This document shows positions 1 to 64,000 of a stretch of 64,000 bases of DNA, one piece after another. Both the position numbers and the translations under genes were made by a program. The notes under the pieces are model-generated. The model made no database searches. It saw only the letters and a list, made by a program, of their open reading frames with translations, and was not told where the DNA came from. Positions within the stretch are counted from its first letter, which is position 1. Every line of letters begins with the position of its first letter. Source of the DNA: Mycolicibacterium goodii (GTDB lineage Bacteria > Actinomycetota > Actinomycetes > Mycobacteriales > Mycobacteriaceae); contig NZ_CP092364.2 in NCBI RefSeq assembly GCF_022370755.2, positions 2,294,001 to 2,358,000 of the forward strand, read 5' to 3'.

Positions 1-99
1 ACCCAACGTCCACTCGACCCTGGTGCGCGCCCGCCCGCCGGCCTGGCGCCGGGGCCACAGCCGCCCGCGCCGCCCGCGCCCGCGCCTGCGGCGCCGTGA
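1..99 (+). CDS. C-terminal end of a proline/alanine-rich protein (partial)
   Basis: The reading frame beginning at base 1 is open for 32 codons and stops at TGA 97-99. The visible tail is very rich in Pro and Ala and ends in an APAAP-type sequence. Such tails are common at the ends of mycobacterial secreted or cell-wall proteins. No domain is visible and the rest of the gene lies outside the window, so no function can be given. It converges on the molybdopterin oxidoreductase gene. A random open frame in GC-rich DNA cannot be excluded. Confidence 0.45.
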   Translation, partial: TQRPLDPGARPPAGLAPGPQPPAPPAPAPAAP

Positions 100-111
100 C
101 CCTCCGGCGAG

Positions 112-160
112 ACCGACGAAACTGTCGCGAAATGGGCCCGCACACGACGTTTTCGTCGGT
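112..160. terminator. Possible convergent terminator stem
   Basis: ACCGACGAAA (112-121) and TTTCGTCGGT (151-160) are perfect 10-base inverted arms with a 29-base loop. They lie between two convergent reading frames. The loop is long and there is no T-tract, so the call is tentative. Confidence 0.35.
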
Positions 161-182
161 TTCGACGCACAGCAAAATCGCG

Positions 183-2444
183 TCAGACCGCTTCGATGCG
201 TGCGGGCACGTGCTTGTGCCAAGGCGTTCCGGCATAGGGGTCGCGCCAATCGGTCGAGGTGAGCGCGTTCGGTGCGACCCCGGGCACGACCACGCGCTCA
301 CCCTCGCGGTAGTCCAGGCCGAAACCGTTCGGCAGCGACGCGTGCCCGGGCAGCATGGCGTCGGAGATCTCCACTCTTGCCACCGCGGAACCCGCCGCGG
401 TGGTGATGCGCGCCCGGCCACCGTCGGTGAGGCCGAGCGCCTCGGCGTCTTGAGGGCTCACGCGTAACGCACCGTCGGGGTCGCGTTTGCGCCAGGCCGG
501 ATCACGGATGATGTCGTTCGCGGTGTAGGCGCGACGTTCACCTGCCGAGAGCACGATGGGGTACTGGTCGTCGGTCAACGGCCCGCGTTCGGTGCCCAAC
601 CCGCGGATCTCGTCGAGCATCTCGGGGATCTGCAGGGCGATCTTGTGATCCGGGTGATCGATGAGGCCGAAGTCGTCGGCGTACTCGTGCACGGTGAACG
701 TCACGCCGGCCGGGTTGGCCAGGATGGCCTCGAACAGTGCGTTGCCGTCGGCGTGCCCGGCCCTGCGCACGGCTTCCGGGTAGGTCACCGCGGCCTTCTG
801 CGCCAGACCCCACAGCGCCGCGGCGCCGGCCAACCCTTCGGGCAGAGTTGGGCCGAGCGTTTCGTAGAGCACGAACGGCAGCACCTTCGCGAGCGTCGGG
901 TTGCTCGCCACGGCGGTGAAGAACGCCGCGCCGAACTCCGCGAGTCCCGCCTCGGCGGCCTTGCGCAACGGGCGGAGTTCGGCCTCGTCGACCACCCCGA
1001 GCGCCCGCACGAGCCTCGCCCAGATCTCGGGCTCGGGCAGGGTGCCCGCCATGGGTTCGAACAGCCGGTGCCGGAGATGAAACGTGTTGTGCGGGAACTC
1101 GAGGTTGAAGAAGGTGGCCTCGGCCTTCTCGAACTGCGTGGCCGCCGGTAGCACGTAATCGGCGAGCCGCGCGGTCTCGGTCATGGCGACATCGATCACC
1201 ACCAGCAGCTCCAGTTCTTGCAGAGCCGCCCGCACCGCGGCCGAGTCGGCAACCGAATGTGCCGGGTTGCTGCTCTCGACGATCATCGCGCGGAACCGGT
1301 CCGGGTGATCGGTCAGGATCTCCTGCGGCACCACATTGCTGGGCACCAGCCCGGCGATGACGGGGGAGCCGGTGACCGGTGTGCGCCCGACCCCGGACTT
1401 GCCGAACAGCGGCGCGAACGTCGAATGCAAATGCTGCCCACCCGGTTTGGCGAAGTTGCCGGTGAGGATCCACAGCAGCTTGTTGAGGTACGAGCACAGT
1501 GTCGAGTTCGGTGCCTGCTGCACACCGAGGTCCTCGAACACCGAGACGCCGGAGGCGCGTCCGATACGCCGCGCCGCGGCACGGATCTGGTCCTCGCCGA
1601 CCCCACAGCGCCGTGAATAGTCGGGTATGTCGACGTCACGCAGGACCGCCCGCACCTCCTCGACGCCGTGGACGTGCTCGGCGAGAAAGTGTTCGTCACA
1701 CAGGTCTTCCTGCACCAGGACCGCCGCGAGCGCGGCGAGGCACCAGGCGTCGGTGCCCGGACGCACCCGCAGGTGGTGGTCGGCCATCGCGGCGGTTTCG
1801 GTGACGACCGGGTCGATGACGATCATGGAACGGCCGGGATCCTTGGCGATCTCGTTCAGCACGACCCGGGCGCGCGGGAAGCTCTGCGACATCCACGGGT
1901 TCTTGCCGACGAAGACCGACACCTCGGCGTGCTCGAACTCGCCGCGGGTGTGGCCGCCGTAGAGCTGTGCGTCGACCCACGCCTCACCGGTCTTCTCCTG
2001 GGCCAGCGCGTTCGAGCGGTACCGCGCGCCGAGTGCCTTGAGGAACGCGCTGCTGTAGGCGCCGCCCAGGTGGTTGCCCTGACCGCCGCCACCGTAATAG
2101 AAGATGGACTGCCCACCATGGGTTTTCGCGATCCGCCGGAATCCTTCGGCGACCTCGCCGATCGCGGTGTCCCAGTCGACCGGTTCGAACTCGCCGTCGG
2201 GTCTGCGCCGCATCGGCGTGATGAGCCGGTCGGAGTTGTTCTGGTAGTGGTCCAGGCGCAGCGCCTTGTTGCAGGTGTAACCGCGCGATGCCGGATGGTC
2301 CTTGTCGCCACGGATCTTCGCGAGGGTGCGGTCCTGGACCTGCACGACGATTCCGCAGTTGCACTCACACAGGATGCAGGCCGTGTGGTGCCACGCGCCG
2401 GTGCTCGGCGCTGCGGTCGTCTCTGTGCCCGTGTCGAGGGTCAT
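183..2444 (-). CDS. Molybdopterin-dependent oxidoreductase, formate dehydrogenase/nitrate reductase-like
   Basis: This 753-residue protein belongs to the DMSO reductase superfamily. An N-terminal [4Fe-4S] motif is formed by C23, C26 and C30 with C58 further on (C-x2-C-x3-C then GYTC). Next come the large molybdopterin-binding domains with GKNPWMS and IVIDPVVTET segments, and a C-terminal dinucleotide-binding barrel ending in a NGFGLDY-type segment. There is no Tat signal, so it is probably cytoplasmic. No electron-transfer subunit is adjacent, so substrate and partner are unknown. Its ATG overlaps the stop of the upstream TetR gene by four bases (ATGA), which implies co-transcription and probable control by that repressor. 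Formate dehydrogenase is the nearest guess only. Confidence 0.85.
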   Translation of the reverse strand: MTLDTGTETTAAPSTGAWHHTACILCECNCGIVVQVQDRTLAKIRGDKDHPASRGYTCNKALRLDHYQNNSDRLITPMRRRPDGEFEPVDWDTAIGEVAEGFRRIAKTHGGQSIFYYGGGGQGNHLGGAYSSAFLKALGARYRSNALAQEKTGEAWVDAQLYGGHTRGEFEHAEVSVFVGKNPWMSQSFPRARVVLNEIAKDPGRSMIVIDPVVTETAAMADHHLRVRPGTDAWCLAALAAVLVQEDLCDEHFLAEHVHGVEEVRAVLRDVDIPDYSRRCGVGEDQIRAAARRIGRASGVSVFEDLGVQQAPNSTLCSYLNKLLWILTGNFAKPGGQHLHSTFAPLFGKSGVGRTPVTGSPVIAGLVPSNVVPQEILTDHPDRFRAMIVESSNPAHSVADSAAVRAALQELELLVVIDVAMTETARLADYVLPAATQFEKAEATFFNLEFPHNTFHLRHRLFEPMAGTLPEPEIWARLVRALGVVDEAELRPLRKAAEAGLAEFGAAFFTAVASNPTLAKVLPFVLYETLGPTLPEGLAGAAALWGLAQKAAVTYPEAVRRAGHADGNALFEAILANPAGVTFTVHEYADDFGLIDHPDHKIALQIPEMLDEIRGLGTERGPLTDDQYPIVLSAGERRAYTANDIIRDPAWRKRDPDGALRVSPQDAEALGLTDGGRARITTAAGSAVARVEISDAMLPGHASLPNGFGLDYREGERVVVPGVAPNALTSTDWRDPYAGTPWHKHVPARIEAV

Positions 2445-3031
2445 GAACGGTCCTTCCGTCGGGGTGTCGCGGCGACGAGCTGCTCGCGCAGCTGCCGGTG
2501 GATCAGCTCGAGCGGTCTGATGTCGCGCGTGGCCCGTGCGACGACCACGGCACCCTCGACTGCGGTGGTGATCAGGGTCGCGAGTCCCTCGGCCCGCTCG
2601 GCGGGCACTCCGTCGGCGCGCAGGCGTGTGCTGATCTGAGCTATCCAGCGGTGGAAGGCGGCACCCGCACGGTCACGCACCGCGTCGGCGGCATCGGCGC
2701 GCTCCGGGTCACCGGCCTCGACCGCGACCGCGACCACCGGGCATCCGGCGCGGAAGTCGCTGGCGAGCAGCTGATCGCGGAACTTGTCGATCATGTCGTC
2801 GAGCAGCTCATGGGCGTCGGCAGCTCGGTCGAGCCGGCCTGCGACATGGTCGCTCGCGTAATCGATGGCCTCGCAGAGCAATTGGGTGCGACCGCCGGGA
2901 AAGTAGTGGTACGCCGACCCGCGAGGTGCCCCACTGTGGGCCAGCACGTCGGCGATCGCGGTCGGATGCGCACCACGTTCACGGATCAGGACTGCTGCGG
3001 ACTGCACCATGCGTTCGCGGGGAGTGGCCAT
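2441..3031 (-). CDS. TetR/AcrR family transcriptional regulator
   Basis: The 196-residue protein has a typical N-terminal TetR helix-turn-helix at about residues 8-50, including GSAYHYFPGG, the usual end of the recognition helix. An all-helical ligand-binding region follows. The ATG at 3031 follows AGGAGG (3040-3045) at good spacing. It is the first gene of a two-gene unit with the molybdopterin oxidoreductase and overlaps it by four bases. A palindrome just upstream (3051-3072) is the likely operator for autorepression. The inducer is unknown. Confidence 0.9.
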   Translation of the reverse strand: MATPRERMVQSAAVLIRERGAHPTAIADVLAHSGAPRGSAYHYFPGGRTQLLCEAIDYASDHVAGRLDRAADAHELLDDMIDKFRDQLLASDFRAGCPVVAVAVEAGDPERADAADAVRDRAGAAFHRWIAQISTRLRADGVPAERAEGLATLITTAVEGAVVVARATRDIRPLELIHRQLREQLVAATPRRKDRS

Positions 3032-3050
3032 CCCTGCACCTCCTGAAGAT

Positions 3051-3072
3051 TATGTATGTAACCCTACATAAC
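3051..3072. promoter_or_regulatory. Palindromic operator candidate of the TetR gene
   Basis: TTATGTA (3051-3057) and TACATAA (3066-3072) are perfect 7-base inverted arms separated by 8 bases, 20 bp upstream of the TetR start codon. The size, AT-richness and position fit a TetR-family operator. Binding by this regulator is inferred. Confidence 0.6.
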
Positions 3073-3109
3073 CCATGCGCGTCCGGGAAGAGCGTGTGCC
3101 CGAGAACTA

Positions 3110-3151
3110 CGAAATGGTCGCGAGAACGGCTGTTCTCGCGACCATTTCGTC
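3110..3151. terminator. Long perfect hairpin downstream of nitronate monooxygenase
   Basis: Arms of 19 bases (3110-3128 and 3133-3151) pair perfectly around a 4-base GGCT loop. The stem lies 26 bp past the stop of the minus-strand nitronate monooxygenase gene and before the TetR promoter. There is no T-tract, as is usual for mycobacterial I-shaped terminators. Confidence 0.75.
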
Positions 3152-3176
3152 GGATTCGGGGTGGCGCCCGCGCGCC

Positions 3177-4307
3177 TTACACGCTCGCGGCCTCGTTGAG
3201 CGCGTTGAGCGTGTTCGTGGCCTCCAGGTACTCCTGCACCCAGCGCTCGATCACCGCCGAGGTCTTCTCGACCTTGGTGAACTGACCCACCACCTGGCCG
3301 ATCGGGTTGAACGCGACGTCGACGGACTCGTTGGGGTACTTGTGCGTCGCGGCCACCGCCATGCCCGACACCATGTACTGCAGCGGCATGCCGAGCGGCT
3401 TGGGGTTCTCGGGCTTCTCCCATGCCTCGGTCCATTCGTTGCGCAACATGCGGGCCGGCTTGCCGGTGAACGAGCGGCTGCGCACGGTGTCCCGGCTGGT
3501 GGCCTTGACATAGGCGGCGTGCTGCACCGGGGTGTTCTCGGACTCCTCGACCATCACCCACTGCGATCCGGTCCACGCGCCCTGCGCGCCGAGTGCCAGC
3601 GCGGCCGCGATCTGCTGGCCGCTGCCGATACCACCTGCGGCCAGCACCGGCACCGGCGCGACCTCCTTGACCACCTGCGGCCACAGCACGATCGAGCCCA
3701 CCTCGCCGCTGTGCCCGCCGGCCTCGCCGCCCTGGGCGATGATGATGTCCACACCGGCATCGGCGTGCTTGCGCGCCTGCGACGGCGATCCGCACAGCGC
3801 CGCGACCTTGCGGCCGGCGTCGTGGATGTGCTTGATCATGTCGGCAGGCGGCGTGCCGAGTGCGTTGGCGATCAGCGTCATCTTCGGGTGCTTGAGCGCG
3901 ATTTCGACCTGCGGGGTGGCGGTCGCCTCGGTCCAGCCGAGCAGCTGCAGCGCATTGTCCTCGAGGTCATCGGTCGGCACACCGTGGTCGGCCAGGATCT
4001 TCTTGGCGAAGTCCAGGTGCTCCTGCGGTACCAGGGAGTTGAGCGTGGCCTTCAACTCCTCGGCCGACATGTTGGCGTCCATGCCCTCGTACTTGTTGGG
4101 GATGACGATGTCGACGCCGTAGGGGTGGTCGCCGATGTGCTCGTCGATCCAGTTGAGTTCGATCTCCAGCTGCTCGGGTGTGAATCCGACGGCGCCGAGC
4201 ACGCCGAACCCGCCCGCCTTGCTGACCGCGACCACCACATCGCGGCAGTGGGTGAACGCGAAGATGGGGAACTCGATGCCGAGTTCGTCGCAGAGGGCGG
4301 TGTGCAT
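3177..4307 (-). CDS. Nitronate monooxygenase (2-nitropropane dioxygenase family)
   Basis: This 376-residue FMN-dependent TIM-barrel enzyme of the NMO/NPD family oxidises alkyl nitronates, or acts as a related flavin oxidoreductase. The family signature GGEAGGHSG is present near residue 190 with its conserved histidine. The glycine-rich phosphate-binding strand LAAGGIGSG follows near residue 216. Length matches M. tuberculosis Rv1894c, the probable orthologue. An exact KstR-type operator lies 50 bp upstream (4358-4371), so the gene may be induced during sterol catabolism. The natural substrate is unknown; in that setting it could be a lipid or sterol intermediate rather than a nitronate. A strong hairpin follows the gene. 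Confidence 0.85.
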   Translation of the reverse strand: MHTALCDELGIEFPIFAFTHCRDVVVAVSKAGGFGVLGAVGFTPEQLEIELNWIDEHIGDHPYGVDIVIPNKYEGMDANMSAEELKATLNSLVPQEHLDFAKKILADHGVPTDDLEDNALQLLGWTEATATPQVEIALKHPKMTLIANALGTPPADMIKHIHDAGRKVAALCGSPSQARKHADAGVDIIIAQGGEAGGHSGEVGSIVLWPQVVKEVAPVPVLAAGGIGSGQQIAAALALGAQGAWTGSQWVMVEESENTPVQHAAYVKATSRDTVRSRSFTGKPARMLRNEWTEAWEKPENPKPLGMPLQYMVSGMAVAATHKYPNESVDVAFNPIGQVVGQFTKVEKTSAVIERWVQEYLEATNTLNALNEAASV

Positions 4308-4357
4308 ACCTGCTCCTTCGGTAGGTCGGGGCGTCGAAGTCGTCGTCAGGACACAAT

Positions 4358-4371
4358 TGAAACGTGTTCTA
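4358..4371. promoter_or_regulatory. KstR-type operator upstream of nitronate monooxygenase
   Basis: TGAAACGTGTTCTA matches the published KstR operator pattern TNNAACNNGTTNNA at every fixed position. It sits 51-64 bp upstream of the nitronate monooxygenase start. KstR is the TetR repressor of cholesterol catabolism in mycobacteria. Occupancy here is inferred from the motif alone. Confidence 0.7.
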
Positions 4372-4415
4372 GTTTATTACCACATTGAGACCCTGTGGGT
4401 CCGGACGCACGGTGT

Positions 4416-4796
4416 TCAGGCCAATTCCTGGACGAATGACACTTCGTTGCCGTCGGGATCGGCGACGTCGAGGACCGCGACCATATCCGCGATCACCTGC
4501 GGCTCGGCCGCTGTGGTCACGCCGCGTTCGGCAAGGGCCGCGCGGGTTTGCGCCAGGTCGTCGACCCCGAAACGCACAGCTGTCCGTCCCGCCCGTGCCT
4601 CGTCGGTGACCAGCTGCAGCCAGGCCGTCGAGGTCAATTGCCATTCGGCCACACCCGGGATCGGGAGCAGATCGGGTTCGCGGCCGAAGACGCAGCCGTA
4701 CCACACCACCGCCTCGTCGAACCTGCCGGTGGCGACCACCGCGGCGACGTCGTTGACGGCGACTCTGCGGTGCGAGGACGCCTGCCCGGAAGCCAT
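4416..4796 (-). CDS. VOC (glyoxalase/bleomycin-resistance) superfamily protein
   Basis: From the ATG at 4796 this is a 126-residue single VOC domain. The C-terminal strand VLDVADPDGNEVSFVQE is characteristic: DPDGN precedes the metal-ligand-type Glu. The N-terminal half contains FDEAVVWYGCVFGREPD. The family includes glyoxalase I, dioxygenases and drug-binding proteins, so substrate cannot be given. An upstream in-frame ATG at 4853 would give 145 residues, but that codon overlaps the start codon of the divergent HAD gene, so I prefer 4796. Neither start has a strong ribosome-binding site. Confidence 0.75.
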   Translation of the reverse strand: MASGQASSHRRVAVNDVAAVVATGRFDEAVVWYGCVFGREPDLLPIPGVAEWQLTSTAWLQLVTDEARAGRTAVRFGVDDLAQTRAALAERGVTTAAEPQVIADMVAVLDVADPDGNEVSFVQELA

Positions 4797-4851
4797 GACC
4801 CATTTTCGGCCATGATTCGCCGCGGCAGAGGCGTCTTGATCTACTTGGCTC

Positions 4852-5589
4852 ATGGGACCAACCTTGTCGCCGCCCGAATCGCTCGATGAAATAGATGACG
4901 GTCCCGGCGGTGCTCAGGTGGGCGCGTTCTTCGACCTCGACGGCACCCTGGTCGACGGTTTCACCGCGACGGCCCACGCCGGGCACCGTATCCGCAGGCG
5001 ACAGGCCGCGTTCGGGGAGATCCTCGGGATCATCGAGGCCTCGGTGCGGTACCGCATCGGACGCATGCCCTTCGAGCGGCTGTTGGTGCGGGCCGCCGGA
5101 TACCTGCGGGGCGAGGCCCTCTCGGAGCTCGACGTGCTGGGTGAGGAGCTGTTCGAGAACCGGATATCGCCGCGCGTCTACCCGCACATGCGTGAGGTCG
5201 TGCGCAGGCACCAGGACCGTGGCCACACCGTGGTGCTCAGTTCCTCGGCGCTGACCATCCACGCCGAACCGGTCGCACGCCATCTCGGCATCGATCATGT
5301 GCTGTGCAACCACTTCGAGACCGATCGCGACGGGCGGCTGACCGGGGACATCGTCAAACCGGTGATCTGGGGCGCGCGCAAAGCCGAAGTGGTGCAGAAC
5401 TTCTGCGCCCAGAACGCCGTCCAACTCGCGCGCAGCTATTTCTACGCCGACGGTGCAGAGGACTGTGCGCTCATGCACCTGGTGGGCCATCCCAGGCCGG
5501 TCAACCCGCGCCCCGGCCTCGCAGCGGCGGCAGCCGAACACCGCTGGCCGGTGCTCACGCTCGCGCGGATGCCCGCGCGGCGCTGGTGA
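4852..5589 (+). CDS. HAD-superfamily hydrolase, subfamily IB (SerB-like)
   Basis: The 245-residue protein carries HAD motif I FDLDGTLVDG (nucleophile D28, acid D30), motif II in VVLSSSA, a motif III Lys in GARKAEV, and motif IV in YFYADGAEDCALM. The helical cap between motifs I and II fits subfamily IB, whose members include phosphoserine phosphatase and phosphatases linked to phospholipid synthesis. Motif IV has ADGAED where SerB usually has GDS-x-x-D, so the substrate need not be phosphoserine. It is transcribed away from the VOC gene. A later start near 4918 (GTG) would remove the poorly conserved N-terminus. Confidence 0.8.
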   Translation: MGPTLSPPESLDEIDDGPGGAQVGAFFDLDGTLVDGFTATAHAGHRIRRRQAAFGEILGIIEASVRYRIGRMPFERLLVRAAGYLRGEALSELDVLGEELFENRISPRVYPHMREVVRRHQDRGHTVVLSSSALTIHAEPVARHLGIDHVLCNHFETDRDGRLTGDIVKPVIWGARKAEVVQNFCAQNAVQLARSYFYADGAEDCALMHLVGHPRPVNPRPGLAAAAAEHRWPVLTLARMPARRW

Positions 5590-5598
5590 CGCACCGGA

Positions 5599-6675
5599 TC
5601 AGCCGGACCGGTACAGCCCCTGGCCGGTGACCAGGGGCATGTCGAGTGTCGTGCGGATGCCCGGGGGAGCGGCCACCACGTCCGGGATGGCATTGACGAT
5701 GCGTCCGGCCGCGGCCACGATCGCGGCGTGGTTGTGATCACCTTTGCGGCTGGTGGGGCAGATGTCGACCGCGTACGACGGTTCACCGACGATCTCCACC
5801 CGGTAGGACCCGCCCGGCTGGGCGGGTTGGGCCCAGTCCGGACGCAGGTCGCCGCGCAGCCGGGTGACGTGCTCGATGACGATCACGGGCTCACCGGAGA
5901 CCATGCCGCGGATCTCGAACCGCAGCGCCGCCACCGTCCCCTTCGCGACACGCCCGGCGGCGATCTCGAAATCCTCTGGGGCAGGCTCTTTCTCGTACAC
6001 CTCGGTGATGTCGTCGATCTCGATGCCGAGGCCGGCGGCGAGCTGCCGGATCGAGGTGCCCCACGCGATGCCGAGCACCCCCGGCTGGAACAGGATCGGC
6101 GTCTGGTCGAGCGGTTGTCCGAAACCCATCACGTCGAACATGACCGTGGTGCCGTCGTAGGTCGCGTAGTCGGCGATCTCCATGCACCGCACCTGCTCGA
6201 TGCTCTGGCACGTGCCCGCGAGCGCGAACGGGATCAGATCGTTGGCGAATCCCGGATCCACGCCGGTGATGAACAGACTCGAGTTGCCTGCCGCCGCGGC
6301 CTCCTCGATACCGGCGATGTACTTGCCCGGCATGAGCTTCCACGGGTATTGCAGCACCACGGGGGCCGACCCGACCACGTTGATCCCGGCGGCGAGCAGT
6401 TGCACCACATCGGCGATCGCGTCGGGTCCCCGCGTGTCGCCCATCGCGCAGTACACCGCGCAGTCCGGCTCGGCGGCGAGCACCGCGTCCAGCCCCGTGG
6501 TGGCCGCGACACCGGTGGAAAGGTCCAGTCCGGCAAGCTCACCCGCGTCCCTGCCCACCTTGGTCTCGGTCGACACGCTCAGCGCGCACAGCTCGTAGCG
6601 GGGGTTGGTGAGCAGTCCGGCGAGCGCGAGGCGGCCGACGTTCCCGGTTCCGATGTGCGCGACGCGGATGGCGAT
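5599..6675 (-). CDS. NAD(P)-binding DapB-like oxidoreductase, apparently with an AUC start
   Basis: A Rossmann motif GTGNVG lies within the first 12 residues, in the fold typical of dihydrodipicolinate reductase-like dehydrogenases. Mycobacteria have several paralogues of this type with no known substrate; true DapB is shorter. The first in-frame ATG (6774) lies upstream of the KstR-type box at 6733-6746, inside the divergent promoter, so it is an unlikely start. AAGGAG (6684-6689) instead lies 8 nt before an ATC codon at 6675, and the protein read from there aligns with the usual start of the family. No ATG, GTG or TTG is available between these points. From ATC the product is 358 residues. 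Confidence 0.8.
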   Translation of the reverse strand: MAIRVAHIGTGNVGRLALAGLLTNPRYELCALSVSTETKVGRDAGELAGLDLSTGVAATTGLDAVLAAEPDCAVYCAMGDTRGPDAIADVVQLLAAGINVVGSAPVVLQYPWKLMPGKYIAGIEEAAAAGNSSLFITGVDPGFANDLIPFALAGTCQSIEQVRCMEIADYATYDGTTVMFDVMGFGQPLDQTPILFQPGVLGIAWGTSIRQLAAGLGIEIDDITEVYEKEPAPEDFEIAAGRVAKGTVAALRFEIRGMVSGEPVIVIEHVTRLRGDLRPDWAQPAQPGGSYRVEIVGEPSYAVDICPTSRKGDHNHAAIVAAAGRIVNAIPDVVAAPPGIRTTLDMPLVTGQGLYRSG

Positions 6676-6732
6676 GGATGTGTCTCCTTCACAGTGGCTG
6701 CACGGCGAAGTATGCCCACCCGAGCCGAGAAT

Positions 6733-6746
6733 TGGAACAGGTTCTA
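6733..6746. promoter_or_regulatory. KstR-type operator in the divergent DapB-like/FabG3 promoter
   Basis: TGGAACAGGTTCTA matches TNNAACNNGTTNNA exactly and lies in the larger near-palindrome 6729-6750. It is 33 bp upstream of the hydroxysteroid dehydrogenase-like gene and 58 bp upstream of the presumed start of the DapB-like gene, so it could control both. Association with a steroid dehydrogenase homologue supports the assignment. Confidence 0.75.
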
Positions 6747-6779
6747 ATTCATCCCGCCGCTGCGGTAGCCTCACCCGTC

Positions 6780-7517
6780 ATGGGACGGGTAGCCGGAAAA
6801 GTTGCATTGATCAGTGGCGGCGCACGCGGCATGGGCGCGGCCCACGCCAGGGCGTTGGTCGCCGAGGGGGCCAAGGTCGTCATCGGCGACATCCTCGACG
6901 ACGAGGGCGCCGCACTCGCCGCCGAGTTGGGCGAGGCCGCCCGCTACGTCCATCTCGATGTCACCGTGGCCGAGCAGTGGAACGCCGCCGTCGCCACCGC
7001 GACCACCGACTTCGGCGTGCTCAACGTGCTGATCAACAACGCGGGCATCGTCGCGCTCGGCGCGATCGGCAAATTCGATATGGCCAAGTGGCAGAACGTC
7101 ATCGACGTCAATCTCACGGGCACCTTCCTGGGCATGCAGGCCTGCGTCGGTGCCATGAAGGCCGCGGGTGGCGGGTCGATCATCAACGTGTCCTCGATCG
7201 AGGGGCTGCGGGGTGCGGCGATGGTGCATCCATACGTCGCGTCCAAGTGGGCCGTGCGGGGCCTGACCAAGTCGGCCGCGCTCGAACTGGGCGCCCATCA
7301 GATCCGGGTGAACTCGATCCACCCCGGGTTCATCCGCACCCCGATGACCGAGCACTTCCCCGACGACATGCTGCGGATTCCGCTGGGACGGCCCGGTGAG
7401 GTCGACGAGGTGTCGAGCTTCGTGGTGTTCCTGGCCAGTGACGAGTCCCGCTACGCCACAGGTGCGGAGTTCGTGATGGACGGTGGTCTGGTCAACGACG
7501 TTCCGCACAAGCTCTGA
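6780..7517 (+). CDS. fabG3: Short-chain dehydrogenase, FabG3/hydroxysteroid dehydrogenase-like
   Basis: This 245-residue classical SDR has the cofactor motif SGGARGMG near residue 12, NNAG near residue 86, and the catalytic Ser, Tyr and Lys in NVSSIEG and PYVASK. It closely resembles M. tuberculosis Rv2002 (FabG3), a 3-alpha/20-beta-hydroxysteroid dehydrogenase, including the GDILDDEG and GAEFVMDGG segments. The expected role is NAD(H)-dependent oxidoreduction of a steroid or another hydroxy/keto lipid. The ATG at 6780 is chosen because the longer frame would run through the operator. The KstR-type box immediately upstream fits a sterol-related role. Confidence 0.85.
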   Translation: MGRVAGKVALISGGARGMGAAHARALVAEGAKVVIGDILDDEGAALAAELGEAARYVHLDVTVAEQWNAAVATATTDFGVLNVLINNAGIVALGAIGKFDMAKWQNVIDVNLTGTFLGMQACVGAMKAAGGGSIINVSSIEGLRGAAMVHPYVASKWAVRGLTKSAALELGAHQIRVNSIHPGFIRTPMTEHFPDDMLRIPLGRPGEVDEVSSFVVFLASDESRYATGAEFVMDGGLVNDVPHKL

Positions 7518-7566
7518 TCCGTGGGCGCGCCGATCACCGGGCGACCCCGCGGCTAGGATCCTGCAC

Positions 7567-7794
7567 ATGACCACAACCACCGATGAGCGGCACGATCTGC
7601 GTCAACTGGCCGAATCCGGCGGGTGGCAGCACCGTGACCTCGGCCGCGTCGACGTCTTCATGCGCGGCACCCAGAAGATCCGCGTGGTCTGGCAGGGCTC
7701 GACCACGATCAGCGGGGCCACGCTGTACCAGGAAGACATCATGACCACCTACACCCGCGAACTGCCCACGGTGAACAACTGGCTCAAGCGCTGA
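7567..7794 (+). CDS. Small conserved-looking hypothetical protein, 75 aa
   Basis: An ATG at 7567 opens a 75-residue frame with normal mycobacterial codon use. The protein is soluble, with no signal peptide, and has charged N-terminal and C-terminal parts around a beta-rich centre ([18 protein letters not shown]). It lies 49 bp after the SDR gene in the same orientation and before eis. I do not recognise a family. The composition, and a position that fills the gap between two genes, argue for a real gene. Confidence 0.65.
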
Positions 7795-7876
7795 CCCGGG
7801 GCGCGATACGCCGCCGAGCGCCGCACCGCGAAAATGGGTCGCGGTCGCCCCGCACGGTGTGGCACCGTCGAGACCT

Positions 7877-9082
7877 GTGATCACACCACTGACGTTGGAT
7901 CCCCTCACCGACGCCGACTGGGCCCGCATGAGTCTGCTGGGGCGCTTCGCATTCGGCGACATCGAACCCGACGAGACCCTGGCCGTGTGGCGGTCCCTGG
8001 TGGCCGACGGCGCGGCGGTGGTGGTCGGCAGCGACACCGACGACGCTTTCGTCGGCCAGTCGCTGTATCTGGACTTCGAACTCACGGTCCCCGGTGGGGA
8101 GGTGCTGCCCGCGGCGGGCATCAGCTTCGTCGCGGTCGCCCCCACACACCGTCGCCGCGGCGTGTTGCGCGCGATGTACACCCAACTGCACGACCTGATC
8201 GCCGAGGCGAACTACCCGTTGGCCGTGCTGACCGCCAGCGAGGGCGGCATCTACGGCCGGTTCGGCTACGGCGTGGCGACGATCGAGCAGCAGGTGTCGG
8301 TCGATCGGCGGTCGGCGCAGTTCCATCCGGCAGCCCCCGATCCGGGCGGTGTCCGGATGGTGGAGCCTGCTGCGCACCGCGACGACATCGCCGACATCTA
8401 TGACCGCTGGCGGCGGCGGACGCCGGGCGGGCTGGTGCGGCCCGCCGCGTTGTTGGACGACATGTTGGCCGACCGGCCGGAATCGCGTCGCGGCGGCAGC
8501 GAATGGTTCGCGTTCCTGCACCAGGACGGGTACGCGCTCTACCGCGCGGACTCACGGGACGGCCGGAAAGTCGCGCGCGTCGAGGAGTTGACCGCGGTGA
8601 CCGCCGACGCCCACGCCGCACTGTGGCGTGCGCTGTTGGGGCTGGACCTCTTCGACCGCGTGACCATCGGTACCCACCCGCACGATCCGTTGCCGTACCT
8701 GCTCACCGACCCCCGGCTGGCGCAGGTCACCTTCAGCGCCGACGATCTGTGGGTGCGCATCATGGATGTCCCCGCCGCGCTGGAAGCTCGCCGCTACCAG
8801 GGTGATCTGGACGTGGTGCTCGATGTCGCCGACGGCTTCCGCAGCGACGGTGGACGTTTCGCACTGCAGATCAGCGGCGGCCGGGCCCGGTGCACCCCGA
8901 CGGACGCGCCTGCCGACATCGAGCTCGATCTCGACGTCCTCGGCAGCCTGTACCTCGGAGCACACCGCATCGACGGGTTCGCTGCGGCGAACCGGTTGCG
9001 GTGCAAGGATTCCGAACAGTTGCAGCGGTTCGGTGCGGCCTTCGTCAGCGACGTGCCCGCTGAGCTCGGGTTCGGCTTCTGA
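7877..9082 (+). CDS. eis: Eis-family GNAT N-acetyltransferase
   Basis: The 401-residue protein has the Eis architecture. The N-terminal GNAT domain has the acetyl-CoA pyrophosphate loop in [17 protein letters not shown], followed by [14 protein letters not shown] second GNAT-like half and a C-terminal SCP2-like domain end in GFGF, whose terminal carboxylate is part of the Eis active site. Eis proteins are hexameric enzymes that acetylate several amines of aminoglycosides and other amine substrates. The GTG at 7877 matches the family N-terminus; a GTG six codons earlier (7859) is the alternative. The gene is apparently monocistronic. Confidence 0.9.
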
Positions 9083-9137
9083 CCGGCTCGCGTGCCGGCA
9101 TCCGCACGGACGCGTCCGGCTGGTGCGTAGTGTGCAC

Positions 9138-10415
9138 ATGGTGAGCGCACGTGCAGGCATCGTCATCACCGGAACGGAAGTCCTCACCGGCCGGATCCAG
9201 GATCTCAACGGGCCGTTCCTGGCCGACCAGCTTCTCGAGCTCGGTGTCGAGTTGGCCCATATCACGATCTGCGGCGACCGTCCCGGCGACATCGAGGCAC
9301 AGCTGAAGTTCCTCGCCGACGAGGGCGTCGACCTGATCATCACGAGCGGGGGGCTCGGGCCCACTGCCGACGACCTCACGGTGGCCACGGTGGCGCAGTT
9401 CTGCGGCCGTGAACTGGTGCTCGACGCGGCGCTCGAGGAACGGATCGCCGCGATCCTGCGCAGACTGTCGGCCGGCCGCAACCTGTCCGATGCCGATTTC
9501 GAGGCGGTGCGCACGGCCAACCGCAAGCAGGCGCTGATACCGCAGGGCGCCGAGATCCTCGAACCGGTCGGCACCGCGCCGGGGGTGGTGGTGCCTGGCA
9601 GTCCCACCGTGGTGGTGCTGCCCGGGCCGCCGCGCGAGTTGCAGCCGATGTGGTTACGCGCGGTCGACACCGAACCCGTACAGCAGGCGATCGCGGGCCG
9701 CACGGTGTACCGCCAGAACATGGTCCGGATGTTCGGTCTGGCCGAATCCGGTCTGGCGGAGACACTGCGGGCCGCCGAAGGCGCGATCAGCCGGTTCGAT
9801 CAATTGGAGATCACCACGTGCCTGCGCCGCGGCGAGCTGGAGATCGTGACGCGCTATGAGCCGGCCGCCGCCGAGGCCTACGGTCAACTGCTGGATGTCC
9901 TGCGGGAACGCCACGGCGATGCGGTGTTCTCCGAAGACGGTTCGACGGTCGACGAGCAGGTCGCCGCGCTGCTGGCCGGCCGTCGTATCGCGACCGCAGA
10001 ATCCTGCACGGCGGGGCTGCTGGCGGCACGCCTCACCGATCAGCCGGGCGCGTCGGAGTACATGATGGGCGGGATCGTCGCGTACGCCAACATGCCGAAG
10101 ACCGAGATGCTCAATGTCGATCCGGTGCTGATCGCCGAGCACGGCGCGGTGTCCGAGCCCGTGGCCCAGGCGATGGCCACGGGAGCGATGCACCACTTCG
10201 ACGCCGACACCGCCGCCGCGATCACCGGGATCGCGGGCCCCGGCGGCGGGTCGGCGGAAAAACCGGTCGGCACAGTGTGTTTCGCGGTGCGTGCCGAAGG
10301 CGTGTCGATAACTCGCACGCTGCGGCTTCCCGGCAACCGCTCCGACATCCGCGAGCGGTCCACCACGGTGGCCATGCACCTGCTGCGGCGGGCCTTGAGT
10401 GGAGTCACCGACTGA
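9138..10415 (+). CDS. cinA: CinA family protein (competence/damage-inducible, NMN deamidase type)
   Basis: At 425 residues this is a full-length two-domain CinA. The N-terminal COG1058/MoaB-like domain (about 1-170) has [12 protein letters not shown] and [11 protein letters not shown]. The C-terminal PncC-like domain (about 270-425) has [12 protein letters not shown] and [10 protein letters not shown]. Family members hydrolyse ADP-ribose-type pyrophosphates and deamidate nicotinamide mononucleotide, serving pyridine-nucleotide recycling. In M. tuberculosis the homologue Rv1901 has been linked to tolerance of NAD-adduct-forming drugs. The ATG at 9138 is chosen; a GTG follows it directly. The gene is 55 bp downstream of eis. 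Confidence 0.92.
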
Positions 10416-10429
10416 GTCGGCCACCGGGA

Positions 10430-11071
10430 TCACGCCGGGACGCTCTCCATTGCCTCGTCGATGCACGCCGCCCAACCGCGGTCGTCGATCTCGCTGACCG
10501 CCGCGCCCGCGAACGCGCTTGAGATCACCACGTCGGGTTGCAGGGTTGCCAGCAGTCGAAGGCTCTCGGCCATCGCTGCGGCGTCGCCGACTCCAGGGAT
10601 CACGAACGTCGACCACCGGCCCGCGTGGTCGACGAACACGGTGTCACCGGTGAACAGATAGCGTCCATCGGCGCCGTCGACGAGATAGCTTGTGCTGCCT
10701 GGGCTGTGACCGGGGGTGGGGATCACCTCGACGCCGTTGTCATCGCGGTGGCGGTGATCCAGCGGGACCTGGACCGGGGAGTGTTTGGCGATGTTCGCGA
10801 GTTCGGCTGCGGGCGCGTGCAGACGCGCTCCGTAGTGCTCGGCGATACGGGCCAGCATCGGCCCGGCCTCGTCCTGATGCGACAGGTACTGGTCGTCGAC
10901 ACCACCGAGTCGGTCGATGGTGGGGAAATCGGCGTCGGTCGCCGGGCAGTAGAACAACACGTTGCGCCCGTTGGTCTTCCAGAGATAGGCGTGTGTGGTC
11001 AGTCCGGGGAATGGCGTGTCGGTTCGGGTCTGCCAGAGATCGGATCGGATCTGTGTCATGGTCGTCGTCAT
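10430..11071 (-). CDS. MBL-fold hydrolase with a divergent metal site
   Basis: From the ATG at 11071, preceded by GAAGG at 8 nt, the protein has 213 residues and the overall order of a metallo-beta-lactamase fold. It has the strand with TPGHSPGSTSYL, then LFTGDTVFVDHAG. The canonical HxHxDH site is replaced by SHQDEAG, so one metal site appears changed or lost. Substrate is unknown. It converges with cinA and follows the alpha/beta hydrolase gene by 47 bp on the same strand. An in-frame ATG at 11059 is also possible. Confidence 0.72.
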   Translation of the reverse strand: MTTTMTQIRSDLWQTRTDTPFPGLTTHAYLWKTNGRNVLFYCPATDADFPTIDRLGGVDDQYLSHQDEAGPMLARIAEHYGARLHAPAAELANIAKHSPVQVPLDHRHRDDNGVEVIPTPGHSPGSTSYLVDGADGRYLFTGDTVFVDHAGRWSTFVIPGVGDAAAMAESLRLLATLQPDVVISSAFAGAAVSEIDDRGWAACIDEAMESVPA

Positions 11072-11118
11072 GACTGCAGCCTTCACCCTCAACAATGGTT
11101 GAGGTCAAGCCCCGTCGA

Positions 11119-12042
11119 TCACTGACCGACGGCAGTCGAAGAGCCGTCCCAGATCTCGAGCAGCGTGCCCATGATCTCCTGGACGCAGCCGAGCCCACCG
11201 AGGTGACTCTCGTACGGCAGTTCGGTGAGCGTCGCATCGGGCAACCGTGACACCACGTGCCGACCGTGCGCGAACGGGACAATGTGATCGTGGTCGCCGT
11301 GCCACCACCGGACGGGCACCTTGACCTCGTCGAGCCGGAATCCCCAGTCCCGCTCGAACACGACGATGTCGTAGAACGGCGCGGCCAGCTGTTTGCGGCT
11401 GCCGTTGAGCAGATCGTCGAGGAACATGGCCTTGAACTCGGGCCGTCCCAGCATCCGGCGGTCTCCCTCGGGGGACAACCGGGCATAGATCTCCAGAGCC
11501 GGCGACGCGACCGGACGGATCAACCGGATCAGTCCCGAGGCGACCAGGCGGATCGGGCCGCCCGCGACCTGCAGCACCGGTGCCACCACGGCGCCGATCT
11601 CCATGAGCTTGCTGCTGATCGCGTCGGGACCCACCATGGGCGCGACACCGCCGAGCACACCGGCCGCAACCACACGGTCCGGCATCGCCGCCGCGCACGC
11701 CAGCGTGTACGGGCCGCCACCGGACAACCCGATGACCGCCATCTTGTGGATGCCGAGGGTGTCGGCGATCGTCCGCAGGTCGGACGCGAAGTCCAGGACG
11801 CTCTCGTACTGATGCGGCGTGGACGACCCGATACCGGGTCGGTCCACGCCGATCAGCCTGACACCGTTCTGTTCGGCATACGCCCTGGCTTCGGTGGGGA
11901 TCTGCCGGCGCGCACCGGGCGTGCCGTGCAACCAGAAGATGGCACGCCCGTGCGGATCACCGAACTCGGCGAACCCGAGCCGGCGGTCATCACCGACGGT
12001 GATGTTGCCTTCCAACTTGGGGCGGTCGATCGGGATGCGCAC
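11119..12042 (-). CDS. Alpha/beta-fold hydrolase
   Basis: The 307-residue protein has the oxyanion segment WLHGTPGARR near residue 37, the nucleophile elbow GLSGGG near residue 105, an acidic residue in WHGDHDHIVP, and the terminal catalytic-type His in YESHLGG. The start is GTG at 12042 behind AGGGGA. It lacks a signal peptide and the adenylate cyclase domain of M. tuberculosis LipJ (Rv1900c), which sits beside cinA in that genome, so it is at best a relative of the LipJ hydrolase half. The ester or amide substrate is unknown. Confidence 0.82.
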   Translation of the reverse strand: MRIPIDRPKLEGNITVGDDRRLGFAEFGDPHGRAIFWLHGTPGARRQIPTEARAYAEQNGVRLIGVDRPGIGSSTPHQYESVLDFASDLRTIADTLGIHKMAVIGLSGGGPYTLACAAAMPDRVVAAGVLGGVAPMVGPDAISSKLMEIGAVVAPVLQVAGGPIRLVASGLIRLIRPVASPALEIYARLSPEGDRRMLGRPEFKAMFLDDLLNGSRKQLAAPFYDIVVFERDWGFRLDEVKVPVRWWHGDHDHIVPFAHGRHVVSRLPDATLTELPYESHLGGLGCVQEIMGTLLEIWDGSSTAVGQ

Positions 12043-12072
12043 GGCTACGTCCCCTGCCTGTCCGGCTGCGTG

Positions 12073-12966
12073 TCAGCCCGCGACCGAGGCGTCGTAGATG
12101 GACTGGATCGACTTGTCGAGCGTGGAGTTGAACTCCTCGTCGCTCTGCTGTGCCGACAGACCCTCGGTCAGCGCGCGGCTGAAGCTCGCGATCACGCCCG
12201 TGTTCTGGGCGAGCAGCGCATTGGCCTCGTCGCGGCTGTAACCGCCGGACAGGGCGACGACCCGCATGACCTTCGGGTGGTCGACGAGCGACTTGTAGTG
12301 GTTGACGACGGTGGGCAGCGTCAGCTTCAGCATGACCTTCTGGTCGTCGGCCAGCGTGTCAAGGTTCTTGGTGATCTCGGCCTTGAGCAGCTCCTCCGCC
12401 TCGGCCTTGTCCGAGATCGAGATGGTGACCTCGGGCTCGATGATCGGGATGAGCCCGTGCGACAGGACCTGCTTGGCGACCTCGAACTGCTGTGCCACGA
12501 CCGCGGCCACACCGGTCGGGTTCGCCGCACCGATCACCGACCTCTCCTTGGTGCCGAAGATGCCGTTCTTCACACCGCGGGCCAGCAGGTCGTCGAGGGT
12601 GGGCATCGGCTTCATGAGCTGAACGCCGTCGGCCTCCTCGGCCAGCCCCTTGTCGATCTTGAGCAGCGGCACGACGCCCTTGTCCTCCCACAGGTAGGTC
12701 GCAGACGGCTTGCCCTCGATGGTGCGGTCCATGGTCTGCTCGAACAGGATCGCGGCCAGCACACGGTCACCGCCGAACGACGGCGAGGTGATGATGCGTG
12801 AACGCATCTGGTGGATCAGGTCGAACATCTCGTCTTCCGAGGAGTAGGCGCTCTCCTCGACGCCGTACAGACGCAGCGCCTTGGGGGTCGAGCCGCCGCT
12901 CTGGTCGAGCGCCGCGACGAAGCCCTGCCCCGAAGTCATCTTGTCGGCCTGCTGCTGGTTCACCAT
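12073..12966 (-). CDS. fda: Class I fructose-bisphosphate aldolase
   Basis: The 297-residue protein is a class I (Schiff-base) aldolase of the single-domain bacterial type. It has the N-terminal [26 protein letters not shown], a PIIEPEV strand, the Schiff-base region VMLKLTLPT, and [12 protein letters not shown]. It cleaves fructose-1,6-bisphosphate to dihydroxyacetone phosphate and glyceraldehyde-3-phosphate in the cytosol. Mycobacteria usually also have an unrelated class II enzyme. The ATG at 12966 follows AAAGGAG at good spacing. The gene is probably monocistronic; 130 bp upstream hold no gene. Confidence 0.9.
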
Positions 12967-13097
12967 GGGGTGTCCACTCCTTTGAAGACGCTGCTGTCAT
13001 CGTGTTTGCGGCCTGCCGGATGGTGCCGGCACAGCCCGTTCGCCTCAGAGGATATTCGGCCCGGTCCGGCGAGCCGACCCCCACCTCGCCCCTCACC

Positions 13098-14498
13098 TCA
13101 TCGCGGTGGTGACTGTGACGTCCGAGACGACGCCACGGCGTCGGTGATCGCCGCCGCGGAACGGTCCACATCCCCATCAGAGGTGGCCCAGTTCGTGAAC
13201 GACAACCGCAGGACGAACTCGTCGTTCCAGGTCGTGCCGCCCAGCCAGCACGTGCCGTCGGCCTGGATCGCGGCGACGGCCCGCCGGGTGGCGTCGTCAC
13301 CGCCGGGCAGCCGTACCAGCACCTGGTTGAGCACGACGTCGTTGAGAATTTCGGCGCCCGGGATCTCGGCAAGGAGACGCGCCATCCGTCGGGCCTGTGC
13401 GCAGTTCCGTTCGACGAGGTCGGCGAGCCCCGCGCGCCCCAACGAGCGCAACGCGGCATACACCGGAACCGCTCGCGCGCGCCGCGAACTCTCCGGTACG
13501 AAGTTCGTGTTGTCGCGTTGCCCCGGGTCGACGACGAGGTAGGGACCGGCCAGGCTCGTCGCCGCGACGTGCGCATCGACATCGCGCACGATCGCCATCG
13601 CGCCGTCATAGGGCACGTTGAGCCACTTGTGGGCGTCGACGGCCCACGAGTCGGCCAGCGCCGCGCCCGCGGTGAGATGGCGGGTCGTGGGCGCGGCGGC
13701 GGCCCACAACCCGAATGCGCCGTCGATGTGCAGCCACGCGTCGTGCGTCGAGCAGATGTCGGCGATCGCCTCGAAATCGTCGAACGCACCGGTCGCGACA
13801 TTTCCGGCCTGCGCACACACGATGACCGGCCCGGTGCCGTCGGCGAGCGTGTCGGCGAGGGCATCGGGGCGGATGCGGCCCTGGTCGTCGACCGCGACCC
13901 GCGTTGCCGACGATTCCCCGAGCCCGAGCAGGCGTAGTGCGGCATAGACGGTCGTATGGGCCTGCGCACCGCACACCACCCGGATCCGGGGCGCGCCGAT
14001 GAGCCCGTCGCGGGCGACGTTCCACCCCGCACGGGCGAGCACCGAGTGTCGTGCGGCGGCCAGGCCGGTCGTGTTCGCCGCCTGCGCTCCGGTGACGAAG
14101 CCGACGCTTGAAGCCGCGGGAAGGCCGAGCAGGTCCAGCACCCATCCGGCGGTGATCTCCTCGATCGCACTCGCAGCGGGCGACAGTGCATGAAATGCCG
14201 CGCACTGATCCCACGCCGAGACCAACCAGTCCGCGCCGAGCGCGGCGGGCAGGGACCCGCCGATCACGAAACCGAAGTGTCGCGGCCCCGCGCTGGCCAC
14301 CAGCCCGGGTTCGGCGCCGACGGCCAGTGCCTCGATCACGGCAGCGGGATCCTCACCGGTCTCGGGCAGGGAAACGCCGAGCAGCTCCCGCACCGTCGAT
14401 GCGTCACCGCGCGCGGCGACCGGCCGGTCGTCGAGTCGTGCGAGGAACGCCTCGGCGTGGGCTACGGCGACATCCAGACCAGCAGTGCGGCGCGACAT
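13098..14498 (-). CDS. PLP-dependent group II decarboxylase-like protein
   Basis: The 466-residue protein has the fold type I aminotransferase/decarboxylase layout. Key segments are GFVTGAQAANTTGLAAAR near residue 128, AHTTVYAALRLLG with the PLP-stacking His, HIDGAFGLWAAA with the PLP-pyridine Asp, and the Schiff-base lysine in DAHKWLNVPYD near residue 290. Relatives decarboxylate aromatic or acidic amino acids, and some act as lyases or aldehyde synthases. Substrate is not predictable. It is read in the same direction as the amidase upstream (stop 14522), with a 23-bp gap, so the two may be co-transcribed. Confidence 0.85.
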   Translation of the reverse strand: MSRRTAGLDVAVAHAEAFLARLDDRPVAARGDASTVRELLGVSLPETGEDPAAVIEALAVGAEPGLVASAGPRHFGFVIGGSLPAALGADWLVSAWDQCAAFHALSPAASAIEEITAGWVLDLLGLPAASSVGFVTGAQAANTTGLAAARHSVLARAGWNVARDGLIGAPRIRVVCGAQAHTTVYAALRLLGLGESSATRVAVDDQGRIRPDALADTLADGTGPVIVCAQAGNVATGAFDDFEAIADICSTHDAWLHIDGAFGLWAAAAPTTRHLTAGAALADSWAVDAHKWLNVPYDGAMAIVRDVDAHVAATSLAGPYLVVDPGQRDNTNFVPESSRRARAVPVYAALRSLGRAGLADLVERNCAQARRMARLLAEIPGAEILNDVVLNQVLVRLPGGDDATRRAVAAIQADGTCWLGGTTWNDEFVLRLSFTNWATSDGDVDRSAAAITDAVASSRTSQSPPR

Positions 14499-14521
14499 GA
14501 CCCGACCCTACGGCCAGACGT

Positions 14522-16015
14522 TCAGGAGCCGTCGGTCGTGACCCACCCGGACGGCCTGCGATCAGCCCATGGCGCGGCCTGTTCGAGGACCGCAGCCAGG
14601 CCCAGCAGCACCGCCTCGTCGGGTGCCATCAACTGCACCCCGATCGGGAGACCCGTGCCGGTCACGCCGAGCGGTAACGAAACAGCCGCCCAGCCCGTGA
14701 CGTTCGCCAGCGATGTCCAGCCCGTGGTGGCGAACTCGACGTCGAAGAACGCGCGCGTGGTGCCGCGCGGCTGGTTCAGCAACCCGTACGGCGGCGTGGT
14801 GGTGAGCAGTGTCGGTACCAGCAACACGTCGTGGTCCGACATGCCGGCGGCGAACCGGCGGGTCTCGGCGTGCACCGTCGCGATGGCATCGGCGTATGCC
14901 ACGCCGGTGGTGGCAAACCCTTCGCGGATCATCACCCAGGTGCTCGGCTCGAACTCGTCTTCGCGGGGTTCCCGGCCCAGGTGTGCGGTGGCGAACGCGT
15001 GCAGTTGGGCGTTGCTGACGTTGTGCAGGACCGCGATGGCGTCCGCGACGGCATCCGCGTCGATCGCCGGTCCGGTACCCGCCGTCACGTGATGACCGAG
15101 AGACTCCAGGATCCGGCCGGTCGATTCGACGGCGGCGACGACCTCGGTATCGACGCCATCGGTGGGGAAGGGCGAACCGGTCGACATCAGCACCCGCAGC
15201 GGTGCAGGCGGTGTCAGCGATTGCAGGAACGGCGTTTCTGCTGCCGGTGCGGTGTACGGATCGCCGCTCACACTTCCCGCGATGACGTCGAGCAGGGCCG
15301 CGCAATCACGCACGGTGCGGGTCAGTGCGTGGTGGTTCACCAGTCCCTCGAGTCCGTGCCCGCCGTCGGGTGCGAACGACGAACGGCCACGACGCGGCTT
15401 GAGTCCCACAAGACCGCAACACGAGGCGGGCACGCGGATCGACCCGGTGCCGTCGCCACCTGAGGCGGCGGGCACCACGCCGGCCGCGACCGCGGCGGCC
15501 GAACCACCGCTCGAGCCGCCCGGCGTGATGCCCGCCGACCCTGTTGTGATCGTCGGCGACCAGGGATTGACGGTCGGCCCGAACAGCACCGGTTCCGTGG
15601 TGCAGTGGTTGCCCCACTCCGGGGTGTTGGTCTTGCCGAACACCACGAGCCCGGCATCGAGGTACCGCTGCACGGTCCACGCCGAATCGGTTGCCACATG
15701 GTCACGTAACGCGACCGACCCCATGGCTTCCGGTGTGCCGGCCAATGCGGCGCCGAGATCCTTGAGCAGAAACGGAACCCCCGCGAGCGGACCCACGTGA
15801 CCATTGCGCAGCACACCGGATTCATCGAGAGCGGCGGCCTGTGCGCGCCCACGATCGAACAGATCGGTGATCACGGCGTTGAGGCTCCGAGTCGCCTCGA
15901 CCCGCAGGATCGCCGCTTCGAGCAGTTCGACCGCGGTGAGCTGTCCGGCCGCCAGCATTTCGGCCTGGCCGATCGCGTCGACGTCGGCGAGTTCAACCGC
16001 GGATCGAATGTCCAT
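14522..16015 (-). CDS. Amidase signature family protein
   Basis: The 497-residue protein has the amidase-signature core: the catalytic Lys in PFLLKDLGA near residue 69, the Gly/Ser-rich GGSSGGSAAAVAAGVVPAASGGDGTGSIR segments near 155-180 supplying the cis-Ser and nucleophile Ser, and VGLKPRRGR. The triad is therefore complete. It hydrolyses amides of unknown identity. I choose ATG 16015 behind GAGAGG at 8 nt rather than 16075, because the longer form lies wholly over the small membrane protein gene. The two overlap by 23 bases, suggesting translational coupling. Confidence 0.88.
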   Translation of the reverse strand: MDIRSAVELADVDAIGQAEMLAAGQLTAVELLEAAILRVEATRSLNAVITDLFDRGRAQAAALDESGVLRNGHVGPLAGVPFLLKDLGAALAGTPEAMGSVALRDHVATDSAWTVQRYLDAGLVVFGKTNTPEWGNHCTTEPVLFGPTVNPWSPTITTGSAGITPGGSSGGSAAAVAAGVVPAASGGDGTGSIRVPASCCGLVGLKPRRGRSSFAPDGGHGLEGLVNHHALTRTVRDCAALLDVIAGSVSGDPYTAPAAETPFLQSLTPPAPLRVLMSTGSPFPTDGVDTEVVAAVESTGRILESLGHHVTAGTGPAIDADAVADAIAVLHNVSNAQLHAFATAHLGREPREDEFEPSTWVMIREGFATTGVAYADAIATVHAETRRFAAGMSDHDVLLVPTLLTTTPPYGLLNQPRGTTRAFFDVEFATTGWTSLANVTGWAAVSLPLGVTGTGLPIGVQLMAPDEAVLLGLAAVLEQAAPWADRRPSGWVTTDGS

Positions 16016-16244
16016 CCATGTCACCTCTCGAGGCTTGTGTGCGCGTGACCGGTCGGCTGATGGCCTCGGTGACATTCAGCGCGATCAGAATCTCACCGGC
16101 GGTGAGCAGCAGACCGGTGTAGTACATCCATTTGATCGTCGGATCCGGTTGCGCAACAAAATAAATGATGAGAAAGATGGGTCCGACGATTCCGACCACA
16201 AACACCATCGCCTGAATCTGAACGTACCGCCAGAAAACCGAAAT
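15993..16244 (-). CDS. Small two-helix membrane protein, apparently with an AUU start
   Basis: The frame from ATG 16208 encodes 71 residues with two hydrophobic stretches (VFVVGIVGPIFLIIYFVA, and YYTGLLLTAGEILIALNV) separated by a polar QPDPTIKW loop. No ribosome-binding site precedes that ATG. A strong AGGAGG (16252-16257) lies 7 nt upstream of an in-frame ATT at 16244. Starting there adds 12 residues (ISVFWRYVQIQA) that resemble the cytoplasmic cap of the first helix. A stop codon immediately precedes this ATT. The product of 83 residues would sit in the cytoplasmic membrane. It overlaps the amidase start. Function is unknown. Confidence 0.65.
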   Translation of the reverse strand: MSVFWRYVQIQAMVFVVGIVGPIFLIIYFVAQPDPTIKWMYYTGLLLTAGEILIALNVTEAISRPVTRTQASRGDMDGHSIRG

Positions 16245-16333
16245 GCGTCAACCTCCTGCTCAGATGTCGATGCCCGCAGAGCCTAACGCCGGATCGTCGT
16301 GCTCGCCGGGCATCCACCGGACAGGTTCTCAGT

Positions 16334-16957
16334 TCAGCGCGGCGCGACCAGCACGGGCGATGACGCCAGGATCTCGCGATACTCGACCATCGGCTCGCGC
16401 TTGATGACCGAGTCACCGGAGGTCACGAGCAACTCGGTGGGCGAGACGGCGTAGCTGACGTCGCGGTTGCGGGCCAGGAACTTCCGCTGCGGCGTCTTCT
16501 CGGCCTTCGCGGCCAGCGCAGCCTTGTCGGTCAGCCGGACGCCGTGGTACTCGAAATCCCCACTGCGATCCAGGCATATGACCACCAGCGATCCGGCGGT
16601 GCGGCCGATGGCGCGCGCGGTCTGGGTGTCTCGGCAACGGGCATCGGAGCCGACGAAACCGGCCTGGTCGAACGTGTACGGATCGGCGATCCTGACGGCG
16701 GCTCTCGCGGCGCGCGAAGGCGTCTCGTGCGGGCGGGTGTCATCCGGCAGCATCCGCGCACCCACCGCGTACGCCGGATCACCCTTCGGCAGCCTCGTGG
16801 TGAGGGTCGTGAACACGACGAACGCGAGGAGCAGTGAGCTGATGACCGCGGTGGCGGCCAGGCCGATTCCGACCGGGATCCATCGACGCTCCGGCGGTTT
16901 GTGGTGCCTCCCGCGTGCGCGCGGCGGTACGGGTGTAGGCGCCGGATGGATGGCCAA
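16334..16957 (-). CDS. Single-pass membrane protein of unknown function
   Basis: From TTG 16957, preceded by GGGAG at 5 nt, the product has 207 residues. A basic, Pro-rich cytoplasmic N-terminus precedes one transmembrane segment at about residues 28-50 (IGLAATAVISSLLLAFVVFTT). A roughly 155-residue extracytoplasmic domain follows with two Cys (about 122 and 140) that could form a disulfide. The longer frame up to 17134 has an atypical Arg/His/Cys-rich composition and is probably untranslated. I do not recognise a family. It lies upstream of the small membrane protein and amidase on the same strand with an 89-bp gap. Confidence 0.7.
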   Translation of the reverse strand: MAIHPAPTPVPPRARGRHHKPPERRWIPVGIGLAATAVISSLLLAFVVFTTLTTRLPKGDPAYAVGARMLPDDTRPHETPSRAARAAVRIADPYTFDQAGFVGSDARCRDTQTARAIGRTAGSLVVICLDRSGDFEYHGVRLTDKAALAAKAEKTPQRKFLARNRDVSYAVSPTELLVTSGDSVIKREPMVEYREILASSPVLVAPR

Positions 16958-17188
16958 GCTCGCTCCCGTCCTGCAGTGTCGTGAGAATCTCGCGCACCAA
17001 GATCGCAGATGCGTCACACATTGTGCACGAGTCGGTGCCGCACGTCCCGCCACCCCACGAATACCGTGCCGTCCACCGTGGGTGCTGTGCACGGATCCCG
17101 GCCAAAAACCGTGCACAGAGCCCACTCTCGACAATTCGGGATCGCGCGCTCTGCCGGCTGACCCTCGTCGATGATCCGTTCGGGGCGG

Positions 17189-17935
17189 TCAGGCCGGCAC
17201 CACGACGGTCAGCTCGTTCCCGTCGGATTCGACCCGCATGCCTGCGCGTCGCGCGATGGCGGCCACCGCACCGCAGTCCTTGGGCTCCGCGCGGCTTTCG
17301 ACGAGAGCACGCGCCAACCGGCCCTTGTGCGCCTTGTTGAAGTGACTGACCACGGTGCGACGGCCGTCGGCATGCTCGGCGAGCACCTGTACCCGGACGG
17401 CCTCCGGGATCCGGCCGAGCGAAGCGTACGCCCCCGACCGCAGGTCGACGACGAGCTGTTCGGTTGCCAGCTTCTCCAGCACCGGTTCCAGGACCGGCCG
17501 CCAGTGGGTGCTCAGACCGCGCCGCCCGGGCAGCTTTGCCGATGCGGACAGCCGGTAGGCCGGTATCCGGTCGTCGGCCCGGACGATGCCGAACAATGCC
17601 GACCCGACTGCGAGCCGTTCGCGGGCCCGCCCGACCGACGCGCCGCGCAGCGATCCGAAGTCCAGCGCGTCGTAGAGCACCCCGGTGTAGCGTTCGATCG
17701 CCGGAAGTGTAGGCGCCGCACGGAGTTCGGCGTTGCGTGCGATCTCGCCGTCCTGCTTGGCGGTCAAGCCGAGCGCCCTGCGACATGCGGGCGGATCGGC
17801 GGCCAGTGTCACGAGTTCGTCGACCAGTTCGGCACGCAGCGGCGTGAGACCGGGTGAGCTCAACTCGTCGAGACGCAGCGGCGGGCCGTCCCCGCCGGCC
17901 CGTTTGGTCTCCGATGGAGGCAGGAGCACGATCAC
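17189..17935 (-). CDS. yaaA: Peroxide stress protein YaaA (DUF328 family)
   Basis: The 248-residue protein begins with the diagnostic LLPPSETKR and contains RYTGVLYDALDF, the RIPAYRLSASAKLPGRR region, DLRSGAY and SHFNKAHKGRLAR. These define the YaaA/DUF328 family. The E. coli homologue limits oxidative DNA damage by lowering free iron and binds DNA. The protein is cytoplasmic. It precedes no co-directional gene closely: 231 bp separate it from the membrane protein gene downstream. Confidence 0.9.
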   Translation of the reverse strand: MIVLLPPSETKRAGGDGPPLRLDELSSPGLTPLRAELVDELVTLAADPPACRRALGLTAKQDGEIARNAELRAAPTLPAIERYTGVLYDALDFGSLRGASVGRARERLAVGSALFGIVRADDRIPAYRLSASAKLPGRRGLSTHWRPVLEPVLEKLATEQLVVDLRSGAYASLGRIPEAVRVQVLAEHADGRRTVVSHFNKAHKGRLARALVESRAEPKDCGAVAAIARRAGMRVESDGNELTVVVPA

Positions 17936-17989
17936 ACCGAGACGTTATCCGACGCGATCATGCCGTCCTGCATCCCGATCGGGGGCTGG

Positions 17990-18619
17990 TCAGACTCCGA
18001 GCGCCGGCGGCGCCTCGGCAGCCGGTGGTCCGGGCGGTCCCGGCGGCGGAGGCACATCCAGCACGACCGGCACCACAGCGGGTGCGGGCGGTGGCGGCGG
18101 CGGCGCGAATGGATCGATCGGAGGGGGTGCGGCCATGGGATTCGCGGGTGGCACCGCAGGATCTCCCGGCGGCGGAGGAGCCCCGAACGGGAGCGGTGCC
18201 TCCGGCGGCGGGGGAGCGCCGAACGGCGGCGGCGCCTCGGGCTGAGCCTGATCGACCGGCAGATACATGTGGTGGGTGAACTGCGGCTGGTACGCGCCGC
18301 CGCCGCCGATCTTCACGCCGCCGCCTTCACCCGACGACACAGGTGTGCCGTCCGGCAGGGTGACCGCGGTGTGGCCGCTGTTCCAGCCGATCACGAGGGC
18401 CCCAGGCTGCGTTCCGTACTGGAACCCACGCGCCAACAGGGCCTGTTCCTGGTTGCCGGTGTGGAAGCGGTCTCCGAACGCGGGGCGCCCGGTGGCCACA
18501 TTGCTGACCCATGAGGCCAGTCCGGAGCAGTCGGTGCCGGACGGGGAGTCACCTCCGGAGACGTATGGCGTGCCCGATACCTGCTGGACGAGCGCCATCA
18601 ATGTAGCTAGAGCAAACAT
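17990..18619 (-). CDS. NlpC/P60-like protein with long proline-rich tail
   Basis: The 209-residue protein has an N-terminal papain-like region with Cys in DCSGLASWVSN (C31) and His in GHTAVTLPDG (H83), the order found in NlpC/P60 or CHAP-type peptidoglycan hydrolases. After about residue 120 the chain is almost entirely Pro, Ala and Gly with repeated APPPP blocks. No clear signal peptide is seen; the first helix is only weakly hydrophobic. Similar domains occur in mycobacterial cell-wall hydrolases and in phage tail proteins. The role is probably cell-wall related, but export is uncertain. Confidence 0.72.
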   Translation of the reverse strand: MFALATLMALVQQVSGTPYVSGGDSPSGTDCSGLASWVSNVATGRPAFGDRFHTGNQEQALLARGFQYGTQPGALVIGWNSGHTAVTLPDGTPVSSGEGGGVKIGGGGAYQPQFTHHMYLPVDQAQPEAPPPFGAPPPPEAPLPFGAPPPPGDPAVPPANPMAAPPPIDPFAPPPPPPAPAVVPVVLDVPPPPGPPGPPAAEAPPALGV

Positions 18620-19139
18620 GCGGCCGGACAGTAACAGAGCTTATTTTGACGGCCAAACTCTGTGACTCCGTTCACAAACCGGTGCATTTCCCGAGTGCTT
18701 CACGCACGTCCCGAATCGACACTTCTCTGATGGGAAGCGATTCACGCAGGTGGAACGCCCTTTTGGGTATCCGCCACAGCGGTAGACGATTTCGCTCAAT
18801 CATATTGCGCCAGAATGCCAATACAGTCGCTCATCACGGTCTACGGATTCTGGTGCACGCGGCACCAGATCAGAAACCATTGCACAACAACGTATTTGGT
18901 AGCAGCAATCGTGGCGCCGACGTCGGCGGCGCTGCGCACCTGCTGTCGCCACCCTCCTGACGGGGGCGCCGCCGGTGCTTGCTGCGGTCACGTGACGGCG
19001 ACCCGCGATCCTGGCGAACTTTTCGGCAAATCCGCGGCGATCGGTCGGCGTCATCTCGCCCGCTCCGAACGGGTCGGCGCGCATTGACATGCAACCAGAT
19101 GCCTGCATATCTTCACACCGCGCAGCCGCTCGGCTGCAT
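18620..19139. other. Intergenic region with lower GC, no gene recognised
   Basis: About 520 bp separate the NlpC/P60-like gene and the ArsR-SRPBCC gene, which point away from each other. The first 280 bp are visibly AT-richer than their surroundings. Open frames here have unusual composition and no recognisable domain. The region probably holds divergent promoters. Two copies of CTGCATAT near its right end (19103-19110 and 19134-19141) lie 31 bp apart, about three helical turns, and the second overlaps the ArsR start codon: a possible operator. Confidence 0.5.
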
Positions 19140-19901
19140 ATGGGAGACCTAAGCGTGGAAGCGGTGCTCAAGGCGTTGTCGGACCCGAGCCGGAGGACGC
19201 TTCTGGCGCGACTCGGCGACCGCGACGGGCAGACACTCAAAGAGCTGTGCTCGGGTTTGGCGATGGCGCGACAGTCGGTCACCAAACATCTCGAGGCGCT
19301 CGAAGGCGCAGGTCTGGTGACCGTGCGGTGGGAGGGCAGGCAGAAGCTGCACTACATCAATGCCGACCCGATCACCGCACTGATCGACGATCTGACCGCG
19401 CGCTGGGGCCGTCACGGATTTGCGCGACCGGGAGCGCGCGCTGAGGCGGGTGTCGGCGCCGATGGCGACGCCTACGTCTATGTCATCTACATCCGCACCA
19501 CACCGGAACGGCTGTGGCATGCGATCACCAATCCGCAGACCTCACTCGGCTACCTGGGGCATGCGATCGAATCGGACTGGTTGAAGGGGTCGACCTACGT
19601 ATGGGTCGAACGGGACATCCGTTTCGAGCGTCCCGAGCAGGTGATCCTGGAATCCGACCCGTATCAGCGCCTGGCGTTCACCTATCCGATGTCGCGTATG
19701 CCGGATCTCGATGACCTCGCCGCCGACCACGACACGACGCGGGTGTCGATCGACATCGAACCGGGGGAGCGGCAGCTGAAGCTGACCCTCGTCCACGACG
19801 GTCTGCGTCCTGGCAGCATCACCCGCACACTGGTGGCGGCCGAGTGGCCGTTGAAGCTGTCGGATCTGAAAAGTGGCCTCGAGCAGTTGACCGCGCCGTA
19901 G
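19140..19901 (+). CDS. ArsR-family HTH regulator fused to an SRPBCC (AHSA1) domain
   Basis: The 253-residue protein combines two domains usually encoded by adjacent genes. Residues about 5-95 form an ArsR winged helix (LKALSDPSRRTLLARLGD, then MARQSVTKHLEALEGAGLV). Residues about 110-250 form a START-like AHSA1 domain (YIRTTPERLWHAITNPQTSLGYLG). AHSA1 domains bind hydrophobic ligands, so the fusion may be a ligand-responsive repressor. The ATG at 19140 starts just before the HTH; an ATG 17 codons upstream is less likely. The CTGCATAT repeats at the start are candidate operators. A hairpin ends the gene. Confidence 0.85.
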   Translation: MGDLSVEAVLKALSDPSRRTLLARLGDRDGQTLKELCSGLAMARQSVTKHLEALEGAGLVTVRWEGRQKLHYINADPITALIDDLTARWGRHGFARPGARAEAGVGADGDAYVYVIYIRTTPERLWHAITNPQTSLGYLGHAIESDWLKGSTYVWVERDIRFERPEQVILESDPYQRLAFTYPMSRMPDLDDLAADHDTTRVSIDIEPGERQLKLTLVHDGLRPGSITRTLVAAEWPLKLSDLKSGLEQLTAP

Positions 19902-19911
19902 CGCGGTCAAC
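19886..19911. terminator. Bidirectional terminator between ArsR-SRPBCC and mmpL
   Basis: GTTGACCGCGC (19886-19896) and GCGCGGTCAAC (19901-19911) form a perfect 11-bp stem with a CGTA loop, overlapping the stop codon of the plus-strand gene and sitting just past the mmpL stop (19914). The position fits termination of both convergent genes. Confidence 0.75.
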
Positions 19912-19913
19912 AG

Positions 19914-22817
19914 TCAGTTCTGACTCAGCACATCTTCCGATTCGCGCTGTGCCGGTTGAGGCCACGGCGCGGGGAGTGGCCGCTGCCTCACCCGCTGCGG
20001 CCACCAGAACCACTTACCCATCAGGGCCGCGATCGACGGTGTCATGAACGAGCGGATCACCAGGGTGTCGAACAACAGACCCAGACCGATCGTGGTGCCG
20101 ACCTGCGCGATGACGGCCAGCTCGCTGACGGCCATCGACATCATGGTGAACGCGAACACCAGGCCCGCCGACGTCACGACCGAACCGGTGCCGCCCATCG
20201 ACCGGATGATGCCGGTGTTGAGGCCGGCATAGATTTCCTCCTTGATGCGCGACACCAGCAGCAGGTTGTAGTCCGCGCCGACGGCCAGCAGCACGATGAC
20301 CGCCATCGCGAGCACCATCCAGTGCAGTTCGAGACCGATCAGGTGCTGCCAGATCAGCACCGACAGACCGAATGCGCTGCCCAGCGAGATCACCACCGTG
20401 CCGACGATCACCGCCGATGCCACCACGGCCCGGGTGATGATCAGCATGATGATGAAGATCAGGCACAGCGCGGCGATGCCTGCGATGATCAGGTCGTAGT
20501 TGGCGCCTTCCTGCAGATCCTTGAAGGTCGCCGCGGTGCCGCCGAGATAGATCTTCGACCCTTCCAGCGGCGTGCCCTTGATGGCTTCCTTCGCGGCCTG
20601 CTTGATGGCGTCGATGTGCTTGATGCCCTCGGGGCTCATCGGATCGCCCTCGTGGCTGATGATGAAGCGCACCGCGTGCCCGTCGGGCGACAGGAACATC
20701 TTCATGCCGCGCTTGAAGTCCGGGTTGTCGAAGGTCTCAGGCGGCAGGTAGAACGAGTCGTCGTTCTTGGACGCGTCGAAGGCCTGACCCATCGCGGTCT
20801 GGTTCTCCATGGCCGCTTCCATCTGATCCTGCAGACCGCCCATGGTGGCCTGTGTCGTCAGCATCATGGTCTTCATCGTCTTCATCGACTCGATCATGGG
20901 CGGCATGATCGTGAGCATCTGCGGCATGAGCTCGTCGAGACGGTCCATGTCCGGCATCAACCGCTGGATGTCGTCGGTCATCACGTCGATGCCGTCGAGG
21001 GTGTCGAAGATCGAGCGGATCGACTGGCAGACCGGGATGCTGTCGCAGTGCGGCTCCCAGTAGAAGTAGTTGCGGATCGGCCGGAAGAAATCGTCGAAAT
21101 CGGCGATGTGGTCGCGCAGTTCTTTGATGTCCTCGACCATGCCGTGCATCTTGCCGACCATGCTGTGAGTGGTATCGCTCATCTCACGCGTGATCTTGAG
21201 CATCTCCTCCATGGTGTCGACGCTCTTCTGCATCTCGTCGGCCATCACCAGCATGTCGGCCATGCGGTCCTGCATGTACTTCATGTTCATCATCTGCGTC
21301 GTGCCGGACATGCTGATCTGGAACGGGATCGAGGTGTGCTCGATCGGCGTGCCCTGCGGACGCGTGATGGCCTGAACCCGCGAGATGCCCGGCACCTGGA
21401 AGACGCGCTTGGCGACACGGTCGATCACCAGGAAGTCCGCACTGTTACGCAGGTCGTGATCGGACTCGATCATCAACAGTTCCGGGTTCATCCGGGCCTG
21501 CGAGAAGTGCCGGTCGGCGGCGGCGTAGCCGGTGTTGGCCGGCAGATCCTGTGGGAGATACCGGCGGTCGTTGTAGTTGGTCTCGTAGCCGGGCAGGGCC
21601 AGCAGACCGATGAGTGACAACGCGATGGTGGTCACCAGGATGGGTCCTGGCCACTGCACCACGGCTGCACCGAGCTTGCGCCACCCGCGGGTGCGCATGG
21701 CCCGCTTGGGCTCGAAGGTCTTGCCGAACCGGCTCGCGACCGAGATGATCGCGGCGCCCATCGTCAATGAGGCGACGACGACGACGCTCATGCCGATCGC
21801 CAGCGGGATACCCAGGGACTGGAAGTAGGGCATGCGGGTGAAGTGCAGGCACAGCGTCGCGCCCGCGATGGTCATACCCGAGCCCAGCACCACGTGCGCG
21901 GTGCTGTGGAACATCGTGTAGTAGGACTGTTCGCGGTCCTCGCCGACACTTCTGGCCTCTTGATAGCGGCCGATGAGGAAGATCGCGTAGTCGGTCGCGG
22001 CGGCGATCGCCAGGGTGGTCAGCAGGTTCGTCGCGAAGACGGACAGCCCGATGATCTCGTAGTAGCCCAGGAACGCGATCACGCCGCGCGCGGCAGACAG
22101 GGATAGCACGACCATCAAGAGCGTGAGGATCACCGTCACGATGGACCGGTAGACCAGCAGCAGCATGATGATGATGACCGCGAAGGTCAGCGCCTCGATG
22201 ACGCGCACGCTGCGATCACTCGCGACCTGCTGATCGGCCGACAGCGCGGCCGGTCCCGTCACATACGCCTTGACGCCCGGTGGGGCCTGCACGCTGTCGA
22301 CGATGTCCTGGACGGCTTCGACCGATTCGTTGGCCAGCGCCTCGCCCTGGTTACCGGCGGTGTAGACCTGCACATACGACGCGAGACCGTCCGGGCTTTG
22401 GGCGCCCGACGCGGTGAGCGGGTCGCCCCAGAAATCCTGGACGTGCTCGACGTGTTTCTTGTCGGCCTCGAGCTTGTCGACGATCTCGTCGTAGTACCTG
22501 TGTGCCTCGTCGCCCAGCGGCTGTTCGCCCTCGAGCACGATCATCACCGAGCTGTTGGACTTGAATTCGCCGAACACCTCGCCGACGCGCTTCATCGAGA
22601 TCACCGACGGCGCGTCGTCGGGGCTCATCGACACCGACCGCATCTCGCCCACGACGTCGAGCTGCGGGACGACGGTGTTCAGGACCGCGATGATCGCGAC
22701 CCAGACCAGGATGATCGGCACGGCGAACACCCGAATCCACTTCGCGATCCCGCCGGGGCGCGCATGCCGGGGTCCGGTGACCGGGATGGCGTCGGTCGGG
22801 GCGTCGTGGTTGCTCAT
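19914..22817 (-). CDS. mmpL: MmpL family RND transporter
   Basis: The 967-residue length matches MmpL4/MmpL5-type proteins. The protein has one N-terminal transmembrane helix, a periplasmic loop, then a helix bundle with the proton-relay region [17 protein letters not shown] second large periplasmic loop is rich in Met and acidic residues (about 480-680, a predicted coiled-coil hairpin). The second bundle contains [16 protein letters not shown]. MmpL4/5 relatives export siderophores (mycobactins) and drugs with their MmpS partners. The ATG overlaps the mmpS stop by four bases. The cargo is inferred from type and neighbours, not shown. Confidence 0.92.
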
Positions 22818-23284
22818 GCGGATTTCACCAGGCAGAAGGTCTGGGCGTTCACGCCGTTCGATGTGCGCTCGTCCTTGAGCTCGTCATCGACGGTGATCCG
22901 GCAGGTGATGGAGTCGCCGTTGCCCTGGGCCACGATGTTGGGGAACACCGAAGGTGCCGTGGTGGACAGCGTCAGAGACCAGGGGAGGGTCGCACCGTCG
23001 ACGCGCTGCGGTTGGGCGTCGAGGTCCAGGTAGTTGATGTCGGCGGTGGCGCCGGGTTCGCCGTAGATCTCGTAGACGACGACCTTGGGATCGAACGGTT
23101 TGGTGTCGTCGACCTTCGCACTGGCCAGGCTCGGGTCGTCGCCGGACCCGAAGAACGTCCGCACCCGCATCACGGTGAACGCACCGACGAGCACCACCAC
23201 GCCGATGAGCAACGGGATCCAGAACCGCCGTGCGATGGCGCTGATCGAGAATTTGCGCCGCTTGTCTTCCGTGCCGACGGACAT
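22814..23284 (-). CDS. mmpS: MmpS family membrane protein, partner of MmpL
   Basis: The 156-residue protein has a basic N-terminus, one transmembrane helix at about residues 20-42 ([20 protein letters not shown]), then a periplasmic beta-rich domain with [19 protein letters not shown] and a C-terminal disulfide pair (Cys in ITCRITVDD and QTFCLVK), as in MmpS4/5. It acts as an accessory protein of MmpL export. The ATG at 23284 is preferred over GTG 23287, because the stop of an upstream 27-codon ORF (TGA 23286-23284) shares a base with it. No strong Shine-Dalgarno sequence precedes mmpS itself, consistent with coupling. Confidence 0.92.
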
Positions 23285-23367
23285 CACCGGGCCGCACCGG
23301 GCCGAATGGTGCGCGCGTCAACCGACGTAGCTACCGGGTAGGGGTCGCGGTAGTTCGTGAGCGCCAT
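23284..23367 (-). CDS. 27-codon upstream ORF translationally coupled to mmpS
   Basis: An ATG at 23367 follows GAGG at 5 nt and opens 27 codons that end in TGA overlapping the mmpS ATG (TGATG). The peptide begins MALTNYRDPYPVAT and is hydrophilic, with no membrane segment or signal. Spacing, ribosome-binding site and the shared stop/start suggest it is translated and controls or couples mmpS translation. Function of the peptide itself is unknown. It could also be a chance frame. Confidence 0.5.
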   Translation of the reverse strand: MALTNYRDPYPVATSVDARTIRPGAAR

Positions 23368-23402
23368 ATTCACCTCGATGACCTCGCTCGTGCACAGGAC
23401 AG

Positions 23403-23443
23403 CCTAAGTTAGCGAGATATTAGCTTATTTAACAGAATGACAA
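23403..23443 (-). promoter_or_regulatory. mmpS promoter with a partial iron-box-like element
   Basis: On the minus strand TTGTCA (23438-23443) and TAATAT (23417-23422) are plausible -35 and -10 elements, with a short 15-nt spacer. Just downstream, GCTAACTTAGG (23403-23413) resembles one half of the IdeR iron box; the other half is poor. An imperfect palindrome TAAG-N15-CTTA spans 23405-23427. The region is strikingly AT-rich. Control by iron is a hypothesis. Confidence 0.4.
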
Positions 23444-23611
23444 AATGCGTACCATCTGCGCGTCCGCCGCGGCGATCGGCGCGGCCACGGAACGTGGGCC
23501 GGGCAAACCACGTGGTCACAGCGCGTCAACGGAGCGCGATGACACCTCACACGCGCACGGGTGTGGGGAGTGTCATATCACGAGCGCTACCGCGAGTGTG
23601 CTCACAGAACG

Positions 23612-23645
23612 ACTCCGCCTGCCAGCGAACGCTGACAGGCGGAGT
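23612..23645. terminator. Terminator hairpin after the Rv0455c-like gene
   Basis: ACTCCGCCTG-C-CAGCG and CGCTG-A-CAGGCGGAGT form a stem of 15 pairs with one mismatch and an AA loop. It lies 14 bp past the minus-strand stop at 23660 and separates that gene from the mmpS promoter. Confidence 0.8.
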
Positions 23646-23659
23646 GCGAGAACCGATTG

Positions 23660-24121
23660 CTACCAGTTCCAGACGGACATGTCGTCCGGCGGGTACTGCT
23701 CGCAGACGTCGGTGGTGTTCGCAGCCACGCCCTTGTTGTTGAAGAACAGCTTCGCCCAGTTCGGCCACATCCACGCCAGCTGCTCGAAGAACGCATCGGT
23801 CGCGGTGTTCTCCGAGTACTGCCGCCTGCCGGCGTAGTCCAGCGAGAAGAACCAGTGGATCCGGTCACGCGCGGCCTGCTGCACATGCGGCGGCTTGTTC
23901 TTGTAGTCGGTCATGTACCGCTCGTAGTACACCGGCTCGACGTCGCGGGCCGCCGCCATGATCTGTTCAGCCGTGCACGGCGTCTTCAGGATCCGGTTCG
24001 GGATCGGGTAGTCGTCGGTGGCGTCAGCGGACGCGATGCCCGGTGCCGCGGCCAAGCTGCCTGCCACGGCGCACGCGGCAATCCCGGCGCGGATCAGGTG
24101 GTTCACACGCATGCGTTTCAC
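23660..24121 (-). CDS. Secreted protein of the Rv0455c/DUF5078 type
   Basis: The 153-residue protein has a signal peptide ending near ASADA, then DYPIPNRIL, CTAEQIMAAARDVEPVYYERYM, HWFFSLDYAGRRQYSE, LFFNNKGVAA and the C-terminal CEQYPPDDMSVWNW. I recall the same layout, with two Cys and the DMSVWNW end, in M. tuberculosis Rv0455c, a secreted protein needed for mycobactin export alongside MmpS4/L4 and MmpS5/L5. The GTG at 24121 is chosen because TTTTGGAG lies 7 nt upstream; ATG 24112 is an alternative. It follows the DUF732 gene by 41 bp and precedes a terminator and mmpS-mmpL. A role in siderophore secretion is inferred. Confidence 0.82.
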   Translation of the reverse strand: MKRMRVNHLIRAGIAACAVAGSLAAAPGIASADATDDYPIPNRILKTPCTAEQIMAAARDVEPVYYERYMTDYKNKPPHVQQAARDRIHWFFSLDYAGRRQYSENTATDAFFEQLAWMWPNWAKLFFNNKGVAANTTDVCEQYPPDDMSVWNW

Positions 24122-24162
24122 GATATCGCTCCAAAATCTCTGATCGGCCGGTCGTGTCCGGT

Positions 24163-24504
24163 TCAGCGCGCCGAATCCGCGGCGGCCTGCTCCATCACGA
24201 AGCGCTGATCTGGGCAGTAGTAGTTGATCGCGGTGCCAAGGAACTGCCAGCTCTGTGCGGCGGTGGAATCGCGGTCGAGCTGTTTGGTGACGAACTTGAT
24301 CGAGTCGTTCGCGTTGCGGTCGAGGCCGTTGTGCAGCCGTTTGCACGCGATCTTGCCGATCCAGGCGTTGTAGTCACGCGGCCCGTAGATGCCGTACGTG
24401 TGCAGCTCATTGGCGAAGTCGGTATCGGGATCCGCATGTGCCGGGGCTGCGAGTGCGATCGACGCCGCGGCGGCACCCAGTGCCGCCAACCCTGCAAGCT
24501 TCAT
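24163..24504 (-). CDS. Small secreted DUF732 protein
   Basis: The 113-residue protein has a cleavable signal peptide (about 1-25, ending APAHA-DP). The mature helical domain has FANELHTYGIYGP, ARK-type basic residues and two Cys (about 54 and 97) typical of DUF732 proteins, which are numerous and functionally unassigned in mycobacteria. It is followed by the Rv0455c-like gene with a 41-bp gap, probably in one transcript. A palindrome and a TAAGAT-like -10 element lie just upstream. Confidence 0.82.
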   Translation of the reverse strand: MKLAGLAALGAAAASIALAAPAHADPDTDFANELHTYGIYGPRDYNAWIGKIACKRLHNGLDRNANDSIKFVTKQLDRDSTAAQSWQFLGTAINYYCPDQRFVMEQAAADSAR

Positions 24505-24514
24505 GTCGTGAATC

Positions 24515-24527
24515 TTAGATCATCTAA
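24515..24527. promoter_or_regulatory. Palindrome upstream of the DUF732 gene
   Basis: TTAGATCATCTAA is a 13-bp palindrome around a central base, 11-23 bp upstream of the DUF732 start, and overlaps a TAAGAT-like -10 element on the minus strand. It could be an operator. The short leader suggests a nearly leaderless transcript. Confidence 0.4.
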
Positions 24528-24539
24528 TGCTGTTTCGGT

Positions 24540-25697
24540 TCAACTGGACGCCAATCCGGTCGCGATCAACAGCGGAATCCGCTGTTCGGCGTCGGTCAGC
24601 GAGCCGTGATGACCGATGAGCGAGGACTCCATCGGTTCGGCGTTTCGGCGCACCAGCACGGCTGATCCGCGGGCGGCCGCCACGATGTCGCCGATGCGTT
24701 CACGCACGTCGTCGCGCACACGGTCACCGAACCACCCCGCTTCGATCGCCTCTTCCCGCGAGAGCACCCATGCGGTGTCGGCAAGTATCGCCCGCCAGGC
24801 CGCCAGCACTGCGTCGGCGGCACCGTCGGACGTGTAGATGTGACGGGCCCGCGGCTCACCGCCGATCGCGTCGACACCGTCGAGCAGCGGCGCGCACGCA
24901 TCGAGATCGACGACCGCGCCGGGATCCACCGTCACCATGCCATGGTCGGCGACCACGGCGAGCAGTCCGTCGCGAGGCAGCGCCTCGACTATCGACTCCA
25001 CCAGGCGGTCTACCTGCCGCAACTGCATGACCCATGCGCGCGAGCCCGGTCCGTGCAGATGGCCCACCAGGTCGAGCTCACTGTGATAGCCCCAGCAGAA
25101 TCCGCCGGCGGCCACGACATCGGCGACGGCCGCGCCCAGGTCGCCGATCGCGTGCACGCCGACATAGTCACCGCCGCGCAGCACGGCGCGGGTCAGTCCG
25201 GAGTGTGCGAACTCGGCACCGGATACGACGCTCACCGCGACGCCCGCGTCGGCCGCGCGCTGGAATGTGGTGGGCAGCGGCTGGACGGTCTCGGGAGACA
25301 ACGTGTCGCGCAGGTCCTCACCCCAAGGGTGGGGCCGCCACCGCAACGCGTTGACGACGCCGGCCCCGGGCACCCGGAACGAGTAGCCGACCATCCCGTG
25401 CTCGCCGGAACGGCAACCGGTCCCGATGGCGGCCAGTCCGGCCGCGGTCGTCGCCGGGAAGCCGACGTGAAGGGTCTGGCCGCGGAGTCCGGCCATCACC
25501 GGCGCATCGACGGCGTGCGCGTCGAGTAGTTCGGCGCCGAGGCCGTCGACGAGCAGTACGCAGGCCCCGCGAACGGGCGACGGCAGCTCGATGCCGGCAG
25601 TGGGGCCGTCGAAGGTGTCGGCCCCCATCGCGGCGAGGACCGACGGGACCACGTCGGCGAGGTGGGGCAGCGCAGCATCGGGCGTCGACACGTCCAC
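24540..25697 (-). CDS. Alkaline phosphatase-fold phosphodiesterase/nucleotide pyrophosphatase
   Basis: The 385-residue protein belongs to the type I phosphodiesterase/nucleotide pyrophosphatase group. Visible elements are the metal Asp in VLLVDGLGAEL near residue 50, the nucleophile Thr in FPATTAAGLAAIGTG near residue 82, the YHSELDLVGHLHGPGS Asp/His ligands, the VVADHGMV pair, and the late His in GHHGSLTDAEQ. There is no signal peptide, so it is probably cytoplasmic. Likely substrates are nucleotide or sugar-nucleotide phosphodiesters. The gene is divergent from the secreted protein gene at 25767. Confidence 0.87.
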   Translation of the reverse strand: MDVSTPDAALPHLADVVPSVLAAMGADTFDGPTAGIELPSPVRGACVLLVDGLGAELLDAHAVDAPVMAGLRGQTLHVGFPATTAAGLAAIGTGCRSGEHGMVGYSFRVPGAGVVNALRWRPHPWGEDLRDTLSPETVQPLPTTFQRAADAGVAVSVVSGAEFAHSGLTRAVLRGGDYVGVHAIGDLGAAVADVVAAGGFCWGYHSELDLVGHLHGPGSRAWVMQLRQVDRLVESIVEALPRDGLLAVVADHGMVTVDPGAVVDLDACAPLLDGVDAIGGEPRARHIYTSDGAADAVLAAWRAILADTAWVLSREEAIEAGWFGDRVRDDVRERIGDIVAAARGSAVLVRRNAEPMESSLIGHHGSLTDAEQRIPLLIATGLASS

Positions 25698-25766
25698 ACC
25701 GCGAGCCTGCCACAGCGTGGGTCAAGATTCGGACGGAGCTTGCTGCGGCCGGTACCCTGACGATTT

Positions 25767-26342
25767 ATGAAGCCGATCAAACCAGTGATCCTCGCCGCCG
25801 CCATGGCGGCGGCCGCGGGAGGAATGCTCGGCGGTGTCACATCGGGGGCGGCAAATGCCGAACCGACCACTCCGGCTCCTGCCCCCGCCCCGGCGCCCGC
25901 TCCGGGGAGCGGCACGGGCCCGGCTCCCGGCCCCGCGCCCGACGCGGCCGCGGCGCTGGACCCCACCACCGTCATGGACCACGACGGCGTCTTCGTCGTC
26001 GGCGCCGACATCCAGCCGGGTACCTACGCGACCGGAGGGCCGGCCGATGGTGCCACCTGCTACTGGAAGCGCATGGCGGATCTGCACGGCGGGGACATCA
26101 TCGACAACGCCTTCACCAAGCAGCCCGATGTCGTGCAGATCGAACCCACCGACAAGGCGTTCAAGACGAGCGGTTGCCAACCATGGCAGAAGACCGATGC
26201 CGCCCCCACCGACACCCCCACCGGCGCGGGTGCGCCCGGCGACATCCCCGGCCTCATCGCGAAGGCGAAGCTACGTTCCTGGCTCGATTCGATCAACGCC
26301 GGCGCCCGTCAGTTCGACGGCTCACAGGTGCCGCTGCCCTGA
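25767..26342 (+). CDS. Secreted Pro/Ala-rich protein, unknown function
   Basis: The 191-residue protein has a signal peptide with cleavage near GAANA-EP, then a Pro/Ala linker (about 33-60). A globular domain with two Cys (about 93 and 134) contains FVVGADIQPGTYATGG and GCQPWQ. The IQPGTY segment recurs in actinobacterial secreted proteins of unknown role. A helical tail ends the protein. It probably acts in the periplasm or cell wall. The gene is monocistronic: a 357-bp gap follows. Confidence 0.78.
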   Translation: MKPIKPVILAAAMAAAAGGMLGGVTSGAANAEPTTPAPAPAPAPAPGSGTGPAPGPAPDAAAALDPTTVMDHDGVFVVGADIQPGTYATGGPADGATCYWKRMADLHGGDIIDNAFTKQPDVVQIEPTDKAFKTSGCQPWQKTDAAPTDTPTGAGAPGDIPGLIAKAKLRSWLDSINAGARQFDGSQVPLP

Positions 26343-26699
26343 CACGCGGCAGCTGCAGAGCGGGTGAATTTCCTTACATCCGTTGCTTGTTCGCGCGTAC
26401 GCGGCAGGCATGTTCGCCGTGCTTCGCCGACACGCCGTATCGCCGCTGGACGATGCGCCTGACGCGCCTTGACTGGTGCGTCAATGTCTTTGCTGCCCAA
26501 CGCTTCCGGAACTGGGCGGCTGGCGTTCAGCGCCTACACAGGCAGTGCGCAGGCCGGTGAACGCGCATCGCGGGCGGCGACGCTGTTAGTCTGCGACAGC
26601 GGCGGCCAGTCGTGGACGCGCGATCCGGCCGGTGAGTCGCGGCAGTGGTGGTAGAGGCGCGCGAACCAATACAGCTTGGGTGGATACGGAAAGAGTGCA
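26343..26699. other. Intergenic region, no gene recognised
   Basis: This 357-bp stretch precedes the acyltransferase gene. Short open frames here lack recognisable content. A small inverted repeat TTGAC-N6-GTCAA occurs at 26469-26484. The stretch probably contains the terminator of the secreted protein gene and the acyltransferase promoter, but I can point to neither. Confidence 0.4.
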
Positions 26700-27914
26700 G
26701 TGCGCGGCGCAGAGATCAAGGCCCTGACGGGACTGCGCATCGTCGCGGCGGTATGGGTCGTCCTCTTCCACTTCCGTCCCATCCTCTACGAAGCGGCGCC
26801 GACCCTCACCGAAGCCCTCGCACCCGTTCTCGATTGTGGCGCCCAGGGCGTCGACCTGTTCTTCATCCTCAGCGGCTTCGTGCTGACGTGGAACTACCTC
26901 GACCGGATGGGGCCGGCCTGGTCGACGCGTGCGACGCTGCACTTCCTGTGGTTGCGGTTGTCCCGGGTGTGGCCGGTGTATTTGGTGACGATGCACCTGG
27001 CCGCGCTGTGGGTGATCTTCACGCTCAATGTCGGCCATGTTCCCGTCGAGGACACCAGCGGTTACAACGCGGTCAGCTATCTACGGCAGCTCCTCCTCGT
27101 CCAGCTGTGGTTCGAGCCGTACTTCGACGGGACGAGCTGGGACGGCCCGGCCTGGTCGATCAGCGCGGAATGGTTGGCCTATCTGCTCTTCGGCGCGCTG
27201 GTCCTGGTGGTGTTCCGCATCGCGAGGGCCACGCGGGCCCGCAGCCTCGTGGTGCTCGCGGTCGTGGCCTCACTGCCGCCGGTGGTCCTGCTGATGATGA
27301 CCGGACACTTCTACACGCCGTGGAGTTGGCTGCCGCGCATCGTCATGCAGTTCACCGCGGGAGCGCTGGCCTGTGCCGCGGTGCGCAAGCTGCAACCGGG
27401 GGACACCGCGCGCCGCACCGCGGGGTACCTGTCCGTGGTGCTCGGCATCGCGATCGTCGCCGGTCTCTACTTCTTCGACGCGCACCCGCTCAACACCGTC
27501 GGCGATGCCGGCGGACTGGTCGACATCCTGTTCGTACCGCTGGTGGTCGCGCTCGCCATCGGGACCGGGACCCTTCCTGCGCTGCTGTCCACCCGGGTGC
27601 TGGTGTACGGCGGGCAGATCTCGTTCGGGCTGTACATGGTGCATGAACTGGTGCACACCGCATGGATCTGGACCGTCAAACAGTTCGAGCTCACGATGTC
27701 ACCCGATCTGGCGGGCAAGGCCACCCTGCTGGGACTGCTGGCCATATCGGTGCTGGGCGCGGTCGTGCTGTACCACGTCGTCGAGGAACCGGCGCGCCGA
27801 TGGATGCGCCGAATGGTCGACATCCGTCCGGTCGACCCCAGGAACAGTCACCTCCACCGCGTCGACGCCGAACCCGAGACCCGGTCCGCGGCGGTCCCGG
27901 CACGTGCGGGATAA
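26700..27914 (+). CDS. Acyltransferase family 3 (OafA/NdoA-like) membrane protein
   Basis: The 404-residue protein opens with KALTGLRIVAAVWVVLFHFRP, the acyltransferase-3 signature with its catalytic-type His, followed by FFILSGFVLTWNY. About ten transmembrane helices follow, ending in a cytoplasmic tail. These proteins move acyl groups across the membrane to O-acylate surface glycans or lipids. GTG 26700 with GGAAAG upstream is chosen; TTG 26676 is in frame. The SGNH hydrolase gene follows on the same strand, and AT3 and SGNH proteins commonly work together. Confidence 0.87.
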   Translation: MRGAEIKALTGLRIVAAVWVVLFHFRPILYEAAPTLTEALAPVLDCGAQGVDLFFILSGFVLTWNYLDRMGPAWSTRATLHFLWLRLSRVWPVYLVTMHLAALWVIFTLNVGHVPVEDTSGYNAVSYLRQLLLVQLWFEPYFDGTSWDGPAWSISAEWLAYLLFGALVLVVFRIARATRARSLVVLAVVASLPPVVLLMMTGHFYTPWSWLPRIVMQFTAGALACAAVRKLQPGDTARRTAGYLSVVLGIAIVAGLYFFDAHPLNTVGDAGGLVDILFVPLVVALAIGTGTLPALLSTRVLVYGGQISFGLYMVHELVHTAWIWTVKQFELTMSPDLAGKATLLGLLAISVLGAVVLYHVVEEPARRWMRRMVDIRPVDPRNSHLHRVDAEPETRSAAVPARAG

Positions 27915-28046
27915 GCTTTGGGTCCCACCAATCTTGCTGCGGCACAGGTTGTTATGGGCCCGTTATCGCCGCGTCATCGTCGGCTGGGAGTCTGATCAGG
28001 GATTTTTGGGAGAGGCGGCAGTGTCTCACCGGCAGTGGAGGTTTCA

Positions 28047-28733
28047 GTGAGTCGTCTGACCACCTTTCTGGTAGCGGTCGCACTTCTGGTCGGGTTGTTC
28101 GTCAACGTACCCACGCAGCGCTACGTGACGTCCGGCCTGGATCCGAAGATCTTCCATATCGCGGTGATCGGCGATTCGTACACCACCGGTGCCGCCGAGG
28201 GCGGGCAGGGTGACAAGGGCTGGCCCACGTTGGCGTGGCAGGCACTGGCCCGGCGCGGTGTGCAGATCAACGCCGATGTCGTGGCCGAAGGCGGTGCCGG
28301 CTACGTCGTGCGCGGAAACCGTGGCGGTATCTTCGCCGACCTGACGGCGCGCGCCGTCAAGCCCGACGACTCGCTCGTGGTGTTCTACGGTTCCCGCAAC
28401 GACAAGGACGCCGACCCGGTGGCCATCACCCGGATGAGCCACGACGCCCTCGCGATGGCGCAGCGGATGGCGCCGACGGCACGGATGCTGGTCATCGGAC
28501 CGCCGTGGCCGACCGCCGACGTGCCACTGTCGGTGCTGCGCATCCGCGACATTCTGCGGGATCAGGCCGAACAGGTGGGCGCCGCGTTCTACGACCCGAT
28601 CGCGGCGGGCTGGTTCGTCGGCCGCCCGGAATTGATCGGGGCCGACGGCATCCATCCCACCGACGCCGGTCACGCCTACATGGCGGACAAGATCGCGACG
28701 CTCATCGGTGACGAACTCCCGCGCTGGGTCTGA
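28047..28733 (+). CDS. Membrane-anchored SGNH/GDSL hydrolase
   Basis: From GTG 28047, with GGAGG 5 nt upstream, the 228-residue protein has an N-terminal membrane anchor or uncleaved signal (about 5-23). Next come block I IAVIGDSYTTG with the nucleophile Ser, block II Gly in EGGAGYVVRG, block III FYGSRNDKD with Asn, and the block V DGIHPTDAGH Asp/His pair. The catalytic set is complete. It faces the periplasm and probably transfers or removes O-acyl groups together with the adjacent acyltransferase 3. Substrate is unknown. Confidence 0.88.
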   Translation: MSRLTTFLVAVALLVGLFVNVPTQRYVTSGLDPKIFHIAVIGDSYTTGAAEGGQGDKGWPTLAWQALARRGVQINADVVAEGGAGYVVRGNRGGIFADLTARAVKPDDSLVVFYGSRNDKDADPVAITRMSHDALAMAQRMAPTARMLVIGPPWPTADVPLSVLRIRDILRDQAEQVGAAFYDPIAAGWFVGRPELIGADGIHPTDAGHAYMADKIATLIGDELPRWV

Positions 28734-28737
28734 GGCG

Positions 28738-29709
28738 TCAGTTCCTCGCGGCGGTCCGGAACCGGTCGCGGTAGGCCTTAGGGGAGACGCCCAGATGGGT
28801 GACGAACACTCGCCGTAGGGTCTCGGCGCTGCCGAAACCGGCCTGGCGCGCGGTGTCGCCCACGGACAGTCCGGCATCGAGGGCCGCACGCGCCGCGTCG
28901 ATGCGGACCATCTCGACGAACCGGGCCGGTGTGGTACCGAGTTCGGCCTGGAACAGCCGGGTCAACTGCCGGGTGCTCAGCGCCGCCACCTTGGCGAGAC
29001 TGCGCACACTGTGATCGGCGGCCGGATCGGCGGCGATCGCGTCGGTGACGCGACGCAGCGCCGACTGTTGGGGTGCGTCGGACTCGATCAGCGTGGAGAA
29101 CTGCGATTGCCCGCCGGCGCGCTTGAGGTACACGACCAGCGACCGAGCCACCTCGCGGACCAGATCGGAGCCGTGGTCGAGTTCCACCAGGGCCAGTGCG
29201 AGGTCGATGCCCGCGGACACCCCGGCCGAGGTGTAGATGTCGCCGTCACGCACGAAGATGGCATCCGGTTCGACCGACACCCCCGGGTAGGCCCGTTTGA
29301 GCCGGCCGGCATGGCGCCAGTGCGTCGTCGCGCGCCGTCCGTCGAGCAGGCCGGCATTCGCCAAGATGAACGTCCCTGTGCAGATCGACGCCAGACGCCG
29401 GGTCCGTCCCGACAACTTGCGCACGGCGTCGACGAGGTCCGGGTCGATCGGTCGCCCCACCAGATCGTCACCACCGGAGACGAGCACGGTATCGGCTTGT
29501 GCGATCTGTGAGATCGTGTCGTCGACAGGGAATCCCGTGCCGATCGACGTGGTCACGGCACGGCCGTCGACCGAGGCGATCCGCAGCTGGTAATCCGCGC
29601 CGAACCGGTTGGCCTCGGCGAACACCTCTGCCGGTCCCGCGACGTCCAGCAGTTTCATACCGTCGAAGACGACGATCACCACGACGCGCGGGCTCGAAGC
29701 GTGTGCCAT
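28738..29709 (-). CDS. GlxA family transcriptional regulator (DJ-1/PfpI plus AraC HTH)
   Basis: The 323-residue protein has an N-terminal DJ-1/PfpI-like domain (about 5-180, with VVIVVFDGMKLLDVAGPAEVF and the elbow ASICTGTFILANAGLLDG). A C-terminal AraC double HTH follows (SLAKVAALSTRQLTRLFQAELG, then GDTARQAGFGSAETLRRVF). The Cys of the elbow is present. ATG 29709 is chosen; the longer frame runs into the divergent promoter. It is transcribed away from the HD/catalase/sigma group and is its likely regulator. An inverted repeat TGTGCCA...TGGCACA (29702-29708, 29741-29747) spans its start. Confidence 0.85.
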   Translation of the reverse strand: MAHASSPRVVVIVVFDGMKLLDVAGPAEVFAEANRFGADYQLRIASVDGRAVTTSIGTGFPVDDTISQIAQADTVLVSGGDDLVGRPIDPDLVDAVRKLSGRTRRLASICTGTFILANAGLLDGRRATTHWRHAGRLKRAYPGVSVEPDAIFVRDGDIYTSAGVSAGIDLALALVELDHGSDLVREVARSLVVYLKRAGGQSQFSTLIESDAPQQSALRRVTDAIAADPAADHSVRSLAKVAALSTRQLTRLFQAELGTTPARFVEMVRIDAARAALDAGLSVGDTARQAGFGSAETLRRVFVTHLGVSPKAYRDRFRTAARN

Positions 29710-29747
29710 TTGCTCATTGTGTCGCTTCTTGTGGGAAATGTGGCACA
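29702..29747. promoter_or_regulatory. Inverted repeat at the glxA-like start, possible operator
   Basis: TGTGCCA (29702-29708) and TGGCACA (29741-29747) are perfect 7-base arms 32 bp apart, overlapping the regulator's start codon. The spacing would place the half-sites on nearly the same DNA face, as for an AraC dimer. Assignment is tentative. Confidence 0.35.
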
Positions 29748-29945
29748 ACGGCCATGCCTCACGTTCCACGCCGCGCCGCAGACTGACAACGGATCGCAGA
29801 ACGGGAAGTGATCCTTCTCGACCGCGACGTCGTTACTCCGAAGCAGAAGCGTCACCGCTTCACGATGACGACACATACGGCGAGGAGGTCCACGACCCTT
29901 CCACACGTCTCGATCAACGAAGTTCGAACCAGAGGAGGATTCGCC

Positions 29946-30602
29946 ATGTCTGTGTCAATCGGTTCCGCCCAGATCGCCGGTATCACCGTTCCCGATACGC
30001 CCTTGGTGCGCGAGGTCACCGAGTACATCCGTGACGTCGAGGACGACCTGCTGTTCCACCACTCCCGCCGGGTGTTCTTCTTCGGCGCATTGCAGGGCCG
30101 CCGGCGTGGTCTGCAACCCGACCTGGAACTGCTCTACGTGGGCGCGATGTTCCACGACATCGGGCTGACCGAGCCCTACCGCACCGGGTCGTCGCTGCGT
30201 TTCGAGGTCGACGGCGCCAATGCGGCACGAGACTTCCTGCTGCAGCGCGGGTTCGGCGAGGAGGCCGCCCGCAAGGTCTGGCTGGGCATCGCGTTGCACA
30301 CCACCCCTGGAGTCCCGGAATTCCTCGATCCCGAGATCGCACTGGTCACCGCGGGCGTGGAAACCGACGTGCTCGGTATCGGCCGCGACGACCTCTCGGA
30401 GGAGGAACTGGCCGCGGTGACCGCCGTGCACCCGCGGCCCGACTTCAAGAACCGCATCCTGCGTGCCTTCAACGACGGTGTGCGGCAACGGCCACACTCG
30501 ACCTTCGGCACCGTCAACGATGACGTGCTGGCGCATTTCGATCCGTCCTTCGAGCGTGAGGACTTCGTGAACATCATCCTGACCAACACCTGGCCCGAGT
30601 GA
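29946..30602 (+). CDS. HD-domain phosphohydrolase-like protein
   Basis: The 218-residue protein has the HD metal-site pattern: [10 protein letters not shown] near residue 40, MFHDIGLTE near residue 70, and [10 protein letters not shown] near residue 115. It resembles the HD proteins often labelled cyanamide hydratase-like. The reaction is unknown; HD proteins include phosphohydrolases and lyases. The ATG at 29946 follows GAGGAGG. It is the first gene of a co-directional set with catalase (25-bp gap), sigma factor and cupin, and faces the GlxA-type regulator. Confidence 0.82.
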
Positions 30603-30627
30603 CGCGGATAGGGGAGTTGAGATCGCG

Positions 30628-32091
30628 ATGACCACCTCGAAGCCGCGGGCCACGACCACCGACGCGGGCGCGCCGGTGGCCAGTGACATCCATTCGCTCA
30701 CCATCGGTCCAGATGGGCCGATTCTGCTGCACGATCACTACCTCATCGAGCAGATGGCCAACTTCAACCGCGAGCGGATTCCGGAACGGCAACCCCATGC
30801 CAAGGGATCGGGCGCGTTCGGCCATTTCGAGGTGACCGGCGACGTCAGCCGGTACACGAGTGCGGCGGTGTTCCAACCGGGTGTGCGCACCGAGACGCTC
30901 ATCCGGTTCTCCACGGTGGCCGGTGAGCGGGGGAGCCCCGACACGTGGCGTGACCCGCGCGGATTCGCGCTTCGGTTCTACACCGCCGAGGGCAATCTCG
31001 ACATCGTCGGCAACAACACGCCGGTCTTCTTCATCCGCGACGGGATGAAGTTCCAGCACTTCATCCGGTCACAGAAACGGCGTGCCGACACCGGGTTGCG
31101 CGATCACGACATGCAGTGGGACTTCTTCACGCTGACCCCGGAGTCCGCACATCAGGTCGCGTGGCTGTTCGGGGACCGCGGCATCCCGCGGACGTGGCGG
31201 CACATGAACGGCTACGGCAGCCACACCTACAGCTGGATCAACGCCGAAGGCCAGATCCATTGGGTGAAATATCATTTCATCTCCGACCAGGGCATCGAAA
31301 ATCTCACTCAGGACGAGGCCGATCGGTTGGCGGGCGTCGACGCGGACTTCCACCAGCGGGATCTGCACCAGGCGATCGCTCGCGGCGAGTACCCGAGCTG
31401 GACCCTGAAGGTTCAGATCATGCCTTTCAATGACGCGAAAACCTACCGGATCAACCCGTTCGACCTGACCAAGGTGTGGCCGCACGACGACTACCCGCTC
31501 ATCGACGTCGGTCGGCTCGTGCTCGACCGCAACTTCACCGATCACCACACCGAGATCGAGCAGGCCGCGTTCGCTCCCAGCAACCAGGTTCCGGGAACCG
31601 GTCTGAGCCCCGACAGGATGTTGCAGGCCCGCACGTTCGCCTACGCCGACGCCGCCCGGGCCCGGATCGGGGTGAATTACAAGCAGATTCCGGTGAACGC
31701 GCCGAGATGTCCCGTGCACAGCTACTCCAAGGACGGCGCGATGCGCGTCACCAACGTCTCCGATCCGGTGTACGCGCCGAACTCATACGGTGGGCCGCAG
31801 GCGGACCCACAGCAGACGAACGAGGCCAGGTGGTACGCCGACGGAGAGATGGTGCGCACCGCGTACACCCTGCGTGCCGACGACGACGACTGGACACAGG
31901 CCGGCCAACTCGTGCGCGACGTCATGGACGACGCGGAACGCGCCCGGTTGGTGGACAACGTGGCCGGGCACCTGGGCAACGGTGTCTCCGAACCGGTCCT
32001 GCAGCGGGCATTCGAATACTGGCGCAACATCGACAAAGAGGTCGGTGACCGGATCGAGGACGCCGTGCGGAAGCGCCAGGGCCGCAGATGA
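30628..32091 (+). CDS. katA: Monofunctional heme catalase
   Basis: The 487-residue protein is a small-subunit (clade 3) catalase converting hydrogen peroxide to water and oxygen. The distal His is H57 in [13 protein letters not shown], the distal Asn is N130 in [11 protein letters not shown], and the heme-ligating Tyr is Y339 in [14 protein letters not shown]. All are intact. A C-terminal extension (about 430-487) is helical. The stop overlaps the ATG of the sigma factor gene by four bases, so the two are co-translated. This is in addition to the katG found 21 kb away. Confidence 0.93.
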
Positions 32092-32684
32092 ACTGCCACG
32101 CAGCGACCGCACCGGAGCCGGGTCCGGGCACCGATCTCAGCGCGCGTTTCGAACGCGAGGTGGTGCCGTTGGTGGACCGGCTCTACGGTGTGGCGCTGCG
32201 CCTGGCGGCCAATCCGCAGGATGCCGAGGATCTGGTGCAGGAGACGGTCCTGCGGGCCTACACGGGTTTCCACACTTTCCGCGAGGGTTCGAACCTCATG
32301 GCGTGGCTCTACCGGATCCTGCACAACACATGGATCAACCTGTACCGCAAACGTCAGCGGCGGCCCGCGGAAGTGTCGATGGAGGGCGTCACCGACCACG
32401 AGGTGTTGCGATTCCGGCACGCGCTGCGGTCGGCCGAGGTCGCGGCGCTGGAAGCGCTGCCGGACAACGAGATCAAAGACGCGTTGATGGAACTGCGCGA
32501 ACAGTACCGCATCGTCGTCTACTACGCCGACGTGGAGGGTCTGTCTTACAAGCAGATCGCCCAGATCACCGATACCGCGCTCGGGACGGTCATGTCCCGG
32601 TTGCACCGCGGTCGACGTCAGTTGCGTGCGTCGCTGCGCCATGTCGCCGAGCAGCGCGGTCTGGTCGCCGAAGACGTCCATTAG
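32088..32684 (+). CDS. ECF sigma factor, SigH-like
   Basis: The 198-residue protein has sigma region 2 ([26 protein letters not shown] and [16 protein letters not shown]) and region 4 ([16 protein letters not shown] then [15 protein letters not shown]). Sequence and order closely follow M. tuberculosis SigH, which drives oxidative and heat stress genes. SigH-type factors are normally paired with a zinc anti-sigma factor (RshA), but none is encoded next to this gene. It is coupled to catalase by a 4-base overlap. The next gene encodes a cupin. Confidence 0.9.
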
Positions 32685-32715
32685 ACGAATCATCAAGCCA
32701 CAGACAGGAGTTGCC

Positions 32716-33243
32716 TTGACCAACCCATCGGGCGCCGGGATCATCACGCAACTTGCCGCCGGGGCCGGTCTTCCCGCCCTCGACGTCGCCGGACCCACCG
32801 TGGAGTTCGTGACGTTCGATGATGACGAGCACAATCAGATCTGCGTCCTGCGGGCGGTCATCCCGCCCGGTGTGGCGGTTCCGCTGCACAGCCACAACGA
32901 TTTCGAGGACTTCTACATCCTGTCCGGACAGCATCAGGTGTTGATTCCGGGTGAGGACGGACTGCGGTGGCGCGACGTGGGCGCGGGAGACTACGTGCGG
33001 GTGCCCGGTGACGCACTGCACGCGCATCGCAACGTCTCCGCCGAACCCGCCGTCGATCTCGTCATCACCACGCCGCAGATAGGCCGGTTCTTCCGCGCGA
33101 TCGGCCGTCCGGCCGGATCCGGACCGATGACACCGGACGAGTTCGCGCATGTCGCGGCGACTGCCCAACGCTACGGTTACCGCCTGGGGACTCCCGAGGA
33201 GAACGCTGCGGTCGGTATCACGTTGCCGGCCTTCACGTCCTGA
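32716..33243 (+). CDS. Single-domain cupin protein
   Basis: From TTG 32716, with AGGAG 5 nt upstream, the product has 175 residues. The cupin metal motif is present: PLHSHNDFEDFYILSGQ provides two His and a Glu, and GDALHAHRN provides the last His. A helical C-terminus follows (about 125-175). It lacks the zinc-binding HxxxCxxC of anti-sigma factors. It might be a sensor or an enzyme acting with the catalase/sigma group. The end overlaps the convergent MOSC gene by 11 bp. Confidence 0.8.
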   Translation: MTNPSGAGIITQLAAGAGLPALDVAGPTVEFVTFDDDEHNQICVLRAVIPPGVAVPLHSHNDFEDFYILSGQHQVLIPGEDGLRWRDVGAGDYVRVPGDALHAHRNVSAEPAVDLVITTPQIGRFFRAIGRPAGSGPMTPDEFAHVAATAQRYGYRLGTPEENAAVGITLPAFTS

Positions 33244-33907
33244 GTCCTGCCGCGCCGACGCGCCGCGAAGCCAACTCCTTGAGTTCGGCGGCCAGCGCCT
33301 CGGCGCGAAGTATCTCCGGCAGCAGTTCGGATTCCCCGGTGAGCGCGCGGAACACGAAGCCGACGGTGATGCCGTGATCCGGTCGTTCGACGACCTCGAT
33401 CGAATCTCCCGCGCTCACGTGCCCGGGGTGCACCACCCGCAGATAGGCGCCTGGGTCTCCGGCCCTGGTGAACGTTTTCATCAACCCTTTGATCTCGAGG
33501 AACGCCGCGAAGGTCCGGCACGGGGTGCGTGGCCGGGTGACCTCGAGCTCCAGTTCGCCCGCCCCGATGCGCCACCGCTCACCGATCACGGCGTTGGTCA
33601 CGTCGATTCCCTCGGTGGTGAGGTTCTCACCGAACATGCCGTTGGTGAGCTCCCGGTCGAGCGTCAGCTGCCAGTTGTCGAGATCCTCGCGGGCATAGGC
33701 GTACACGGCCTGATCGTCTCCGCCGTGGTGTTTCGAGTTGCCGATGACGTCACCCACCAGACCGCTGCCGAGTCCGCCACGCCTGGGGCCGGGGGATCGA
33801 ACCTCGACCGCTGCGCCGACGGGACGTTTGTCGATACCGGTCACGCGTTTGCCGTTGTCCGGATTCGGACGGGGGTGGGCCACGTTGACGGTCAGGACCT
33901 TCGGCAT
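33233..33907 (-). CDS. MOSC domain protein (YiiM-like)
   Basis: The 224-residue protein has GLVGDVIGNSKHHGGDDQAVYAYAREDL and NGMFGENLTTEGIDV, then RPRTPCRTFAAFL with the conserved MOSC Cys (about residue 130), followed by the YiiM-type extension. MOSC domains carry sulfur or reduce N-hydroxylated compounds using molybdenum cofactor. E. coli YiiM reduces 6-hydroxylaminopurine. It is cytoplasmic. The start at 33907 is just after a 64-bp gap with the small secreted protein gene. Confidence 0.88.
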   Translation of the reverse strand: MPKVLTVNVAHPRPNPDNGKRVTGIDKRPVGAAVEVRSPGPRRGGLGSGLVGDVIGNSKHHGGDDQAVYAYAREDLDNWQLTLDRELTNGMFGENLTTEGIDVTNAVIGERWRIGAGELELEVTRPRTPCRTFAAFLEIKGLMKTFTRAGDPGAYLRVVHPGHVSAGDSIEVVERPDHGITVGFVFRALTGESELLPEILRAEALAAELKELASRRVGAAGLRT

Positions 33908-33970
33908 GGCGGCCAGCCTAGTTGGCCACCCGCTCCGGCTCGAATCGGTTTCCGTGCCGTCTTCGGCGGT

Positions 33971-34222
33971 CTACTGCACCTGGTGCGCGGGCGGGGTGTT
34001 CGCCGGTGGGTCCTTGAGGCACAGTCCCGTTGCGGTGTCGAGGTGCCTGCCCGGTACGCAGAACGGGGCACAGCCGTTGGTCACACCGGTCTCACCGGGC
34101 TGGCATGCCGCGTTGACGGCAGGTGCCACGATCGTCGTCACCCCCATGGGAGCCGCTGCCAGCGCGGCGACGGACAGTCCCCACAACGCCGTGCGCACGC
34201 CCCGCCGAATCGTCCGCGCCAT
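33971..34222 (-). CDS. Small cysteine-containing secreted protein
   Basis: The 83-residue frame has a Tat/Sec-like signal peptide (basic RRGVR, then WGLSVAALAAAPMG) with cleavage near VNA-AC. The mature part of about 45 residues has four Cys (AC, GCAPFC and LC) and a Pro-rich end. It is probably secreted and disulfide-bonded. I do not recognise a family with confidence. Orientation is the same as the MOSC gene. Confidence 0.72.
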   Translation of the reverse strand: MARTIRRGVRTALWGLSVAALAAAPMGVTTIVAPAVNAACQPGETGVTNGCAPFCVPGRHLDTATGLCLKDPPANTPPAHQVQ

Positions 34223-34369
34223 GTCGTCTCCTGTTCCATGCCGTCTTCTCTGCTGTCTCCCGGGGCGTCCACCGAATGGTCTCCCGCGTCCGCGATTGGC
34301 CGCATTCTATGCGCGCCCGCCGGTGTTTCGGAGCGCTGTCGAGGTCCGGTCGGCTAGCGTCACCAACTT

Positions 34370-35365
34370 GTGCAGACCCTGATCGACTTCGAGCGTGCGC
34401 CGGCCTTCGCGATCGCGTTGACCCATCCGGTGGGCACCACGACTGTGCGGGAAGGTCTGCTCATCGAGGGACCGCAGGGTTGGGGCGAGTTCAGCCCGGC
34501 CGTCGGTATGAAGGGCCAGGCCGACGCGGCCGCGGTCCGTTGGGTCACCGCGGCGATCGAACCGGGCACGGTCGGCTGGCCGGACCCCGTGCGCGGTCGC
34601 GTGCCGGTCGCGGTTTCGGTGCCCGCGGTCGACGCCGAGCTGGCTCGCCGAATCGTCGCCGGATCGCCGTGCCGCACGGCCTCTGTCGAGGTCGGTACGG
34701 GCGATCTGGACGAGGACGTGGCCAGGGTCGCCGCAGTTCGGGACGCGATCGGTTCCGACGGTGTGCTGCGGTGCGACGCCAGGGGCCGCTGGGACGCGGA
34801 GACGGCGCGGACGGCGATCACCGCACTGCACGACGCCGCCGGTGGTCTGGAGTTCATCGAACGACCGTGCGCGACGCTGTCCGAGCTGAGACGCCTGCGC
34901 AAGACGGTCGACGTGCACATCGCCGCCCATGCGACCATGCGCGACGCTCCGCCCGACGCCGCGTCTGCGGTCGACACCCAACTGCGGGACGCAGCCGACG
35001 TCGTCGTGCTGGCATGCGGCCCGCTCGGTGGTGCCCGTCGAGCGCTACGGGTGGCCGAGGCCGTCGACATGCCGTGCGTGGTGACGTCGATGCTGGAGAC
35101 CAGCGTCGGGCTGGCCGCCGGGCTCGCCGTGGCCGGTGCACTACCCGACTTGCCGTTCGCCTGTCAGCTGGGGACCCGGCCGCTGCTGGCGGGGGACCTC
35201 GTCGTCGAGTCCCGGTCGCTGGTGCCCGATGCCGACGGTTGTCTGCCGGTCGCGCCGATGGCACCGGCCCCGCAGCCCGAGCTTCTCGACCGGTTCGCGA
35301 TGACGGATCCGGCCCGGCTGACATGGTGGCGCGAGCGCCTTCGCGCGGCTGTCACGGCGAGCTGA
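34370..35365 (+). CDS. MenC/enolase-superfamily protein lacking key catalytic residues
   Basis: The 331-residue protein follows o-succinylbenzoate synthase (MenC) over its whole length. It has an enolase N-terminal domain, then a barrel with RVAAVRDAIG, LRCDARG, EFIERPC and the C-terminal TSVGLAAGLAVAGALPDLPFAC. Two metal ligands are kept (D136, E164), but the third is His (H187) where MenC has Asp. The first catalytic Lys (KxK motif) is Glu (E107), and the second-barrel Lys is Ala (A215). OSB synthase activity is therefore unlikely, and this is a paralogue with another reaction or a non-catalytic role. The start is GTG 34370. No menaquinone gene is adjacent. Confidence 0.83.
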   Translation: MQTLIDFERAPAFAIALTHPVGTTTVREGLLIEGPQGWGEFSPAVGMKGQADAAAVRWVTAAIEPGTVGWPDPVRGRVPVAVSVPAVDAELARRIVAGSPCRTASVEVGTGDLDEDVARVAAVRDAIGSDGVLRCDARGRWDAETARTAITALHDAAGGLEFIERPCATLSELRRLRKTVDVHIAAHATMRDAPPDAASAVDTQLRDAADVVVLACGPLGGARRALRVAEAVDMPCVVTSMLETSVGLAAGLAVAGALPDLPFACQLGTRPLLAGDLVVESRSLVPDADGCLPVAPMAPAPQPELLDRFAMTDPARLTWWRERLRAAVTAS

Positions 35366-35367
35366 CG

Positions 35368-36267
35368 TCAGTCCTGGACCGCCTTCGCGATCGCCACGCA
35401 GGTGGTGATCCAGTGCGGATCCGGCTCGGGCTGCTCGGTCAGTTCCCACATCGCGTTGTGCATCATGCGCACGATCACCCACGCGCGGGCCCGGTCGGGG
35501 TCGAGACTTGCGGCGTCGACCACTGTGTGGAACCGGCGCCGCACGCCTTCACGCACATATCCCGCCAACTCGTCCCAGCGGTTCCACAGCATCGGGGCCG
35601 GCTCATAGTGTGGATCGCCGTCGAACGGTTTGGGATCGATCGCCAACCACGTGCCGTCGTCGGCCGGACCGGCGAGCACGTTCTCGTAGTGCAGGTCGCC
35701 GTGGATGAGCACCCCCGCACTGGACCGGTCGGCGACGAGTTCGGTGCCGAGGCTGATCGCCTGCTCGACGAGCCGGCGCGGCACCGGCGCACTGCGGGGC
35801 AACGCGGCCAGGTCCTCGGTCCAGCGGGCGACCGACCGGGGCAGCGAGCGTACCTGTGGAAGGGCAGGTACATGCAGGCGGTGGTAGAGCCCGGCGACGA
35901 CCTCGCATGCCTCGATGTCCCACAGCTCGTTGAGGTTTCGATGGCTGAGACGTTCGAGCAACACGCTGCGGTGATGCGGCTCGGCGCGCAGCAGCCGGAC
36001 GGCGCCGTGACCGCCCCACCGCCGCAGCGCGAGATGCTCGTGTTCGGACTCGTCGTCGGGGTACGCGATCTTCAGTACCGCGGCCACACCGTCGCGGGTA
36101 CGGACCGGCACGACGACAGAGCAGGTTCCATGGGTGGCGTCGCCGTCGACCTCGAGATCCCACTCGTGTATCTGCGTGCGGACGCGCCTGGCCAGACCGT
36201 CGACCCAGGTCTGCCACCGCGGCCCACGCGCGGCCATGGCACGCACTCCATCCGGAAGCTCAATCAT
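35368..36267 (-). CDS. Aminoglycoside/hydroxyurea phosphotransferase-like kinase (APH(6) family)
   Basis: From ATG 36267 the protein has 299 residues. It has the APH fold with the catalytic loop LIHGDLHYENVL near residue 200 and the metal-binding WLAIDPKPFDGDP. Both match the APH(6)/hydroxyurea kinase family, whose members phosphorylate streptomycin at the 6 position. The nucleotide-loop Lys lies in AVLKIAYPD near residue 65. The natural substrate is uncertain, and chromosomal members need not give resistance. It converges on the MenC-like gene (2-bp gap) and is divergent from tpx. The longer open frame upstream is antisense to tpx. Confidence 0.85.
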   Translation of the reverse strand: MIELPDGVRAMAARGPRWQTWVDGLARRVRTQIHEWDLEVDGDATHGTCSVVVPVRTRDGVAAVLKIAYPDDESEHEHLALRRWGGHGAVRLLRAEPHHRSVLLERLSHRNLNELWDIEACEVVAGLYHRLHVPALPQVRSLPRSVARWTEDLAALPRSAPVPRRLVEQAISLGTELVADRSSAGVLIHGDLHYENVLAGPADDGTWLAIDPKPFDGDPHYEPAPMLWNRWDELAGYVREGVRRRFHTVVDAASLDPDRARAWVIVRMMHNAMWELTEQPEPDPHWITTCVAIAKAVQD

Positions 36268-36351
36268 CCCTGTCCATACTCCCGGGCCGTCGTCCCTGCT
36301 GTCGCACCCCGGGCTGTTCGAACCGGCCCCCGTTTTGACAGACTGTTGCCC

Positions 36352-36846
36352 ATGGCACAGATAACCTTGCGTGGTAACCCCATCAACACCGTCGGCGAGC
36401 TGCCCGCGGTCGGCGCTCCGGCCCCCAGCTTCTCGCTGACCGGCACTGACCTCGGCACGGTCACCAGTGACCAGTTCAGCGGCAAGCCGGTTCTGCTGAA
36501 CATCTTCCCGTCCGTCGACACGCCGGTCTGCGCCACCAGCGTCCGCACCTTCAACGAGAAGGCCGCAGCCGGCGGTGTGACGGTTCTGTGCGTGTCCAAG
36601 GATCTGCCGTTCGCGCAGAAACGCTTCTGCGGCGCCGAGGGTATCGAGAACGTCACCACCGCGTCGGCTTTCCGTGACAGCTTCGGCGAGGACTACGGCA
36701 TCACGATCGCAGATGGGCCCATGGCGGGCCTGCTGGGTCGTGCCGTCGTCGTCATCGGCGCCGACGGCAACGTGGTCTACAGCGAGTTGGTGCCCGAGAT
36801 CGGACAGGAGCCGGACTACGAAGCAGCGCTGAAAGCGCTCGGCTAG
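36352..36846 (+). CDS. tpx: Thiol peroxidase Tpx
   Basis: The 164-residue atypical 2-Cys peroxiredoxin reduces hydrogen peroxide and organic or lipid hydroperoxides using thioredoxin. The peroxidatic Cys is C60 in SVDTPVCATS and the resolving Cys is C93 in KRFCGAEG. C80 is also present, as in M. tuberculosis Tpx (Rv1932). The N-terminal beta-hairpin TLRGNPINTVGELP is typical. The start codon is 85 bp from the divergent kinase gene. A strong hairpin follows. Confidence 0.96.
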   Translation: MAQITLRGNPINTVGELPAVGAPAPSFSLTGTDLGTVTSDQFSGKPVLLNIFPSVDTPVCATSVRTFNEKAAAGGVTVLCVSKDLPFAQKRFCGAEGIENVTTASAFRDSFGEDYGITIADGPMAGLLGRAVVVIGADGNVVYSELVPEIGQEPDYEAALKALG

Positions 36847-36869
36847 CAACAACGGTCGATACGACCACG

Positions 36870-36906
36870 AACCCCTCACCCCGCATCATGCGTGGGGTGA
36901 GGGGTT
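36870..36906. terminator. Bidirectional terminator between tpx and tenA
   Basis: AACCCCTCACCCC (36870-36882) and GGGGTGAGGGGTT (36894-36906) form a perfect 13-bp stem. An inner GCAT/ATGC pairing extends it with a 2-nt bulge. It lies between two convergent stop codons, with a short T-containing sequence after the stem. Confidence 0.85.
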
Positions 36907-36912
36907 CCCTGC

Positions 36913-37590
36913 TCATACGGGCCACTGTTCGCGGTGGTACGCGGCGTCGAAGAACATCCATTCGTAGCGGGATGTGACCACGAAATGTCGCTGCGCGGCG
37001 GCCTGTTCGGCGTCGCTGAGCGTGGGACCCAGCCGATCGGTGAGTGCGAGCACCTCGGCTACGGTTGCCGCGAACTCCTCGCCGCCGTAGCTGGCGATCC
37101 AGCGCTGGTACCGCGGATCGGTCGATCCCCGCTGTATCAGCTCGGCGCCCACCTGCGCGTAGATCCAGTAGCAGGGCAGTACCGCGGCCAGACCGTCGGC
37201 GAAGCTGCCCGCGTAGGCCGTGGCGAGAAGGTAACTCGTGTAGGCCTGGGTGGTGGGGCTGATCGGCTCGGCCTCAAGGGCCGCGACGTCGAGCCCAAGT
37301 TCCGGCAGAAGTTCACCGTGCAACCCGAGTTCGACGTCGAAGACGTCTGCGGCGTGACGCGCGAACATCGCGGTGTCGGCCAAGGTAGGTGCCTTCGCCG
37401 CGACGATCGACAGCGCGCGGGCGTAGTCGCGCAGGTAGTGGACATCCTGTGCCACGTAGTGCGCGAACGTCTTCTCCTCGAGCGTGCCGTCGGTGAGACC
37501 GGTGAGAAACGGGTGCGCGAGGATATCGGCGTAGACGGATTCGATCTGCTGCCACAACCGGGCCGAGAAGGTGTGCGGGTTCGGGTGCAT
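36913..37590 (-). CDS. tenA: TenA family aminopyrimidine aminohydrolase/thiaminase II-like
   Basis: From ATG 37590 the product has 225 residues. It is an all-helical TenA domain with YVAQDVHYLRDYARALSI, EPISPTTQAYTSYLLATA, the catalytic Cys in AVLPCYWIYAQVG near residue 135, and the C-terminal SRYEWMFFDAAYHREQWP with the active-site Glu. TenA hydrolyses aminopyrimidines to salvage thiamin. No TPP riboswitch motif was seen upstream. The frame upstream of 37590 has atypical composition. Some TenA relatives act elsewhere, so the substrate is not certain. Confidence 0.87.
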   Translation of the reverse strand: MHPNPHTFSARLWQQIESVYADILAHPFLTGLTDGTLEEKTFAHYVAQDVHYLRDYARALSIVAAKAPTLADTAMFARHAADVFDVELGLHGELLPELGLDVAALEAEPISPTTQAYTSYLLATAYAGSFADGLAAVLPCYWIYAQVGAELIQRGSTDPRYQRWIASYGGEEFAATVAEVLALTDRLGPTLSDAEQAAAQRHFVVTSRYEWMFFDAAYHREQWPV

Positions 37591-37965
37591 GTGCACATCC
37601 TGACAGCCGATCGAGTCCGCGTCGGCCCCTGGCTCGCGGTACGGCGCAGCCAGGGCGCGCCGATCACCGCCCCAGCAACCATTTCCCGTGACGGCGGCGT
37701 CCGGTGCGAGCGTGACGGCACCGGTGGCGGTGATGAGACCGTGATGGTCGCCGACCGGTGCATCGTCACTGCGCGATCGTGGCTCCGGCGCGGTCAACAA
37801 GGTCCCTTCATCACCGTTCGGTCACGGTATTGCATCTGATCGACGTTGTGCCCCAGACGGATTGGGCAAACTGCCAGGTGGCGAGGTAGAACTAATCGAC
37901 GCTACTGGAGTCGACCAGCAGTCAGCGTCGTGTTTCACCCCGAGGTCGAGAGAGTTGATGTTCGG
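37591..37965. other. Divergent promoter region between tenA and the RipD-like gene
   Basis: These 375 bp hold no gene I can support. The left half is GC-rich and the right half (about 37800-37965) is AT-richer. No THI-box (TPP riboswitch) conserved blocks such as CTGAGA with the pyrophosphate helix were found on either strand. Confidence 0.45.
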
Positions 37966-38628
37966 ATGAGACGCGCGTATGCCAATGCGGTGAGAGTTGC
38001 GTTGGGCCTCTTGGTGAGTTCGGCCCTGCTCGCGGGGATGCCCGGTATCGCGACTGCCGCCCCGTACGACCGGCCGGCAGGCAATCAGAGATTCGTCGAA
38101 ATCGTCATCGCCAGGGCGCTTTCACAACGCGGCGTGCCCTTCACGTACGGCGGTGGTGACGTCAACGGCCCCACTCGTGGTGTGCCGCGCGAGATCCCGC
38201 CTGCCGCAGCGATTCCCGGCGCTGCTTATCCGGGCCTGGCGCCCGGGGCGCTGGCGCCGGGCCTGAATACACCCCCGGTCACACCGGGCCTCAGCGCGCC
38301 CACCGTCACGCAGGGTCTGCTCGCTCCGGTCGCCGCCCCTGCCTCCGACGTCGTCGGCTTCGACGCCTCCGGGCTCATCGTCTACGCCTTCGCCGGCGCG
38401 GGCGTGAAGATGCCGCGGTCCTCGGGTGAGCAGTACAAGGTGGGTCAGAAGGTTCTGCCGTCGCAGGCACTGCCCGGCGACCTCATCTTCTACGGGCCGG
38501 AAGGCACCCAGAGCGTGGCGCTGTTCGTCGGGAACGGCCAGATGGTCGAGACCACCGACTCCGGAGTTCAGGTCTCCCCGGTTCGCACGGAGAACATGAC
38601 GCCGTACCTGGTGCGCATCATCGCCTGA
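37966..38628 (+). CDS. ripD: RipD-like NlpC/P60 protein with inactive catalytic site
   Basis: The 220-residue protein has a signal peptide (about 1-32, ending TATAA-PY) and an NlpC/P60 domain. The conserved Y61 in FTYGGGDVNGPTRG remains. The catalytic Cys is replaced by Ala (A134 in GFDASGLIVYAF) and the catalytic His by Ser (S183 in QSVALFVGNG). The same losses are known in M. tuberculosis RipD (Rv1566c), which binds peptidoglycan without hydrolysing it. A Pro/Ala/Gly insertion of about 60 residues lies between YGGG and DASGL. It is exported and probably a wall-binding or regulatory protein. Confidence 0.87.
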   Translation: MRRAYANAVRVALGLLVSSALLAGMPGIATAAPYDRPAGNQRFVEIVIARALSQRGVPFTYGGGDVNGPTRGVPREIPPAAAIPGAAYPGLAPGALAPGLNTPPVTPGLSAPTVTQGLLAPVAAPASDVVGFDASGLIVYAFAGAGVKMPRSSGEQYKVGQKVLPSQALPGDLIFYGPEGTQSVALFVGNGQMVETTDSGVQVSPVRTENMTPYLVRIIA

Positions 38629-38712
38629 TCTGCCGCGGCGGCAAAAAGTGTCACCGCCGGTCACTCGCCGTCCGTAGGGTTGACCTGCAGGCGACGAAGG
38701 GGGCGGTTCGAC

Positions 38713-39822
38713 ATGACTCAGCAGCCGGCGATCCAACCACCGCAGCGGAAGACCTTTCCGGGAATCAGCTCCCGCGCGTGGGAGCACCCCGCCGATCGGA
38801 CCGCGCTGACCGCGTTGCGCCGGCTCAAGGGTTTCGACCAGGTCCTCAAGGTGCTGTCCGGGATGCTGCGCGAACGCCAGCACCGCCTGCTGTACCTCGC
38901 CAGTTCGGCGCGGGTGGGCCCGCGGCAGTTCGCCGACCTCGACGAGTTGCTCGACGACTGCGTCCAGGTGCTCGACGCGCCCGCCAGGCCCGAGATGTTC
39001 GTGACCCAATCGCCGGTGGCCAACGCGTACACGATCGGGATGGACGAGCCGTTCATCGTGATCACCTCCGGCATGTACGACCTGATGTCGCACGACGAGA
39101 TGCGTTTCGTCATAGGCCACGAACTCGGCCACGCGCTGAGCGGTCACGCGGTGTACCGCACCATGCTGATGCACCTGATGCGGATCGCCTCGACGTTCGG
39201 GTTCGTCCCGGTCGGCGGCTGGGCGCTGCGCGCGATCGTTGCCGCGTTGATGGAATGGGAACGCAAATCGGAGCTTTCGGGTGACCGGGCCGGGTTGTTG
39301 TGCGGACAGGATCTCGACACCGCGATCCGGGTCGAGTTGAAACTCGCTGCCGGGGCCCGCCTCGACAAACTGGACTCCGAGGCGTTCCTCGCGCAGGCTC
39401 AGGAGTACGAACGTACCGGCGACATGCGTGACGGGCTGCTCAAGCTGCTCAATCTGGAGCTGAAGACACATCCGTTCTCGGTACTGCGAGCGGCGGCGCT
39501 GACACAGTGGGTCGACACCGGCGGGTACGGGACCGTCATGGCGGGGGACTATCCCCGTCGCCAAGACGACGACAAGGCCGCGTGGCGCGATGACATCGGC
39601 GAGGCGGCCCGCCACTACCGGGACGGCTTCGATCAGTCCGACGACCCGTTGATCCGGGGGATCCGCGATGGACTCGGCGGCATCGTCGATGGGGTGGGGC
39701 AGGCTGCGACATCGGCCGCGGACTCGCTGGGCCGCAAGATCTCCGAGTGGCGCCGCAATGTCGGGCGTGGCAGTGCAGGAACAGACGACCCGGGATCAGA
39801 TGCCGGATCAGACGGCCGCTGA
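38713..39822 (+). CDS. M48 family metallopeptidase
   Basis: The 369-residue protein has the zinc motif HELGH (in VIGHELGHALSGHAVY, about residue 137) and the third-ligand region WERKSELSGDRAGLL with Glu. Hydrophobic stretches flank the active site (FGFVPVGGWALRAIVAALM). There is no signal peptide. Substrates are unknown; M48 enzymes act in membrane protein or prenyl-protein processing. ATG 38713 is chosen. The C-terminal 60 residues are polar and probably disordered. Confidence 0.88.
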   Translation: MTQQPAIQPPQRKTFPGISSRAWEHPADRTALTALRRLKGFDQVLKVLSGMLRERQHRLLYLASSARVGPRQFADLDELLDDCVQVLDAPARPEMFVTQSPVANAYTIGMDEPFIVITSGMYDLMSHDEMRFVIGHELGHALSGHAVYRTMLMHLMRIASTFGFVPVGGWALRAIVAALMEWERKSELSGDRAGLLCGQDLDTAIRVELKLAAGARLDKLDSEAFLAQAQEYERTGDMRDGLLKLLNLELKTHPFSVLRAAALTQWVDTGGYGTVMAGDYPRRQDDDKAAWRDDIGEAARHYRDGFDQSDDPLIRGIRDGLGGIVDGVGQAATSAADSLGRKISEWRRNVGRGSAGTDDPGSDAGSDGR

Positions 39823-39901
39823 GAGCTGATCTCGCCGGCCGCCCGTGGCGTGTCGCGGTGCTTGCCGAATTGTCAACGGTAAGCCCTTAGACTGTGCCAT
39901 C

Positions 39902-40684
39902 GTGGGCATACTGTTCGGCTTCGCGCCATGGATCATCTACTGGGTACTCGTCGGCAACGTCCCGTTTCTGACCGCTGTGCTGGTCGCGCTGGCGACGGCC
40001 GTGGCGACGTTCGTCATCAGCAGGATGTCGGGCGCTCCGGGACGAACGCTGGAGGTCGGCGCCCTCGCGACGTTCGTCGTGCTGACGATCCTGACCCTGG
40101 TGCTCAGCCAGGACGCGATGGAGCGGTGGATGCAGCCGCTGAGCAACGCGGGCATCTTCGGTGTCGCGCTGGTCGGCGCGATCGTCGGAAAACCGTTCGT
40201 CAAGGAGTTCGCCGAGGTCGGTCAGCCGCCGGGGGTGGTGGAAAGCGATCTGTTCAAGCGCATCGTCGCGATCCTCACCTGGGTGTGGGTCGGCACGTTC
40301 GCCGGGATGACGATCTCCTCGGCGATACCGCCGATCGTGCAGGGCGACGCCACGATCCTCGACACCAGGACCCCGTTGTCCTTTGTGTGCTACTGGGTGA
40401 TCCCGTTCGTGCTGCTCGGGGCGGCGGCACTGGTGTCGCGCGTGCTGCCCGACCGAATGATGGAAGGCATCGACGACGTCGTCCGCAAGACCACGTTCGT
40501 CGCCTACAGCGAGGCCGCCATCGACGAGCTGTACTACCTGGCGCAGGAGCACGCCAACCGCGAGGTGGGACCGGGACAGGAGGCCTACGACGTCAGGGTC
40601 GGCGGCTCGGGCACACCGCTGGTGGGTGACGAGAGCCGCATGTCGTGGCCGTCGACGTACAAGGTGCGCGAACGCAAGAAGTGA
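39902..40684 (+). CDS. Multi-pass membrane protein of unknown function
   Basis: From GTG 39902 the 260-residue protein has five or six predicted transmembrane helices (about 3-17, 20-41, 52-69, 83-97, 120-145 and 160-180). A soluble C-terminal region of about 70 residues follows (DDVVRKTTFVAYSEAAIDELYYLAQEHANRE). I do not recognise the family. It follows the M48 peptidase gene by 79 bp on the same strand and converges with the CPBP gene. Confidence 0.75.
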   Translation: MGILFGFAPWIIYWVLVGNVPFLTAVLVALATAVATFVISRMSGAPGRTLEVGALATFVVLTILTLVLSQDAMERWMQPLSNAGIFGVALVGAIVGKPFVKEFAEVGQPPGVVESDLFKRIVAILTWVWVGTFAGMTISSAIPPIVQGDATILDTRTPLSFVCYWVIPFVLLGAAALVSRVLPDRMMEGIDDVVRKTTFVAYSEAAIDELYYLAQEHANREVGPGQEAYDVRVGGSGTPLVGDESRMSWPSTYKVRERKK

Positions 40685-40705
40685 CGCGGCGCCGGTCGAG
40701 CGGCG

Positions 40706-41416
40706 TCAGGTCGGACCCATGCCCATCAGCCCGAACGCCAGCACCAGACCGGGCAACAGGTTCGTGACCTGGTGGGCGGCGATGCCGGCGAGCAGCCCGT
40801 CGGTGTACAACCGCGCGACGGCGATCGGGATCGCCACCACGAGGAGCAACGGCGCCCGCACGGGTTCGAAATGCGCCAGCGCGAAGACCACCGTGGAGAC
40901 CACGACCGCGACGACGCGCCCCCATCGTTGTTCGAGTGCGCCCCACAGCAGGCCGCGATAGACGATCTCCTCGCAGACCGGCGCGATGAACACGACCGTC
41001 ACGAACACCGCAGCCGCCAACGGCCACGTGGCACGCACGCCTTCGAACACCTCGCCCACCGCTGAGGTGGTGTCGGATCCGACGATCGACAGGTACAGCG
41101 CCGCGGCGGGCAGTGTGACGAACAGGCCGCCGAAACCGAAGGCGAGGCCGATCCATAGTTCACGCCACGCCCAGCGCAGCCGGAAATCGATGCGGGCACC
41201 GTTGCCCCGTAGCCGGGCGATGAGCCCGGCAAGTGCGGCGGCGAGCATGGTCGGCACCGCAATGGTGACCAGCATCAGCCATACCGGCGGTTGCGACCGG
41301 GCCACCGTGAACGCCAACGCGCCGGAGATCACCAGATAGGCGATCTCTACGAGGAAAAAGGCGCCAAGCCCCCAACGGTGCGGTGGATGCGCGGCACCTG
41401 TTTGCGCTCCGATCAT
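40706..41416 (-). CDS. CPBP family intramembrane metalloprotease
   Basis: The 236-residue protein has several transmembrane helices and the CPBP/Abi motifs: [11 protein letters not shown] (EExxxR), [11 protein letters not shown] (Fxx-x-H), and [10 protein letters not shown] with the third His. Such enzymes cleave within membranes; in eukaryotes they process prenylated proteins, and in bacteria roles include bacteriocin immunity. Its ATG overlaps the upp stop by four bases, making it the last gene of the URC1-URC4-upp operon. Whether it has a role in uracil use is unknown. Confidence 0.85.
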
Positions 41417-42042
41417 TTGGTGCCGAAGATGCGGTCGCCGGCATCGCCGAGTCCGGGCACGATGTAGCCGTGCTCGTCGAGGGCGCGGTCGACCGCCGCG
41501 GTGTAGACCGTCACCTCGGGATGCGCGGTCTGTACCGCCGCGACGCCTTCCGGGCACGTCAGCAGACAGACGAACTTGATGGAACGCGGCCGGTGCTCCT
41601 TGACGCGGTCGATCGCGGCGACCGCGGAGTTGCCGGTGGCCAGCATCGGATCGACGACGACGACGTCGCGCTCGGCGACATCGTTGGGAAGCTTGAAGTA
41701 GTACTCAACCGCCACAAGAGTTTTCGGATCTCGGTACAGGCCGATGTGGCCGACGCGGGCGTTCGGCACGACACTCAGCATGCCGTCGAGGATGCCGTTG
41801 CCGGCGCGCAGGATCGAGACGAACACCAGCTTCTTGCCGTCGATGACGGTGCCGGTCGTGGTTTCCAGCGGGGTTTCGATCTGAACCGAGTGCAACGGGA
41901 TGTCGCGCAGCACCTCGTAGGTCATCAGCATCGAGATCTCGTTCAGCAGCTGGCGGAAGCCCTTGCTCGACACATCTTTCTGCCGCATGAGCGTGAGCTT
42001 GTGTTGGACCAGCGGGTGATCGATCAGGTGCAGGGTGCCCAT
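41413..42042 (-). CDS. upp: Uracil phosphoribosyltransferase
   Basis: The 209-residue protein converts uracil and PRPP to UMP. It has [25 protein letters not shown] at the N-terminus, [12 protein letters not shown], the PRPP-binding loop [18 protein letters not shown], and the uracil-binding C-terminus [23 protein letters not shown] 42042 follows AGAGGA. It lies 10 bp after the URC4 gene and overlaps the CPBP gene. In this operon Upp probably supplies UMP for the URC catabolic route as well as for salvage. Confidence 0.95.
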
Positions 42043-42052
42043 CGGGTCCTCT

Positions 42053-43255
42053 CTAGAAGACGGTGCCGTCACTGTCGATGGAAAGCGGTGGTCGCCCGCC
42101 ACGCAGGCGTTGTGCCAGAGCGCGACCGGCGGCCCACGTGCCGCCTTCGAGCACACACGCCAACGGCAGGTCCGGTGCGCCGAGCAGATCCCGGGCGAGC
42201 GGGGCGACCTCGTCGAGGAGAGCCACGGTGAGAGCACGCCACTCGACGATGAATTCGTCACCCACCGACCAGGTGTGGTCGACCAGGTCGGGATCACGCA
42301 ACCGCAACACGCCGGTGTCGAGAAACAGGCCGCCGTTACGGTATTCGGGCAACCCGGTCAGTTCGTCGAGCCCGCCGATCCGCACCCCGGCCCATTCGAA
42401 CGGCTCGAGCAGCGAGTAGGTGAGCCACTGGGACAGCTTGTGGAACGGCACCCACCCGCGAGATGGCCCCGGTCCTGGCACCGCCCGATGTGGCCAGCAG
42501 TCACCGAGCGGATGGTCGTCGATGGCGTTCGGCGTCAACCATATTCGGCTGTACGACGCCAACAGCCGGTCGAGGATGTCGTGTGCGGCGACGTGACCGT
42601 CCGGATCGAGGAGCGGCGCCAGCAGCGTGCTGGGTCGGGCGTTGTCGGATTGGCAGGCGAGCGCGGCGGCAAGGCGGTGCAACAGCTGCACCCGGCCGTC
42701 CAGACCCACCAGGGGGTTGTCCGATCCGGCCTGGAACGCGCGGCCCAGCGCCTCGGGGTCGAGGCGTGCCAGGCCGTCGGCGTCCACGCGCAGCGGATCG
42801 CCGGGATCGCTGGAGAACAACCCGCTGCAGAAGGCGTGGAAACTGGCCACCCCCAGGCCTTCGGACCGCGTGAAGCTCTTACCGGTGTCGGCTTCGGTGT
42901 ATCGCCAATCCGGTCCTGCTCCCGCGTCGAGCAGCACACTCACCACGGTCAGGTCGATCAGGGCGTGGCCACGGGGGCCGGCATCGGACAGGCGGGTGTC
43001 GATCTGCTGCTTGCGGTCGATTCCACCGGCCTCGAAATGGCGCCAGCGGCTGTGGTACGGGATGTCCAGATCGGGATAGTTGTGTCGTGTGACCACGGCG
43101 ACCTCCGTCGCGGCACGTTCGAGTGAACCGTCGTCGACGATGAACCACGACGATTCCCCGCCGCGGGCTCGGTCCAGGAGGAAACGTGCACGCTCGCGGA
43201 CGGTCCGGGTGGTACGCAGCGCCGCCACCGCGCTCGGCACGTCGGTCGGGTTCAT
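42053..43255 (-). CDS. URC4/DUF1688 family protein, uracil catabolism
   Basis: The 400-residue protein matches the DUF1688 (URC4/Urg3) family: [28 protein letters not shown] at the N-terminus, [34 protein letters not shown], and [17 protein letters not shown]. In the yeast Lachancea kluyveri URC4 is required for uracil catabolism together with URC1 and a uracil phosphoribosyltransferase; its chemical step is not settled. Here URC1 lies directly upstream (stop and start share one base) and upp directly downstream, which supports the same pathway. The protein is cytoplasmic. Confidence 0.87.
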
Positions 43256-44535
43256 CAGGCGAGCTCGCGGCCTTTCGCGATCTTCAGTTCGTCAGCGTCG
43301 GGTACCGGTCCGGTGGTGAAGTATCCCGCGGCCGTCTTGGCGTCGATCTCGACACGGGCGTCAGCCGGGATCAACTCGTCGGGGATGTTGACGCGTTCGC
43401 CGACCTCGATCCCGGACCCGACGATGGCGTCGTACTTCATGTTGCTCATCGAGACCAGCCGGTGGATCTTGCGGATCCCCAACCAGTGCAATACGTCCGG
43501 CATGAGCTCCTGGAACCTCATGTCCTGCACGCCCGCGACGCATTCGGTGCGGGCGAAGTACTGGTCGGCGGTGTCACCGCCCGGCTGCCGCTTGCGGGCG
43601 TTGTAGACGAGGAACTTGGTGACCTCACCGAGTGCGCGGCCCTCCTTGCGCGAGTAGGCCACGAGTCCGACCCCGCCGCGCTGTGCGCCGAGGATGCACT
43701 CCTCGATCGCGTGCGTGAGATAGGGCCTGCACGTGCAGATGTCGGAGCCGAACACATCGGAACCGTTGCACTCGTCGTGCACCCGTGCGGTCAGTTCGAT
43801 CGACGGATCGGCCAGGTCTCTGGCGTCACCGAAGATGTAGAGCGTCTGTCCGCCGATCGGCGGGAGGAACACCTCAAGATCGCTGCGGGTCACCAGTTCC
43901 GGGTACATGCCGCCGGTCTCCTCGAACAGCACGCGCCGCAAATCGGTTTCGGTGCAACCGAATCGCGCGGCGACCCCGGGCAGGTGCCAGACGGGTTCTA
44001 TGGCGGCCTTGGTCACCAGCGCCGCGCCGGTGGCGAGCAGAACCCGCCCGTCCGGCTGCAAGCGGCCCTTTGCGATGGCGTCGGCGATCTCGGGCAGGAT
44101 CACGTGGGCCTTGGTGACCGCGATGGTGGGCCGGATGTCGAAGCCGGCCGCCAACTCGGCGGTGAACGCCTCGGCCACCATGGCGCCCCAGGGATCCAGA
44201 CTCACGATCGCGTTCGGATCGCTCCATTGTGGATAGGGTCCGATGACGTCGGTGGGCGCGGTGTTGGTCAGGTCGGCCCGGTGTTCGGGTGACAGTGCCC
44301 CCGATGCGACGGCCAGCGCGCGGTACACGCTGTAGGAACCGCTGTGCGTGCCGATCACGTTGCGGTGCGCGCGGGTGGTCGTCGTCCCGATCACCGGTCC
44401 GCGTTCGGCCGCCGTGGGCGCGCCCCAACGGATGCTGAGCGCGCCCTCGGCGCCGTGATGCGACGTGAGCCGGATGTGGCGTGACGCGGACCTTGTGGTC
44501 GGTGTGGGAGGAGCAGGGTTGGGTTCGGCGACCAT
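43255..44535 (-). CDS. URC1-type GTP cyclohydrolase II-like enzyme, uracil catabolism
   Basis: From ATG 44535, with GGAAGGAG 7 nt upstream, the product has 426 residues. The C-terminal half is a GTP cyclohydrolase II fold with zinc Cys C256, C267 and C269 (in HDECNGSD and SDICTCRPY). YSRKEGRALGE stands where riboflavin RibA has a QEGRGIG-type motif. A long N-terminal extension of about 200 residues is typical of URC1. URC1 opens a pyrimidine ring during uracil degradation to urea and 3-hydroxypropionate. The absence of riboflavin genes nearby and tight linkage to URC4 and upp support URC1 over RibA. Confidence 0.87.
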   Translation of the reverse strand: MVAEPNPAPPTPTTRSASRHIRLTSHHGAEGALSIRWGAPTAAERGPVIGTTTTRAHRNVIGTHSGSYSVYRALAVASGALSPEHRADLTNTAPTDVIGPYPQWSDPNAIVSLDPWGAMVAEAFTAELAAGFDIRPTIAVTKAHVILPEIADAIAKGRLQPDGRVLLATGAALVTKAAIEPVWHLPGVAARFGCTETDLRRVLFEETGGMYPELVTRSDLEVFLPPIGGQTLYIFGDARDLADPSIELTARVHDECNGSDVFGSDICTCRPYLTHAIEECILGAQRGGVGLVAYSRKEGRALGEVTKFLVYNARKRQPGGDTADQYFARTECVAGVQDMRFQELMPDVLHWLGIRKIHRLVSMSNMKYDAIVGSGIEVGERVNIPDELIPADARVEIDAKTAAGYFTTGPVPDADELKIAKGRELA

Positions 44536-44615
44536 GACGGTGCTCCTTCCCGCGTCGTGTGCCGGATGAGGCTTCCAGTGAACCTCGGATCGGCCGGTCG
44601 CGCAGCGGTTGGCGG

Positions 44616-45527
44616 TCAGCCTGTGACCGTCTCGAGACCCTGGCCGACCGTGGGGTCGAAATAGTGGCCCGCGTCGAGATCGGCGAGCAGACCGGGACCG
44701 GTTGGTTCCCACCCCAGCCGCTTCCTGGTCAGTGTGCTCGGAACCTTGGCGTCGAGGGTGAAGAACGCGCCGATCCAACCGAAATGTGACATGGTCTCGT
44801 CGCGGGGGATCGAGACGGTCGGCAGTCCGAGCCCGCGGCCGATGGTCTGCGCGATGTCCCGCACTGCGATGCCCTCGTCGGCCACGGCGTGCCACCGCGA
44901 GCCCGCCTGTGCCGCTTCGAGCGCGAGCCGGAACACCCGGGCCGCGTCTTCGCGGTGCACGGCCGACCATGTGTTGGACCCGTCAGCCGGAAAGCCCGAC
45001 ACGCCGCGGGCGCGTGCGATCGAGATCAACTCGGGGACGAAACCGTGATCGCCCGTGCCGTGTACCGACGGTGGCAGTCGCACCACTGAGGCCCGTACCC
45101 CCTTCGAAACCTGCTGTAGCGCCGTAGGTTCCGAGAGGCGAGGATATCCGGCCGGAACGGCGTCATCCTCGGTGGTGCCGCGCGGCAGACCGCCGATTCC
45201 GGCTGCGACGACCAGAGGTCGCTCCGAACCGGCCAGTGCGTCCCCGAGGGCCTCGATCACGATGCGGTCGGTCTCCACGGACTTCGCGAAGTCGGTGAAG
45301 TCGTGCACGAACGCGAGGTGGATGACCCCGTCGGCATCCGCGGCGCCTGCTCGCAGGCTGTCCAGATCGGTGAGGTCGCCGCGGTGTACCTCGCGGCCTG
45401 CCTCGGCCAGCGCGTGGGCCGACGCGTCGGAGCGGGCCAATCCGATGACCTGGTGACCTGCGGCGATGAGCTCGTCGGACACCGCCGACCCGATGAAACC
45501 GGATGCTCCGGTGACGAAAACACGCAT
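44616..45527 (-). CDS. NAD(P)-dependent epimerase/dehydratase-like SDR
   Basis: The 303-residue extended SDR begins with the Rossmann motif VFVTGASGFIGSAV and continues with DLTDLDSLRAG, HLAFVHDF and VRLPPSVHGTGDHGF. The Tyr-x3-Lys position is not obvious (YPRLSEPTALQQVSKG lies there), so catalysis may be atypical, as in NmrA-like or atypical SDRs. Substrate is unknown. It is divergent from a TetR gene, and two palindromes lie between them. Confidence 0.82.
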   Translation of the reverse strand: MRVFVTGASGFIGSAVSDELIAAGHQVIGLARSDASAHALAEAGREVHRGDLTDLDSLRAGAADADGVIHLAFVHDFTDFAKSVETDRIVIEALGDALAGSERPLVVAAGIGGLPRGTTEDDAVPAGYPRLSEPTALQQVSKGVRASVVRLPPSVHGTGDHGFVPELISIARARGVSGFPADGSNTWSAVHREDAARVFRLALEAAQAGSRWHAVADEGIAVRDIAQTIGRGLGLPTVSIPRDETMSHFGWIGAFFTLDAKVPSTLTRKRLGWEPTGPGLLADLDAGHYFDPTVGQGLETVTG

Positions 45528-45565
45528 GGATTACCTCCTGATGGCGGCGGACCGCACCCATGTGG

Positions 45566-45580
45566 TGTCAGTCCCTGACA
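45566..45580. promoter_or_regulatory. Operator candidate 1 between SDR and TetR genes
   Basis: TGTCAGTCCCTGACA has perfect 6-base arms around a 3-base centre, 39 bp upstream of the SDR start. It shares the TGTCA element with the second palindrome 16 bp away. Confidence 0.6.
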
Positions 45581-45595
45581 TCAGGATGCAACACG

Positions 45596-45612
45596 ATGAC
45601 AGTCACTGTCAT
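45596..45612. promoter_or_regulatory. Operator candidate 2 between SDR and TetR genes
   Basis: ATGACAGTCACTGTCAT has perfect 8-base arms around one base, 18 bp upstream of the TetR start. The strength and position of this palindrome suggest it is the main TetR site, controlling both divergent genes. Confidence 0.68.
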
Positions 45613-45629
45613 TCCCCTACGATCGGCAC

Positions 45630-46196
45630 ATGAGTCGCTGGGAGCCCGACGCGCGCGGCCGGCTGGAACGTGCCGCGCTCGAGCTGTACGCCGAGCGTGG
45701 ATTCGAGTCGACGACGGTCGCCGAGATCGCCGAGCGTGCCGGGCTCACCGAACGGACCTTCTTCCGGCACTTCGCCGACAAGCGCGAGGTGCTGTTCGGT
45801 GGTGAACACGTGCTGCAGGACCTTTTCGTCGACGCTGTCGCCGCGGCTCCGGCGAGCGCCACCGCATTCGACGCCGTCGCTGCGGGACTCGACGCCGTGG
45901 GGCGGATGTTCGCGGGCCGGTACGCCGACGCGCGTCGGCGTCAGGCAGTCGTCGACGCGAACACGGCGCTGCAGGAACGGGAACTGATCAAGCTCTCGAC
46001 GCTGGCGGCCGCGGTCGCGGCGGCCCTGGGAGAGCGTGGCGTGCCGCGACCGAGGGCTGATCTGGCCGCCGAAACCGGCATCGCGGTATTCAAGGTGGCT
46101 TTCGCCCGCTGGGTCGCCGGTGAGCGCGAGACAGATCTACGTGCGGTGATGGGACAGGTTCTCCACGATCTGAGGGGTCTGGTGGCGCTCGGGTGA
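45630..46196 (+). CDS. TetR family transcriptional regulator
   Basis: The 188-residue protein has a classical TetR HTH (about 10-55): LELYAERGFESTTVAEIAERAGLTERTFFRHFADKRE. A helical ligand domain follows. It is divergent from the SDR gene, with two palindromes between, so it probably represses the SDR and itself. The inducer is unknown. The ATG at 45630 is 18 bp from the nearer palindrome. Confidence 0.9.
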   Translation: MSRWEPDARGRLERAALELYAERGFESTTVAEIAERAGLTERTFFRHFADKREVLFGGEHVLQDLFVDAVAAAPASATAFDAVAAGLDAVGRMFAGRYADARRRQAVVDANTALQERELIKLSTLAAAVAAALGERGVPRPRADLAAETGIAVFKVAFARWVAGERETDLRAVMGQVLHDLRGLVALG

Positions 46197-46212
46197 GCGG
46201 TACGGTCGAGCC

Positions 46213-46593
46213 GTGCGCTGGATCGTCGATGGCATGAACGTGGTCGGCTCACGTCCCGACGGGTGGTGGAGGGACCGCCGCGGCGCGATGGCGCGACTGG
46301 TCGAGCAGCTTGAGCGGTGGGCGTCGGCCGAAAATGCACGCCTCACCGTCGTGTTCGAGGCTCCCGCAACGCCGCCCATCGAATCCACGATCGTCGAGGT
46401 GGCCCACGCGCCCGCCTCGGCGCCGAACTCCGCCGACGACGAGATCGTGCGTCTGCTCGACGGCGCCGACGTCGCGAACATCACCGTGGTGACATCGGAC
46501 CGCGGCCTCGCCGAGCGGGTCCGCGCGGCGGGCGCACACGTGAAGCCCGCATCGGGATTCCGTGACCTCATCGAGGACGTCATGGGGCCGTGA
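46213..46593 (+). CDS. NYN-domain (YacP-like) putative nuclease
   Basis: The 126-residue protein starts at GTG with WIVDGMNVVGS, the NYN/PIN-like acidic motif. It continues with LTVVFEAP, SADDEIVRLLD and TVVTSDRGLAERVRAAGA. The conserved Asp residues (about D6, D77 and D96) form the predicted metal site of NYN nucleases. It is probably an RNA-processing or degrading enzyme; the target is unknown. It follows the TetR gene by 16 bp and may share its transcript. Confidence 0.85.
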   Translation: MRWIVDGMNVVGSRPDGWWRDRRGAMARLVEQLERWASAENARLTVVFEAPATPPIESTIVEVAHAPASAPNSADDEIVRLLDGADVANITVVTSDRGLAERVRAAGAHVKPASGFRDLIEDVMGP

Positions 46594-46800
46594 GGCCCAG
46601 CCTCCCGTCGATGATCCACCGCCGCAGGGACTTTCGATCGAACTTGCCGCTCGGCAGCGGCGGTGTCTCGTCGTCGCTCGAGGCGATCACCCACCGCGTC
46701 GGCACCTTGTACGCCGACAGCCGCGCGGGCTCGCCGGGTGGGTGTCGCGACGTCCGCGGTGCCGGCCGGTACGACGACCGCACAGAGCGGGGTTCACCCC
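46580..46800 (-). pseudogene. Remnant of the C-terminal end of an AMP-dependent acyl ligase
   Basis: On the minus strand the frame ending at 46580 reads LSAYKVPTRWVI, then PLPSGKFDRKSLRRWII. This is the typical C-terminal end of fatty-acyl-CoA/AMP synthetases, with the catalytic Lys in PSGK. Just upstream a different frame reads LCAVVVPAGTADVATPT, also characteristic of the family. At least one frameshift or small deletion therefore separates the two, and the rest of the gene, about 500 residues, is missing: DUF899 coding sequence begins at 46794. It is a decayed fragment with no start codon. Confidence 0.72.
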
Positions 46801-47561
46801 GACATCGTCTCCGATCGCGGCGGTCGTGGATCGTGCAGATCGTCCGGGTCGGGGTCGCCGAACCATCGTGACGACCGGTGGGCGGCGTAGGTGTCGTGCC
46901 AGGACCACCATTCGTACGGGCGGGTCTGCGGGAAGCCGGCGGGGGAGTCCTCCCAGGTCTCCTGGCGGCCCAGCGCGGTCATGTCGAGGAAGTTCCAGGT
47001 GTTGACGAACGCCTCGTCGCCGCGGTTGTTGATGAAGTAGGTGCGGTAGATGCGGTCGCCGTCGCGGATGAACGCGTTGGTGCCGTGCCACTGGTCGACG
47101 CCGAAGTCGACGTCGAATGCGCCGTCGTCGGTGGGGACGATCGTGTACCAGGGATGGTGCCATCCCATGCGGGTCTTGATCCGGTCGATGTCGGCCTGCG
47201 ACCCGCGCGACACGTAGACGAGCGTGGTGTCGCGCGCGTTGAGGTGCGCGAGGTTCCCGATGTGGTCGGCCATCAAAGAGCAGCCGACGCAACCGTGTTC
47301 GGGCCAGCCGTGGACGCCGGGGTCAAGGAATGCGCGGTAGACGATGAGTTGCGTGCGTCCTTCGAACAGGTCGAGCAGGCTCATCCGTCCGGTCGGACCC
47401 TCGAATGTGTACTGCTTGTCCGCCGAGGTCCACGGCATGCGTCTGCGCAACGCGGCCAACGCATCCCGGGCACGGGTGAACTCCTTCTCCTTGATGAGCA
47501 TCTGTGCGAGTGCGTCGTCCCATTCGGCCGGTGACACGACGTCGTGAGCGGGGGTGGTCAT
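46794..47561 (-). CDS. DUF899 family thioredoxin-like protein
   Basis: From ATG 47561 the product has 255 residues with the DUF899 hallmarks. These are KEKEFTRARDALAALRRRMPW, the LFEGRTQLIVYRAFLDP strand, GWPEHGCVGCSLMADHIGNLAHLNARD with a CxxC in the thioredoxin-like position, and YYFINNRG-type and WNFLDMTALGRQE segments. Function is unknown; a redox role is suggested by CVGC. It is divergent from the ArsR/SRPBCC pair, and the palindrome at 47586-47605 lies between them, so it may be under ArsR control. Confidence 0.85.
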   Translation of the reverse strand: MTTPAHDVVSPAEWDDALAQMLIKEKEFTRARDALAALRRRMPWTSADKQYTFEGPTGRMSLLDLFEGRTQLIVYRAFLDPGVHGWPEHGCVGCSLMADHIGNLAHLNARDTTLVYVSRGSQADIDRIKTRMGWHHPWYTIVPTDDGAFDVDFGVDQWHGTNAFIRDGDRIYRTYFINNRGDEAFVNTWNFLDMTALGRQETWEDSPAGFPQTRPYEWWSWHDTYAAHRSSRWFGDPDPDDLHDPRPPRSETMSG

Positions 47562-47585
47562 ACCTGTTCCTCTCGATGCGCAAAC

Positions 47586-47605
47586 GTTCAACAGGTTTGT
47601 TGAAC
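47586..47605. promoter_or_regulatory. ArsR operator candidate in the DUF899/ArsR intergenic region
   Basis: GTTCAACAGGTTTGTTGAAC has perfect 8-base arms around GGTT. It lies 25 bp upstream of DUF899 and 24 bp upstream of arsR, ideally placed to repress both. A weaker related repeat TCAAC-N6-GTTGA lies at 47639-47654, inside the first arsR codons. Confidence 0.72.
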
Positions 47606-47628
47606 ATATCTCGAGCACACCACCGACG

Positions 47629-47979
47629 ATGGATATAGTCAACAATGTGGTTGAAGATCAGCGGCTGGATCGGACGTACGCGGCCCTCGCCGACCCGACG
47701 CGTCGCCGGCTGCTGGAGACCCTGCGAGCCGGCGACGCCAGGATCAGCGATCTGGCGGCCCCGCTGCCCATGACGTTTGCCGGGGTCTCGCGACACATCG
47801 GCGTTCTCGAATCGGCCGGACTGGTGCGGCGCGACGTCCGTGGCCGCGAGCACTGGTTGTCGTTGGTTCCCGACGGGTTGACCGACGCGCAGCAGTGGAT
47901 CAACGACCAGTCGGAGTTCTGGTCGACTCGTGCCGATGCGCTCGCGGCACGTCTGCGCCGAAAGCAGACCGATCGATGA
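47629..47979 (+). CDS. ArsR family transcriptional regulator
   Basis: The 116-residue winged-helix protein has YAALADPTRRRLLETLRAGDARISDLAAPL and the recognition helix region TFAGVSRHIGVLESAGLV. There is no metal-binding Cys cluster, so it probably senses something other than a metal through its partner or a ligand. Its stop overlaps the ATG of the SRPBCC gene by four bases. The ATG at 47629 is taken; a GTG at 47644 is possible. Confidence 0.88.
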   Translation: MDIVNNVVEDQRLDRTYAALADPTRRRLLETLRAGDARISDLAAPLPMTFAGVSRHIGVLESAGLVRRDVRGREHWLSLVPDGLTDAQQWINDQSEFWSTRADALAARLRRKQTDR

Positions 47980-48416
47980 CCGAATCCCCGACCGTCCGCG
48001 TGCAGCGAGTGATGCCTGCGGCGCCCGAGGTGGTGTTCGACGAGTGGCTCGACCCCGACGCGCTGATGGACTGGATGTGCCCTCGACCGGTTCGCTGTGT
48101 CGCGGTCAGCGTCGAACCCCGCGTCGGTGGACGTCTGCGGTTCGACGTCGACGACACCGGCTCCGCGGTCCTCATCACCGGCCAGTTCCTCGAAATCGAC
48201 CGGCCCAGGCGCCTGCGCTTCACGTGGACCAACTCGGACTGGTCGGACCCGTCGCGGGTGAGCATCGTCCAGGTTGAGTTCGAGGGCGCCGGCGAAGGCG
48301 AAACCCTTATGTCCATCGAACATTCGCTGCTTCCACCCGAAGAGTACGACGGGTTCCACCACGGCTGGATCCGCACGTTCGAACAACTCGACGGCAAACT
48401 CCGGCGCGGAGCGTGA
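47976..48416 (+). CDS. SRPBCC/AHSA1 domain protein
   Basis: The 146-residue AHSA1-type START-like protein has RVMPAAPEVVFDEWLDPDALMDWMCP, GGRLRFDV and a C-terminal helix HHGWIRTFEQLDGKL. It forms an operon with the preceding ArsR gene (ATGA overlap). Such pairs are common, and the SRPBCC domain is thought to bind a hydrophobic ligand. Compare the single-gene fusion of the same two domains at 19140-19901. Confidence 0.87.
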   Translation: MTESPTVRVQRVMPAAPEVVFDEWLDPDALMDWMCPRPVRCVAVSVEPRVGGRLRFDVDDTGSAVLITGQFLEIDRPRRLRFTWTNSDWSDPSRVSIVQVEFEGAGEGETLMSIEHSLLPPEEYDGFHHGWIRTFEQLDGKLRRGA

Positions 48417-48490
48417 CCGGCGAAGGAGATGTCGCTCACGCCGCGCCTCGGGCACGGCAATCGGCGGCCGGCGACACCTAGACTGCGGTC

Positions 48491-50350
48491 ATGGACAGTG
48501 GCTCGCGGGCTCAGTACGAGGCACCCACCGGTCTGCTGCGGATCGAGGACTGCCTCGACGCCGACGGCGGCATCGCGCTCCCGCCCGGCACGACCTTGAT
48601 ATCGCTCATCGACCGGAACATCGCGAACGTCGGTGACTCGGTGGCGTATCGATACCTGGACTTCAGCCAGGGAGACCTCCAGGTGAGCGAGCTGACGTGG
48701 ACCGAACTGGGAGTGCGGTTGCGCGCCGTCGGCGCCACGGTGCAACGTGCCGCTTCCCGTGGTGACCGGGTGGCGATCCTTGCGCCCCAGGGGCTCGACT
48801 ACGTCATCGGCTTCTTCGCGGCGATCAAGGCGGGCACCATCGCGGTGCCCCTGTTCGCGCCGGAGCTGCAGGGCCACGCCGAGCGTCTGGACACCGCACT
48901 CGGCGATGCGCAGCCGAGCACAATTCTGACCACCTCCGACGCCGAAGCCGCGGTTCGAGGCTTCCTGGACAAGCTGCCTGGCAAACGGCCCCACGTCGTC
49001 GTCATCGACGACGTGCCCGACTCGGCGGGCTCGGACTTCCAGCCGGTGCCCGTCGACGTCGACGACGTGTCCCACCTGCAGTACACCTCGGGGTCCACGC
49101 GCCCACCGGTCGGCGTCGAGGTCACCCACCGCGCGGTGGGCACCAACCTGTTGCAGATGATCCTGTCGATCGACCTGCTGAACCGGAACACCCACGGGAT
49201 GAGCTGGCTGCCGCTCTATCACGACATGGGTCTGTCGATGATCGGATTCCCTGCCGTCTACGGCGGTCACTCGACCCTGATGTCGCCGACCGCGTTCATC
49301 CGCCGGCCGCAGCGGTGGATCCAGGCCCTGTCGGACGAATCGCGGTACGGCCGCGTGATCACGGCCGCACCGAACTTCGCCTACGAATGGACCGCACAAC
49401 GCGGCCTTCCAGATCCGGCTCGCGGTGAGGAGATCGACCTGAGCAACGTCGTCCTCATCATCGGGTCCGAACCCGTGAGCCCCGCGGCGATCGAGAATTT
49501 CAACAAGGCCTTCTCGCCGTACGGGCTGCCGCCCACCGCGTTCAAACCGTCCTACGGCATCGCCGAGGCGACGCTGCTCGTCTCGACCATCGCGCCCGCG
49601 GCGCAGGCATCGGTGAGCTACTTCGATCGAGGGGAGCTGGCGTACGGCCGTGCGGTTCCGGTGGCGGCCGACGCGGTCGGCGCGGTCGCGCACGTGTCCT
49701 GCGGTCAGGTCGCGCGCAGCCTACGGGCGGTGATCGTGAACCCCCGAACGGCAGAGGAATTGGCTGACGGCATGGTCGGTGAGATCTGGCTGCACGGCGA
49801 CAACATCGGCCGCGGCTACTGGAACCTGCCGGAGCAGACACGCGCGACATTCGGTGCGGCACTGCGGTCCCGGCTGCAGACCGGCAGCCACGCCGCGGGT
49901 GCGCCGGCCGAGGCCGCCTGGCTGCGCACCGGCGACCTCGGTGTGTACCGCGACGGCGAGTTGTACGTCACGGGGCGGATCGACGACCTGGTCGTGATCG
50001 ACGGGCGCTGCCACTATCCGCACGATATCGAGGCGACCGTGGCAGACGCGTCACCTCTTGTCCGTCGCGGACACGTCACCGCGTTCTCGGTGACGGCACA
50101 GGACATTCCGGGCGCACCCGCCGACCGGGACCAGCTCGTCGTGATCGCAGAACGCGCGGTGGGCACCAGCCGCGCCGACCCGCAACCGGCCGTCGAGGCG
50201 ATTCGTGCGGCGGTCGCGCACCGGCACGGCCTGCCACCCGCCGACGTCCGGTTCGTCTCCGCCGGGGCCATCCCTCGGACCACGAGCGGGAAACTGGCGC
50301 GCCGCGCATGTCGTGCGCAGTACCTCGAAGGCAAGCTCGGCGTGCGCTGA
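48491..50350 (+). CDS. fadD: Fatty-acyl-AMP ligase (FadD, FAAL type)
   Basis: The 619-residue adenylating enzyme has the P-loop-like YTSGSTRPPVGVEVTHRA near residue 197, SWLPLYHDMGL, the FAAL-type FKPSYGIAEATLLVS, WLRTGDLGVYRDGELYVTGRIDDLVVIDGR, and the C-terminal Lys in PRTTSGKLARRACR. FAALs activate fatty acids as acyl-AMP for transfer to polyketide synthases or carrier proteins. No PKS, acyl carrier protein or MmpL gene is adjacent, so the acceptor is unknown. It is a single gene with its own upstream gap of 74 bp. Confidence 0.9.
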   Translation: MDSGSRAQYEAPTGLLRIEDCLDADGGIALPPGTTLISLIDRNIANVGDSVAYRYLDFSQGDLQVSELTWTELGVRLRAVGATVQRAASRGDRVAILAPQGLDYVIGFFAAIKAGTIAVPLFAPELQGHAERLDTALGDAQPSTILTTSDAEAAVRGFLDKLPGKRPHVVVIDDVPDSAGSDFQPVPVDVDDVSHLQYTSGSTRPPVGVEVTHRAVGTNLLQMILSIDLLNRNTHGMSWLPLYHDMGLSMIGFPAVYGGHSTLMSPTAFIRRPQRWIQALSDESRYGRVITAAPNFAYEWTAQRGLPDPARGEEIDLSNVVLIIGSEPVSPAAIENFNKAFSPYGLPPTAFKPSYGIAEATLLVSTIAPAAQASVSYFDRGELAYGRAVPVAADAVGAVAHVSCGQVARSLRAVIVNPRTAEELADGMVGEIWLHGDNIGRGYWNLPEQTRATFGAALRSRLQTGSHAAGAPAEAAWLRTGDLGVYRDGELYVTGRIDDLVVIDGRCHYPHDIEATVADASPLVRRGHVTAFSVTAQDIPGAPADRDQLVVIAERAVGTSRADPQPAVEAIRAAVAHRHGLPPADVRFVSAGAIPRTTSGKLARRACRAQYLEGKLGVR

Positions 50351-50429
50351 GCGGCTTCGAACCGTCGTTGTCGAGACCGGATTCGCCGTTTTGCCCGGTG
50401 GCGACGGCTTCGGCGGGTTAGATCACAAG

Positions 50430-51446
50430 ATGCCCACACATCGAGCCGTGCACGTGCGATCAACCGGCGGACCACTGGAACTCGCCGATACCGAGACTTC
50501 GCCGCCCGAGCGGGGGCAGGTCCGCGTCGACGTCGCGGCGTGCGGCGTGTGCGGTACCGACAAGGCGATCGTCAACGGCGTGTTCCCCGTTGCCGCGTGG
50601 CCGGTGACGCCCGGACACGAGATCGCGGGAACAGTGGCCGAAGTCGGGCCCGGCGTCGAGGATTTCGCGGTGGGTGACCGCGTCGCGATCGGCTGGTTCG
50701 GCGGCCACTGCGGTGTGTGCGTCCCCTGCCGCAAGGGTCTGTTCATCCACTGTGTCGACGGACAGGTGCCCAGCCTCAGCTACCCGGGCGGATACGCCGA
50801 GTCGGTGACCGCGCCCGCGAACGCGCTGGCCCGTATCCCCGACGAGCTCACCTTCGCCGAGGCCGCCCCGATGGGATGCGCCGGGGTCACCACCTACAAC
50901 GCGCTCCGCCACACGCATGCCGTGGCCGGTGACGTCGTCGCGGTGCTGGGCCTCGGTGGACTCGGCCATCTCGGAGTGCAGTTCGCTGCCGCAATGGGAT
51001 TCGACACCGTGGTGATAGCCCGTGGTCGCGGTGACCGGGAGCGCGATGCGCATGCACTCGGTGCTCGGCACTACATCGACTCCACGGCCGAAGATGTCGC
51101 GGCGGCACTGCAGAAACTCGGGGGCGCCGCGGTCGTCCTCGGCACTGCGGGCAATTCGCAGGCCATGGCGGACACCGTCGGCGGGCTCGGACCGCGCGGT
51201 GAACTCGTCGCGGTGGGGGTGACCGCGGAGCCGTTGGGTATCAGCCCCGCACAACTGATCCAGTCCGCCGCCAGCGTCTCGGGACATCCGTCCGGGACCG
51301 CGCGCGATGTCGAGGAGACGATGCACTTCGCGGTGGTGTCGGGCGTCCGCGCCCGGATCGAGGAACGCCCACTCGAGGACGCCGCCGAGGCCTACACGGC
51401 GATGGTCGAATCGCGCGCCCGCTATCGCATGGTGCTGACCACCTGA
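50430..51446 (+). CDS. Zinc-dependent alcohol dehydrogenase (MDR family)
   Basis: The 338-residue protein has the catalytic zinc ligands in ACGVCGTD and GHEIAG, the structural zinc Cys cluster HCGVCVPCRKGLFIHC, the Rossmann motif VLGLGGLGHLGVQ, and HPSGTARDVEETMHF near the C-terminus. The length and Cys pattern fit Adh-type alcohol dehydrogenases acting on primary alcohols and aldehydes with NAD(P). The ATG at 50430 is chosen 79 bp after the FAAL gene. The two may be co-transcribed. Confidence 0.9.
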   Translation: MPTHRAVHVRSTGGPLELADTETSPPERGQVRVDVAACGVCGTDKAIVNGVFPVAAWPVTPGHEIAGTVAEVGPGVEDFAVGDRVAIGWFGGHCGVCVPCRKGLFIHCVDGQVPSLSYPGGYAESVTAPANALARIPDELTFAEAAPMGCAGVTTYNALRHTHAVAGDVVAVLGLGGLGHLGVQFAAAMGFDTVVIARGRGDRERDAHALGARHYIDSTAEDVAAALQKLGGAAVVLGTAGNSQAMADTVGGLGPRGELVAVGVTAEPLGISPAQLIQSAASVSGHPSGTARDVEETMHFAVVSGVRARIEERPLEDAAEAYTAMVESRARYRMVLTT

Positions 51447-51542
51447 TACCCGGCGCGAGCGAATACCGCGATCTCGGCTTCTCGCGCGGCAGAACGGGGT
51501 ACCGTCAGTTTCTCCGTTTGCTGGTCGAGTCGTGGGGGAGCG

Positions 51543-52487
51543 ATGGCTGGAACGTGGACGACGTGGATCTCCAGGGTCGTGACATGTCTGCTGGTCGGTG
51601 CTTCCGCCGCGCCCGGGGTCGCGACGCCATGGGCGCATGCGGGCCCGCTCGGTCACATACCCGCTGCTCAGATCGATTTCGGGGGGATGATCCGTACCTA
51701 CCAACTGCACCTACCACCGGGGCCGGACAAGCCTGCAGGCCTGGTCGTCAACCTTCACGCAGCGGGGCTGACGGGGGCCGACCAGGCAGCGCTGACACAC
51801 TACGATTCGGTCGCTGACGCGCATGGGTTCGCTGTGGTGTACCCCGACGGAATCGACCGCAGCTGGGCCGACGGGCGCGGTGCGTCCGTGCCGGACCGCC
51901 AGGGCGTCGACGACGTCGGGTTCATCACGACGCTGGTCGATCGGCTCGTCACCGATTTCGCCATCCCGCGTGACCGGGTGTTCGCCACCGGATTGTCCGC
52001 GGGTGCCTTCATGGCGAACCGGCTGGCGTGTGATCGCGCCGACCTGTTCTCGGCGATCGCGCCGGTCGCGGGGACTCTCGGCGCCAACGTGGGATGTCGT
52101 CCCTCCCAGCCGGTCTCGGTGCTCGCGATGTACGGCACTGCGGATCCGATCGTCCCCTTCGGCGGGGGAGTGATGAACGGGCGCGGCGGTAGCAGTACCG
52201 TGCTCTCTGCCGCCGAACTGGTGGACCGGTGGCGTGGTCTCGACGGATGCACGAATAATCCGGTGCCGGAGACACTTCCGGCGGTCGGAGACGGGACGAC
52301 GACCGAGCGCCTCACCTACGGACCGTGCGCGGCGGGCACCGACGTGGTGTTCATGCGAGTCGTCAACGGCGGGCACACGTGGCCGGGCGCACCGGAGGTG
52401 CTACCCGCACAGCAGGTCGGTCTGCCGATCCGAGGCTTCGACGCGTCACAGCTGTCGATGCAGTTCTTCGAAACTCACGAACGGTAG
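51543..52487 (+). CDS. Secreted polyhydroxybutyrate depolymerase/feruloyl esterase-like hydrolase
   Basis: The 314-residue protein has a signal peptide (about 1-33, ending PWAHA-GP). It is a LpqC/PHB-depolymerase-like alpha/beta hydrolase: the nucleophile elbow ATGLSAGAFMANRLAC, a YGTADPIVPFGGG Asp segment, and the catalytic His in NGGHTWPGAPE. Several Cys suggest disulfides. It is exported and probably cleaves carbohydrate esters or polyesters. No lipobox is evident. Substrate is unknown. Confidence 0.87.
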   Translation: MAGTWTTWISRVVTCLLVGASAAPGVATPWAHAGPLGHIPAAQIDFGGMIRTYQLHLPPGPDKPAGLVVNLHAAGLTGADQAALTHYDSVADAHGFAVVYPDGIDRSWADGRGASVPDRQGVDDVGFITTLVDRLVTDFAIPRDRVFATGLSAGAFMANRLACDRADLFSAIAPVAGTLGANVGCRPSQPVSVLAMYGTADPIVPFGGGVMNGRGGSSTVLSAAELVDRWRGLDGCTNNPVPETLPAVGDGTTTERLTYGPCAAGTDVVFMRVVNGGHTWPGAPEVLPAQQVGLPIRGFDASQLSMQFFETHER

Positions 52488-52498
52488 GTATAGGCCGA

Positions 52499-53164
52499 CT
52501 ACTCGACGAAGGTCACCGTCTCCTCAAGTGGTGCCCGGCCGGTCCGGATGTGGTCCACCGAGGGATCCTCGTAGCCGATCGACATGCCGCAGAACAACAT
52601 CAGCTCGGGTGGGGGTGACACGGCGTCGGCGACGGTCGTTCGCACTTGCGACCATGCCATCTGCGGGCAGCTGTGCAGACCTTCGGAGCGCAGCAACAGC
52701 ATGACGGTCTGCAGGTACATCCCGAGGTCGGCCCACTGCGCCGGCCCCAGCCGGCGGTCGATGTAACAGAACAGGGCCGCGGGGGCGCCGAAACAATCCC
52801 AGTTGGCGATGGCAGCGCGCTGCCGCGCCTCCCAGTCGTCACGGGTGATGCCGAGCGCGCTGTAACGCTCCCGCCCGAACGCTGACCGCCGATCGGTATA
52901 CGGTGCGGTCATGGCGGCCGGGTACATGTCGTACTCCCGCTCATCCCACTCAACGCCGCTGGCGACCCGTTCAGTGGCGCGTTTCTTGAGTTCCGCCAGC
53001 GCCGCGCCGGTGAGAACGTAAATGTTCCACGGCTGTGTGTTCGAACTGGACGGCGACCAGGCCGCAGCGGTCAGCACGCGTTCCAGCACCGCTTTCGGGA
53101 CGGGACTGTCGGTGAAACCCCGTACGGCCCGCCGGCTGATGACTGCTTCGTAGACGTCCAACAT
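52499..53164 (-). CDS. Nitroreductase family protein
   Basis: The 221-residue FMN-dependent protein has the N-terminal SRRAVRGFTDSPVP, AAAWSPSSSNTQPWNIYVLTG, the central FCYIDRRLGPAQWADLGMYLQTVMLLL, and FCGMSIGYEDPS near the C-terminus. It reduces nitro compounds or quinones with NAD(P)H. It is convergent with the esterase gene (11-bp gap) and lies downstream of katG in the same direction, beyond a terminator. Confidence 0.9.
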   Translation of the reverse strand: MLDVYEAVISRRAVRGFTDSPVPKAVLERVLTAAAWSPSSSNTQPWNIYVLTGAALAELKKRATERVASGVEWDEREYDMYPAAMTAPYTDRRSAFGRERYSALGITRDDWEARQRAAIANWDCFGAPAALFCYIDRRLGPAQWADLGMYLQTVMLLLRSEGLHSCPQMAWSQVRTTVADAVSPPPELMLFCGMSIGYEDPSVDHIRTGRAPLEETVTFVE

Positions 53165-53263
53165 CTCCCGTGGCCTCCGATTCCTGTCTCGATGTCCAGG
53201 GTGACGTCGGCGCGCCGAAATCGGACCCTTGGAACCACGTGGTCCGGCACCTCATGACGCGGC

Positions 53264-53292
53264 GAGGTCCGCGGGAAGTACCCGCGGACCTC
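53264..53292. terminator. katG terminator hairpin
   Basis: GAGGTCCGCGGG (53264-53275) and CCCGCGGACCTC (53281-53292) pair perfectly over 12 bp with an AAGTA loop. The hairpin lies 29 bp past the katG stop on the minus strand. Confidence 0.82.
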
Positions 53293-53320
53293 GTCCGGTG
53301 GTTCTCACCCCACCAAGGGG

Positions 53321-55606
<2,286 letters not shown>

Positions 55607-56047
55607 TCAAGGGCCGTCCGCCGAGCATTCCCGGCACCGACCCCAATAGATGACCTCGGCCTCGTCGAGCAGAAAGCCATCCAGCGCGTGGTTGTCGTTC
55701 GAAGGCGTCAAGCACGGCGCATCGCCGACCGCGCAGTCGATATCGGCGATGGAGCCGCATTCACGGCAGACGACGTGGTGATGGTTGTCGCCGACGCGCG
55801 CCTCGTACCGTGCGGTCGCCCCCGACGGCTGGATACGCCGCACCAGGTTCGCCGCCGTCAAGGCATGCAACACGTCGTACACCGCCTGTCGGGAAACGGT
55901 TGGTAGGGAATCGCGTACCGCCGAGAAGATCGTCTCGGTGTCGGCATGGGGATTCGCGTGTACCGCCTCCATGACAGCGATCCGTGGGCGGGTGACCCGC
56001 AGGTCCGTCATCCGCAGTTGGGCTTCGAACTCCGCCCTTGAGGGCAT
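55607..56047 (-). CDS. furA: Ferric uptake-family regulator FurA
   Basis: From ATG 56047 the product has 146 residues. Segments include MTDLRVTRPRIAVMEAV, VSRQAVYDVLHALTAANLVRRIQPSG (recognition helix), RVGDNHHHVVCRECG and YWGRCRECS with the metal-site His and Cys. It closely follows M. tuberculosis FurA (Rv1909c). It represses its own operon with katG and is released by oxidative stress. The longer frame above 56047 is Arg-rich and lies in the promoter. A promoter with TTGACT lies at 56055-56084. Confidence 0.94.
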   Translation of the reverse strand: MPSRAEFEAQLRMTDLRVTRPRIAVMEAVHANPHADTETIFSAVRDSLPTVSRQAVYDVLHALTAANLVRRIQPSGATARYEARVGDNHHHVVCRECGSIADIDCAVGDAPCLTPSNDNHALDGFLLDEAEVIYWGRCRECSADGP

Positions 56048-56411
56048 GTCGCCCACATTGCTCGCCCGATTGGACGCAGTCAAGTCTTTCTTGGATTCCG
56101 GTTGTGGACGCACATCTCGGCGCGGGTCTCGCTGAGTGTCTCGCGCCTCGGGAATCCGGCGCGGGCGCGGACCGGGATCGGCGACAGGCGGCCGACGGCT
56201 CCTACGCGCAGTCATGTCGCACCTGTTACCCCGATGTGGGCGACGCTATACCTGTGGGCGAAAGTTTCTTCGCGTTGGTTGGTTCGCAACGCATTTCGTC
56301 GACTGCGGATTTGTCGCCACGGTTCGGCGGGCGATGTCCGCTGTGGAAGTCCGTGTCGGTTGGTGGGTGGGTCAGCCGGTTTGCGGTGGTTCCTCAGTAT
56401 CGTGCTTGGCG
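56048..56411. other. furA/thrE divergent intergenic region
   Basis: The 364-bp region between the furA and ThrE-type starts contains the furA promoter at its left end. The in-frame extensions of both genes into it are Arg/Trp-rich and unlike their coding parts. I see no other gene or RNA. Confidence 0.45.
56055..56084 (-). promoter_or_regulatory. furA-katG promoter, probably leaderless
   Basis: On the minus strand TTGACT (56079-56084) is followed by a spacer of about 17-18 nt and a weak -10 near 56055-56061. Transcription would begin close to the furA ATG at 56047, as in the known leaderless furA mRNA of mycobacteria. The AT-rich sequence around and upstream of the -35 is the expected FurA site. 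Confidence 0.5.
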
Positions 56412-57998
56412 ATGGCGCAAGATGGATCGGAAGGAGCGGCGCGTCTGCGCCGCGGGTTGCGGCGGGTGGCGATGCGCGGGCATCGCGATCCGGCTCCCGT
56501 CGCGGGTCAGCGCAGCCGCAACTCGGGCGGGATGGGGGACCTGCACACCCGCAAGGTTCTGGATCTCGTCATTCGCCTCGCCGAGGTGATGCTCTCCTCC
56601 GGATCGGGTACCGCCGACGTGGTGGCGACCGCACAGGACGTGGCCGAGGCCTATCGACTCACCGACTGCGTCGTCGACATCACGTTCACCACGATCATCG
56701 TCTCCGCGCTGCCCACCGCGGACAGTCCACCCGTGACGATCATGCGGGCGGTCCGCGCCCGCTCGACCGACTACACGCGGCTCGCCGAACTCGACAACCT
56801 CATCCGCGAGATCACGTCGGGCGGTGTCGCCGTCGATCAGGCCCATGCGGCCATGGACGAGGTCACCGAGCGGCCGCACCCGTATCCGCGGTGGCTGGCC
56901 ACCGCCGGGTGGGCCGGGTTCGCACTCGGTATCGCCATGTTGCTCGGCGGCAGTTGGTTGACGTGTCTGGTGGCCGCGCTCACCTCGGCGGCGATCGATC
57001 GAACCGGCCGGGTGCTCAATCGGATCGGAACACCGTTCTTCTTCCAGAATGTGGTGGGAGCGTCGATCGCGACACTGGTCGCAGTCGCGGCGTATCTCGT
57101 GACCGGGGAAGGCCTCACCGCGCTCGTCGCCACCGGAATCGTCATGCTGTTGTCGGGTCTGACGCTGGTCGGTTCCGTACAGGACGCGATCACCGGTCAC
57201 ATGATCACCGCGGGTGCGCGTCTCAGCGAGGCACTGTTCATGACCGCGGGCATCGTCGTCGGCATCCTCGCCGGGCTGCAGATCGCCACTGTCGCGGGGG
57301 TGACGATCGAGTTGAACGTCGACGCGACGCAGAGTTTCGTGACGCCGTATCGACCCGGCCCCATCGTGATCGCGGTGATCGGCGCGGCGTTGGCCAGTGT
57401 GTGTCTGACCATCGCGAGTTACGCCCCGTGGCGCACGTTGCTGCCGGCTGGACTGGCGGCGGCATTCGCCGAGGTGGTGCTGATCGGACTCGGATGGGCC
57501 GGTTTCGGACATGTCGTCGCCACCGGTGTCGCCGCGGTCGGCGTGGGATTGTTCGCGACGCTGTTGTCGATCCGGCGCCAGGCTCCTGCCCTGGTGACCT
57601 CCACCGCGGGAATCACCCCGATGCTCCCGGGTATGGCGGTGTTCCGGGCGGTGTACTTCTTCGCCGTCGAGGACCGTTTCAACGACGGTCTGGCCCAACT
57701 GCTGTCCGCGGGGGCCACGGCGCTGGCCTTGGGTGCCGGTGTTGTGCTCGGCGAGTTCCTCGGCTCGCCGCTGCGGTACCGCGCCGGCCGGGTGGGTGAT
57801 TTCTTCCGGATCGAAGGGCCACCGGGGTTGCGTCGCGCCGTGGGCCGCGTCGTACGGCTTCGTCCCGCCGAGGACGCGCCGGCCACCGGCCCGCTTCGCA
57901 GGCCCATACAGAGTGTCGCGCTCGAGCCCGAACCGACGCACAGTGCCGACGACGCCCACGAAGGCGAGGAGGCGACACGTCGAGACGGCGACGGCTAG
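56412..57998 (+). CDS. thrE: ThrE family threonine/serine exporter
   Basis: From ATG 56412 the product has 528 residues. The N-terminal ThrE domain (about 40-270) has FVIRLAEVML-like LDLVIRLAEVMLSSGSGTADVV, TDCVVDITFTT and ten or so transmembrane helices in total. The second half has TAGITPMLPGMAVFRAVYFF. A polar tail (about 465-528) follows. The family exports threonine and serine using the proton gradient, as in Corynebacterium ThrE. The length matches M. tuberculosis Rv3737. The start is uncertain; a TTG two codons earlier is possible. Confidence 0.85.
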   Translation: MAQDGSEGAARLRRGLRRVAMRGHRDPAPVAGQRSRNSGGMGDLHTRKVLDLVIRLAEVMLSSGSGTADVVATAQDVAEAYRLTDCVVDITFTTIIVSALPTADSPPVTIMRAVRARSTDYTRLAELDNLIREITSGGVAVDQAHAAMDEVTERPHPYPRWLATAGWAGFALGIAMLLGGSWLTCLVAALTSAAIDRTGRVLNRIGTPFFFQNVVGASIATLVAVAAYLVTGEGLTALVATGIVMLLSGLTLVGSVQDAITGHMITAGARLSEALFMTAGIVVGILAGLQIATVAGVTIELNVDATQSFVTPYRPGPIVIAVIGAALASVCLTIASYAPWRTLLPAGLAAAFAEVVLIGLGWAGFGHVVATGVAAVGVGLFATLLSIRRQAPALVTSTAGITPMLPGMAVFRAVYFFAVEDRFNDGLAQLLSAGATALALGAGVVLGEFLGSPLRYRAGRVGDFFRIEGPPGLRRAVGRVVRLRPAEDAPATGPLRRPIQSVALEPEPTHSADDAHEGEEATRRDGDG

Positions 57999-58135
57999 CA
58001 TCGGAACTCTTTCGTCCACCGCGGTCACGGAGTTCACCTTCAGCCCGATGTCCAATCGAGAAGGTGCCCCGCCGCGCCGGCGGATGACCGCCTGAATGAC
58101 GTGCGTCTGTCGCCTCGCAGGCTAGCCTCGTAGCG

Positions 58136-59518
58136 ATGAGCGACAACGATCGGTTGAACGTGCTGGTCATCGGCGGGGGATTCGGCGGTCTGTTCTGCGC
58201 TCGACGGTTGGGCCGTCTCGACGTCGACGTCACCCTGGTCGACCGCGCTGCAGGCCACCTGTTCCAGCCGCTGCTGTATCAATGCGCCACGGGAACATTG
58301 AGCATCGGCCACATCAGCCGGCCGCTCCGCGAGGAACTGGCGCGGTTCGGCAACGTCAAACCGCTTCTGGGAGAGGCGGTCCGACTCGACCCGGATCAAC
58401 GCAAGGTGACGTTCCTGCGCCCGGACGAGACCACGTTCACCTTGGACTACGACGTGCTCGTACTCGCCGCAGGAATGCGCCAGTCGTATATGGGCAACGA
58501 ACGCTTCGCCGAGTGGGCACCCGGGATGAAGACCCTCGACGACGCGCTGAGCATCCGCCAGCGCGTGTTCACCGCGTTCGAGATCGCCGAGACCCTGCCG
58601 CCGGGTCCGGAGCGCGACGCGTGGCTGACCTTCGCCGTGGCAGGCGGTGGCCCCACCGGCGTCGAGTTGGCCGGACAGATCAGGGAGATGGCGACCCGGA
58701 CGCTGGCAAACGAGTTCCACAGCATAGAACCCGAAGAGGCCCGGGTCCTGCTGTTCGATGGCGGCGAGCGTGTGCTGAAGAGTTTCGCGCCGGATCTCGC
58801 GGAACGTGCCGCCGCGTCATTGCAGGCGCTCGGCGTCGAACTGCGGATGGGCGTGCATGTCACCGATGTGCGGCGCGAGGGGGTGACCGTCACACCCAAG
58901 AACGGCGAGCCTGCCGAGGAGTACGCGACGCGCACCGTGCTGTGGACGGCGGGCGTCGAAGCCGTCCCGTTCGCCCGGCACGTCGCCGACGTGCTGGGGG
59001 CGACGACCGACCGGGCCGGGCGGATCGAGGTCGAACCGGACCTCACCGTCCCCGGACATCCCGAGGTCTTCGTCGTCGGTGACCTCGTGGGTCGCGACAA
59101 ATTGCCTGGAGTCGCCGAGAACGCCATGCAGGGTGGCCTGCACGTGGCACGCTGCATCCGGCGCGATCTCGCCGGGAAACCGCGCCGCCGCTACCGCTAC
59201 CACGACCTCGGCTCGGCGGCCTACATCCGCCGGGGCGACGCACTGCTGCAGGTTGGCCGGGTGCGCATATCCGGGTTTGCGGGTTGGCTGGCGTGGGGCT
59301 TCATCCACATCGCGTTCCTCACGGGGATGCGCAACCGTGTCAGCACCGTTATCACCTGGATGGCGACGATTGCCCGGGCGAGTCGTTACCACCGGGCCTT
59401 CATGCTCGGCGACGCCACCAAGCTCGAGCAGGAGCGCTACACCTGGACACGTTGGGATCAGGAGTCACCGCCACCTGAGACGTGGCCGCCACCCAACGCC
59501 GAACTCCCTGATCCCTGA
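58136..59518 (+). CDS. ndh: Type II NADH dehydrogenase (Ndh family)
   Basis: The 460-residue flavoprotein has the FAD motif VLVIGGGFGGLFCARRL, HLFQPLLYQCATG (typical NDH-2), the NADH-binding VAGGGPTGVELAGQI, GRIEVEPDLTVPGHPEVFVVGDL, and the C-terminal membrane-associating region WGFIHIAFLTGMRNR. It passes electrons from NADH to menaquinone without pumping protons, at the inner face of the membrane. Mycobacteria can have two copies (Ndh and NdhA); which one this is cannot be decided here. Confidence 0.9.
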   Translation: MSDNDRLNVLVIGGGFGGLFCARRLGRLDVDVTLVDRAAGHLFQPLLYQCATGTLSIGHISRPLREELARFGNVKPLLGEAVRLDPDQRKVTFLRPDETTFTLDYDVLVLAAGMRQSYMGNERFAEWAPGMKTLDDALSIRQRVFTAFEIAETLPPGPERDAWLTFAVAGGGPTGVELAGQIREMATRTLANEFHSIEPEEARVLLFDGGERVLKSFAPDLAERAAASLQALGVELRMGVHVTDVRREGVTVTPKNGEPAEEYATRTVLWTAGVEAVPFARHVADVLGATTDRAGRIEVEPDLTVPGHPEVFVVGDLVGRDKLPGVAENAMQGGLHVARCIRRDLAGKPRRRYRYHDLGSAAYIRRGDALLQVGRVRISGFAGWLAWGFIHIAFLTGMRNRVSTVITWMATIARASRYHRAFMLGDATKLEQERYTWTRWDQESPPPETWPPPNAELPDP

Positions 59519-59537
59519 CCTCGGTGCGCCGCAGATC

Positions 59538-59903
59538 TCAGCCCTGGCCGGCCCGCCACTTCTCGAGCATTCGTCGATCGCGTTTGGTCGGCCGACCCGC
59601 GCCCCGGTCACGGACGGCCACCGGAACGGTGGCCGTCGGTGGCGGCGCCGGTGAGCGATCGAGGTAGCAGGTCACCGCATCGGCAGCGCCGACGCGCTTC
59701 TGGATCACCCGCACGACCTCGACGATGCGGGTGCGGTCACCGAGTCGGGCGCGTACCTCGTCGCCGGGGGCCACGCTCGTCGACGGCTTGGCCACGCGAT
59801 CGTTGATCCGCACATGGCCGCCACGGCACGCCGCCGCGGCGTCCGGCCGCGTTTTGGTCAGCCGAACTGCCCACAGCCACCGGTCGATGCGTGTCGACTC
59901 CAT
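59538..59903 (-). CDS. S4-domain RNA-binding protein, Hsp15-like
   Basis: The 121-residue protein is an S4 domain (about 4-60): MESTRIDRWLWAVRLTKTRPDAAAACRGGHVRINDRVAKPSTSVAPGDEV shows the signature order of Hsp15 (HslR), followed by a basic C-terminal tail (GRPTKRDRRMLEKWR). Hsp15 binds stalled 50S subunits carrying nascent-chain tRNA. The fold is clear; the exact role in actinobacteria is inferred. Confidence 0.88.
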   Translation of the reverse strand: MESTRIDRWLWAVRLTKTRPDAAAACRGGHVRINDRVAKPSTSVAPGDEVRARLGDRTRIVEVVRVIQKRVGAADAVTCYLDRSPAPPPTATVPVAVRDRGAGRPTKRDRRMLEKWRAGQG

Positions 59904-59924
59904 ACCGTCGATACCCGCCGCGGG

Positions 59925-60167
59925 TCAGGTGAACGGCAGGAAGTCTCCGTTGACCCACACGCCCCAGTGGCCGCCTGCCGGCAACTGTGCCCAGACCATC
60001 GGATGACCCTGCCAGCTTTCCGCCGGCTTCTTCGGTGCGTTCGGGGGCACGGGGGGTCCGGGGGGCGGGGGCAGGGGGTCGGCACTCGCCGTGGCCAGGC
60101 CGAGAGCTCCTCCGAGGACCATGCCTGCGGCTGCGACGCTGGCCAAAGCCGCCCTGATCAAGATCAT
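59925..60167 (-). CDS. Small secreted protein, Pro-rich
   Basis: The 80-residue frame has a signal peptide ending near ATASA-DP, a Pro-rich segment, and a short domain with two tryptophan pairs (WQGHPMVWAQLP, HWGVWVNGDFLPFT). It is probably exported to the wall or medium. Function is unknown. It lies 21 bp upstream of the S4-domain gene on the same strand. Confidence 0.75.
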   Translation of the reverse strand: MILIRAALASVAAAGMVLGGALGLATASADPLPPPPGPPVPPNAPKKPAESWQGHPMVWAQLPAGGHWGVWVNGDFLPFT

Positions 60168-60253
60168 GAAAAGTCACCTCGGTGTTCGGGGTCTGACGCG
60201 TACACCCGAAGCTTAGCCAATCGAAACGATGGGTGGCGACGCCACGCCCCGCC

Positions 60254-60565
60254 TCAGGAGCGACGGACTCCGGTGACGGCGGACCGGGGCAACCGCCCGG
60301 CCTGCGAATGGCCGGTCAACCGGTCGCCGTCCACCCTCACGTCGAACCCGAGTTTGAGCCGCATCGGTTTGGACACCGTCTGTCGCCATACCACCCGCCG
60401 CCCATCCTCGTGGACCTGGACATCCGCCAGCGGGACCGTCTCGGCCTTGCTCGACGCGGTGCCGTCGAGGGCGCCGTCGCGCTCGACGAACCGGTAGATG
60501 ACCTGTAGTGACCCGATCGGCGTCTTGATCGTGACGTCCCACTCGCCGACGATTCCCGTGGTCAT
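60254..60565 (-). CDS. Small beta-rich hypothetical protein
   Basis: The 103-residue protein starts at ATG 60565, overlapping the stop of the DJ-1/PfpI gene by four bases, so it is translated with it. Alternating hydrophobic and polar residues (GEWDVTIKTPIGSLQVIYRFVERDG and MRLKLGFDVRVDGDRLTGHS) suggest a lipocalin-like small barrel. No residues of known catalytic meaning are seen. Function is unknown. Confidence 0.75.
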   Translation of the reverse strand: MTTGIVGEWDVTIKTPIGSLQVIYRFVERDGALDGTASSKAETVPLADVQVHEDGRRVVWRQTVSKPMRLKLGFDVRVDGDRLTGHSQAGRLPRSAVTGVRRS

Positions 60566-61218
60566 GACGCCTTGGCCTCCCGGCCGGTCGCGGTCCATAC
60601 GGTGCCGCGGCGTTCGTAGGCGAACAGCGCCTCGACCGCGAGCGCGATTCGTGGACCGTAGCTGCGGTCGAGCAAATGCAGTGCGAGGTCGAGACCCGAG
60701 GTCACGCCGCCCGCAGAGATGAGGTCACCGTCATCGACAACCCGCGCCGCGATGGGGATTGCTCCAGTCGCCTCGAGGACGTCGATGCCCAGATGGTGGG
60801 TGGTGGCGTGCCGCCCGTCGAGCAGACCGGCCATGGCCAGGGCGAGAGATCCGCCGCACACCGTGGCGACCGTGACCGCCGGGTTGTCGAACGCCCTGCG
60901 CATGAGGGACGCCGCAGCGGTTTCCCCGAATTTCGCGAGGAGAACCGGGATGGTCGCGTCGCCCTCGTCGGGATCGCCGGTGAGGGGTCCGCATGCTCCC
61001 GGGACGATGACGTATCCGGGTCTGGTCGGGTCGAGCGGGGCCGTGGCCCGCAACGTCAGCCCGCGTGAGCCGCTGACCACCTCGCGTGGGCCTTCCGCGG
61101 ACACCAGCTCGACGCCGAGTTCGCCGTCGACGGCGTCGCTTCCGGCCACGAGCACCTCGAATGGTGCGATTACATCGAGTGGATCGAATCCGTCGAACAA
61201 CACGATCTGTGCATGCAT
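60562..61218 (-). CDS. DJ-1/PfpI family protein (isonitrile hydratase/GlxA-domain type)
   Basis: From ATG 61218 the product has 218 residues: AQIVLFDGFDPLDVIAPFEVL, GYVIVPGACGPL, and the nucleophile elbow VATVCGGSLALAMAGLLDGRHATTHH with its Cys. This is the same fold as the N-terminal domain of GlxA regulators but without an AraC HTH. Relatives include isonitrile hydratase. The reaction is unknown. It is co-transcribed with the small beta-rich protein (ATGA overlap). Confidence 0.85.
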   Translation of the reverse strand: MHAQIVLFDGFDPLDVIAPFEVLVAGSDAVDGELGVELVSAEGPREVVSGSRGLTLRATAPLDPTRPGYVIVPGACGPLTGDPDEGDATIPVLLAKFGETAAASLMRRAFDNPAVTVATVCGGSLALAMAGLLDGRHATTHHLGIDVLEATGAIPIAARVVDDGDLISAGGVTSGLDLALHLLDRSYGPRIALAVEALFAYERRGTVWTATGREAKAS

Positions 61219-61445
61219 GTGGACATCCTCAGGGAGCCACGGCAGGACGACCAGTGGCCACGTGGACACGAATCGCCGGGATCTTGCCACGAGTCGACGG
61301 ATCTCGACGGCGGTGTGCGTTGCGAAGCGACGCCCGAGGCACCGTAAATTTTGGCAGGAAGGCAGGAGATCTCGAAAATCGTTGTCGGGCGGGCACTCTG
61401 AACGAAGTCGTCGCGGCGGGATCGGGCGCCGTCAGTCGACTACCG

Positions 61446-62141
61446 TCAGTTGAAGGTGGCGTCGGCCAGGACGCGCGCCAGCTCGTGGAGGTCGCCGACC
61501 GAGACATCTGCCTTGGGATCAGACCGCTTTCCGGTGGCAGGCCCGTGCTCCAGAGGGCGGTCGATGAACCCGGTGCGCAGTCCGGCGGCGCGGGCGCCTG
61601 CGAGGTCCGAGGGGTGCGCTGCGACCAGCATCAGCTCCGAGGGCTGCACGTCGAGCAGGTGTGCAGCCGTCAGATACGTCTGTGGTGCGGGCTTGTAGGC
61701 ATGTGCCAGTTCGGCGGAAAGTATGCAGTCGAACCGCAGATCCCCATGGCGGGCGAGGTCGACGATCAGCGCCACGTGTCCGTTCGACAAGGGAGCGGTG
61801 AGAAAACCTCGACGCAATACCTCGAGCCCCTCCCGGACATCCGGCCACGGATCGAGCCGGTGCCAGGTGTACACAAGCCGCTCCTGCTGATCGGGCGACA
61901 GTGTGATCGCCCGCTCGGCGAGCACGTCCTGCAGTGTCGCGAGATGCAGCTCATCGAAGTTCCCCCATGGGCGCAAACCGTCGTTCACCTCGTCGAGGAT
62001 CGGGCGATATCGGGCCCGCCACGCGTCGGCAAGCTCCTCGGGATCGCCCGCCACACCTTCGGAGCGAAATGCGTCGGCGACTGCCGAGCGCCAGTCGACG
62101 AGGGTTCCGAAGACGTCGAACACCAGTGCGCGTACAGCCAT
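61446..62141 (-). CDS. Haloacid dehalogenase type II-like HAD hydrolase
   Basis: From ATG 62141 the product has 231 residues: motif I LVFDVFGTLVDWRSAV with the nucleophile Asp, motif II APLSNGH, the Lys in ELAHAYKPAPQTYL, and motif IV MLVAAHPSDLAGARAAGLRTGFI. The VFDVFGTLVDWR start and AAHPSD segment are typical of L-2-haloacid dehalogenases (DhlB type). The actual substrate could be another phosphate or halide ester. The gene is divergent from the RibD-like gene. Confidence 0.87.
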   Translation of the reverse strand: MAVRALVFDVFGTLVDWRSAVADAFRSEGVAGDPEELADAWRARYRPILDEVNDGLRPWGNFDELHLATLQDVLAERAITLSPDQQERLVYTWHRLDPWPDVREGLEVLRRGFLTAPLSNGHVALIVDLARHGDLRFDCILSAELAHAYKPAPQTYLTAAHLLDVQPSELMLVAAHPSDLAGARAAGLRTGFIDRPLEHGPATGKRSDPKADVSVGDLHELARVLADATFN

Positions 62142-62250
62142 GGATCGACGGTACTCTCCGGCTCGCCGGGGTGGCTGTGACGAGTTCACGGTGAGTTTCG
62201 CGGACCTGACGGGTCTACAGCGTGTCGGAAAACCAACCAAGGAGGAACGC

Positions 62251-62898
62251 GTGACCCAGCTGCTCAGGGTGCAGAACTTCAACGTGTCGCAGGACGGTTT
62301 CGGTGCGGGTGACAACCAGTGTTTTGAACGCCCGTTCGGTGACGCGGATCCGGGGGAGATGTTCGCCTGGGCCGGTGCCACCGCGAGTTGGCCCAACCGC
62401 ACCGACCCCGGCGGCACTCGCGGCCTGGACGACTATTTCACGCGCGATTTCGCCAACAACATCGGCGCCGAGATCATGGGTCGCAACAAGTTCGGGCCGC
62501 AGCGCGGACCGTGGGCCGATCACGTATGGCAGGGCTGGTGGGGTGAGGAGCCGCCGTTTCACACCCCGGTGTTCGTGTTGACGCACCATCGGCGACCGTC
62601 GTTCACATTGTCGGACACCACATTCCACTTCATCGACGCGGGTCCCGAGGCCGCGTTGGCCCTCGCGCGGGAGGCCGCGCAAGGCAAGGACGTACGTCTC
62701 GGCGGCGGTGCGAGCACGGTGCGCGAGTTCCTCGACGCCGGCCTGATCGACACGCTCCATGTCGCGGTGTCACCGAACGTCACCATCGGGTCCGGTTCCC
62801 GGCTCTGGGAATCGCCTGAGGAGTTGCTCGACCGGTACCACCTCGAGGTCGTGCCGAGTTCCAGCGGCGTCCTGCATCACCTGTTCTGGCGGCGCTGA
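62251..62898 (+). CDS. RibD C-terminal/dihydrofolate reductase-like protein
   Basis: From GTG 62251, with AAGGAGG 5 nt upstream, the product has 215 residues: FNVSQDGFGAGDNQ at the N-terminus, EIMGRNKFGPQRGPW, PVFVLTHHRRPSF, and DVRLGGGASTVREFLDAGLIDTLHVAVSPN with the NADPH-binding GGG. This is the DHFR-like domain found at the RibD C-terminus and in many stand-alone actinobacterial proteins of unknown substrate. A reductase role is likely. Confidence 0.87.
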   Translation: MTQLLRVQNFNVSQDGFGAGDNQCFERPFGDADPGEMFAWAGATASWPNRTDPGGTRGLDDYFTRDFANNIGAEIMGRNKFGPQRGPWADHVWQGWWGEEPPFHTPVFVLTHHRRPSFTLSDTTFHFIDAGPEAALALAREAAQGKDVRLGGGASTVREFLDAGLIDTLHVAVSPNVTIGSGSRLWESPEELLDRYHLEVVPSSSGVLHHLFWRR

Positions 62899-63126
62899 CC
62901 GGCACCGACCAGCGCCGCCCCACGTCGGAGTATCGTTGGTAACGTGATATTCGGTATCGGTGATAACACGCGGGTCCGACTAACGTGAGTTACCGGTGGC
63001 AACAGACGATGTTCCAGGGATATCTCGTCGTGTCGTCGATCTTCAGCGCCAAGCGGCGGCCCCGCCGACCGGTCCCGCAGACGTACGACCTGTCGGCGCC
63101 TGGCGTGCGTGCGGGAGATCGGCACG

Positions 63127-64000
63127 ATGAGCGTGGTTGACCAACTCGGCGACATGCGTGAACTGGCCGACACCCAGGCGGCACTGCGGCGCCTGGCGGT
63201 GTTGATCGCCAGGGACACCCCACCGTCGGCCGTGTTCGCTGCGGTCACCAGAGAGGTGCGCCTGCGCTCCGGGGCTGCCACAGCTCGAATGGTGCGTTTC
63301 GAGCCTGATGGCACAGCGACGATGGTCGCCAATGTCGGGACCGTCGGACCTCACGTCCGCGTAGGTCAGCGGTGGACCGATTTTCCGGAGACCGGGTTGA
63401 CACAGACGGTGTGGAGCACCGGACGGTCAGCGCGTGTCGACGATTATCGGAAGGTTCCGGGCGGGGAACGGTACGTGGCCGAAGGGCTGATCAGTGGAGT
63501 CGCGGTGCCGATATACGTGGGCGGACGGTTGTGGGGGTTCATCGCCATCGGCTCGGTGACCGGACCTTTGCCCGCCGACGCGGAGCGGCGCCTTGCGGAG
63601 TTCACCGGGCTGACCGCCACGGCGATCGCCACGGCTCAGAGCCGCGCGGAGATCCGCGCGTCACGCACCCGCATTGTCGCGGCCTTCGACGAGGCGCGTC
63701 GGCGTCTCGAACGTGACCTCCACGACGGCGCGCAGCAGCACCTCGTGAGCCTCGCGCTGCGGCTTGTGATGCTCTCGGACTCACCAGGTGTCACCGACTG
63801 CATGCGCAATCAGCTGAACGATCTGGCGAACTGTCTCAATACGGTGATCGACGATCTTCGCGAGCTCGCGCGCGGCATCCATCCGTCCATCCTGTCCCAG
63901 GCCGGACTCGAGCCAGCGCTGCGCGCGCTCGCCGCACGCTCGGCGGTACCGGTCGCTCTCCGGCTGCACGTTCCCTCCCGGCTGCCACCGCCAGTCGAAA
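63127..64000 (+). CDS. GAF-domain sensor histidine kinase (HisKA_3 type), truncated by window end
   Basis: The frame from ATG 63127 stays open to the end of the window (291 codons). A GAF domain (about 20-170) precedes a HisKA_3 dimerisation region with the phosphoacceptor His in RRLERDLHDGAQQHLVSLALRL (about residue 203), and ELARGIHPSILSQAGLEPALRAL, the usual join to the ATPase domain, which lies outside. The protein has no transmembrane segment, so it is probably a cytoplasmic sensor of a two-component system like those of the DevS/NarX class. The signal is unknown. Confidence 0.9.
   Translation, partial: MSVVDQLGDMRELADTQAALRRLAVLIARDTPPSAVFAAVTREVRLRSGAATARMVRFEPDGTATMVANVGTVGPHVRVGQRWTDFPETGLTQTVWSTGRSARVDDYRKVPGGERYVAEGLISGVAVPIYVGGRLWGFIAIGSVTGPLPADAERRLAEFTGLTATAIATAQSRAEIRASRTRIVAAFDEARRRLERDLHDGAQQHLVSLALRLVMLSDSPGVTDCMRNQLNDLANCLNTVIDDLRELARGIHPSILSQAGLEPALRALAARSAVPVALRLHVPSRLPPPVE

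What the first reader, a model, noticed from the sequence alone, without database searches (positions are those of the whole stretch)
40706..44535. URC1-URC4-upp-CPBP operon: a likely bacterial URC pathway for uracil degradation
Four genes are packed with overlaps or a 10-bp gap: a GTP cyclohydrolase II-like protein with a long N-terminal extension (URC1 type), a DUF1688 protein (URC4 type), uracil phosphoribosyltransferase, and an intramembrane CPBP protease. URC1, URC4 and a uracil phosphoribosyltransferase are the genetically defined core of the yeast URC pathway, whose chemistry is only partly known. A mycobacterial operon with exactly these three genes implies use of uracil as nitrogen source by this route. 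The coupled CPBP protease is unexpected and has no known role in uracil use.
Basis: partly seen in the sequence, partly recalled or inferred. Interest (0 to 1): 0.72.

Follow-up and report, generated by a model that had tools for sequence, protein, structure and literature searches.

The report
Bacterial uracil-breakdown operon; URC4 resembles Qng1
Three neighbouring genes look like the bacterial version of a known yeast route for taking nitrogen from uracil, and one of its enzymes, whose chemistry has been unclear, looks like a relative of a known enzyme that cuts a base off its sugar-phosphate; the fourth gene beside them is probably only a neighbour.

Summary
In detail: URC1, URC4, upp and a CPBP gene are packed on the minus strand as described. 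URC1 is of the URC1 type (NF005536, 802 bits; RibA models below cut-off) and 86% identical to a Rhodococcus wratislaviensis protein that differs from PDB 7ej3 at 2 of 413 residues. URC1-URC4-upp order is kept in 79 of 79 loci showing all three. The genome has a second upp, two ureases and an allophanate hydrolase, but no RutA, dihydropyrimidine dehydrogenase or dihydropyrimidinase above cut-off. So this is a bacterial URC pathway, a known kind. CPBP is probably a neighbour: 7 of the 15 sampled genomes with it lack URC4.

The parts
43255..44535 (-). URC1: GTP cyclohydrolase II-like protein with GTP_CH_N domain; proposed UTP cyclohydrolase
   Evidence: NF005536 802 bits vs cut-off 403; RibA models at most 57.2 bits, below cut-off; full-length match to PDB 7eev/7ej3, 812 bits
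42053..43255 (-). URC4 (DUF1688): proposed ureidoribose-phosphate N-glycosidase of the Qng1 fold
41413..42042 (-). upp: uracil phosphoribosyltransferase linked to the URC genes (a second copy elsewhere in the genome is 39% identical)
   Evidence: TIGR01091 275.8 bits; genome search
40706..41416 (-). CPBP (Rce1-like) intramembrane protease gene: neighbour, probably not part of the pathway
   Evidence: PF02517 62.7 bits; distribution and synteny
39845..40684 (+). converging uncharacterised gene; flank that also holds CPBP in two URC-free genomes
   Evidence: no Pfam or NCBIfam match at E up to 0.001; synteny
44616..45527 (-). NAD-dependent epimerase/SDR-type gene, ends 80 bases before URC1; not seen in the relatives compared
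   Evidence: PF01370 62.7 bits; no match in any of 24 compared loci

Best explanation
URC1-URC4-upp is a bacterial URC cassette that lets the cell take nitrogen from uracil. Upp turns uracil into UMP with PRPP; housekeeping kinases make UTP; URC1 opens the uracil ring of UTP hydrolytically, leaving urea attached to ribose phosphate and shedding a three-carbon piece; URC4 then hydrolyses the N-glycosidic bond of that ureidoribose phosphate to urea and ribose phosphate; urease, or urea carboxylase with allophanate hydrolase, turns urea into ammonia and CO2. Shown here: families, order, gene content of the genome, and the relation of URC4 to Qng1 with corresponding active-site positions. Inferred: every reaction in this organism, the exact product of URC1, and the phosphorylation state of the URC4 substrate (a 5'-monophosphate is my guess, because GTP cyclohydrolase II releases pyrophosphate (recalled) and Qng1 takes a 5'-monophosphate).
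For: URC1 family placement, full-length match to 7eev/7ej3, and the R. wratislaviensis URC1 beside its own URC4 and upp differing from 7ej3 at 2 of 413 residues; [quoted passage not shown] Order URC1-URC4-upp in 79 of 79 loci with all three visible. In Pseudomonadota 33 of 35 loci with 8 kb downstream carry at least one of: BMP-type ABC transporter parts, an ABC ATPase, a cytosine deaminase-type gene (24 of 35), a phosphorylase-superfamily gene. S. pombe urg1, urg2 (UPRT-like) and urg3 (DUF1688) are clustered and induced by uracil (PMC2174524); urg1 and urg3 are called orthologues of URC1 and URC4 (PMC3869809). L. kluyveri URC4 is placed at ribosylurea to urea (PMC7530994). URC4 fold: the window model and a URC4 from another actinobacterial family both match only Qng1 strongly. 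Profile-profile E 9.8e-8; in a repeat with 113 URC4 rows score 52.9 against at most 23.5 in 60 column shuffles and 25.1 reversed. Qng1 K199, D231, D298, W302 align with URC4 K273, E304, E370, W374, invariant in 113 of 113 rows. Own genome: no RutA, DPD or dihydropyrimidinase over cut-off, two urease alpha matches, one allophanate hydrolase over cut-off.
Confidence: 0.72

Rival explanations
1. The pathway is URC, but URC4 does something other than hydrolyse the glycosidic bond of ureidoribose phosphate: for example it releases the three-carbon fragment, acts on intact uridine nucleotides, or transfers a group as another enzyme of this fold does.
For: Asp to Glu change at both acidic positions and a larger protein (400 against about 320 residues); a phage glycinyltransferase shares the fold weakly. 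The substrate is not tested here.
Against: Yeast URC4 is reported to take ribosylurea to urea (PMC7530994, passages); the strong fold match is to an N-glycosidase only.
Confidence: 0.2
2. URC4 in this genome is a queuosine salvage enzyme (a Qng1 proper) that happens to sit beside URC1.
For: Same fold and corresponding residues; the genome has a TGT gene and no PF10343 match.
Against: URC4 lies between URC1 and upp in 79 of 79 loci; genome G351 carries both a URC4 and a separate PF10343 protein; the window URC4 has no PF10343 match at E up to 10.
Confidence: 0.03
3. URC1 is a riboflavin-pathway GTP cyclohydrolase II and the operon has nothing to do with uracil.
For: PF00925 domain with a C-x10-C-x-C pattern (the metal-site meaning is recalled); PDB and NCBIfam name the family 'GTP cyclohydrolase II'.
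Against: RibA-type models score at most 57.2 bits, all below cut-off, against 802 for NF005536; constant linkage to URC4 and upp.
Confidence: 0.02
4. The CPBP protease is a working part of the uracil operon, for example by processing a transporter or regulator.
For: 4-base overlap with upp in the window; next to upp in 4 of 80 named loci and in 3 of the 35 genus genomes with URC4, own included; L069 could keep a GTGA overlap.
Against: No match in the fetched stretch of any of the 42 Pseudomonadota loci; 7 of 15 genus genomes with the gene lack URC4, and in G020 and G049 it keeps the window's flanks; in L056 and L057 an in-frame ATG stands 34 and 22 bases past the upp stop (read).
Confidence: 0.04

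Closest known systems
URC pathway of Lachancea kluyveri and urg1-urg2-urg3 of Schizosaccharomyces pombe
   Same: Same three gene families: URC1/urg1, URC4/urg3 (DUF1688) and a uracil phosphoribosyltransferase; clustered and uracil-induced in S. pombe
   Different: Here one tight operon in a bacterium; the genome has urease as well as an allophanate hydrolase, where the yeast uses urea amidolyase URC3/URC5; no permease or Zn-finger regulator among the eight genes scanned
Rhodococcus wratislaviensis URC1 locus and PDB 7eev/7ej3
   Same: URC1 full-length match at 812 bits; R. wratislaviensis has the same URC1-URC4-upp order (L064)
   Different: 86% identity in URC1; the link of these PDB entries to the UTP cyclohydrolase paper is recalled
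Qng1 / DUF2419 (PF10343), queuosine-5'-monophosphate N-glycosidase
   Different: 15-25% identity, Glu for Asp at both acids, about 80 extra residues, different operon context, separate Pfam family
Rut and reductive (Pyd) uracil pathways
   Same: Same job: nitrogen from uracil
   Different: No RutA, PydA or dihydropyrimidinase over cut-off in this genome

Membership tests
URC pathway cassette | URC1-type cyclohydrolase-like protein, not RibA | tested here: met
   NF005536 802 bits vs cut-off 403; RibA models below cut-off
URC pathway cassette | URC4 / DUF1688 protein | tested here: met
   PF07958 451.6 bits vs 25
URC pathway cassette | uracil phosphoribosyltransferase | tested here: met
   TIGR01091 275.8 vs 208.35
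URC pathway cassette | an enzyme that breaks urea down in the same genome | tested here: met
   two urease alpha matches over cut-off; allophanate hydrolase 657.8 bits vs 511
URC pathway cassette | growth on uracil as nitrogen source | not testable with these tools
   needs strains
UTP cyclohydrolase | acts on UTP | not testable with these tools
   only sequence relation to 7eev/7ej3
Qng1 (PF10343) family proper | over the Pfam cut-off of PF10343 | tested here: not met
   no PF10343 match for the window URC4 at E up to 10; 22.8 bits vs 25 for L032
Qng1-like fold superfamily | Qng1 fold over most of the chain | tested here: met
Qng1-like fold superfamily | Lys199 and Asp231 (mutated in PDB entries), active-site Asp298 and Trp302 | tested here: inconclusive
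   Lys and Trp kept; both Asp replaced by Glu in 113 of 113 rows
Qng1-like fold superfamily | hydrolysis of a 5'-nucleotide N-glycosidic bond | not testable with these tools
   needs enzyme assay

The most novel reading that the evidence does not exclude
URC4 is a ureidoribose-5'-phosphate N-glycosidase, a second metabolic branch of the Qng1 fold beside queuine salvage: a DNA-glycosylase-like fold turned to cutting urea off ribose phosphate, with both acids changed from Asp to Glu. With URC1 and upp it would complete a three-enzyme route from uracil to urea that runs through a nucleotide.
Probability: 0.62. Interest if true: 0.68.

Novelty: new member of a known kind. Interest (0 to 1): 0.55.

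Why it matters
The operon itself is one more case of a known pathway, found in 35 of 98 sampled genomes of the genus and also in Burkholderiales. What matters is URC4: a protein still called 'domain of unknown function' gets a structural relative with a known reaction and named active-site residues, so an unclear step of one of the known uracil routes becomes a simple enzyme assay with point mutants. It would also mean that the Qng1 fold serves nitrogen metabolism as well as tRNA-base salvage.

Tried and rejected
CPBP as pathway member: set aside on distribution and synteny. URC1 as RibA: rejected. Alternative uracil routes in the genome: the best RutA hit, 129 bits of 498, is a dimethylsulfone monooxygenase SfnG type (601.8 bits, cut-off 383); the best dihydropyrimidinase hit, 182 of 393, is dihydroorotase (738 bits); the best DPD hit is 45 of 335. 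Queuosine role of URC4: I hoped that absence of TGT would exclude it, but TGT is present, so this test failed and the rival is set aside on context. Urea route: I first wrote of urease alone; a last search found an allophanate hydrolase too. Viral contigs: no URC4 by the patterns used. PDB by sequence alone: no URC4 relative. The first clustering script crashed and split URC4, redone; the maps still show antisense ORFs in place of some real genes (the SDR gene of the window among them), so statements on URC1, URC4, upp, CPBP, SDR and TetR rest on tblastn. Nucleoside reading of the Pseudomonadota clusters: the ABC parts score best against 'putative B6 transporter' models below cut-off, the ABC ATPase cluster is a broad family, and the phosphorylase representative passes the MTA/SAH nucleosidase cut-off of TIGR01704, so I claim only 'cytosine deaminase-type gene and BMP-type transporter parts', each from one scanned representative per cluster. 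Paper searches (10 of 10): no title or abstract start that was listed shows a URC4-Qng1 link (one search listed 20 of 23 papers, 20 of 103); 'urc4'+'queuosine' and 'urg3'+'queuine' gave 0.
Full report
WHAT IS THERE. The four genes are at the stated place, minus strand, order URC1 > URC4 > upp > CPBP. URC1 43255-44535 and URC4 42053-43255 share one base; 10 bases separate URC4 from upp 41413-42042; upp and CPBP 40706-41416 overlap by four bases. Pfam and NCBIfam place them as URC1-type cyclohydrolase-like protein (PF12471 + PF00925; NF005536 802 bits, cut-off 403), DUF1688 (PF07958, 451.6 bits), uracil phosphoribosyltransferase (TIGR01091) and CPBP/Rce1-like protease (PF02517). Among the 120 listed relatives of the window's URC4 the nearest with an organism name is that of Mycolicibacterium smegmatis, 79% identical, already named 'URC4/urg3 family protein'.

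CONSERVATION. PF07958 occurs in 35 of 98 sampled genomes of the genus, own included (in one, G028, it is split over two contigs) and in 4 of 296 of the phylum (two of these four are in this genus, one of them the window's own). In the 33 loci these searches gave (own, 30 of the 34 other genus genomes with a match, 2 from another actinobacterial family; G014, G028, G052 and G066 gave no locus) URC1 and upp flank URC4 in 33 of 33. The upp of the two distant loci is only 29-30% identical to the window's; the one of these scanned (L032) is over the PRK00129 cut-off but under that of TIGR01091. These 80 are the closest relatives, so the survey leans towards near kin. By their titles 38 are Actinomycetota and 42 Pseudomonadota (37 of these labelled Comamonadaceae). 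In the URC4 tree two Comamonadaceae rows (L063, L068) lie among Rhodococcus and kin (fork 90/84; the pair itself 100/100), as lateral transfer would give; a Burkholderiales MAG row (L126) stands beside the window on a long branch (0.9), whose place the program calls unsure.

CONTEXT. In 33 of 35 Pseudomonadota loci with 8 kb of downstream sequence at least one of these follows on the same strand: BMP-type binding protein (17 of 35), ABC ATPase (20), BPD_transp_2 permease (15), cytosine deaminase-type amidohydrolase (24), phosphorylase-superfamily gene (5); in Actinomycetota 2 of 32, both by the ABC ATPase cluster. The cluster names rest on one representative each; the amidohydrolase representative scores 804 bits on the cytosine deaminase model NF005748 (cut-off 438). 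The window's own genome has a second upp, 39% identical, two urease alpha matches, one allophanate hydrolase over cut-off, and no RutA, dihydropyrimidine dehydrogenase or dihydropyrimidinase over cut-off; the best sub-threshold hits for RutA and dihydropyrimidinase are an SfnG-type monooxygenase and dihydroorotase. So URC is the only known uracil route that I found there.

THE CPBP GENE. At E up to 1e-30 a close homologue is in 15 of 98 genus genomes, own included; 8 of these have URC4 and 7 do not (G008, one of the 7, is only 70% complete). It touches the URC genes in 3 of the 8 (G000, G021, G063; G063 and L071 are probably one genome, as contig lengths agree); in G027, G037 and G081 it lies 8 to 11 kb from upp; in G041 and G028 it is on another contig. 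In URC-free G020 and G049 it sits, as in the window, beside the homologue of the converging gene 39845-40684, with some of the same genes further out on both sides (names such as tenA, nlpC, ahpE, fadD there are my labels by eye). In URC-free G084 it has several of the same neighbours in another arrangement, in G008 a short contig shows one, and in G057, G074 and G090 none of the 14 window genes compared is near it. In L059 the URC genes are followed by the converging gene without CPBP. None of the 42 Pseudomonadota loci shows a match within the fetched stretch. The spacing to upp varies: in L056 and L057 an in-frame ATG stands 34 and 22 bases past the upp stop, while L069 could keep a GTGA overlap (my reading). 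I read CPBP as a gene of the insertion site that now may share the transcript.

URC1. The window protein matches PDB 7eev and 7ej3 over its full length at 812 bits, and the R. wratislaviensis URC1 that stands beside its own URC4 and upp, 86% identical to the window's, differs from 7ej3 at 2 of 413 residues. PDB calls the molecule 'GTP cyclohydrolase II'. [quoted passage not shown] that title I saw only as a reference, cited for the URC pathway, in PMC12507026 (passages).

ACTIVE SITE. Qng1 of Sphaerobacter has PDB entries with mutants K199C and D231N, bound to queuosine or its 5'-phosphate (titles), and D298 and W302 are named as active-site residues in PMC11592518 (passages). Counting along the chain, K199 is in FYKRAQ, D231 in FADY, D298 and W302 in VDWLLW. 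In the joint alignment (10 URC4, 6 PF10343 proteins, themselves aligned with that chain through L183) these fall on URC4 K273 (PFHKLSQW), E304 (LPEY), E370 and W374 (LEGGTW); K273 and E304 are also so placed by hhalign, while E370 and W374 lie beyond its end. All four are invariant in 113 of 113 URC4 rows (107 distinct by their last 380 residues, as some genomes are present twice). Both acids are thus Glu in URC4 and Asp in Qng1.

MECHANISM. PMC7530994 (passages) reports that in L. kluyveri URC1 and URC6 take uracil to ribosylurea and 3-hydroxypropionate by steps not characterised, and that URC4 takes ribosylurea to urea. PMC2174524 (passages) shows urg1, urg2 and urg3 as neighbouring uracil-induced genes with the same domains; it also says that urg1-deleted cells grow normally with and without uracil, which does not test uracil as nitrogen source. 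[quoted passage not shown] Taking ribosylurea to urea is cleavage of an N-glycosidic bond, which is what Qng1 does to a 5'-nucleotide (PMC11592518 names queuosine-5'-monophosphate as its primary substrate). Hence my proposal: upp, then kinases, then URC1 on UTP, then URC4 as ureidoribose-phosphate N-glycosidase, then urease or urea amidolyase. The order is supported by context and literature; the URC4 step is a structural inference; the phosphate on its substrate is a guess.

NOVELTY. As a locus this is a new member of a known kind. The URC4-Qng1 relation I did not find in print: searches of an open-licence library, judged by listings, in which DUF1688 occurs in 4 papers and URC4 in none together with queuosine. 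The library does not hold Rasmussen 2014 or Hung 2023, and Andersen 2008 and Zhang 2021 were not looked up, so the link may be known to specialists or stated there.

Noticed in passing
L082, L094, L101, L104, L113 (after upp): In these five actinobacterial loci an isocitrate-lyase-family protein (one representative scanned, 762 aa) follows URC1-URC4-upp on the same strand; whether it belongs to the pathway is open.
   Followed up: no
L176, L177, L178, L082, L094, L104: In another group of mycobacteria the URC genes sit next to the homologue of window gene 36913-37800, with CPBP several kilobases off; the cassette seems to have entered or moved within one neighbourhood more than once.
   Followed up: partly
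L063, L068: URC4 of two Comamonadaceae strains groups among Rhodococcus and kin, suggesting transfer between phyla.
   Followed up: partly
G351 (L032, L183): One actinobacterial genome carries both a URC4 and a separate PF10343 (Qng1-type) protein.
   Followed up: partly
window 45630-46196 + and 44616-45527 -: A TetR-type regulator gene lies divergent from the SDR/epimerase-type gene that ends 80 bases before URC1; neither has a match in the 24 related loci compared.
   Followed up: partly
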